33,185 nt of DNA from a virus: positions 1-33,185 of IMG/VR virus record IMGVR_UViG_3300047547_000092. One strand, 5' to 3'. The notes below the pieces were generated by a model. The model did no database searches and was not told where the DNA came from. It was given only the letters and a program-made list of their open reading frames with translations. Made by a program: the position numbers and the translations under genes. This document shows, in pieces, positions 1-33,185 of this stretch (its first letter is position 1; the number at the start of each line of letters is the position of its first letter).

Positions 1-1491
1 TGCCGCCGCGCCGCCCATCGTCGTGGCCACTTTGGGCGTAGCATCGGCTGTGGTGGCAACTAGGCCATACTCGCCGGATTGCTTGGACGCGGCATAGCCA
101 GACCATTTCACCACACCTTTTACACCTCTGGTGTCCGCAACGCCTAGGGCGACAGAACCGATTGCATCCGAAACCGCACCGCCGCCCATTGCAATGGAAT
201 TTGCTGCAGATGCCGTGCAATAAGAACCAAAAGTGACCGATCTGGTGCCACTTGATGTATTGCCAATTCCCATCGCCACGGAACCGGAACCACTGGATAT
301 ATTATTTGAGCCGGATGCCACTGAATAGTCGCCAGATGCGGTATTGGCATAACCCGCAGCAAAAGCCGACACACCAGACGCAACTTGCGCCGCATCGTTC
401 CGGTTTGTCTGCAAATCGACCGCATAGTCGCCGCGCTTGTTCCCGCCAGTATTGGTATTATCTGCAACCTGCAACTGGAACGCGCCCGTGCCTTTCGGGC
501 CGAACACCGCGTCGGCATTTGTCGCCCCACTGGTGGCTGTCAGACTGTTTGCGTAGACCGTCCCGTTAGGCGCGCTGATGCTCTCGGCTTCCGTCCAGTA
601 GGTCAGCCCACCGCCACCGCCGCTTGCATTAATCGTGGTGCCGCTGATTGAAAGATTGGTGCCGAGCGTCAGCCAAGTGATCGCGCCCGCGCTGTCGTCC
701 CAGAAAAGCAACCTATCCGCATTAGGGTCAGCCAGCGCCGAAATATCGGTCAGCATGGCATCGCCAGCCTGATAGCCCGCGCTGGCATGGTTGCCCCATC
801 CGAATGCAGTAACGCCGTTACCAACGTCCGCACTGGTCGGGATCATATATCCCGCCGTCAAAGTCAGGGCCAAGGTGCCGGTAGTTGTGACCGGAGAGCC
901 GCCTACAGTTAGGCCGGTAGGCGCGGAAAGCGCCACGCTGGTGACAGTGCCGGTGTTGGCGGTCGCACCGTCCGCCACGTTCAGCAGGGTCCGGGCCGTT
1001 GCGGCGCTCAATACCTCGGGATCGCCCGTGCCCGCTGTCGAGCGGCCCAGCAGCGAGGCGGTTGCCATATTGGCCATCTTGGCCAGCGTCACCGCGTCGT
1101 CTGCTATCTCGGTGGTGCCGACCACGCCCGCATCGAGATTGAACACCGTTCCCGAACCCGAAACGGTGATATCGCCATAGTCGCCATCGGCCAGCGTCCC
1201 GCCGACCACCAGATTACCAGAGCCGAGTATCGTTGATCCGTTGACGGTCTTGATATTGGTGGCCGAGACAAGCGTGTCCTGCTTGGCCCCTAGCGCCGAG
1301 TTCAGATCGGTCTGCGATGACAAGGTGCCGGTGATCCCGCCCCATGTCGCCGCGCCTGCCGATACCAGCGGCACGGTCGCCCCGGTATCGTCCATGACCT
1401 GAAAATCACCGTTGTCGTCAACAAACAGGCGCAGCAGTTCAGCCGCCGGAGCGGTGACAGTGCTTGGAACCCGTTTGCGGAATTTCAACAT
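1..1491 (-). CDS. Tail fibre protein with YadA-head-like repeats (C-terminus cut off by window edge)
   Basis: An open frame runs from the ATG at 1491 to the window edge without a stop (497 codons), so the gene continues beyond position 1. The first ~300 residues have the Gly/Thr/Ser-rich, low-charge character of phage fibre shafts, with linker motifs common in fibres such as GWGNHASAGY and ALGAKQDTL. Residues ~370-445 contain repeated units of the YadA/trimeric-autotransporter head type (ASGDYSVASG, GSVAMGIGN, NSIAMGGGA, GSVALGV), which fold as trimeric left-handed beta-rolls in known proteins. The ATG overlaps the stop of the DUF4376 gene (ATGA). It is probably the distal receptor-binding fibre. 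The family role is inferred from repeats and position; the missing C-terminus would carry any chaperone or receptor domain. Confidence 0.82.
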   Translation of the reverse strand, partial: MLKFRKRVPSTVTAPAAELLRLFVDDNGDFQVMDDTGATVPLVSAGAATWGGITGTLSSQTDLNSALGAKQDTLVSATNIKTVNGSTILGSGNLVVGGTLADGDYGDITVSGSGTVFNLDAGVVGTTEIADDAVTLAKMANMATASLLGRSTAGTGDPEVLSAATARTLLNVADGATANTGTVTSVALSAPTGLTVGGSPVTTTGTLALTLTAGYMIPTSADVGNGVTAFGWGNHASAGYQAGDAMLTDISALADPNADRLLFWDDSAGAITWLTLGTNLSISGTTINASGGGGGLTYWTEAESISAPNGTVYANSLTATSGATNADAVFGPKGTGAFQLQVADNTNTGGNKRGDYAVDLQTNRNDAAQVASGVSAFAAGYANTASGDYSVASGSNNISSGSGSVAMGIGNTSSGTRSVTFGSYCTASAANSIAMGGGAVSDAIGSVALGVADTRGVKGVVKWSGYAASKQSGEYGLVATTADATPKVATTMGGAAA

Positions 1492-1949
1492 CAGGCTGGC
1501 CATCCTGCATTGACGTTGACTGCTGATAGCGCCGCTTCATCCGATGCACCGGTGATCGCCACGCCGAGGCTTTGCGCGTTGGCATGGCACAGCGCGACAT
1601 GCTGCCCCACCGCGACACCGACCGCGATCATTTGCGCCGCGTTCATCATGGCGATGGTGTTATCTGCCAGCTTCCATGTGATCGAAAACGGAGCGCCCGC
1701 GCTCTGTGCGATCAGCGCCATGGTCACCGCACCGTTGATATTGGCCCGACTGGTCGCATCGCTATCGAAAGTGCCGATGCCCGCGACCGTCACGCCCGCG
1801 TCGATTGCCATATCGCGTCGGCCCTTGGTTTCGGTCCACTTGATTGCCTTCTGATCGGCCAACGGAACCGGCACGATCGGGAACATTTCGTCCGCTTCTT
1901 CATCGGTCAGTTCGCGCCCAAGTGCGCAGTCGAATATCTTTCTGGTCAT
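1491..1949 (-). CDS. DUF4376-like tail fibre/tip accessory protein
   Basis: 152 aa. Residues ~35-140 show the DUF4376 pattern found in many phage tail-end proteins: an N-terminal KGRRD segment, then AGVTVAGIGTFDSDATSR, a central ITWKLADNTI and a helical C-terminal half rich in Ala. DUF4376 proteins usually occur as the C-terminal part of fibres or as a separate small gene next to them; their molecular role is not established. The start overlaps the previous stop (TAATG) and the stop overlaps the next ATG (ATGA), so the gene is translated as part of the fibre run. The assignment rests on pattern memory and context. Confidence 0.65.
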   Translation of the reverse strand: MTRKIFDCALGRELTDEEADEMFPIVPVPLADQKAIKWTETKGRRDMAIDAGVTVAGIGTFDSDATSRANINGAVTMALIAQSAGAPFSITWKLADNTIAMMNAAQMIAVGVAVGQHVALCHANAQSLGVAITGASDEAALSAVNVNAGWPA

Positions 1950-2818
1950 TATCGTGCCCTCAAAATGAAGTTGCCGCTGTCAAAAGTCCCTGCGGAAACG
2001 GTTGCCTGCAACCAGTTGATCGCGCCGCCCATGCGCCGCGCCAGACCGGGATTAGCGCCGTAAGATGTTGCTGTGGGGGCGGCCCCGAGGTTCATGCCCG
2101 AGACGATGGCTATGCCGTTTGCAAAATTGTAATCGATAAATAACATTTCCCCGGTGACGGTATCTGACCCGCCACCAAAGGAGGTCACGGTATTGCTGGC
2201 CGTGGTGCTTCCGCCATCCGCCGAAGCGAGGATTGAAAATGTAGCGGCGGAACTGCCAGACACCGCATCGAAGATGATTTCCAAGTCCCGATAGGCGGAT
2301 GAAATGCTGCTAAAGGTTACTGACGCGCCGCTTGCGGCAGTGGTGGCCAATGTCGTCCAGTCACCCTTGCTGCCATCCGTCCCATTGGTGCCATTTGCCC
2401 CGGCCTCGCCCGTGACTTTCGACAGCGCGATGATCCAGTCAGTCTTGGTGCCGCTGCCTCCCGTGCCGGTGACGTTGACGGTCAAGGTTGTGCCGGAATA
2501 ACTGGTGACCTGACCAAACATATAGTTGGCAGGATTGGCCGCACTGGCGATGGCCACATAGTCATTCGCCGCAAATTGCAGCAATGCCGAAACGGTAAAG
2601 GCCTTTGACCCGGTGCCGATGGCGAAAGACGTTGATGATGATCCGATAAAGCCATCGGTGAGCATCGCAGCGGCGCGGCTTGTCGCATAGGTGTTATAGG
2701 TGTCGTCGATCCCGCCCATATAGGCAAAAAACGTATCGCTCGCGGTGATCCACGCCGCTTCCGCATCGGTTAGCCGGTTTGGTGCGGCAGGGCATGTGGC
2801 GATGGACGGGACAGCCAT
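1949..2818 (-). CDS. Tail fibre protein, paralogue A of a tandem pair
   Basis: 289 aa. It shares its length and overall plan with the next gene upstream (2818-3687). Both have an N-terminal ~55-residue helical segment, a beta-rich segment ending in ANPANYMFGQVT, the motif GSGTKTDW, a short collagen-like Gly-x-y run (here GANGTNGTDG) and a C-terminal beta-sandwich-like half that includes a 'YRxL' strand. The ANPANYMFGQVT/GSGTKTDW block is widespread in phage collar and tail fibres. The start and stop each overlap a neighbour by one base (TAATG). It is probably a trimeric fibre at the tail end. Which receptor or part it binds cannot be read from the sequence. Confidence 0.72.
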   Translation of the reverse strand: MAVPSIATCPAAPNRLTDAEAAWITASDTFFAYMGGIDDTYNTYATSRAAAMLTDGFIGSSSTSFAIGTGSKAFTVSALLQFAANDYVAIASAANPANYMFGQVTSYSGTTLTVNVTGTGGSGTKTDWIIALSKVTGEAGANGTNGTDGSKGDWTTLATTAASGASVTFSSISSAYRDLEIIFDAVSGSSAATFSILASADGGSTTASNTVTSFGGGSDTVTGEMLFIDYNFANGIAIVSGMNLGAAPTATSYGANPGLARRMGGAINWLQATVSAGTFDSGNFILRAR

Positions 2819-3687
2819 TAGCAGGCCCTCAGATCAATGGACCCAGCATCAAACGATGTGAGGCTAATCCTGATCGCCTGAACGCCTGCAACGCGGCGGG
2901 CGATGCCATTTATTGAAGCCGAGTTAGTTGCAGCGGATGGTGCAGACGAAAGATTGGCTAGGCCCACCACGCACAAGCCGCCTGTGGTATTGGCATAATC
3001 TGGAATGAAGATGCCACCGTAATAGGTATTTGCGGCGGATGTGCTGCTATATACCGATAGCACAGATGACCAGCTTGAGCCGTTGTGCGAAAACTCAATT
3101 TGCATCGCGCCCGTGGCGGTCCCTGACACCCCGTTGAACACCAAACACAGATTGCGATAAGTCGCCGCGATGGACGTAAATGACACGCTGGTGCCGCTGG
3201 TGGTGTTCTGCGATGCGATAGTCGCCCATTGCGGGGCATCAACGCCGTTTGTTCCATTCGTTCCCGCCGCACCCCTTGGCCCTGCCAATGAGATCAGCCA
3301 GTCGGTTTTTGTGCCGGAGCCGCCGATTGCCAGCACATCAACCGTCAGTGAGCCGGTGCTGCTGTTGTGCGCCGTCACCTGCCCGAACATATAGTTGGCA
3401 GGGTTCGCTGCCGATGCCGCGATGACAAACTGGCCAAGCTGGAAAATCCGGCCCGTTTCGATTGTAAAGGTCTTGCTGGCAACCGTGATGGCCAACGATG
3501 TTGACGATGTGGCGAGGAAATTATCGGCAGTGTAGGTTGTCGCCAGCGCCGTCGCCATGGCGTTCAGTTCGGTCGGCAGACCTTCCAGCCACAGGTTCGC
3601 AGCGTCGGCCTTGGTGACAAAAGCGTCCCCGGTATCAACCAGTCTCTGCGGGAAAGTGGGCGCGGCGGAAATCGTCGGCAGGGTCAT
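2818..3687 (-). CDS. Tail fibre protein, paralogue B of a tandem pair
   Basis: 289 aa, the same length and domain order as paralogue A. It has an N-terminal helical segment (TFPQRLVDTGDAFV), the shared ANPANYMFGQVT and GSGTKTDW motifs, a short Gly-x-y run (RGAAGTNGTNG) and a C-terminal beta-rich domain beginning near 'ASQNTTSGTSVSFTS'. The C-terminal halves have diverged more than the middle, as expected if they contact different partners. It is translationally coupled to both neighbours (TGATG at its start, TAATG at its end). Predicted structural tail-end protein. Confidence 0.72.
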   Translation of the reverse strand: MTLPTISAAPTFPQRLVDTGDAFVTKADAANLWLEGLPTELNAMATALATTYTADNFLATSSTSLAITVASKTFTIETGRIFQLGQFVIAASAANPANYMFGQVTAHNSSTGSLTVDVLAIGGSGTKTDWLISLAGPRGAAGTNGTNGVDAPQWATIASQNTTSGTSVSFTSIAATYRNLCLVFNGVSGTATGAMQIEFSHNGSSWSSVLSVYSSTSAANTYYGGIFIPDYANTTGGLCVVGLANLSSAPSAATNSASINGIARRVAGVQAIRISLTSFDAGSIDLRAC

Positions 3688-4574
3688 CAGGTCAGCCCTT
3701 CAATGTCGATTGTGAGAATTGATTGCGTAGGATAGGCAATAGAAATATCAGCCTCCCTATAAAAGCCGAACAATGCCGTACTAGCATAGTCATCGGCCCC
3801 ATACCACACAACAGGCGTGGCGCGATATGTCGCCAGCAACAACATGGTGTTGTCGATATCTGTATTATCGATCCAGACGGTGAAGCGCCCCTTACTCGAA
3901 TAGGCGCGCTCGGTGATCGAATAGTTGCCCCATGCATCGGCTGTCTTGGTCGAATAATCGACGATGCCGAGCGATGCGCCGTAGACGGTCGAGCCGATTT
4001 CCCGGTCGAGCCCAAGGATCAGATTGCCCACGCCCACCGTCGACCCTGTGCCGGTCACCGTGACCGTAACAGTCACCGCGCCATATGGCGGGATATCGGT
4101 GATGACGAGGTTCGCCTTGCGGTCAATCGGCGCAAAGAAATACTGATACCAGTCATCAATGCCGAACGATGAAACGAACGTATGGGTCTGGTTATAAACC
4201 TCGGTCGCCCCGCTTTCGACGAGGACAGTCACCTCGCTTGCGCCTGAAACATTGAGAAGCGCCACCGATGTGATCCGGCTGGTCGTATCGATCACGACAA
4301 CAATTTCGTCGGCATCGCTGGTGACGGTGCCCATCACGTTGTCGAACATCGCCCAGCGGTTTGTCGGGCCGGTGTCGAGCCACCATGCGGTTTCTGTTGC
4401 CGGGTCTTTGTTGAGATTGCCCGCTTGCAGGCTCTCGTAGATCCGGTGATTGAGCGACACGGTATCGGCCATCGCATAGGTCGTGCCGCTGTTCCACGCA
4501 GCCGGGGACGCCTCTGACACAGTGCTGCTGGTGAAGCTGGTATCGTCAACCGTGAAGGGCCGAATAATTCTCAT
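3687..4574 (-). CDS. Conserved tail-tip region protein with CBM-like N-terminal segment
   Basis: 295 aa. It begins 'MRIIRPFTVDD', followed by residues ~25-67 (AWNSGTTYAMADTV, ending in TAWWLD) that resemble the small chitin/carbohydrate-binding modules (CBM5/12-like) of phage tail proteins. The remainder is beta-rich with a conserved 'GPTNRWAMFD' and a C-terminal 'YPTQSILTIDIEGL'. From memory, proteins with this start and end are common directly after tape measure genes and are annotated as carbohydrate-binding or hypothetical tail proteins. Its position immediately after the tape measure (ATGA overlap) suggests it helps form the tail tip. The exact role is unknown. Confidence 0.6.
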   Translation of the reverse strand: MRIIRPFTVDDTSFTSSTVSEASPAAWNSGTTYAMADTVSLNHRIYESLQAGNLNKDPATETAWWLDTGPTNRWAMFDNVMGTVTSDADEIVVVIDTTSRITSVALLNVSGASEVTVLVESGATEVYNQTHTFVSSFGIDDWYQYFFAPIDRKANLVITDIPPYGAVTVTVTVTGTGSTVGVGNLILGLDREIGSTVYGASLGIVDYSTKTADAWGNYSITERAYSSKGRFTVWIDNTDIDNTMLLLATYRATPVVWYGADDYASTALFGFYREADISIAYPTQSILTIDIEGLT

Positions 4575-7500
4575 GCGGTCACCTCAGTCGGAACAGGCTG
4601 ATCAGCATCGGCGGTGATCGCCATGGCGTTGCCGCGATCCCACCGCTTTTGCAGGCGGGCGCTGTCGCCCGTGTTCTGGGCAATCGCCAGCAAGGCGGCA
4701 TTCAGATCGGCGCGCATAGCGGCCATTTCGGAGCGCAGATCGGCGTTGCTTTGGGTCACGGTGTCGCTGCTGACAATCGAGCCACCAGACACCGGCACAA
4801 TCGCCACCGGGATGGCAGGGGCAGCCTCGCCAGTCAGCGCGCTTTCGAGCGCGGCAATGGCATCATGCACCGACAGCACCGACTGATTGACTTCGATCAG
4901 GCCTGCAACCGAGCGATCGAGCGCGGCCAATTGCAGCGACTGATAATCCACCGCCGCATCGGCAGCCCCGATAGCCGTGTCGAGCGCCCGGGCGACGGCG
5001 GCAACATCGCGCTGATATTGCGTCAGGCTGGATGCGCTGGACTTGCTTGCGTCGAGGAAGGCGCGGGCAGCATCGGGCAGACCGGCAAGGCCAGCCTCGT
5101 TGCCGGTGCCTGCCAGCGCAGACGCCTTGATGAAGGCCACCTGCGCATTGCGGTATGTGTTGCCGAACGCCGCATCGCTGCCAAGGCTATTGCGGAATTC
5201 GCGCAAGGTGGCGGCGAACCCGGCAAAGCGATCATGCACATCCTTGATTGCCCCGGCCTCGCGGTCATAGGCGTCAGACAGGGCAGAGCGCGCATCGGCA
5301 ATCCGGCTGGTCGTTTCTTCCAGCGCCGCCGTATAGGCTTCCTGCGCTGCCGTCGCGTCCTCTGCGGCATAGACCTGTGCCAGCATCCCGCGAAGGCTGG
5401 CATCGGTTGCCGCCATTTCCAGAGCGCGGCGCATCGCGGTGGCTTCGGCGGTGCGGCCTTGGGCATCCAGCAAGCGCAGCGTCATGTCGTTTGTCGCGTC
5501 GGACAGCACCTTGGCGGCATCGGCGGCATCGGCCTGATGTTGTGCCAGTTCGGCATTGGCAGCGGTGGCATCCTGTGCGGCCCATACCTGCTGTTGCAGG
5601 GCGACCAGCGAGGGATCAAGTGCGGCCAGTTCCAGTTGGCGCTGTGCAGCAAGCGCGGCGCTTTCATTGCCGAGCGCCCGCATCAATTCGATTTCCAGAC
5701 CGGCGCGCTTTTCAGCCAGGGCGGCAGCGGCTTGGGCTTGCTCATTCGCCAAGCGCTGTGCTTCGGCCTGCGCATCGGCGGCGATCCGTGCGGCCTCTGC
5801 CTGTGCGTCTGCCAGCGACTTGGCGGCGGCGGCGGCATCTTCGGTCGCGTAGATTTGCAGCAACAGAGCGCGATTGGCCTCTGCCGTGGCCGCGATTTCG
5901 GCCTGCCGCTTTAGAGCGGTCGCGGCGGCGGTGTTGCCCTGCGCTTCCAGCAAGCGGATTTGCAGGTCTGCGGCTTCCTTGAGAATGTCCAGCGCATTCG
6001 ACACGCCGCCAATCGCAGCGGCAGCATCCTCTGCGGTGTAGATCATCTGCAACAGGGCGCGGTTGCTGTCGTCGGTTGCGGCAAGCTCCTGCGCTCGCTT
6101 CATCGCGGTTGCGCCCGCCGTGTCGCCAATCGCCTCCAGATAGCGGATTTCAAGGCTGGCGCGTTCCTGCGCAATGGCGGCGAGCCTGTCAGCCAGTTCC
6201 TTTGCCGTGCGGGCGGATTCATCCGCTGCATCCTTCGCCACCTTGGCGGCTTCGGCCTGCGCCGCTGCCAAGGCTTCGGCGGCGGTCTTGGCATCGGTCA
6301 ACTGATAGATCAGTTCTTTCAAGGGCCGCAGGCTGGCGTCCATCGCTTCCAGTTCGAGCTGGCGGCGGATTGCCAGAGCGCCCGCTGCATTGCCCTGCAG
6401 GTCGAGCAGGTCGGCGGTCATGCTGCGCGCCGTCTTGTCCAGTTCAAGCTGACGGGCAAGCGCCTGTGCAATGGCATCCTCGGTCTGCTTGGCGGCTTCG
6501 GCCTGCGCACGGGTTGCCTCTGCCAGCGCCTGTGCGGCGGTTGCGGCGTCCTGCGCGTCATAGACCTGCTGTTTGATGGCGCGGTTCGATGCGTCGAGCG
6601 CGGCCAGTTCATCGGCGCGGCGAGCAGCAAGAGCGCCGGAAGCATTGCCCAGCGCCTCCATAAGCTCGATTTCGATAGAGCGGCGCTGATCGGCAATCGT
6701 CTTGGCTTGGGCAAGCAGTTCGTCGGCAACGCGCTGCGCTTCGGCGGCAGCGGCTGCGGCGGCATCGGACCGCGCCTTTTCGGCGTCTGCGGCTTCCTTT
6801 GCTGCCGCTGCCGAATCCTGTAGCGCCCAGATGTTGAATTTCAGCCCGAGCAGGCTGGCATCCAGCGTAGCGACTTCATCCATGCGGCGGGCATTCAGCG
6901 CCTCTTGCGCATGGCCGGTGGCTTCCAGATATTCGATTTCGAGCGCGCGGCGTTCTTTGGCGACAGACAGCGCATAAGCGGTGGCTTCAGCGCGGGCATC
7001 AGCCAGCACCTTTTCGGCCTCGGCAGCATCATTCAGCACCCAAATCTGCTGACGGATCGCACGGTTGCTTTCGTCCATCGCGGCGAGCTGATCGGCACGC
7101 TGCGCTGCCAGAGCGCCCGCCGTGTCGCCCATGGCTGTCATCAATTCGATTTCGAGCGCCCGGCGATCCTTGGCGATGGCTGCAAGTTCCGCTGCCGACT
7201 TGCCGGTGGCTACCATCGCCTCATCCAAGCCGCCGAGATATTCGGTCACCTTCGCAAAAGCAGGCGCAACGGTCAGCAGGCGGGCGAACAGTTCCTGCCC
7301 TGCTGTGGTGTTCAGGTTCAGGCCTTGGACCACCGCCTTGAACTGGTCATTCGTGGTGACCGATGCCAGCCCGAGATTGTTCATTTCACGCTGCACAGCT
7401 TCGATCACCGGAGCCATGCGCTCGGCTTCGGTCAGGAACTTGTCCTGATAGGAGCCGATGCTTTCGATGAAGCTGTCCAGCCCGCCGAACAGGCTGATCA

Positions 7501-10192
7501 GATTCTCGCTGCCCGCGATCTTATTGGAGAAGCCGTTGCCAGAAACGTCAGCCAGAATAGAGAAGCTCTGGCCAATCGATGACAGCGCCACCTGAACGCT
7601 GGTGAAGTTCTTCACCACGCGCATAAGCGTCTGGTAAAGCCCTTCGCCCGCCTGCTGGAATTCCTCCAGACTAAGGCCGACTTGCCCCGCCTGCCACGCC
7701 AGCTTGTCGGCAAAGGCAGAGAACACCGCTTCGATCTCTGCGCCGATTTCGTCGCCTTTTAGCCCCTGCAAGCTGATCGTGATTTCGGTGTTGATTGCGT
7801 TGACGTAATCGGTAACGTCCAGCCCGAAGGTCTTGGCCGCGCCGATCACGCTGTCGCGGATATTGGCGAACACCAGCCCGATCTGGCGTTCCACACCGGC
7901 ATCCAGCGGGTTCTCGGTCGTGGTGTAGCTCGACTTTGACGACACGGTGACGCCAAGAAACTTCTTGGTCGTGGTTTCCTTGACGACATTGTAAGCCGCC
8001 GCACTGACCCCGCTGGCGACCTCTGCCAGAACACCCGTGAAAATCTTGACGCCTTGGTCAACCAGCGTGCGCGTTGTGGTCGAGCCGAACAGCGCCCCGA
8101 GAATGCCGCTGCTACCAGTCGAGCCAAGGCCAAGGCTGGTGGTCGAGAATGCGCCGCTGGAGCCAAGCCCAAGCTGCCGGGCAAGCGCATTGGTCAGGCC
8201 CGCGATGCCGTCATTGATTGACCGCAGATAATTGACCTGCGCGCTGGAGAATTCCAGATCCTTGTTGGTATTGGCCAGCATCAATTCGAGCGAATTGCCG
8301 ATGCTCTGGCTCTTGGCGCTGCTGTCGCCCAGCACAGTGCCGGTGCCCTGCGATGCCTGCATTTGCTCGGCGGTGGGGATATTTGGTGAGGCAGAACCGC
8401 CACCGCCGCTGAACCCAAGGCCAGCCATCACGCCCATCATTGCCGCGACCACCGGGAAGGCCCACGGCCCGAGCGATGCGAATATTTTGGCCGCGCCCTG
8501 CGCAACATGAATGCCGGTGCGGACAGCCGCGACAGCCGCCGCTGCCTTTTCGGCAATCTCAATGGCCTTGTAACCGGCTGACTGCTCATTAAACAGGTTC
8601 TTGGTCGCGCCGAGGATGGCCACCGTGCCATGCAGCTTGGCGTCGGAGTAGGCCCTTTCAGCCTTGGTGCGCGCCTTAATCTTGTCATCGCCGGTCAATT
8701 CTTCGGCGCGCTGCATCGCCAGCAGATATTGCGTCTGCGATTCCGCCAGCCGGTCCATCGACTTGGACATGCTTTCGATGGCCGATCCACCGCGCCCGAA
8801 CACCTCGCCCAGATCGATTGACCCGGCCAGTTCTTTCAGGCGCTCCAGTTCGTCATTGAACGCGGCCTGCTTTACCCGATAATCATGGACCGCCTCACCC
8901 GCCTTCGCGGCGGCTTCGCGCTGGTCGTCAAAGATATGGGCGCTGTCCCATTTGAAATCCAGGGTTGCCTGCTTACCCGCGTCGACCATGAGTTTGGCGG
9001 TCATGTTCACGAGGTCTTGCGCGGTTTCTTCCACCCACTTGAGCATGGCCTTTTGGTAAGCCTCGCCAGCAGCATCGCCGCCAGCCTTGCCCGCTTTCGC
9101 GCCGCCCTTTTTGTTCTCCTCGGCAAGGCGATCCATGGCGCGCTTTTGTGCAGCGCCGGAAACGGCATCGGCAAAACCGCCGATATAGTCTGTCTTGAAT
9201 GCGCTGGTGAAAGCCGTGGCAGCGGCATTGCCCAACCGCGACATTGCCCCGGCATACGGATTTTCCAGCGCGGCAACGCTGCCCAAAACGATATGCGGCA
9301 GTTTCGTGCCAAATGCCATATTGAGGCCGTCAACCAGCAAGTTGATCGGCGCAGCGGCCATCTGCACCATTTTGTTCAGCGCCGCAATGGCAAGGTTAGC
9401 CGCCGAATAGAACGCATCACCAAAGGCAGCCGGTATCTTGTCATAAGTCGCGGCGATCACCTTGGGAACGACATCGACAGCGCCGATCACAAAGTTGATT
9501 GCATTCTTGGTGTAAAGCTTGACCTTTTCCCAAACATCGCCGGTCGTGGTGCCGAAATAGGCAAACGCGGCGGTCAGCTTGTTTGAAAGATAATCGCTGA
9601 TAACGTCATAGGCACCGAGCGCGGTATCTTTCCACGTTACATGGACCTTGCTGTTCTTGTTGATTTCATCGGCCATCAGGCCAAATGCCGCCGTCGCCAG
9701 ACCGGCAGCGACAGACGCGGCCAGCAACAGCGGATGGGCAATCAGGAAGCTGCCGATCATTTTGCCGACCTGCGCCACCATGCCGCCAATGCCTACGCCC
9801 GCCTGCCCCATAATCTGGGCAATCTGCGAGCCTTGCTGCATGAACACCGTCATCGGCTTTTGGCCGCTAGTCAGGCCGATGATAACGTCGTTCAACTGGA
9901 ACGACAGGTTCTGCATCTGATAAGCCGCCAGCTTACCGCTTGCGCCCATGCCCTGCATATTCTTAGCCGCGCCCGTTGCCGTAGCGGCGGAGCGTTGCGC
10001 GGCAGCGGCCATCTCGGCGGCAGCCATGCTGGCGGTCTTAATCTGCTTGCCGCTTTGCTCGGCCTCGCGGCCCAAACCGTCCACCGCCTTTTCAGCGCGT
10101 GCGCCCGCCGCCGTCAGTTTATCAAGCTCGCTTACCGCTTGCTTGGGCTGTGTGGCGTCAACCGCTAGGACAAGGCTGGCGAGGTCTATCAT
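4571..10192 (-). CDS. Tail length tape measure protein
   Basis: 1873 aa, by far the largest gene. The N-terminus (residues 1-130) has the tape-measure pattern of Ala/Gln/Lys-rich helices followed by 'LNDVIIGLTSGQKP' and 'FMQQGSQIAQIMGQAG', typical of the prophage tail length tape measure family. Hydrophobic segments lie near residues 145-175 and 570-600, as in tape measures that interact with the host membrane at DNA entry. Residues ~1010-1617 are an array of eight related helical units (separate entry). The C-terminal ~250 residues are non-repetitive. At ~0.15 nm per residue an all-helical ruler of this length would give a tail of ~280 nm. It follows the G/T chaperones, as in lambda-type tails, with ATGA overlaps at both ends. 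Confidence 0.93.
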   Translation of the reverse strand: MIDLASLVLAVDATQPKQAVSELDKLTAAGARAEKAVDGLGREAEQSGKQIKTASMAAAEMAAAAQRSAATATGAAKNMQGMGASGKLAAYQMQNLSFQLNDVIIGLTSGQKPMTVFMQQGSQIAQIMGQAGVGIGGMVAQVGKMIGSFLIAHPLLLAASVAAGLATAAFGLMADEINKNSKVHVTWKDTALGAYDVISDYLSNKLTAAFAYFGTTTGDVWEKVKLYTKNAINFVIGAVDVVPKVIAATYDKIPAAFGDAFYSAANLAIAALNKMVQMAAAPINLLVDGLNMAFGTKLPHIVLGSVAALENPYAGAMSRLGNAAATAFTSAFKTDYIGGFADAVSGAAQKRAMDRLAEENKKGGAKAGKAGGDAAGEAYQKAMLKWVEETAQDLVNMTAKLMVDAGKQATLDFKWDSAHIFDDQREAAAKAGEAVHDYRVKQAAFNDELERLKELAGSIDLGEVFGRGGSAIESMSKSMDRLAESQTQYLLAMQRAEELTGDDKIKARTKAERAYSDAKLHGTVAILGATKNLFNEQSAGYKAIEIAEKAAAAVAAVRTGIHVAQGAAKIFASLGPWAFPVVAAMMGVMAGLGFSGGGGSASPNIPTAEQMQASQGTGTVLGDSSAKSQSIGNSLELMLANTNKDLEFSSAQVNYLRSINDGIAGLTNALARQLGLGSSGAFSTTSLGLGSTGSSGILGALFGSTTTRTLVDQGVKIFTGVLAEVASGVSAAAYNVVKETTTKKFLGVTVSSKSSYTTTENPLDAGVERQIGLVFANIRDSVIGAAKTFGLDVTDYVNAINTEITISLQGLKGDEIGAEIEAVFSAFADKLAWQAGQVGLSLEEFQQAGEGLYQTLMRVVKNFTSVQVALSSIGQSFSILADVSGNGFSNKIAGSENLISLFGGLDSFIESIGSYQDKFLTEAERMAPVIEAVQREMNNLGLASVTTNDQFKAVVQGLNLNTTAGQELFARLLTVAPAFAKVTEYLGGLDEAMVATGKSAAELAAIAKDRRALEIELMTAMGDTAGALAAQRADQLAAMDESNRAIRQQIWVLNDAAEAEKVLADARAEATAYALSVAKERRALEIEYLEATGHAQEALNARRMDEVATLDASLLGLKFNIWALQDSAAAAKEAADAEKARSDAAAAAAAEAQRVADELLAQAKTIADQRRSIEIELMEALGNASGALAARRADELAALDASNRAIKQQVYDAQDAATAAQALAEATRAQAEAAKQTEDAIAQALARQLELDKTARSMTADLLDLQGNAAGALAIRRQLELEAMDASLRPLKELIYQLTDAKTAAEALAAAQAEAAKVAKDAADESARTAKELADRLAAIAQERASLEIRYLEAIGDTAGATAMKRAQELAATDDSNRALLQMIYTAEDAAAAIGGVSNALDILKEAADLQIRLLEAQGNTAAATALKRQAEIAATAEANRALLLQIYATEDAAAAAKSLADAQAEAARIAADAQAEAQRLANEQAQAAAALAEKRAGLEIELMRALGNESAALAAQRQLELAALDPSLVALQQQVWAAQDATAANAELAQHQADAADAAKVLSDATNDMTLRLLDAQGRTAEATAMRRALEMAATDASLRGMLAQVYAAEDATAAQEAYTAALEETTSRIADARSALSDAYDREAGAIKDVHDRFAGFAATLREFRNSLGSDAAFGNTYRNAQVAFIKASALAGTGNEAGLAGLPDAARAFLDASKSSASSLTQYQRDVAAVARALDTAIGAADAAVDYQSLQLAALDRSVAGLIEVNQSVLSVHDAIAALESALTGEAAPAIPVAIVPVSGGSIVSSDTVTQSNADLRSEMAAMRADLNAALLAIAQNTGDSARLQKRWDRGNAMAITADADQPVPTEVTA
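5341..7165 (-). repeat. Eight-copy degenerate repeat array inside the tape measure gene
   Basis: Eight related units begin near residues 1010, 1081, 1170, 1255, 1344, 1407, 1496 and 1567. Each unit is a ~50-residue helical core of the form R-x-x-L-E-I-E-L-M-E-A-x-G-N followed by x-A-G-A-L-A-x-x-R and a block like ELAAxDASNRAL with QQIYxAEDA. A variable Ala/Glu-rich linker follows. Distances between units are 71, 89, 85, 89, 63, 89 and 71 residues. Copies differ at many positions, so the array is old or under selection rather than a fresh duplication. Confidence 0.85.
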
Positions 10193-10545
10193 TTGGCGGG
10201 GAGCGATGCAAGATAGGCGCTATCGGCAGAACGGATCATCGCTATTTCCCATGCCGAAAGGCGTTGTCCCGTCACCCTTTGATACCCGTCAAAGTCATTG
10301 TACGCAAGCCTTGCCGGGCCGAAACCTGTATTGCCCCGGCCCGCGTGCAGCTCTAGAAACGTACGCCAGATTGCCTCGCAATGATCGGGCAGCGGGGGAG
10401 CATCTTCTAGCTGCTTAGGCATCTTTCCCGTCTGTCGCCAAGCCGCCATTAGGTGCTCCCTCAAAGGTTCGCCGTCATCTTGTACCGCGCTTAATTCAAA
10501 TTGCGCCGCCGCGAATTCGGCAAAGTCCGCCGCGATCAATGCATA
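10189..10545 (-). CDS. Tail assembly chaperone T-like frame, predicted to be made by -1 frameshift from G
   Basis: The frame encodes 118 residues after the predicted shift point. It has no good start of its own: the only early candidate is TTG at 10539, which overlaps the G stop, and the first in-frame ATG lies ~30 codons inside. Residues near the C-terminus (RLSAWEIAMIRSADSAYL) match the short C-terminal motif common in T-type chaperone extensions. The reading frame is -1 relative to G and joins it at a canonical slippery heptamer (10545-10551). The combined product would be 136 + 118 = 254 aa. It lies directly before the tape measure gene, exactly where lambda gpGT acts on that protein. Confidence 0.78.
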   Translation of the reverse strand, partial: YALIAADFAEFAAAQFELSAVQDDGEPLREHLMAAWRQTGKMPKQLEDAPPLPDHCEAIWRTFLELHAGRGNTGFGPARLAYNDFDGYQRVTGQRLSAWEIAMIRSADSAYLASLPAK

Positions 10546-10952
10546 AAATTTTCCAAGTCGTTAATGGCTTCCGTCACCTGCTCACGCACCGGCAGGATCT
10601 GCTGATATACCTTGCGTGCGTTTTCGGCGCTGAAAGCCAATTCCTCGCCGTTCAATACGACGCCTTTCCAACCTACGGTAGCGGCGACCAGTACGTCGAT
10701 ATTCTTGGCTTCCATTTTGGCGATATCCGGCACTTCCTGCTTGCCGCGCCGGGCATTGAAGGCATCGCGGGCCATGTTCTCATTCGCCAGCGCCCGGATA
10801 CGGTCGCGGTAAATGTCGCTGTCCTTACCGACCACTTGGATAAACACACCTAGCTTTTCACGGCTGACGGGGTGTTCGATTTCAATATCCACCGGCTTGT
10901 TACAAGCGGCGATGGTGTCGATAGACGACAGGTCAAATGCATTCTTGGTCAT
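10536..10952 (-). CDS. Tail assembly chaperone G-like protein
   Basis: 138 aa from the ATG at 10952, which has the Shine-Dalgarno AGGAGAG ~7 nt upstream. An in-frame ATG 18 codons further upstream has no such site and would run into the hairpin. The protein is small and acidic-helical, with VDIEIEHPVSREKLGVFIQV near the N-terminus. The IQVVGKDSD/RDRIRALANEN region and the C-terminal REQVTEAINDLENFMH are typical of G-type tail chaperones, which coat the tape measure protein during tail assembly. It lies between the tail tube and tape measure genes, the standard place. A fraction of ribosomes is predicted to shift to T near its end. Confidence 0.8.
   Translation of the reverse strand: MTKNAFDLSSIDTIAACNKPVDIEIEHPVSREKLGVFIQVVGKDSDIYRDRIRALANENMARDAFNARRGKQEVPDIAKMEAKNIDVLVAATVGWKGVVLNGEELAFSAENARKVYQQILPVREQVTEAINDLENFMH
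10545..10551 (-). promoter_or_regulatory. Candidate -1 ribosomal frameshift slippery site (A AAT TTT)
   Basis: On the minus strand the G frame reads GAA AAT TTT ATG CAT TGA. The heptamer A-AAT-TTT fits X-XXY-YYZ: the tRNAs on AAT and TTT can re-pair with AAA and TTT after slipping one base back. The -1 frame then reads TAT GCA TTG ATC and continues straight into the T frame, bypassing the G stop three codons downstream. A GC-rich stretch that could form structure follows within ~15 nt; I have not folded it. Confidence 0.72.
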
Positions 10953-10971
10953 AGTTCTCTCTCCTAGTGTC

Positions 10972-11001
10972 CCGGTGGGCGGGAGAGGACACACCCACCG
11001 G
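10972..11001 (-). terminator. Strong hairpin between tail tube and chaperone genes
   Basis: Arms CCGGTGGG (10972-10979) and CCCACCGG (10994-11001) are perfectly complementary (8 bp) with a 14-nt loop. Read leftward, no U-run follows, and the G gene Shine-Dalgarno begins shortly after. It is therefore more likely an attenuator or a processing/stability element that lowers expression after the abundant tail tube gene than a full terminator. Confidence 0.55.
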
Positions 11002-11040
11002 AACAAGTGTTAACGGCGGCACCGCGCCACCGCCAATTCA

Positions 11041-12261
11041 TTAAAGCGTTGAGTCCTGAATGGTGATAATGGTCTTGTCATTGGCGAGCGCCGATGAACC
11101 GTCACCGTTAATTTCAGCCACAAAGCTATGGGTCTTGACAATCTGCTTCTTGCCGTCATCGGCATCATCGCTGAATACCTTGACCTTGCTCATTGAGAAG
11201 GTGATGAAATCGGCATCGGCGCTGGTGTCGTCCGTAACCACGACAACAATGCTGATCGGCGTTTCGCTATCGAAATAAGCGCCGATGGTTTCATCCTCGT
11301 ACAGCGCCGTGAACGAACCCGACACCTTGATATCGCCCTTGACAATATCGGTTGTCAGCTTGCTGCCGATGGTGGCTTCGCCGGGCTGAAGGCCGCCGTC
11401 AACGCTGATGGACATTGAGGTGGCAATAAGCACGCGGGTTCCGCCTACGATCACATAACCGTTAGTCGCGTTAAGCACGGCGGTGGTCGTTTCGGCGGTG
11501 GGCGAGGTCAGCGACTGCGAACCGGACTTGGTGCGGTTAAGCCCCATAAAGCCGAGGCTGATTGTAGCGTTGCCGGTAGAGGGTAGCGAAATATCGGCCT
11601 TTCCGCACTGCACGTCCGTGTAAACGGTCGAGCGGCTGATATCCGCGTTCCATTCTTCAAACGTGTAGTACAGGTTCGTATGGCCGGTAAGCGGCGGCTT
11701 GCTTTTCTTGCCCTTGATCGTGATGGTCGAGCTGGCAATCGGGCCTTCAGCCGTCAGCGCCGAACCGTTTACCACCAGCACCGTGAGCACGGTAGCAGTA
11801 ACGCCGGTCACAAGCAGGTTGTTATCCTTTGTGCCCGCCGTGTAGGTGCCCGCCGTGATGCGGATCACGTCACCAATCTTGATGCCGCCCGCGAGGAAAT
11901 CGCCCGAAGCGCGGGTAAGCGTGTAGCTGGAACCCGAACCCGCCGCGACGGTGATCGAAAGGCCGGTCAGTGCCGTAGTGGCGGTGAAGGCGTTGCGAGT
12001 GACGTTAGCGAGGAAATCCGCATAGGTTCCGCAGGACACAAGGCCCGATACCGAACCGCTGGTCTTTCCTACGCCGTAGCTGTCGCCCGTGTGCTGCATG
12101 TGTGAAGTGATTTCATTCGCGCTGAATGAAGCCTTCTCCATCTTGAAGCCGCCGGTTTCGCGGCGAAGCAACTGCCCGCCCGAACCGCTGGCGGCGGTTC
12201 CCTTTGCGCCCTGCACCTTGTACGAAAGCTGCTTGTAAACGCCTTGTGCTTGCGTGGTCAT
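11041..12261 (-). CDS. Major tail tube protein
   Basis: 406 aa. The N-terminus (residues 1-60) contains VYKQLSYKVQG and ETGGFKMEKASFSANEI, a pattern of the Phage_tube_2-like tail tube proteins. The rest is Thr/Ser/Gly-rich and beta-strand-rich, as expected for a stacked tube ring. An inserted domain around residues 100-180 (TVAAGSGSSYTL, GGIKIGDVIRITAGTYTAG) resembles the small beta modules found in some tail tubes and also appears, in related form, in the coat protein here. The start at 12261 has AAGGAG 8 nt upstream. It lies between tail terminator and chaperone genes, the standard order. It should be among the most abundant virion proteins. Confidence 0.85.
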   Translation of the reverse strand: MTTQAQGVYKQLSYKVQGAKGTAASGSGGQLLRRETGGFKMEKASFSANEITSHMQHTGDSYGVGKTSGSVSGLVSCGTYADFLANVTRNAFTATTALTGLSITVAAGSGSSYTLTRASGDFLAGGIKIGDVIRITAGTYTAGTKDNNLLVTGVTATVLTVLVVNGSALTAEGPIASSTITIKGKKSKPPLTGHTNLYYTFEEWNADISRSTVYTDVQCGKADISLPSTGNATISLGFMGLNRTKSGSQSLTSPTAETTTAVLNATNGYVIVGGTRVLIATSMSISVDGGLQPGEATIGSKLTTDIVKGDIKVSGSFTALYEDETIGAYFDSETPISIVVVVTDDTSADADFITFSMSKVKVFSDDADDGKKQIVKTHSFVAEINGDGSSALANDKTIITIQDSTL

Positions 12262-12265
12262 GTTA

Positions 12266-12676
12266 CTAACTCCTTACTATATTTGCGAAAAACCGGACTT
12301 TGACCGGGACCATATAGCGATCATCGCCTATCTGCGCTGGCGCTATTTCCGGTGTTCCTTCAATAAACACGGTGACCCCGGAAGCGGATAGAGCGCGGCC
12401 AGCATAGAATGCGGAGCGTATAGCTTCCGCTTGCGTGGCGGCGGCGGCGGGGCCGCTATCTAACGGGTAAAGCAGGTTAACCTGCATATAACCTTGGTCG
12501 CGGTGGATGCGCCCGGACATCTCCATCGAAGCGGGTTGCGCCAACATCAGGAACACCGCCTGATAAGCCGTGCCGGGTACGGGCGCATAGGGTACGTTTT
12601 CCCATGCGGTCGCGATGGCCGGGCCAACAGCGGCGAGCGCAACCTCAAGCGCGCTACGGATCAGCACCGCGCTCAT
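12266..12676 (-). CDS. Tail terminator-like protein (DUF4128-like)
   Basis: 136 aa with the features of DUF4128/minor tail terminator proteins: an N-terminal helix (LIRSALEVALAAV), 'AWENVPYAP' and a central MSGRIHRDQGYMQVNLLYP strand pair. It ends with a helix carrying AEAIRSAF and the C-terminal 'VPVKVRFFANIV'. Tail terminators cap the growing tube and join it to the head. It is coupled to the upstream gene (ATGA) and sits 4 nt from the tube gene. Confidence 0.75.
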   Translation of the reverse strand: MSAVLIRSALEVALAAVGPAIATAWENVPYAPVPGTAYQAVFLMLAQPASMEMSGRIHRDQGYMQVNLLYPLDSGPAAAATQAEAIRSAFYAGRALSASGVTVFIEGTPEIAPAQIGDDRYMVPVKVRFFANIVRS

Positions 12677-13116
12677 GTCGCCACCTTGGCAACGGCGGCC
12701 TTAACAATGTCCTGAAATTCCGTAACCGTACGGCCTACAACCGCCTGCGGCGCGGGGTGCTGGTGCGACCAGCCGTCCTCAATCCGCTGCGCATAGGGCA
12801 CGTTATTGGCGAGGTAGAACATTTTACCCGCCGCTTCCTGCGGTATCTTTCCGGTGTTGGCCGATAGCGTTACGCCGTAGTCATGCCCGGACACAACGCC
12901 GTCGGGGATTTCCCCTACGCCTAGCAGCCAGTTGGCGCGAAAATGTCCGCCGACATAGCCTTTGGGAGGCTTGCTTTTCCAGAATGTCGCATCGCCCACG
13001 GGCGAGCGGTCATCAATGACGGTGGTGATATGCACCATAGTCTCGCGGATAACCGCATCAGCCAGCGCGCCAGCCTTATCCGCGAAGGCCTGCAAGTCTA
13101 AAGCGAAGCTGTCCAT
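12673..13116 (-). CDS. HK97 gp10-like head-tail/tail completion protein
   Basis: 147 aa from the ATG at 13116, which overlaps the previous stop (TAATG) and has GGAGG ~10 nt upstream; an in-frame ATG eight codons upstream is less well placed. An N-terminal helix is followed by 'DDRSPVGDATFWKSKP', 'GGHFRANWLLG' and 'YAQRIEDGWSHQ', the typical order of the gp10/neck family: a 'SPVxTGxxRxxW' type segment, then 'NxxPYAxxxExG'. These proteins link the connector to the tail. The assignment rests on motif order and on position before the tail terminator. Confidence 0.72.
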   Translation of the reverse strand: MDSFALDLQAFADKAGALADAVIRETMVHITTVIDDRSPVGDATFWKSKPPKGYVGGHFRANWLLGVGEIPDGVVSGHDYGVTLSANTGKIPQEAAGKMFYLANNVPYAQRIEDGWSHQHPAPQAVVGRTVTEFQDIVKAAVAKVAT

Positions 13117-13490
13117 TATGCGGCCCTCCGCACAACGCAATCATAGATGATCGCCAGCCCGGCGGGTTCAATCTTGTCAACGGCGGTGATCGTTACAACG
13201 CCGCCGCTGGCCAGCGTCACATTGTCGTCAACATGCGGGGCGGTAAGCACCGCGCCGGAAGCATCAAGAGCGGCTAGCAATAGCTGCTGGTCGCCCTCAA
13301 CCACGTTGCCGGTTGCCTTGCGGTAGGCGGACAGGGGCAGCACAACCGCGCTGGCGCTTTGTGCGCTGGTGGTGATCACCGCCGCGCCGGTTGCCGGGTT
13401 ATATGTCCCCGCCGCGTTGCGGGTAATCGTTACCGCCTGCCCCTTGGCGGCGATCATGTTGGCGGCGGAAAGGCGCTGCGCAATAGTCAT
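13116..13490 (-). CDS. Putative head closure (stopper) protein
   Basis: 124 aa, beta-rich, with 'GQAVTITRNAAGTYNPATGAA' near the N-terminus and 'LLAALDASG' and 'DDNVTLASGGVVTITAVDKI' later on. This order (a strand with TYNPATG, then a small barrel ending in an 'I..V..I.PAG' segment) resembles SPP1 gp16/head-closure type proteins, which seal the head after packaging. No catalytic motif. It lies between the adaptor and the gp10-like gene, the standard place for a stopper, and overlaps both neighbours (ATGA and TAATG). Confidence 0.62.
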   Translation of the reverse strand: MTIAQRLSAANMIAAKGQAVTITRNAAGTYNPATGAAVITTSAQSASAVVLPLSAYRKATGNVVEGDQQLLLAALDASGAVLTAPHVDDNVTLASGGVVTITAVDKIEPAGLAIIYDCVVRRAA

Positions 13491-13981
13491 GTGCGCACCA
13501 ATACCGCCATAGCGGCGGAACCCTGCAGGTAAGGCGCAAGCGCCATATCGGTGGCGCGGTACGTGGTAACCGCCGGGGCATATCGGTCGTATTCGGTTTC
13601 TAGCGGCCCCACCTTTTCGCGAACGACGCGCCGCTCCAGATCCGGCGCAAGGTCGCCCGCCAGCGCCTTGACGGCCAAGTCAGCGCAAGCGTTGACAATA
13701 TCGGCGGGGATAGCGTCATAGGCAACGGGGAAGGCGTCAACCTCCACGCCGTAGCGAGGCCAATCCAGCGCCTGTGCATGCAAGCGGCGATATCCGGCCC
13801 AGCGGTTGCGATATGCCTGCCCCATGTACCGCGTTGCGGCGCGTAGGGCGGCCTCCTTTACCGCCGTGGTGCCTGTCCAAGTCGCGTTGCCGAAGGCGGT
13901 GGCACGCGCATCAGCAGCGGCGACGGAGCAATAAGCCTCCGCGCTTGCCATGCCCGTACCATCCTCGACAACTAGCGACAT
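13487..13981 (-). CDS. Head-tail adaptor, DnaT-like family (gp6-like)
   Basis: 164 aa. It starts 'MSLVVEDGTGMASAEAYCSV', the hallmark of the phage family that databases call 'putative DnaT-like ssDNA-binding protein'. Members lie between coat and neck genes and are better explained as connector adaptors. A helical core carries 'KEAALRAATRYMGQAYRNRW', and later 'ALDWPRYGVEVD' and 'IPADIVNACADLAVKAL' match the adaptor fold (four helices). The C-terminus is flexible. The DNA-binding label is probably misleading here. Coupled to both neighbours. Confidence 0.75.
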   Translation of the reverse strand: MSLVVEDGTGMASAEAYCSVAAADARATAFGNATWTGTTAVKEAALRAATRYMGQAYRNRWAGYRRLHAQALDWPRYGVEVDAFPVAYDAIPADIVNACADLAVKALAGDLAPDLERRVVREKVGPLETEYDRYAPAVTTYRATDMALAPYLQGSAAMAVLVRT

Positions 13982-14160
13982 TAACTAACAGCCTTCTTTT
14001 TGCGCGGGAGTGATCCGCCGGGTTCCCCGTCGCCGTCGCGGTCGAGCGGGTCTAATGCTTGGTGGAAAGCGGGGTCGAAATCGTCCGCATTGATTTCCAC
14101 AAAATCACCTTGGTCTTTGCCCCAAGGCCGGACTTTAACGGTGCGTTGCGTATCGGACAT
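13981..14160 (-). CDS. 59-aa charged protein downstream of coat gene
   Basis: The frame begins at ATG 14160 (MSDTQRTVKVRPWGKDQGD) with TAGGAG ~9 nt upstream. It ends in TAA at 13981-13983, sharing one base with the next ATG (TAATG). The 59 residues are hydrophilic, with an acidic middle (EINADDFDPAFHQ) and a basic C-terminus (LPRKKKAVS). No family is recognised. Small charged proteins in this place often assist capsid maturation or fill a head-completion role, but that is only positional. The good ribosome-binding site and exact overlap support translation. Confidence 0.72.
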   Translation of the reverse strand: MSDTQRTVKVRPWGKDQGDFVEINADDFDPAFHQALDPLDRDGDGEPGGSLPRKKKAVS

Positions 14161-14182
14161 AGCCTAAGCTCCTAGAAGGTTG

Positions 14183-14218
14183 TCCGCCCTGCGCATTGAC
14201 GGGGTAACGCAGGGCGGA
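14183..14218 (-). terminator. Strong hairpin just after the coat gene
   Basis: Arms at 14183-14193 and 14208-14218 are perfectly complementary over 11 bp (core CCGCCCTGCG/CGCAGGGCGG) with a 14-nt loop, starting 9 nt after the coat stop in the leftward direction. There is no U-run on either side. Likely a partial terminator, RNase barrier or mRNA stabiliser setting a step-down after the coat gene. Confidence 0.6.
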
Positions 14219-14226
14219 ACCTCTTG

Positions 14227-15381
14227 TTAGCCGAGCATCAGGGCCATGTGCTCCGGCTTGACGGCCTTAACGCCCCAAGCCAGCGCGACCTCGTACTGGA
14301 CCTGACGATACTGCTTGTACATGCTGACCTCAAACGAGAGGCCCGAACGCGGGTCAGTGATCGTCTGGCGGTCGGCGGCGCTATCGCCTTCAACCGGCAG
14401 GGCCGGGGCGCGTGTAGCAAGCGCGATAGCCGAGCGGCAGAACGCCATGTTACGCGCGGCGGCGGCAACTACGGTGATTGCCTTGGTCGCGGCGGACATT
14501 GCAACGCGCAAGCCCGGTGCGGCAATGACAATCGAGCCGCCGTTGGACGTATCGCTATCGCCGGTCACCACCAGATACTTGTTGGTGTCGCCCGCAAAGG
14601 TGATCACGTCGCCAGCAAGAATTGTGCCGGTTCCGGCGGATGCCAGCGTGATGGTGGTAGCGCCCACGGCATAGCCCGCGTTGTTGGTCGTGGCGCTAGC
14701 GCCCGTGCCTGCGGTGCTGGTGACGATAGCCGCGCTTTCGCGGATCATAAGGCCAGCTTTGTTGATGATAACGCCTTGGTTCTGCATGGTGGTATCACCG
14801 GCAATATCATAGCGCGATTGCAGGCCAAGCAGCTTGGCCCCGGCGGCGGTATCAATGACAAGCTGCGCATCGGCGCTGTTGCCGTTGTCCTTCAGGATTT
14901 TCAGGACGTTTGCGGCGTCGCTAAAATCCCCGGCGGTGCCGAAAGGCGTAGTGCCTGCGGTGCCATATGCGCGGCTGGCATAGATGTGGAGCGCGGCGAG
15001 GTCGCCTTCCACTTCATTCGTCAGCGTACGCATGGCCTGCGCGAACTGCTGCACCATGATAGCGCTGCGGCCCGGTCCGTTGTTATCAAGGCCCAGCGAC
15101 TGTTCGCCGTTCCAGCGCACCGGCACGCGGCGTGCCTTGGTGATGGTCATCGACACGTTGCCGATTGTCTGCTCGCCGTCATCGGGCGGGGTAACGGCGG
15201 GCGCAATGTCGCTGGCGGTAGATGCGGGAGCAACCGGACTGCGGACGGTCTGCCCTACTGCGGCGCGCTCGAAAGTCATATCCGCGCTAACGGCGGGAAT
15301 AAAGCCGACCAGTTCGCGCGACACAACATCAAGCGCGTTATACAGGTCCGGGATCAGATTGGTGATAGTGTTGGTGGTCAT
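14227..15381 (-). CDS. Major capsid protein, P22 coat family
   Basis: 384 aa. The N-terminal 'NTITNLIPDLYNALDVVSRE', with 'VGFIPAVSAD', 'GQTVRSP' and 'ITKARRVPVRWNGEQSLG', is the classic opening of P22-type coat proteins. The HK97-fold core follows, with an inserted Gly/Thr-rich domain at residues ~225-290 that corresponds to the P22 I-domain. The C-terminus 'GLSFEVSMYKQYRQVQYEVALAWG' is also typical. At 384 aa it is somewhat shorter than P22 coat (430 aa). Preceded by scaffold and followed by connector genes. A Shine-Dalgarno GGAG lies ~9 nt before the ATG. Flanked by hairpins on both sides. Confidence 0.9.
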   Translation of the reverse strand: MTTNTITNLIPDLYNALDVVSRELVGFIPAVSADMTFERAAVGQTVRSPVAPASTASDIAPAVTPPDDGEQTIGNVSMTITKARRVPVRWNGEQSLGLDNNGPGRSAIMVQQFAQAMRTLTNEVEGDLAALHIYASRAYGTAGTTPFGTAGDFSDAANVLKILKDNGNSADAQLVIDTAAGAKLLGLQSRYDIAGDTTMQNQGVIINKAGLMIRESAAIVTSTAGTGASATTNNAGYAVGATTITLASAGTGTILAGDVITFAGDTNKYLVVTGDSDTSNGGSIVIAAPGLRVAMSAATKAITVVAAAARNMAFCRSAIALATRAPALPVEGDSAADRQTITDPRSGLSFEVSMYKQYRQVQYEVALAWGVKAVKPEHMALMLG

Positions 15382-15425
15382 GGCACAATGCTCCGATAAA
15401 ACAGGGGGGTGGTCTAACGCTACAT

Positions 15426-15457
15426 GGTCCCTGACCTATGCAGTCCCGTCCCTGACG
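15426..15457. repeat. Two 11-bp palindromes 21 bp apart in the coat leader
   Basis: GGTC-CCT-GACC (15426-15436) and CGTC-CCT-GACG (15447-15457, extendable to 13 bp) have the same CCT centre and lie two helical turns apart (21 bp centre to centre). They are between the scaffold-coat hairpin and the coat start. They could be protein-binding sites or small RNA hairpins in the coat leader. Confidence 0.5.
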
Positions 15458-15467
15458 GAGCAAAACG

Positions 15468-15498
15468 AAAGGCCCTGCCTATCGAAAGCAGGGCCTTT
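15468..15498 (-). terminator. Hairpin between scaffold and coat genes
   Basis: Arms AAAGGCCCTGC (15468-15478) and GCAGGGCCTTT (15488-15498) pair perfectly over 11 bp around a 9-nt loop. The A3/T3 ends make it terminator-like in both directions; leftward it is followed by CGTTTTG, only a weak U-run. The coat gene lies downstream and must be expressed strongly, so read-through, an additional promoter or RNA processing is likely. Confidence 0.62.
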
Positions 15499-15526
15499 AT
15501 CGCCTAAGCCTAAATAACTGTCAAGC

Positions 15527-16180
15527 CTAGTCCGTAACCGCGCCGCCAGCCTTGATATGCGCCGCCTTTTCAATATGCCCCATGCCGTCCCAAGTGGCGC
15601 GGTCTATGTCCTTTTGTCCGGTCTTTGCGCCTCCGCCGCCGTGCGCGCCGCCGCCCGCGTTAACCGGGGCGCTGACGAATTTCTTGCCGATGTCGCCCGC
15701 CGCCCATTCCTTGATCGCCGTCGCCACGTCCTTGTCGCCGTACATGGCCTTGCGGTTGTCGCCCTCGGTCACAATGGACAGGTTAGGCATATGCATGGCC
15801 ATAGCGGCGGCAAGATAGGCCGGGTCCGTCACGCCGTTTTCGGATAGCACCTTGGTCAGCCCGTTCTCGGACAGCAGCCGCTGGTTGAACTTGCTTTCGC
15901 TTTCCAGCGCCTTGGTGGCCTTTTCTGCCGCCTCTTGGTTAACCTTGGCCAAGCGGGCGGATTCCTTGGCCGCGCCCTGCGCCTTTTCCAGCGCGTCCTC
16001 TAGGCGCTGCACCTCGGCGGGATCAATCTCTTGCAGCTTGCGCGCCTCGGCCTTGGCTTTCTTTGCCTCGGCCAGCGCCTCTGTAACTTTGGCGTCCATG
16101 GCTTCGATGCGGGCTTCCGCATCCTTATTCACCTTTTCGACGAATGCGATAACGTCCGGGTCTTTCATATCGAGTGGCAT
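15527..16180 (-). CDS. Capsid scaffolding protein
   Basis: 217 aa. Residues ~15-100 form a long, highly charged Ala/Glu/Lys coiled coil (EALAEAKKAKAEARKLQE, LEDALEKAQGAAKESARL). A short helical region follows with 'GVTDPAYLAAAMAMHMP', a Gly-rich hinge (NAGGGAHGGGGAK) and a C-terminal segment ending 'HIKAGGAVTD'. The pattern and the place directly before the P22-type coat fit a scaffold that guides procapsid assembly and then leaves. The start at 16180 has AAGGA 8-9 nt upstream. No protease motif is seen. Confidence 0.82.
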   Translation of the reverse strand: MPLDMKDPDVIAFVEKVNKDAEARIEAMDAKVTEALAEAKKAKAEARKLQEIDPAEVQRLEDALEKAQGAAKESARLAKVNQEAAEKATKALESESKFNQRLLSENGLTKVLSENGVTDPAYLAAAMAMHMPNLSIVTEGDNRKAMYGDKDVATAIKEWAAGDIGKKFVSAPVNAGGGAHGGGGAKTGQKDIDRATWDGMGHIEKAAHIKAGGAVTD

Positions 16181-16182
16181 TG

Positions 16183-17205
16183 TTAGGTTCCTTTCCTGCG
16201 GATTTCACTTAGCTTCAACTCGCGCCCTGCACCGCTGATCAGGTCACGTACTGTAATTTTACCCTCGCGCATCATGCGGGCGCGGACAGGCCCGAACTGC
16301 GCATCCTGCTCGGCGGGGGTTAGCCTGTCGAAAAACTGCGCAAACGTAGTGCCCTTAGGCTGAAGGCCCTTGCTCGATACGCGGTCGCCTATCTGCCCGA
16401 ACGCCGCCGATATGCCGGGGAAAGCTTCGTCCAGCGCGGTTGTGCGTGGAATAGGCGATAGCACACATCGGTCGTTCCCGTGGATTGGCGGCGCGATGAA
16501 ATTAACATGTGTCCCCTTTAGGCGCTTGCCTTCTAGGTCCCATGATTGCCCGTCGAGCGCGGCGCAACGCTTGCATGTATGGCCGTCAAGCGTGGCTTGC
16601 CATTTTACGCCTAGGATCGCGTCGCCGTTGTCGCGGTAGACGGCCAGCCGGGCGGTATTGGCGGCGGACATAACCGCGCTGTGCACCAGCGTGCGCGCAT
16701 TGCGCCGCGATATGTCCATAACGCCCGCTTCACCCGCTTTGCCGACAACGCGCGCGGTGATCTGGTCAACCGTCTCGTTATTGGCCAGCCCCTGCCGGAC
16801 AACCGCCGCAAACTGAAATGCCGTATCATCGGCCTGCTTGCCCCACCACGCCGCGAGGGGCGCGCCGCCGAACAGCACTTCCACCCCCGATAGTGCTTTC
16901 GTTATAGCCGCGCCGGGCGCGATAACCGCTTGGATGCCTTGCGCAACGTGCGCCATGATGCCCGATATGTCAACAATGCCGCTTATCCCGCCGTATGCGG
17001 CGGCTATCGCCTTGTCGGTAGCGACAATCAACGCGTTCAGTTCGGCTGTGGCCATGCCCGCCGCATAGCGGGTGGCGACTAGCGCCTTTAGTTCATTTTC
17101 CAGCACCTGCAACGCGGCGGCGGCTTGAGCTTGATCGCCTGCCGCCAAGCGTTCCAATTCGAGCGCCTGCTTTATCACCGCATCGATCAGTTCCGTTTCG
17201 GTCAT
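16183..17205 (-). CDS. Minor head protein, MuF-like
   Basis: 340 aa. The diagnostic C-terminal motif of the Mu gpF/SPP1 gp7 family is present at about residues 200-245: 'KWQATLDGHTCKRCAALDG', then 'HVNFIAPPIHGNDRCVLSPI', with paired Cys residues that probably bind metal or form a disulfide. The N-terminal half is helical. Members are minor head proteins associated with portal and injected or internal in the capsid; some are fused to toxins, but no such extra domain is visible here. Coupled to the 61-aa gene upstream (ATGA) and 2 nt from scaffold. Confidence 0.85.
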   Translation of the reverse strand: MTETELIDAVIKQALELERLAAGDQAQAAAALQVLENELKALVATRYAAGMATAELNALIVATDKAIAAAYGGISGIVDISGIMAHVAQGIQAVIAPGAAITKALSGVEVLFGGAPLAAWWGKQADDTAFQFAAVVRQGLANNETVDQITARVVGKAGEAGVMDISRRNARTLVHSAVMSAANTARLAVYRDNGDAILGVKWQATLDGHTCKRCAALDGQSWDLEGKRLKGTHVNFIAPPIHGNDRCVLSPIPRTTALDEAFPGISAAFGQIGDRVSSKGLQPKGTTFAQFFDRLTPAEQDAQFGPVRARMMREGKITVRDLISGAGRELKLSEIRRKGT

Positions 17206-17387
17206 GCCAGCAACAGCTTTTGGCAGAGAGTCAACGCTTGGTCCGGGTCAAACCCCTCGCTTAGATATGCCTCATACAGCGCCCGGCGCGCATGGGCAAT
17301 ATCGGCGGCGTTGTTAGAGATAGCGCCCACCACTAGCGATAACTGCTCGAAAGCCGCCGCCAGCTCGTCCGGGCTGGGCAGGCTCAT
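17202..17387 (-). CDS. 61-aa helical protein between portal and MuF genes
   Basis: Starts at ATG 17387, overlapping the portal stop (ATGA), and ends overlapping the MuF ATG (ATGA). Sequence: MSLPSPDELAAAFEQL with 'DIAHARRALYEAYLSEGFD' and 'QALTLCQKLLL'. It is entirely helical by composition, with no signal or membrane segment. Small genes of this kind between portal and MuF occur in many siphophages; function unknown. Exact overlap at both ends and codon-typical composition support translation. Confidence 0.75.
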   Translation of the reverse strand: MSLPSPDELAAAFEQLSLVVGAISNNAADIAHARRALYEAYLSEGFDPDQALTLCQKLLLA

Positions 17388-18799
17388 GCCGCTTGCATAT
17401 CCGGCGCGGGCAAAGCGGGCGCGGGTAGCGCGGCAATGTCTATCTCTGCTTGGTGCTCCTCGTATGACTTGCCGCTGTCGATAATATCCGCCCGCTGCAA
17501 CAGCTCGAAATACTCGCGCTCGCTGATCTTGCCTGCCTGCACGTTTGCCAGCAGCGCGGTCAGGCGCGGCGCATCCAAGCCGGTGGGGTTGTACTCGCGG
17601 TTGATCTGGTAGCTGATTTCGCCGGTAACGCCGACCCATTCGCAGAACACGCCCAGCGCCCATTCGATGCTTTCGGATACGGCAATAGCGATATCGGCGA
17701 GGATGCTATTTTCGCCCGCGCGTTTGATTTCCGTAGCGCCTAGGGTTTCCACCTGCTTAGTTTCGTCCGCGATCATCCGCGCACCTAGCACGGCCATTTG
17801 CTTTTCGATAGCGCATATCGCGGTGTCGATAGCGCCTAGTCCCGCCCCGGTAAACTCTAGGAACGTGGCCTTTGCGGTAGGGTCCGGGAATACCCAAGCG
17901 GCGCGGCTCCCGATATACATGCGCTCACCCTCGGCCTTGGTGTACCCGCTGACTACCGCCGTGGGTAGCGCGGACAGGTGCAGGCCGTGGCGATAGTCCG
18001 AATTGACCTGATAGTGCGCAATGTTTTTGTCGATAAGGTCGATCAGTGGCGGCTCGGTCATTTCGCCGAATATCTTAAAGGGCAGGTACGACAAGGGCGC
18101 GCCGCGCATAAGCGGGTAAAAGTCCGCTCCGACCTGCTCATCCTCACCGAGCTTGTTGATACGGTAAACCCGCTGGCGATAGAAACCGCGCGGGTCAAGG
18201 TCGAGTACGCGGTAGCGGGTTTCGCATTCGTGCGTGTATTCGTCCGCCTGCTCTTCCAGTTCGGCTTCCTCCGCCAGCACCGCCATGACAAGCTGGCGGC
18301 GGTTATCGCGGCGGGCATATCGCCAATTAATGATAGATCGCATCTCGTAGCGGTGGACTGCGGGGCGCAAGCCTAGTGATTCGGCGGCGGCCTGCGAGAT
18401 AGGGTAGACCGCCGCGTCGACGGCGGGGAAGTCAACGAGCAAGCCGTATAGCCCGAATATCAGGCTATCCATCACCAACGCCTTGGCTATGTTGTCGAGC
18501 GATCTGCCCGCAAGGTCGATATCGTCAAGGTGCTCTTCGATAGCAGCGGGCGCATCGATAACCGGCTCTTTGCGAAAGGCCATGCCGGTGAGGCCCGCAG
18601 CGGTGCGCCATGTCGCGTTAAAGAACTCCGAACGCGACAAGCGGCCCTTGTAATCCGTATCGCTTTCGCCGGTTAGCTTGGGCAGGTACGTTTCCTTTTT
18701 AGCGTGTATCCGATCCTGCCCGGCGACGATATCCGCCGCCCTTTCCCATAGCGAGATAAGCCGGTCATAATCGGGTGCGGTTGTACGGACGCCTGCCAT
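17384..18799 (-). CDS. Portal protein (DUF4055-like)
   Basis: 471 aa from the ATG at 18799 (MAGVRTTAPDYDRLISLW), 1 nt after the TerL stop with GGAAGG ~9 nt upstream; a start seven codons earlier would overlap TerL and has no better site. Features of the DUF4055 portal-like family are seen: 'YLPKLTGESDTDYKGRLSR', 'FFNATWRTAAGLTGMAFRK', the wing region with 'DSLIFGLYGLLVDFP' and a later 'SDYRHGLHLSALPTAVVSG'. The C-terminal third carries 'GAGLGAIDTAICAIEKQMAVLGARM', the expected portal stem helix region. It forms the dodecameric DNA channel and docks TerL. It follows TerL directly, the usual order. Confidence 0.85.
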   Translation of the reverse strand: MAGVRTTAPDYDRLISLWERAADIVAGQDRIHAKKETYLPKLTGESDTDYKGRLSRSEFFNATWRTAAGLTGMAFRKEPVIDAPAAIEEHLDDIDLAGRSLDNIAKALVMDSLIFGLYGLLVDFPAVDAAVYPISQAAAESLGLRPAVHRYEMRSIINWRYARRDNRRQLVMAVLAEEAELEEQADEYTHECETRYRVLDLDPRGFYRQRVYRINKLGEDEQVGADFYPLMRGAPLSYLPFKIFGEMTEPPLIDLIDKNIAHYQVNSDYRHGLHLSALPTAVVSGYTKAEGERMYIGSRAAWVFPDPTAKATFLEFTGAGLGAIDTAICAIEKQMAVLGARMIADETKQVETLGATEIKRAGENSILADIAIAVSESIEWALGVFCEWVGVTGEISYQINREYNPTGLDAPRLTALLANVQAGKISEREYFELLQRADIIDSGKSYEEHQAEIDIAALPAPALPAPDMQAA

Positions 18800-18800
18800 A

Positions 18801-20036
18801 TCAGAAACCTTCCAGCGCAACGCGGGACATTGCCCGCCCCTTTATAGGGTATTTGTAGAAAAGGAAATAACCCGCCGCATCGTTTACATGATCCAGTCCG
18901 CCGCTTTTATCCGGTTCGCCGTTTTTGTCATAGGCCTGTTTTTCCAGCCCCTCGACAAAGGTGGGGCATTTATCCGGGTTGACCTTTAGGCGGCGGACAC
19001 CCTCGCTATGGATAAGCTGGTTAACCGCCATCACGCGGTCCTTGATGTGCGGGTTCCCCGGCGCGTTCAACACGGTGAAGGCGGCGGCGCGCAACAGGGA
19101 TACATCGCTAACGCTGGCGTCGTTTGACTTGCGGTTGCCGCCGCTGGCATCCGGGTAAACAAATATTGCATGGCCTTGATACCGCGCCTTGATGGTGGCG
19201 ATCATGGCGGGTGTGTCGAATATCCCGGTTAGCTCATCAACCGCATGGGGCAGGCCGTCGCGTAGGACGAACACAACGGCGGACATTTTGGTAACATTGA
19301 AGTCCATACCGATGTGCAGCGGTTCGCTGGTCTGGATCGTGGTGGTGCAGGCGTTAAGCGCGCGGTCGTATTCGGCGTAAACGCTGCCCGCCGTCAGGTT
19401 GACGAACTCGCCGTCAAGGTATGCAGCTAGGAGATTGGCGGGATAGCTTGCGCGCAAGCTGTCGATATAGCCGGGCGGCAGGTTCGCGGCGTTAGACATG
19501 GTGGTGGCCTTGATTAGCCTATATCCGGGCGCGGGCGCTTTCTGCCAGCGATCATAGACGAAGCGGAAGCCTTCGGGCGTAGTGGCGACGGCAACGGTAT
19601 TGAGCGCGCCGTCTGGTTTCTTTTGCCGGTTGCGGGCGATGGCCTTATTCCAGACCTCGCGGGCCTTTTCGGTGGGCAGCGTATCCAGTTCGTCGAGCAC
19701 GCTATCAGCCACCTCGTATGCGACAATGCGCGCGGGGTTGTCCATTGTCCGCATGATGATGGATCCGCAATTGGCGATATCGATCACGCTGTCGTTTTTG
19801 TTGATGGTGAAGCGCGCCCGCATGCCTGTGAGCAATTCGGTAAAGCGCGGGATGGCCATGCGGGTGATCAGGTCATATGTCGGCATATAGTAGGCAACAT
19901 CGCAAGCGGGGTAGGCGCGTTTCAGTCGGAGGATTCGCCATAGTGCCGCATGGGACTTACCGGCCCCGAAGCCCGCAACCATGGCCGGGAATTGTTCCGG
20001 CGCGGCCACGAAGTCCCATTGCGGGCGGGTAAGCAT
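18801..20036 (-). CDS. terL: Terminase large subunit
   Basis: 411 aa. Walker A GFGAGKS at residues 22-28; Walker B with catalytic acid VLDELD at 113-118 (E116). The C-terminal RNase H-like nuclease has candidate metal-binding Asp residues D245 (GMDFN), D296 (YPDASGG) and D386 (VNDAAGY). It translocates DNA into the procapsid through the portal and cuts the concatemer. The length is short to typical. It shares one base with TerS (TAATG). The packaging mode (cos or headful) cannot be read from this alone. Confidence 0.93.
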   Translation of the reverse strand: MLTRPQWDFVAAPEQFPAMVAGFGAGKSHAALWRILRLKRAYPACDVAYYMPTYDLITRMAIPRFTELLTGMRARFTINKNDSVIDIANCGSIIMRTMDNPARIVAYEVADSVLDELDTLPTEKAREVWNKAIARNRQKKPDGALNTVAVATTPEGFRFVYDRWQKAPAPGYRLIKATTMSNAANLPPGYIDSLRASYPANLLAAYLDGEFVNLTAGSVYAEYDRALNACTTTIQTSEPLHIGMDFNVTKMSAVVFVLRDGLPHAVDELTGIFDTPAMIATIKARYQGHAIFVYPDASGGNRKSNDASVSDVSLLRAAAFTVLNAPGNPHIKDRVMAVNQLIHSEGVRRLKVNPDKCPTFVEGLEKQAYDKNGEPDKSGGLDHVNDAAGYFLFYKYPIKGRAMSRVALEGF

Positions 20037-20440
20037 TATTCGGCGGGCCTTTCACCTAGGTGGATATCGGGTAGGCCGATCTGGCCCTTGATGTTCGCAT
20101 CGAGCTTGTCGGTGAGGTGCCCGTAAAGTTTGGCGAGGCCCATAGTTGCGCTGATAGCGGCGGCGGGCGTTTCAAGGTCGCGGGCAAAGTCCCGATCCTG
20201 CATCAACATATCGCGGATGGTTTCGACGGTGATTTCATGGCGTGCGGCGTGCTCCGCCTTCAGTTCGCCCACCCTTATAGCAATCTTATTGTCGCTAAGT
20301 AATTTACATGCGGCAACATTTATAGTTGCTGGTTGCATTTTGCCCGCATTATATGCCCGCCTGTATGCTTCGGAAGCGTTGCCCGTTTCGATATAGGCAA
20401 GGCAGAACGCTTCCTGTTTGGGAGTGAGGGGCTGAGCCAT
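20036..20440 (-). CDS. terS: Terminase small subunit (Terminase_2-like)
   Basis: 134 aa from ATG 20440 (MAQPLTPKQEAFCLAYIETG). 'LTPKQEAFCLAYIETGNASE' and 'AYRRAYNAGKM' are the hallmark N-terminal helix-turn-helix of the Terminase_2/TerS family, followed by a helical oligomerisation region. Chosen start: the family's start motif is here, though no clear Shine-Dalgarno precedes it; ATG at 20458 is an alternative. A further in-frame extension upstream overlaps the HTH gene and lacks family similarity. TerS recognises the packaging site and recruits TerL. Confidence 0.85.
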   Translation of the reverse strand: MAQPLTPKQEAFCLAYIETGNASEAYRRAYNAGKMQPATINVAACKLLSDNKIAIRVGELKAEHAARHEITVETIRDMLMQDRDFARDLETPAAAISATMGLAKLYGHLTDKLDANIKGQIGLPDIHLGERPAE

Positions 20441-20483
20441 GGGGCGGCAAGTTAGCATAGGCCAGCGCGCTTGGCTATAGCCC

Positions 20484-20723
20484 TTAGTCGTTGCCGTCCC
20501 CGAAGTGCGCAAAGCGTGTGGCATGGGCAAGCATCCGCCCGCACTCACTGGAATGATATGTTCCGCCCTTTCCGTCCAAGCGGCGTTTCGCGCCTAAGCT
20601 GGCGCAGAGTGCTTTCGCGGCCCGCAAGCTGATCCCGATCCTTTCGGCGATGGCGCGGTTAGTGAGGCCCGCACGTTTCATGCCCGCCGCTATGGCCCGC
20701 ATTTCGTCGTCTGTGGGGGTCAT
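20484..20723 (-). CDS. 79-aa helix-turn-helix protein
   Basis: Residues ~10-45 form a likely HTH (IAAGMKRAGLTNRAIAERIG, then ISLRAAKALCASLG). The C-terminal tail contains 'GTYHSSECGRMLAHATRFA'. The first 23 residues match those of the next gene upstream except at position 3 (Pro versus Ser), because both derive from a 74-bp direct repeat. It precedes the terminase genes and is coupled to the preceding gene (ATGA). It could be a late regulator or a packaging-site-associated DNA-binding protein; no experimental relative is recognised. Confidence 0.7.
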   Translation of the reverse strand: MTPTDDEMRAIAAGMKRAGLTNRAIAERIGISLRAAKALCASLGAKRRLDGKGGTYHSSECGRMLAHATRFAHFGDGND

Positions 20724-20728
20724 GCCGT
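20655..20728. repeat. 74-bp direct repeat, copy 1
   Basis: Identical to 20957-21030 except two mismatches (one silent G/C, one Pro/Ser change). It covers the 5' end of the 79-aa HTH gene and 5 bp upstream of its ATG. Offset between copies is 302 bp. Confidence 0.92.
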
Positions 20729-21025
20729 TAGTTTCGTTTTGGGTAGTCCGTATTTCATAACGGCGGCACCGCGATAGACCTTATCGGTTTCGCAAGCCAC
20801 CATATCGCCCGCCGCCACCATATCGTCAATGCACTTTTCGATAGCGGCCCTATCTTCATAGCTTCGCATTCTCATCATGTTGGCTATGACGGCGATTGTG
20901 TTAGCCCCTTTCCTGACCGTATTCTTGATACGCGGTGGCATGGCGTCGCCCGGAGAGCGGTTAGTGAGGCCCGCACGTTTCATCCCCGCCGCTATGGCCC
21001 GCATTTCGTCGTCTGTGGAGGTCAT
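20720..21025 (-). CDS. 101-aa mosaic protein: HTH N-terminus joined to a primase-like winged helix
   Basis: Residues 1-23 duplicate the N-terminus of the 79-aa HTH gene (only position 3 differs). Residues ~38-95 (NTIAVIANMMRMRSYEDRA, CIDDMVAAGDM, KVYRGAAVMKYG) align with the last ~55 residues of the primase in this window (LAVIVNRLRMSAP, CIADMADNG, KLYKGKPVLKYR), with 22 identities in 54 by hand count. It therefore looks like a stand-alone winged-helix domain with a borrowed start region. Coupled at both ends by ATGA overlaps. Likely DNA-binding; function unknown. Confidence 0.72.
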   Translation of the reverse strand: MTSTDDEMRAIAAGMKRAGLTNRSPGDAMPPRIKNTVRKGANTIAVIANMMRMRSYEDRAAIEKCIDDMVAAGDMVACETDKVYRGAAVMKYGLPKTKLTA

Positions 21026-21030
21026 GCCGT
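20957..21030. repeat. 74-bp direct repeat, copy 2
   Basis: Second copy of the repeat at 20655-20728, covering the 5' end of the 101-aa gene. Recombination between copies would delete 302 bp and remove the 101-aa gene while leaving the 79-aa HTH gene intact behind the same upstream sequence. Confidence 0.92.
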
Positions 21031-21273
21031 CCTCTGCTTACAAACTACAACCCAATTGTCGCCGCGATCAAGAATGGAAAACGACACGCCGCGCTCTTTT
21101 CCTATTGATCCGCTCCATCCACTAATGGAACCTTTAGGCACTTTACCCTTAGGGAAGCATATCGCCTTGCCAATAGGTAGCTCCTCCATGGCCAGCCTTT
21201 CTAGGGTTACATTGCTCCTACGGTGAGGATGGCCAACCACCATGAAGTCACTTGCGTCAAAAGTCTCATACAT
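21022..21273 (-). CDS. 83-aa protein of unknown function, first gene of the late operon
   Basis: Start at ATG 21273 (MYETFDASDFMVVGHPHRRS) with AAAGGA 8 nt upstream; an in-frame ATG ten codons earlier lacks this site. The protein is small and mixed alpha/beta, with 'MEELPIGKAICFPKGK', 'SISGWSGSIGKERGVSFSI' and 'DNWVVVCKQ'. This order of an IGK-type strand, a helix with regularly spaced Ser/Gly and a final aromatic strand resembles small phage proteins grouped as DUF7303-like; that is a weak recollection. It leads the leftward operon behind a candidate promoter, so it may act early in the late phase. Confidence 0.65.
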   Translation of the reverse strand: MYETFDASDFMVVGHPHRRSNVTLERLAMEELPIGKAICFPKGKVPKGSISGWSGSIGKERGVSFSILDRGDNWVVVCKQRTA

Positions 21274-21302
21274 ATTAGCTATCCTTTCAAATTTACAAAA
21301 CA

Positions 21303-21330
21303 CATATAGCTAACATTTTTTGATATGCAA
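21303..21330 (-). promoter_or_regulatory. Candidate leftward promoter for the structural operon
   Basis: Minus strand: -35 TTGCAT (21325-21330), 16-bp spacer, -10 TATATG (21303-21308), with a predicted start near 21296, ~23 nt before the 83-aa gene. Matches to consensus are moderate (3/6 and 4/6), and a phage-specific late activator might be required. Confidence 0.38.
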
Positions 21331-21695
21331 TGCCAAAAATCACAAAATTCAATCTTGCGCACCATACGCAACAATAAACAACGCTTGCGTAAGATCAATC
21401 CATTGAAATCCATTGATTTTATCAATCTTATTCATCTTATTCTATATTCATAGAGACTACTTTTCAATTTCTCCCGAAAACCAGTCAGGGGGGTAGTGTA
21501 AATGCGTATCTCTAGGGTCTCTAAAAAGTGTCTCTAAGGGGGTATCAATAAGAGTATCTATAGGGGGTTTATGTGTAAAAGTTTACGCTTTAGCTTTCCT
21601 GTTATAATTCAATACCTTGCAGCTTACGCACGCGTGTATAAAGGCGGGTTGCGGCGCGTAGGTGTGTAAGGAAGTCCCCCAAAACCCCCTTTTCC
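21304..21695. other. AT-rich intergenic region with direct repeats
   Basis: About 390 bp without a supported gene, clearly more AT-rich than its surroundings. It holds inverted TTGCG/CGCAA motifs (21350-21390), a tandem ATCCATTGA pair, a tandem CTTATTC pair and three spaced copies of GTRTCTMTARGGG (21506-21517, 21528-21542, 21554-21567). An AT-rich tract separates the first motifs. A G-rich tract on the minus strand lies next to the primase stop. It is a candidate control or replication-origin region. Confidence 0.6.
21506..21567. repeat. Three iteron-like direct repeats
   Basis: GTATCTCTAGGG (21506), GTGTCTCTAAGGGGG (21528) and GTATCTATAGGGGG (21554) share GTRTCTMTARGGG with start-to-start spacings of 22 and 26 bp. 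Spacing near two helical turns fits protein binding on one DNA face. Confidence 0.65.
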
Positions 21696-24014
21696 TTAAC
21701 CTATATGGCGGTATTTCAGGACCGGCTTGCCTTTGTACAGCTTGCCGGTTTCGGTGATTTCGATTGCCCCGTTGTCCGCCATATCGGCGATGCATGCTTC
21801 GACCCGCCCCCTTTGCGCGGGCGCGGACATGCGCAGGCGATTGACAATGACGGCCAGCGTCTCACCGTCATCGCCGCTGATCGCATTGGCTATGCGGGCC
21901 TGCAGCGCCTCGCCCGGCGCATCCTTGGCGCGGTCATTGCCGATCACCAGCCGCATCTTTTCCTCCACGTCGCGCTTGACCAAGGCGAAGGCCCAGCGAA
22001 CATGATCGGCGCTGCGCAAGCCCTCCGGCACCGCGAGGATCAGGCTAACCTTGCCGACAAGCTCGTACGCGCCGAGGAACAGGCTTTCCAGCCCGCTAAC
22101 GCCCTTCTGTACGATGGCTTGGTCCTCAAACCAATCAAGCGCGGCGTCGAGCATATCCTCCGCATCCGGCGATGTGGGCAAGCGCGCAATATCGCCGCGC
22201 CATTCCACCCGCCCAATATGCCCGGTATCCATATCCCCGCCGTTATGCAGGCCCGCAAGGCGTAGCGCGATATGCTCCGGTAGCGGCGGGCGGACCAGCC
22301 CCCGCTTGCTGCGCGGGGCCGTGTCGCGCTCGTTAAACAGCAAGGCGCGGCCGACGAACCCGTTGGTGGCTGTCTGGAAGTCCACCAAGTCGTCAAACGT
22401 GACCGGCGTGGTAAAGCCTAGCAGCGATAGGAAAGGCCGTTCCAGCCCGTGATCGAGCGCATCCAGCGTGGCCTGGATCGCCGCCAGCCGGTGCTCGATA
22501 TAGGGGCCGGTAGCGCCGTCATCGATCTTGCGCGATAGCCCGGCGGATTCCGCGATTAGCGCCTTGCGGACATCCTCCTTCACATCGCCCGATAGCAACA
22601 GAAACCCGCTGGCCTTGCTGTAGACCGACATTAGCACGCCGATGACGCCTTCGAGGTACGCCGCGCCGCCGCGCTTTTGGGCGCTGGCAATCTTTTGGAG
22701 CATGATACCGATTTCATCGATCACGTACATCGCGGCTTGGTGGCGCGTCAGGTTGCGGATAATTTCCTGTTCGGACTTAATGTTGCCGTGCGTCGCCGCC
22801 GCGCAACCCGCCGCCCTATGCAGCTCCATAACCGCCTGCTGCACGCTTTCTTTGCCGGTGCGGCTCCCCGCGATGCAAAAGGCAAAGAGGTTAGCCGTTA
22901 CGCCGTCGCGCGCGTCCGTCACCCGCATACCCGCGATATTTCCCATGGCCACCAGAGCGCCCGCTACGGCGAGGTTAGGGCGCGGGCGGCGGTTCTGGCT
23001 TTCGATCCACGCGGCAAGCTCGCCCACAAAACCAGGCGGCGTTTTCAGGCACACGCCGTCTAACGCAAACGGCAAGCCGCCTAGCGCCTTGGCGGCAACC
23101 GCGCCCGCCGCATGGTCGCGCAAGGCCTTGTCGAGCGTAGCGCGCACGTTGTCCGTGCCGCTCGCCGCCGCTTGGTCGTTAAAGTCGCCGCCGGTATCGG
23201 GTACGGCCACCGGGCAGCCCAGTTCAGCCCCTAGCGCCCGCATATCCGCCGCCGCGCCGGTATCCGCCGCAAGCATGATGGACACGCCCGCGCCCGCAAG
23301 CTCGCGCGCCACAACCGCCATGTTGCCCTTGCTATAGGCTATGCATACTTGGTCAGGCATCGCCGCGTAAATGCTGGCGGCGGTAGCGTACCCCTCCGCA
23401 ATGATAGTGCGGCCCATGTGGACGCCGATATAGGCGCGGCCCGCTTTTGTCGGCGCGCCGGGGTGGAATTTCTTGGCCCCGTCGCCCGCGATAGTTTGCA
23501 CGCTCTGTAAATCCCCCGCCGCATCGTAAATAGGCAGCAACAGGTTATCGCCCTCAATGCGGCAGCTATGGGCGGGGACGCCCTTGCGGACAAGGTACGG
23601 GTGCAGGTCCCCCGCATAGTCCGCCGCATCCCATCGCCGGGTCGCGAACAGGATCGCCGCCTTGCGCTCGCGGGCCGCCTCGGCTTCGCGGGCCTTTAAT
23701 GCCGCCGAGCGCGCCGCCTTATCCTCCGCCGTTAGCGTATATGCGCTGCCGCCGGTTAGCGCCGCGATAGCATCGCGGGCGGATAGCCCCTGCGTCTTGG
23801 CCACAAAATCCAAGGCATCGCCGTGCGCGCTGCAACCGAAACAATGGAAAAAGCCCTTTTCCGGTATGACGTGGAAGCTGGGGCTTTTCTCCGCATGGAA
23901 AGGGCAAAGGCCCTTATACTCGTCACCCACTTTTTTCAGGGCAACGGTCTTGCCGATCACGTCGACAATGGGGTGCGCATCCTTGATTGCCGCCCAATCA
24001 TATCCGCCGTTCAT
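21696..24014 (-). CDS. Primase/helicase: CHC2 zinc finger, Toprim-like, DUF3987-like ATPase, C-terminal winged helix
   Basis: 772 aa. CHC2 zinc-binding primase domain at residues ~1-90, with C37, H40, C58, C61 (CPFHAEKSPSF, FFHCFGCSAHGDALDF). A Toprim-like region follows at ~195-290 (TIIAEGYATAASIYAA, IMLAADTGAAAD, DFNDQAA). Its acidic pair reads DTG where D-x-D is usual. Residues ~325-620 are DUF3987-like, with a P-loop variant AGSRTGKES and Walker B 'MYVIDEIGIML'. The last ~55 residues form a winged-helix-like domain that recurs in the 101-aa gene. Likely makes primers and unwinds phage DNA. Translationally coupled to a Cro-like gene (ATGA). Confidence 0.88.
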   Translation of the reverse strand: MNGGYDWAAIKDAHPIVDVIGKTVALKKVGDEYKGLCPFHAEKSPSFHVIPEKGFFHCFGCSAHGDALDFVAKTQGLSARDAIAALTGGSAYTLTAEDKAARSAALKAREAEAARERKAAILFATRRWDAADYAGDLHPYLVRKGVPAHSCRIEGDNLLLPIYDAAGDLQSVQTIAGDGAKKFHPGAPTKAGRAYIGVHMGRTIIAEGYATAASIYAAMPDQVCIAYSKGNMAVVARELAGAGVSIMLAADTGAAADMRALGAELGCPVAVPDTGGDFNDQAAASGTDNVRATLDKALRDHAAGAVAAKALGGLPFALDGVCLKTPPGFVGELAAWIESQNRRPRPNLAVAGALVAMGNIAGMRVTDARDGVTANLFAFCIAGSRTGKESVQQAVMELHRAAGCAAATHGNIKSEQEIIRNLTRHQAAMYVIDEIGIMLQKIASAQKRGGAAYLEGVIGVLMSVYSKASGFLLLSGDVKEDVRKALIAESAGLSRKIDDGATGPYIEHRLAAIQATLDALDHGLERPFLSLLGFTTPVTFDDLVDFQTATNGFVGRALLFNERDTAPRSKRGLVRPPLPEHIALRLAGLHNGGDMDTGHIGRVEWRGDIARLPTSPDAEDMLDAALDWFEDQAIVQKGVSGLESLFLGAYELVGKVSLILAVPEGLRSADHVRWAFALVKRDVEEKMRLVIGNDRAKDAPGEALQARIANAISGDDGETLAVIVNRLRMSAPAQRGRVEACIADMADNGAIEITETGKLYKGKPVLKYRHIG

Positions 24015-24181
24015 GCTTCACCTTCCGCGATGCGCGCCGTGATGATTTCAATGATCTGATATATACGCAATTCCGGTATTCTATCCTCCGGCCATTGACT
24101 TACCGCCCCCTCTGTTATGCCCAGCGCATCCGCCAAAGCCTTTGCCGTTCCGAACTCCGCGATAGCTTCCGTTTTTGTCAT
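24011..24181 (-). CDS. Cro-like repressor, 56 aa
   Basis: ATG at 24181 with AAGGTG 5 nt upstream; stop overlaps the primase ATG (ATGA). Residues ~10-40 (TAKALADALGITEGAVSQW) form a textbook HTH of the Cro/CI class, followed by 'RIPELRIYQIIEII', the usual short Cro-type helix and strand. It faces the rightward recombination operon across a 108-bp control region with an 18-bp palindrome. It probably binds that palindrome and controls its own and the divergent promoter. The recognition site is not proven. Confidence 0.85.
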   Translation of the reverse strand: MTKTEAIAEFGTAKALADALGITEGAVSQWPEDRIPELRIYQIIEIITARIAEGEA

Positions 24182-24289
24182 ATTGCACCTTTTTTCAATT
24201 GCCCCTTGCTTTCCTACTTTAGTTTGCTAAAGTCAATCCCGCAGCGTTGATAGCCCGTCCTGCCGGGCCTAACCCAATGAGGTGAAATT
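24182..24289. promoter_or_regulatory. Divergent control region between Cro-like gene and recombination operon
   Basis: This 108-bp gap holds the palindrome ACTTTAG-TTTG-CTAAAGT (24216-24233). A candidate rightward promoter uses TTGCTT (24207-24212), a 16-bp spacer (24213-24228?) and TAAAGT overlapping the right palindrome arm. A leftward TTGACT (24231-24236) also touches the palindrome, but its -10 is poor. GAGGTG precedes the rightward ATG by ~6 nt. Confidence 0.5.
24216..24233. promoter_or_regulatory. 18-bp palindromic operator candidate
   Basis: Perfect 7-bp arms ACTTTAG/CTAAAGT around TTTG, located between the Cro-like gene and the divergent operon. A half site CTTTAG recurs at 21588-21593 in the other long intergenic region. 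The most likely ligand is the Cro-like protein; this is an inference from position. Confidence 0.65.
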
Positions 24290-25135
24290 ATGTCTGTACT
24301 TAGTACCGTGGCGAAACCCGAAAACCGCCCCCCTATCATCACAATCTGCGGCGATGCGGGTACCGGTAAAACCAGCCTAGCCGCCACCTTCCCCAACCCC
24401 ATTGTCATACGCGGCGAGGACGGCTTGCAGTCTATCCCGGCGGACATGCGCCCGGATGCCTTCCCTACCCTCAAGAGCGCGGATGACCTATGGCCGCAGC
24501 TTATGGCCTTGCTTCAGGAGGAGCACGATTACCGCACGGTGATCATTGACAGCGTATCGGCCTTGGAAACGCTATTCATCCGCAGCGTGATGGAAAGCGA
24601 CGGGCGCGCTAAGTCTATCAACCAGGCGCTAGGCGGATACGGCGCGGGCGTTAACGCGGTAGCGGCGATGCACCAGCGGGTGCGGAAAGCCTGCGGCTTG
24701 CTGAATGAGCGGAAGAACATGGCCGTGATCTTTGTCAGCCATGCGGACCTTGAAGCCGTGCGCCCGCCCGATCAGGATGATTACACGCGCTACAGCCTGC
24801 GCCTTATGGCCAAGTCACTGCCGCCCTATGTCGACGATGTGGACATGGTGGCTTTCGTGCGTCTGGTATCGGCCCTGCGCGGCGAGGAAGGCGACCGGAA
24901 AAAGATTATCAGCAACGGCGACCGCGAAGTGATCTGCCATGCCACCGCCGCCAGCGTGTCGAAAAACCGCTACGGCATCACCGAGGCTTTGGACTTTGAC
25001 CCGGGCGTAAACCCGTTTGCCGCCGCTTTCGGGCTTAACAAGGCCGCGCCTAAAAAGGGTAAGGCCAAGCCCGCAACCGCGCCGGTAGATGCTGAAGCCG
25101 AGGGTATCGACACGGCGGACTTTGAAACAGCATAA
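24290..25135 (+). CDS. Sak4-like RecA-fold ATPase (AAA_24), recombinase
   Basis: 281 aa. Walker A GDAGTGKT at residues 21-28, Walker B TVIIDS with D87, and 'AVIFVSHAD' as sensor strand. The P-loop is preceded by 'PPIITIC', as in the phage Sak4/AAA_24 group. Sak4 proteins are single-domain RecA-like annealing or recombination ATPases that work with an SSB. The next gene is SSB-like, and the one after is an exonuclease, which fits a phage recombination operon. C-terminal ~45 residues are a Lys/Pro/Ala tail. ATG at 24290 with GAGGTG upstream. Confidence 0.85.
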   Translation: MSVLSTVAKPENRPPIITICGDAGTGKTSLAATFPNPIVIRGEDGLQSIPADMRPDAFPTLKSADDLWPQLMALLQEEHDYRTVIIDSVSALETLFIRSVMESDGRAKSINQALGGYGAGVNAVAAMHQRVRKACGLLNERKNMAVIFVSHADLEAVRPPDQDDYTRYSLRLMAKSLPPYVDDVDMVAFVRLVSALRGEEGDRKKIISNGDREVICHATAASVSKNRYGITEALDFDPGVNPFAAAFGLNKAAPKKGKAKPATAPVDAEAEGIDTADFETA

Positions 25136-25147
25136 GGAGTAAATATC

Positions 25148-25720
25148 ATGGGCTTTTGGGATATGTCGGACGGCAATAGCGCCGTTACGGATGAAAAAGA
25201 ATACGACGGCGGCGGGGGTAATTTCGACCCGATACCGGACGGTAGCAGCGTGCTGGCCTTTATCGAAAAGGCGGGCTGGGCCGAAACCCGCGACGGCGAC
25301 CGCTATCTTGAAATTACATGGGTGATCGAAAAGCCGGAGGAATTCCTTAACCGGAAAATCTTCCAGAAGCTCTGGATTTTGGACGATGACCCGAACGTCA
25401 AAGATGCGGACAAGATGAACAAGAAGCGCGATAAGGCCAAGAAAATGCTGGCCGCTATCGACGCTAACGCGGGCGGCAAGCTGGGCCGCAAGCCTGGCAT
25501 CCCGTCGAATGATGACTTGGCGCTGGCCTTGGGCACGCGGCAAATGGTGATCCGCGTACAGGTCTGGACCATCAAGGATAACGACGGGAAGGAAAACAGC
25601 GGCAACTGGATCGCCGCGATCAGCCCCAAGAATAAGGAATTGCGGGTAGGGGAACGCAAGGCCCCGGCGGCAAGCGCGCCGCCCCGCACGGCGGCGGATG
25701 ACGATGATATTCCGTTTTGA
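25148..25720 (+). CDS. SSB-like DNA-binding protein (DUF669-like) with acidic C-terminal tail
   Basis: 190 aa with the DUF669 pattern: an N-terminal Gly-rich segment ('YDGGGGNFDPIPDG'), an OB-like beta core (LEITWVIEKPEEFLNRKIF, KLWILDDDP) and a later 'VIRVQVWTIKDNDG'. It ends DDDDIPF, the acidic-hydrophobic tip used by bacterial SSB to recruit partners. It is preceded by an AAGGAG-like site. Probably protects single strands and loads the Sak4-like ATPase. The gene order Sak4, SSB, YqaJ is common in phages. Confidence 0.82.
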   Translation: MGFWDMSDGNSAVTDEKEYDGGGGNFDPIPDGSSVLAFIEKAGWAETRDGDRYLEITWVIEKPEEFLNRKIFQKLWILDDDPNVKDADKMNKKRDKAKKMLAAIDANAGGKLGRKPGIPSNDDLALALGTRQMVIRVQVWTIKDNDGKENSGNWIAAISPKNKELRVGERKAPAASAPPRTAADDDDIPF

Positions 25721-25789
25721 GCCTGTAGTTACCGGACCCCCGACCGGAGAAAGGCGGCGGGGGCGAGGATAACGACAGGAGCGAAAGCA

Positions 25790-26677
25790 ATGACGGAACA
25801 TATTGACGAACCCGAGCAGCGGAGCGCGGCTTGGTTTGAAAAGCGCAAGGGCCGGGTGACCGGCAGCATGGTGGGCGCGATACTGGGCCTTAGCCCTTGG
25901 ATGACAAGGGCGGACGCCATGCGCAATATGGTGCGTGAGTCGATAGGGGCCGAGCGCGAATTTACCGGCAACGTCGCCACCGAGTACGGCACCTATAATG
26001 AGGCCGGGGCGGTGATCGAATGGCAGATGGAGACGGGCCTGCAGCACCGCCCGGCGCATTTTATCGTTTACGAGGATTGGCTAGGCGCAAGCCCGGATGG
26101 TTGGACCAGCGACGGCGGCTTGCTGGAGGTTAAATGCCCCTACGGCCTGCGGCATGAAGAAACGCCGGTATTCAAAACGCCGGATGAGCAGCCGCACTAT
26201 CTGGCGCAGATGCAGGTACAGATGTTCGTCGCCCGCGCCCCGCATTACCATTTTTACCAGTGGGCAACGCACGGCACGCGCCGCGATATTGTCGCCCGCG
26301 ATGACGCATGGCTTGACGCGACCTTGCCGCGCCTGAAGCAATTCCACGCGGAGTTTCTGGACGAGCTGGAAAACAACCCGGACGAGTATTTGCTGCCCAA
26401 GCGCGTGGAGATCGACACGCCCGAGGCCCGCAAGATGGTGGCGGAATGGGACGACTTGAACGACGCATTGGACCGTGCGGCGGAGCGCAAAAAGGATTTG
26501 CTGGCCGATATGGTATCGCTGGCGGGCGGGCGCGATGCGCTGCTAGCCGGGCGCAAATTGACGTTAACCAGCCGCCAAGGCGCGGTAAGCTACGCCAAGG
26601 CGTTCAAGGCGCTCATGCCTAACGCGGACCTTGAGCCGTATCGCGGCAAGGCTGTCGAATTTTGGGGGGTGAAGTGA
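25790..26677 (+). CDS. YqaJ-type exonuclease (lambda Exo-like)
   Basis: 295 aa. N-terminal 'RSAAWFEKRKGRVTGS' with 'AILGLSPW' is the family opening. The catalytic PD-(D/E)xK site is clear: D103 in SPDGW and E113-V-K115 in LLEVKCPY, with a downstream 'HYLAQMQVQM' Gln helix. It resects double-stranded ends for annealing by the Sak4/SSB pair. C-terminal ~90 residues are helical. AGGAG precedes the ATG, and the stop overlaps the next ATG (TGATG). The 69 nt before it hold only this site. Confidence 0.88.
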   Translation: MTEHIDEPEQRSAAWFEKRKGRVTGSMVGAILGLSPWMTRADAMRNMVRESIGAEREFTGNVATEYGTYNEAGAVIEWQMETGLQHRPAHFIVYEDWLGASPDGWTSDGGLLEVKCPYGLRHEETPVFKTPDEQPHYLAQMQVQMFVARAPHYHFYQWATHGTRRDIVARDDAWLDATLPRLKQFHAEFLDELENNPDEYLLPKRVEIDTPEARKMVAEWDDLNDALDRAAERKKDLLADMVSLAGGRDALLAGRKLTLTSRQGAVSYAKAFKALMPNADLEPYRGKAVEFWGVK

Positions 26678-28068
26678 TGGACCTCTATCGGCAATTTCTT
26701 GCCCGCAAGGCAATCACTGATCCGATGACGGGGCTTTCCAATGTCCCCGCGCTGCCGGACTGCATGTTTCCGCATCAAAAGGACATTGTGACTTGGGCGC
26801 TTCGCCGTGGTCGCGCTGCACTGTTCGCAGGGACTGGCCTCGGCAAGTCGCTTATGGAACTGGCATGGGCGCAAGCCATCCACAACGAAACCGGCAAAGA
26901 TATTCTGCATCTCGCGCCGCTTGCTGTTTCATCGCAGATGGCGCGGGAAGCCGATAAGTTTGGCATCGTTGCGCGGGTTGCTGCGAAGCAATCGGATTGC
27001 GGCCCCGGCATCAACATCACGAACTATCAGAAGCTGGATCACTTCGACCTTTCGCGGTTTGGCGGTGTCATTCTCGACGAAAGCAGTATCCTCAAATCAA
27101 CCGATGGGCATTACCGCACCAAACTGATCGAGGCTTGCCAGCAAATCCCCTTCCGCCTTGCTGCCACCGCAACACCTGCCCCCAATGATTTCATGGAACT
27201 TGGCAACCACGCTGAGTTTCTCGGCATCATGAAATACACCGATATGCTGGCGACGTTTTTTACCCATGACGGGGGAGATACTGCCAAATGGCGTTTGAAG
27301 GGCCATGCTGAAAACGAATTCTGGAAGTGGATGGCATCATGGGCGGTAATGCTCCGCAAGCCATCGGATCTAGGATATTCAAACGATGGATATGATCTGC
27401 CGCCGCTTAATTTTGTGTCGCATACCGTATCAGTCGATTACGCTCCCAACATGGAAACGGGGATGTTGTTCCCCATCCAGGCTGAAACCCTGCAAGAGCG
27501 CATTGCCGCCCGCCGTGCAACGGTTGCTGATCGGTGCCAATTGGCAGCTTCGATCACTCCGACAGATCGGCCTTTCGTCTGGTGGACTAACCTCAATTCC
27601 GAAAGTGAACTGCTGGCAAAGTTAATTCCCGGCGCGGTTGAGACAAAGGGCAGCGACCCGGACGCGGTAAAGGAAAAGAAGCTGAATGATTTCTCCGAAG
27701 GCCGCACCCGCGTTCTCGTTACCAAGGCAGGAGTAGCCGGGTTCGGCATGAACTGGCAACACTGCGCCGATACGGGTTTCGTAGGCCTGAATGACAGCTT
27801 TGAGCAATTCTATCAGGCTGTCCGCAGGTTCTGGCGCTTTGGCCAAGCCAAGCCGGTAAACTGCCATATCATCGCCAGCGAACTGGAAGGCGCAACCGTC
27901 TCTAATATCCGCCGCAAGGAAGCCGATGCGGACCGCATGGCGGCTGCGATGGTGTTGCACATGGCCGATCTATCGAGCGAGGCCGTGCGCGGCATGGTTC
28001 GAGATACGCCTAACTACAATCCACAACAGCCTGTCATTATCCCTTCATTTTTGGAGCAAGCATCATGA
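26677..28068 (+). CDS. SNF2-type SF2 helicase/translocase
   Basis: 463 aa from ATG 26677 (MDLYRQFLARKAITDP), overlapping the exonuclease stop. N-terminal 'FPHQKDIVTWALRRG' (Q-type motif), Walker A AGTGLGKS at 51-58, box II DESS at 134-137 (ILDESSILKS) and 'ATATPAPNDF' (motif III). The C-terminal RecA domain has 'LVTKAGVAGFGMNW', then QAVRRFWRFGQ at 380-390 (motif VI). Proteins of this type accompany phage methyltransferases; whether they remodel DNA or act as nuclease partners is unknown. Base composition is less GC-rich than its upstream neighbours. Coupled to the methyltransferase by ATGA. Confidence 0.85.
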   Translation: MDLYRQFLARKAITDPMTGLSNVPALPDCMFPHQKDIVTWALRRGRAALFAGTGLGKSLMELAWAQAIHNETGKDILHLAPLAVSSQMAREADKFGIVARVAAKQSDCGPGINITNYQKLDHFDLSRFGGVILDESSILKSTDGHYRTKLIEACQQIPFRLAATATPAPNDFMELGNHAEFLGIMKYTDMLATFFTHDGGDTAKWRLKGHAENEFWKWMASWAVMLRKPSDLGYSNDGYDLPPLNFVSHTVSVDYAPNMETGMLFPIQAETLQERIAARRATVADRCQLAASITPTDRPFVWWTNLNSESELLAKLIPGAVETKGSDPDAVKEKKLNDFSEGRTRVLVTKAGVAGFGMNWQHCADTGFVGLNDSFEQFYQAVRRFWRFGQAKPVNCHIIASELEGATVSNIRRKEADADRMAAAMVLHMADLSSEAVRGMVRDTPNYNPQQPVIIPSFLEQAS

Positions 28069-29012
28069 TTAAATGCGTCGATCAAATCGTTACGGATGAC
28101 TATGCAATCTATCAGGGCGATAGCTGCGATGTCATTCGCGCTATTCCCGGTGATAGCATCGGCTTTGGCATCCATTCGCCGCCATTTGAGGGGCTGTATA
28201 AATTTAGCAATTTTGACCGCGATATTTCAAATAATGAGGGGCCGGGTTTCTGGGAGCACTACTCCTATCTGATCTCTGAATTACTCCGCGTGACGATGCC
28301 GGGAAGGCTTCACAGCGTCCATGTGATGCAGCTTCCGACGAGCAAAATTCGCCACGGCCATATCGGAATGCGCGATTTTCGCGGCGAGGTGATCCGGGCT
28401 TATGAGGATGCGGGATGGATATTCCATAGCGAGGTGTGCATCTGGAAAGATCCCGTGGTGGCGCAGCAGCGCACCAAGTCGATCCGACTCCTGCACAAGC
28501 AGATTGTCAAGGATAGCACAATCAGCGGGCAAGGGCTGGCTGACTATGTGGTGACATTCCGCAAGCCCGGCGACAATCCTGAACCGGTTTCGGGTTGCTT
28601 TGACGAATGGCACGGCGAAGGCGATGGGCCTGATCCAGCGAAGTTCACCACGCCCAACGATGGCCGCAACTGGTACTCTATCGAGGTCTGGCAACGTTAC
28701 GCATCGCCGGTATGGACTGACATTAACCAGACCCGCACCCTGCAATATCGCGGTGGACGTGACGCCAAGGACGAGCAGCATATCTCGCCCCTACAGCTTG
28801 ATGTGATCGAGCGTTGTATCGATCTGTGGAGCAATCCTGGCGATACGGTTCTAACCCCGTTTCTCGGCATTGGCAGCGAGGTTTTCTGTGCCGTACAGAT
28901 GGGCCGCAAGGGCATCGGCTGCGAATTGAAGCCAAGCTATTTTGCACAAGCAAAGCGCAATCTGGAAGCCGCCCGCACCGATATGGGCGGACTGTTCGCG
29001 ATTGCCGAATGA
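28065..29012 (+). CDS. N4/N6 DNA methyltransferase (SPPF motif)
   Basis: 315 aa. Motif IV reads SPPF (residues 38-41); SPPY/SPPF forms are typical of N4-cytosine and some N6-adenine enzymes, so the target base is undecided. Motif I lies at the C-terminal side, T264-PFLGIGSE with 'GRKGIGCEL' after it, the beta-class permuted order. A recognisable target domain sits between them. It may modify phage DNA against restriction. The start overlaps the SNF2 stop and the stop overlaps the next ATG, so it is part of one translational unit with two helicases. Confidence 0.85.
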   Translation: MIKCVDQIVTDDYAIYQGDSCDVIRAIPGDSIGFGIHSPPFEGLYKFSNFDRDISNNEGPGFWEHYSYLISELLRVTMPGRLHSVHVMQLPTSKIRHGHIGMRDFRGEVIRAYEDAGWIFHSEVCIWKDPVVAQQRTKSIRLLHKQIVKDSTISGQGLADYVVTFRKPGDNPEPVSGCFDEWHGEGDGPDPAKFTTPNDGRNWYSIEVWQRYASPVWTDINQTRTLQYRGGRDAKDEQHISPLQLDVIERCIDLWSNPGDTVLTPFLGIGSEVFCAVQMGRKGIGCELKPSYFAQAKRNLEAARTDMGGLFAIAE

Positions 29013-30883
29013 CCTTCGCGCTTCGCCCCTATCAGGCTAATGCCTGCGATGCCGCGCTGGCGTGGCTTAGGCAGAGCGTGGACCCGGTGCTGATCGACGC
29101 GGCACCGGCGGCGGGTAAATCGTTCATGATTGCCCGCCTGGCCGCCGCGCTGCATGAAATAAGCGGGGGCAAGCGCGTGCTATGCCTTGCCCCCAATGCC
29201 GAACTGGTCAAACAAAACCACGAAAAATACCTGATGACCGGCGAGCCAGCAAGCATATTCAGCGCCAGCGCCGGGGCTAAATCCACGCGCCACGTTGTCG
29301 TATTCGGCACGCCGCTTACCGTAAAAAACGCTATCAGCCGCTTTTGCGCGCCGGGCGCTAACGGCTTTTGCGCGGTGATCGTCGATGAGGCGCACGGCCT
29401 GACGCCCACAATCCGCGAGGTTATCGACGCTATGCGCGATGCTAACCCTAACCTGCGGGTGATAGGCCTAAGCGGTACGCCCTACCGGCTGGGCAGCGGG
29501 TATATCTTTGCGCAATGGCCGGACGGCAAGGTCAACGGCGAGGATGTTGCCCGCGCGCCTTATTTCATGCGCTGCGCTTACCGCGTATCGGCCCGCGAGA
29601 TGCTGGACGGCGGTTTCATCACGCCGATGGTTATAGGCGCGACCGGGGCGGAGCACTATGATATTACCGGCATCGAACTTTTGCCGAACGGCACGTTAAA
29701 CCCGGAGACGGTCGAGCGGGCCTTCGTCGGCCACGGGCGCAAGACCGCCGCTATCGTTGCGGACGTGATCGAGAAAAGCCGCAACCGGCCCGGCGGCATT
29801 ATGTATTTCGCCGCGACCGTGCGCCATGCGGAGGAGGTATTTGCCAGCCTACCGCAAGCCGCCAGCGCGGTGATAACCGGCGAAGCCTGTAAACTGGGCG
29901 GCGGCGATATTGTCAGCCGCGACAGGGCGATAAAGCTATACCGCGCGGGCGAGATACGACACCTTGTCAGCGTCGGTACGCTCACCACAGGTTTTGACGT
30001 GAGCCACACCGAAACGATTGCCTTGCTGCGTTACACCGAAAGCGCGGCGCTGTTACAACAGATACTGGGCCGCGCTTGGCGCTTGCACCCCGATAAGGCA
30101 ACCAGCGTGCTGCTAGACTACGCGGAGAACGTCGAGCGCCATTTTCCGGACGGGGACATTTACAACCCGGTTATCAAGGCAGGGAAGGCGGCGGAGGGCG
30201 GGGAAGCCATCAAGGCCGAATGCCCGGAATGCGCCTATGAAAACGAATTCAGCTTGAACGGCGCATACGCCGATTATCAGCGCGATAAGCACGGGTATTG
30301 CCTAGATACTTTCGGCGAGCCGATCCAGACGGAATACGGCCCCATGCCCGCGCACTACGGGCGGCGATGCTTCGGGCTAACCCGCAGTGGGCCTAAAGGC
30401 GAGTACGAACGCTGCACCTATCGCTGGACGGGTAAGGAATGCCCGCATTGCGGCGAGAAAAACGATATTGCCGCGCGGTATTGCTACGTCTGCAAAGGCG
30501 AGATTGTGGACCCTAACGACAAGCTCGTTTCGGATTTCAAGGCAATGAAGCGCGACCCCAGCCGCCCGCAAACGGACGAGGTGCTATCGGTGCAATACAG
30601 GCCGGGGGTTAGCGCCAAGGGCAATGAGACTATCCGCGCCGATTGGACAACGCCTTACCGTACCTTTTCGACGTGGGTGCAGCCCGAGGCCACGCACAGC
30701 CGGGGTATGCGGGAATATGCGCTGTTCGCGGCGGCAACGGATAACGGCACGATCAGGCCGGGGACGGTCACGTACCAAAAGGATGAGGCCAGCGGCTTCT
30801 TTCGGATACTGGCCTATGACAGGCCCGCCGATGCCTTGCCGGAGCATTTACAGGAACGGGAGCCGCGCCGCCATGCAGCTTAA
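29009..30883 (+). CDS. DEAH-box SF2 helicase with C-terminal zinc ribbons
   Basis: 624 aa from ATG 29009 (MTFALRPYQANACDAAL), which overlaps the methyltransferase stop; translation upstream of this point in the same frame lies inside the methyltransferase gene. Walker A APAAGKS (32-38), DEAH at 126-129, SGTPYR as motif III, 'TTGFDVSHTE' (motif V) and QILGRAWR at 351-358 (motif VI). The C-terminal ~220 residues carry cysteine pairs C405/C408, C454, C469 and C478/C481/C492/C495 (CPHC..., CYVC), which probably form zinc ribbons for DNA binding. Probably a repair or replication helicase of the Res/XPB class, followed by a nuclease. Confidence 0.85.
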   Translation: MTFALRPYQANACDAALAWLRQSVDPVLIDAAPAAGKSFMIARLAAALHEISGGKRVLCLAPNAELVKQNHEKYLMTGEPASIFSASAGAKSTRHVVVFGTPLTVKNAISRFCAPGANGFCAVIVDEAHGLTPTIREVIDAMRDANPNLRVIGLSGTPYRLGSGYIFAQWPDGKVNGEDVARAPYFMRCAYRVSAREMLDGGFITPMVIGATGAEHYDITGIELLPNGTLNPETVERAFVGHGRKTAAIVADVIEKSRNRPGGIMYFAATVRHAEEVFASLPQAASAVITGEACKLGGGDIVSRDRAIKLYRAGEIRHLVSVGTLTTGFDVSHTETIALLRYTESAALLQQILGRAWRLHPDKATSVLLDYAENVERHFPDGDIYNPVIKAGKAAEGGEAIKAECPECAYENEFSLNGAYADYQRDKHGYCLDTFGEPIQTEYGPMPAHYGRRCFGLTRSGPKGEYERCTYRWTGKECPHCGEKNDIAARYCYVCKGEIVDPNDKLVSDFKAMKRDPSRPQTDEVLSVQYRPGVSAKGNETIRADWTTPYRTFSTWVQPEATHSRGMREYALFAAATDNGTIRPGTVTYQKDEASGFFRILAYDRPADALPEHLQEREPRRHAA

Positions 30884-31286
30884 CGGCTTGCCCTACCCGG
30901 TGCTCGGGGACACGGCCTTTCGCGGCAAATGCCCGAAAGAGGATATAGAGCAGATATCATTTTTTAACCGCCTGCGCCGCGAGTACCCGGACAGCTATGG
31001 CCTGATCGCGCTGCACCCGCGCAATGAGGGGCTAAAGCGCGGCGGACAATTCAGCGCGGTGGTAAAGCACGCGGCGGAGGGTATGTCGAAGGGCGCGGCG
31101 GATATTATCATACCGGGGCGGCGCGCCTTTGTTTGCGAGCTGAAGCGCCGCGACCACACACAAAGCAATTGGCAGGAAGGCCAGCGGGAGTACCTGCAAG
31201 CCGCCTATAATGCGGGCGCGTTTGTCTGTGTGGCGCTAGGCGCGGAAGCCGCATGGGCCGCTTTCGAGATATGGGCCGCCGCCTAA
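30873..31286 (+). CDS. VRR-NUC-like PD-(D/E)xK nuclease
   Basis: 137 aa. ATG at 30873 lies inside the end of the helicase gene (11-nt overlap). Catalytic residues D77 (GAADIII) and E89-L-K91 (CELKRRD), preceded by an 'HPRNEG' strand and followed by the helix 'GQREYLQAAYNAGA', match the VRR nuclease order. Stand-alone VRR nucleases can cut branched DNA; here the target is not known. Its stop shares bases with the stop of the convergent DnaA-like gene. Confidence 0.8.
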   Translation: MQLNGLPYPVLGDTAFRGKCPKEDIEQISFFNRLRREYPDSYGLIALHPRNEGLKRGGQFSAVVKHAAEGMSKGAADIIIPGRRAFVCELKRRDHTQSNWQEGQREYLQAAYNAGAFVCVALGAEAAWAAFEIWAAA

Positions 31287-31783
31287 GCGGCGCGGGCTTC
31301 CGCAAGGCGCGCTAACATAGCGTTGCTCGCATCCGCCATGCTATTTTGCGCCCGCTTGCCGCTCTCGGTATCATCGATGTTGCGGGGCTTTTGGGGCGCG
31401 GGCTTAGGCGCGGGGAATAGCGTTGCCAGTATTTGCGGCGGATAGGGGCGGGGCTTTTCCGGTGCGGCGGGTTCGGGCGCGCGCCATACCATAGTTGCCG
31501 GGGCAAGGCGCGGCGCGGCGAGGTGGCCCGCAACATATTCAGCGAGCGCCGGGTTATCGGCGATCATCCGCTGGGCGCGCTCGTGCTGGTTGATGATGGT
31601 GGTGTGGTCGCGCCCGCCTAGGCGCTTGCCGATAGCCGGGTAGGACATGCCGTAGTGCTCGCGCATGATATATGTCGCGATAGATCGCGCATCGACCAGG
31701 ATGGCGCGGCGCTCGCGCCCTATCATGCCGATAGGCGTAACGCAAAAACGCCGTGCGACAGCTTGGATAACCGCAAGGCTCAT
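31283..31783 (-). CDS. DnaA domain IV-only protein with Pro-rich tail
   Basis: 166 aa from ATG 31783 (MSLAVIQAVARRF), 1 nt after the upstream stop (TGATATG). Residues ~10-75 match the DnaA domain IV DNA-binding helices: 'RRFCVTPIGMIGRERRA', 'ARSIATYIMREHYGMSYPAIG' and the signature GGRDHTT at 56-62. There is no AAA+ domain, so it cannot form an initiator filament. The C-terminus is rich in Pro/Ala. It probably binds DnaA-box-like DNA, either as a host-control or phage-origin factor. Co-transcribed with the methyltransferase, membrane peptide and HTH gene. Confidence 0.85.
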   Translation of the reverse strand: MSLAVIQAVARRFCVTPIGMIGRERRAILVDARSIATYIMREHYGMSYPAIGKRLGGRDHTTIINQHERAQRMIADNPALAEYVAGHLAAPRLAPATMVWRAPEPAAPEKPRPYPPQILATLFPAPKPAPQKPRNIDDTESGKRAQNSMADASNAMLARLAEARAA

Positions 31784-31784
31784 A

Positions 31785-32699
31785 TCAGCACCACCCCGGC
31801 GGCAGATCATCATCATTGCGCGGCGGCAATTCTGCGGCCTCCCATTCTTGAGCAGTGAGGCTCGACAAGATTGCATTGCCGATCAGTTCGGGAATTTGGG
31901 GAACTACGGCGTTTCCAAGGGCTTTAAGTCTGTGTGCCCGGTCGGGAACCCCATTAGCCACTCGACCCACGTTGGGTTCAACGCACCAGAAGTCTCGGAT
32001 ACTACCTGCGAAAGCATCAATTGCTTGCCGATCGATGCGCGGCGCTTGATCGCTGGCGAGGAAAGATTCCCCCTGTCCCTGTTGTCTGATGCTGATGGGG
32101 TGGGCCATAGTATTCGGCCCACTACCGTTTCTAAATTGGGAAACCGTGCGGACCATGCTGATTGCGGCGTGATCGTCGCAGCCATTGCGCTGCATGAGCG
32201 GGGCGTAGGCAATAATCCAGACTCTATCCCGTCTGTGAGGTGCGCCAACGTAGGAAGCTGGTATGCAATGCCATTCCGCATCATACCCGAGCGAGGCCAA
32301 GGTTCCGAGAACCGCATCCAGCCCTCTAGAAAGCAGCGCGCCGACGTTCTCCAGGATGATGTATTCTGGTCCCAATTCGCCAACAAGACGTGCGATTTCA
32401 TAGAACAGCCCGCTGCGCTCTCCAGCCAATCCGGCCCCAAGTCCTGCAAAGCTGATGTCCTGACATGGGAACCCGCCGCAGATGATATCAACGGCAATTC
32501 CATCGGCAGCAAGTCGTTCTGCGGTAAGGGTTCGCACATCGTCATAGCAGGGGACGTTGGGCCAGTGCTTGGCGAGGATTTTGCGAGGGAACGCTTCAAT
32601 TTCGCAGAACGCGACTGTTTCGAAGCCGCCCGTTCTTTCAAGGCCAAGGCTAAACCCTCCTATGCCGGAAAACAGATCAAGGACGCGGAGCTTGTCCAT
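31785..32699 (-). CDS. C5-cytosine DNA methyltransferase
   Basis: 304 aa with the full motif order: I (D8-LFSGIGGFS), IV (GGFPCQ, catalytic C79), VI (E117-N-V), VIII (HRRDRVWI, ~155-162), and IX-X (HRLKALGNAVVPQ). A short target-recognition region of ~85 residues separates VIII from IX, so the recognised site cannot be stated. ATG at 32699 directly follows the stop of the 28-aa gene, with a Shine-Dalgarno GGGGGGAG just before. No matching restriction enzyme is visible, so a protective role is more likely than a restriction-modification pair. Confidence 0.92.
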   Translation of the reverse strand: MDKLRVLDLFSGIGGFSLGLERTGGFETVAFCEIEAFPRKILAKHWPNVPCYDDVRTLTAERLAADGIAVDIICGGFPCQDISFAGLGAGLAGERSGLFYEIARLVGELGPEYIILENVGALLSRGLDAVLGTLASLGYDAEWHCIPASYVGAPHRRDRVWIIAYAPLMQRNGCDDHAAISMVRTVSQFRNGSGPNTMAHPISIRQQGQGESFLASDQAPRIDRQAIDAFAGSIRDFWCVEPNVGRVANGVPDRAHRLKALGNAVVPQIPELIGNAILSSLTAQEWEAAELPPRNDDDLPPGWC

Positions 32700-32786
32700 C
32701 TACTCCCCCCTCCACGCAGCATAAACCATTACCGCCAGCGCGGCGCAGATCAGCGTGACGCCGATGCAGATCAGGGGCGCACTCAT
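32700..32786 (-). CDS. 28-aa single-span membrane peptide
   Basis: ATG at 32786 overlaps the HTH stop (ATGA), with a very strong Shine-Dalgarno (AGGGGAGG) ~3 nt upstream. It encodes 28 residues: MSAPLICIGVTLICAALAVM, then a short charged end (WRGE), and stops at TAG directly before the methyltransferase ATG. Residues ~5-23 are a hydrophobic span with one or two Cys. It could be a membrane effector such as an exclusion or regulatory peptide. It is too small to assign by family. Confidence 0.68.
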   Translation of the reverse strand: MSAPLICIGVTLICAALAVMVYAAWRGE

Positions 32787-32980
32787 GCGTCCTCCCCTAT
32801 GCCGTAAAAGTCATTCGCCGTAACCTGCCCGCCGGTCTTGATATAGATCAAGCCCATTAAATCCTTACCCGGTATCTGCCCGTTGCGGATACGGTGGACG
32901 TTAGGCTGGCTGGTGCCGATAAGCGCGGCGAAAGCCGTTTCGGTGATGCCGTTGCGGGCGAGATATTGGTCCAAAGTCAT
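32783..32980 (-). CDS. 65-aa HTH regulator
   Basis: Residues ~10-40 (NGITETAFAALIGTSQPNVH) form a Cro/CI-type HTH, followed by 'GGQVTANDFYG', as in small phage repressors. Its -10 element ends 6 nt before its ATG, so its mRNA is predicted to be leaderless. It faces a second strong promoter driving the rightward gene and probably controls both. It is the first gene of the operon with the membrane peptide, methyltransferase and DnaA-IV protein. Confidence 0.82.
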   Translation of the reverse strand: MTLDQYLARNGITETAFAALIGTSQPNVHRIRNGQIPGKDLMGLIYIKTGGQVTANDFYGIGEDA

Positions 32981-32985
32981 GCGGC

Positions 32986-33014
32986 CTTATAGCATAAGCC
33001 TTTTTTCGCGTCAA
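32986..33014 (-). promoter_or_regulatory. Leftward promoter of the HTH gene, likely leaderless
   Basis: Minus strand: -35 TTGACG (33009-33014), 17-bp spacer, -10 TATAAG (32986-32991). Five bases separate the -10 from the ATG at 32980, so transcription should start at or next to the A of ATG. Confidence 0.78.
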
Positions 33015-33028
33015 TACGAAAAAAGTAT
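33014..33028. promoter_or_regulatory. Candidate operator between divergent promoters
   Basis: Inverted repeat ATAC-GAAAAAA-GTAT lies between the two divergent promoters. Short 4-bp arms keep this tentative; a repressor there could switch both promoters. Confidence 0.35.
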
Positions 33029-33038
33029 AAAAAGCCCC

Positions 33039-33066
33039 TTGACGCTATATACATTGCTCGTATTAT
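33039..33066 (+). promoter_or_regulatory. Rightward promoter for the right-edge gene
   Basis: -35 TTGACG (33039-33044), 16-bp spacer, -10 TATTAT (33061-33066), close to the sigma-70 consensus; AAGGAA at 33081 and ATG at 33093 follow. Confidence 0.75.
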
Positions 33067-33092
33067 AGGGGCAACGAAACAAGGAACGACAC

Positions 33093-33185
33093 ATGAACGC
33101 CACCACCCAGACAAAATCATACTGCGAGAACTGCCGCCACTATGCCGGTGCAGGTCTTTGGTCTGCGCCTTGCCGGATGGGCGGC
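33093..33185 (+). CDS. Cysteine-containing small protein, partial (cut off at right edge)
   Basis: ATG at 33093 with AAGGAA 6 nt upstream. The 31 visible residues (MNATTQTKSYCENCRHY, later APCRMGG) show a CxxC pair and another Cys, so a zinc ribbon is possible. The gene runs off the right edge, and its product is unknown. It is driven by a strong promoter divergent to the HTH gene. Confidence 0.7.
   Translation, partial: MNATTQTKSYCENCRHYAGAGLWSAPCRMGG

Follow-up and report, generated by a model that had tools for sequence, protein, structure and literature searches.

Probable programmed -1 frameshifting in a viral G/T tail assembly chaperone pair and likely switches of shift direction among its relatives

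The G and T frames and their neighbourhood

We analyzed the sequence IMGVR_UViG_3300047547_000092 from IMG/VR (positions 1 to 33,185), hereafter the window, in which two overlapping reading frames, G and T, occupy the region 10,189-10,952 on the minus strand, the strand that carries all features described here. Pfam and PHROG profile matches revealed the gene order tail tube, G, T, and tape measure. The tail tube protein gene (11041-12261), the upstream neighbour of G, matches PF18906 (Phage_tube_2, E 2.5e-13) and PHROG 290. The tape measure protein gene on the other side (4571-10192, 1873 aa) matches PF06791 (TMP_2, E 4.5e-14) and PHROG 7740 (E 5.1e-47), and its first codon, ATG 10192, shares bases with the end of T. 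The place between tail tube and tape measure, which the initial annotation had assigned to the pair from the letters alone, is thus borne out by the protein families on both sides. Further upstream, the protein encoded at 13487-13981 matches Pfam DnaT_2, "putative DnaT-like ssDNA binding protein" (E 6.5e-47), a name that looks misleading because the protein also matches PHROG 477, head-tail adaptor Ad1 (E 3.4e-43), and its gene sits between head and tail genes.

G (10536-10952) encodes 138 residues from ATG 10952 to TGA 10538-10536, is preceded by a Shine-Dalgarno-like AGGAG (10961-10965) 8 nt before the ATG, and matches the tail assembly chaperones of PHROG 313 (E 7.3e-17). T is an open frame at -1 relative to G (10189-10560) that matches PF23812, Phage_TAC_18, over residues 35-112 (E 1.3e-16, 60.9 bits at a cutoff of 27), as well as PHROG 4966 and 3817. 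Judged by sequence, the pair belongs to the PHROG 313/TAC_18 chaperones. PHROG 8233, a "tail assembly chaperone" profile of 271 positions, resembles G in its first half and the T of a relative (locus L064) in its second half, which indicates that some annotated proteins contain both parts. Sequence searches of the PDB with the T and G profiles returned weak, unrelated matches only, and a profile search of genome contigs with alignment A5 found no relative.

A slippery heptamer in the overlap and possible start signals of T

The end of G reads GAC TTG GAA AAT TTT ATG CAT TGA, where the heptamer A-AAT-TTT (10545-10551) lies in X_XXY_YYZ register and forms the proposed -1 shift site. After AAATTTT, the -1 frame continues as TAT GCA TTG ATC and runs straight into T, as the initial annotation had stated. 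With the stop TAA 10563-10561 as its upstream bound, the T frame stays open from 10560 down to 10189; joining by a -1 shift is therefore possible only within the 22-nt overlap before the G stop, the place where the relatives also have their slippery sites. The modeled GT fusion (10189-10952, one -1 shift at 10551-10545) combines 136 residues of G (to F136) with 118 residues of T (from TAT 10545), which reproduces the predicted length of 254 residues. Its junction, DLENF-YALIAADF (ENF/YALIAADFAEFAAAQFEL, with the slash at the junction), aligns without gaps with those of the relatives' fusions. The predicted tryptic peptides are EQVTEAINDLENFYALIAADFAEFAAAQFELSAVQDDGEPLR for the fusion and EQVTEAINDLENFMH for the C-terminus of G.

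Among the 22 clear genes of the window, in-register X_XXY_YYZ heptamers occur at 20 of 7803 codon positions (0.26%), and AAATTTT stands in register only at 10551-10545. The chance of an in-register heptamer within the overlap is P about 0.018 for about 7 placements, and the conservation in the relatives described below outweighs this figure as evidence. The initial annotation had both tRNAs re-pair after the shift. This applies strictly to the Phe tRNA in the A site (UUU to UUU), whereas the third-position pair of the Asn tRNA in the P site (AAU to AAA) is lost. Such a loss is normal for X_XXY_YYZ sites. RNA folding, suggested as a check in the initial annotation, gave nothing above shuffled sequences either downstream or upstream of the heptamer, with downstream minimum free energy z-scores of +0.24 to +0.54. 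Because stimulatory structures are absent from some G-T frameshift sequences (PMC3483164), the missing downstream structure is compatible with membership in the lambda G/GT type.

T had also been described as having neither an ATG nor a Shine-Dalgarno sequence of its own. This is only partly correct. TTG 10539 (10537-10539), a possible restart codon without a clear Shine-Dalgarno sequence, overlaps the G stop as TTGA (10539-10536), and an in-frame ATG (10449-10447) follows GAGGGAG (10462-10456) at a spacing of 6 nt, making up a possible internal start at 10447-10462. This ATG encodes M33 of T, and the TAC_18 match begins after it, so that a product of about 86 residues starting there would still hold the TAC_18 region. 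We consider such a short T as an additional product beside GT to be possible, albeit rather unlikely.

Several observations bear on whether T is translated upstream of ATG 10449. Residues 1-32 of T scored 24.5 bits against a profile of 46 relatives, a score reached by none of 5000 shuffles and not approached by any of the other open stretches in the window. The match became weak after removal of the LREHL block (9.5 bits, with 2 of 5000 shuffles as high). The same locus with the same frame break was found in two contigs of different metagenomes, with 100% and 99% identical proteins. One of these (L003) differs from the window at 22 positions in 764 nt; of these substitutions, 4 of the 5 in T and 16 of the 17 in G are synonymous in their own frame, and neither of the two that lie between the heptamer and ATG 10449 alters the T protein. 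When the T frame was followed from the overlap up to a point about 26 codons beyond the stop of G, it contained no ATG, GTG, or TTG in 49 of 107 loci with T at -1 and in 44 of 51 with T at +1, many of these loci being near copies of each other. A start codon near the junction is absent from Pasteurella Pmp13, PMBT14, Bhz54, the Bradyrhizobium phage, and L064. The homology of the T N-terminus, the synonymous changes, and the frequent absence of start codons together favour a fusion over independent initiation.

A separate T protein made by termination-reinitiation at TTG 10539 would fit the TTGA overlap geometry, yet many relatives conserve slippery sites at this place without any start codon near the junction, and together with the lack of a clear Shine-Dalgarno sequence before the TTG this makes reinitiation very improbable. 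Slightly less probable still is ATG 10449 as the only source of T, despite its Shine-Dalgarno sequence and the position of the TAC_18 match, as the T homology extends upstream of it to the shift site and most relatives do not retain it as a start. A frame break caused by a sequencing or assembly error, which can occur as indels in metagenomic contigs, or a join by RNA polymerase slippage, which happens on long homopolymers, is hardly credible because the break recurs in both contigs from other metagenomes, including the diverged L003, and in distant isolates, and because the runs at the junction are only A4 and T4. The folding result, the plausible ATG 10449, and the weak N-terminal match without LREHL count against the frameshift.

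With these points weighed, we are highly confident that G and T form a tail assembly chaperone pair of the lambda G/GT type, with a programmed -1 frameshift producing GT. The long form is very probably made by a few ribosomes slipping back one base at A-AAT-TTT. The majority would translate G and stop at TGA 10538-10536, and a minority would move back one base on A-AAU-UUU, with the Asn tRNA re-pairing on AAA and the Phe tRNA on UUU in a tandem -1 slippage, and would then read UAU GCA UUG into T. We observed the frames, the register of the heptamer, the homology, the conserved site, and the colinearity with the relatives; the slip, its rate, and the roles of the proteins are inferred. By analogy with lambda, the tape measure protein would be coated by G, and tail tube subunits would be recruited through the T portion of the less abundant fusion.

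The resemblance to lambda G/GT, already noted in the initial annotation, lies in the arrangement: two frames that overlap, with T at -1, stand between the tail tube and tape measure genes, an X_XXY_YYZ heptamer is found close to where G ends, and the fusion is expected as the minor product. The sequence family is PHROG 313/TAC_18; G has no Pfam match to lambda-type families, and the heptamer is A-AAT-TTT, whereas that of lambda is GGGAAAG. The -1 frameshift of the lambda chaperone has been described (Levin 1993; Xu 2004, 2013, 2014; reviewed in PMC5009743), and the arrangement is widespread among phages with long tails (PMC5009743, which cites Xu et al. 2004). The G:GT ratio of lambda is about 30:1 (PMC5009743), and experiments with two chaperone genes from an HK97-like cluster measured shifting of 6% and 7% (PMC3711429); by analogy, a similarly low rate is expected in the window. 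In Burkholderia phages KL1 and AH2, a -1 frameshift from G into T ahead of the tape measure gene has likewise been predicted (PMC3483164), although at different sites (GGGAAAC and AAAAAAG); the likeness to the window is one of arrangement.

Shift sites and shift direction among the relatives

G and T stay together in phages of about 30% protein identity (438212, Pasteurella Pmp13, Mannheimia 1152AP2, and Limnohabitans DC31), located between the tube and tape measure or similar genes, and most relatives at this distance carry a slippery site at homologous codons. T is homologous, at -1, and accompanied by a slippery heptamer at the same codons in Pmp13 (GGGAAAC), 1152AP2 (GGGAAAG), 438212 (AAATTTC), Bradyrhizobium ppBdUSDA122-1 (AAATTTT), and Caulobacter DMCA (TTTTTTG), in which G is homologous where detected, although all five show only about 30% protein identity to the window. 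Among the loci in which both parts were detected, the window included, T lies at -1 in 107 of 158 and at +1 in 51 of 158. The -1 site types at homologous codons are A-AAT-TTY, G-GGA-AAN, T-TTT-TTN, and G-GNT-TTT; in 82 distinct -1 sequences we counted GGNTTTT 58 times, TTTTTTN 12 times, AAATTTY 6 times, and GGGAAAN 3 times. A canonical heptamer is missing from most of the marine, CRP-6-like loci (L016, L080-L159). Here the same codons show G-GNT-TTT, mostly as GGATTTT-ACG, on which perfect re-pairing would be confined to the Phe tRNA.

We modeled each fusion at its own site, chosen automatically, and aligned all of them. The junction falls in the same column as that of the window in 34 of 50 aligned fusions (counting the row of the window itself) and within one residue of it in 14 more; the automatic choice is probably wrong for Serratia Opt-155 and L099. 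Examples are VDF/YECLTGELLEYAEHQFKL in Roseobacter CRP-6, TNF/YAEDLEELIEYTRQEFKF in L064, and, with T at +1, LNF/DPSEIEEAVAFAKQEFGF in DC31, where the DNA of the junction reads CTG AAC TTT CGA TCC.

Two observations concern individual records. Pseudomonas phage PaMx28 (L014) has a G/T offset of +1 or -2 at ACTTTTTTCG (about 1905-1925 of the locus), while its close relative PaMx74 has T at -1; the PaMx28 record is perhaps missing one T, and in view of this possible sequence error it was not included in the tree. In the public records of five loci (L007, L009, L012, L075, and L078, comprising DC31, PMBT14, ZQG1, CA8, and Pmp13), T is unannotated or started late, and GT is thus absent from their annotations.

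T at +1 to G characterizes the clade of Limnohabitans DC31 and Curvibacter P26059A, which comprises 48 IMG/VR contigs in addition to the two isolates. The loci with this offset (L009, L018-L063, and L068-L071) usually have no start codon in T. Their G and T are homologous to those of the window and share the Asn-Phe codons at the junction, whereas the site is AAY-TTT-(C/T), mostly followed by CGN. In 40 distinct +1 loci, the zero-frame codons are AAC TTT (37) or AAT TTT (3), the quartet is TTTC (38) or TTTT (2), and the next codon is CGA (28), CGC (6), CGT (3), TGC (2), or CAA (1). Elsewhere in these genes, Phe is encoded by TTT 341 times versus 153 times by TTC, a comparison that provides no clean test as the loci are related. 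CGA accounts for about 10% of the Arg codons in DC31, and the Asp codon that CGA yields in the T frame could itself fix CGA. The shortest +1 overlap, ACTTTCGA before TAA, measures 8 nt and thereby pins the site. We consider a +1 frameshift at UUU_C probable in this clade. The UUU_C, mostly UUU_CGN, is shared with the +1 site UCC_UUU_CGU of influenza A PA-X, the paper on which predicted a class of UUU_C +1 sites (PMC3498833); gene and ribosome are unrelated in that case, and it has no bearing on the window, where T lies at -1.

Within the +1 clade, loci L064-L067 have T at -1 with A-AAT-TTT, the heptamer of the window itself, and their junction near 1490-1525 of each locus. They are sister to Curvibacter P26059A in the tree (100/99), and this nested -1 lineage requires at least two switches of direction; the root of the tree was not inferred, so that gain and loss of a direction look alike on it. 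It is thus likely that a single chaperone family has switched shift direction at least twice on the same Asn-Phe codon pair with the junction unmoved, for example to +1 at UUU_C in the Limnohabitans/Curvibacter clade, with a return to -1 at A-AAU-UUU in the L064 lineage. The frame offsets, the conservation of the sites, the tree, and the colinearity are what we observed; from them we infer the +1 slip on the ribosome.

Our literature search, which covered open-licence papers, returned no account of +1 shifting for the chaperones of this clade, or of a change of direction inside a single homologous chaperone pair whose junction stays in register. Frameshifting is not mentioned in the paper on the DC31 genome. 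A free choice of shift direction is itself not a new idea, as a +1 shift has been proposed for the tail chaperone of the haloarchaeal virus HSTV-2, Mu is known to use a -2 frameshift, and the direction varies among Listeria phage capsid genes (PMC5009743, PMC3498833).

Implications for annotation and for the evolution of shift direction

The pair in the window is a well-supported, ordinary case of a known class, and it is the apparent direction switch in its relatives that deserves further study. For the window, the analysis fixes the annotation as one G gene and one GT of 254 residues instead of an orphan T frame. Direction switching, if true, would mean that selection acts on the fusion and its ratio and not on the direction of the slip. 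The relatives provide a compact natural series at one homologous position, with four -1 site types and TTT-C at +1, with which one could test in what way the direction and rate of the shift change over evolution when the product is unchanged, and whether UUU_C supports +1 frameshifting on bacterial ribosomes.
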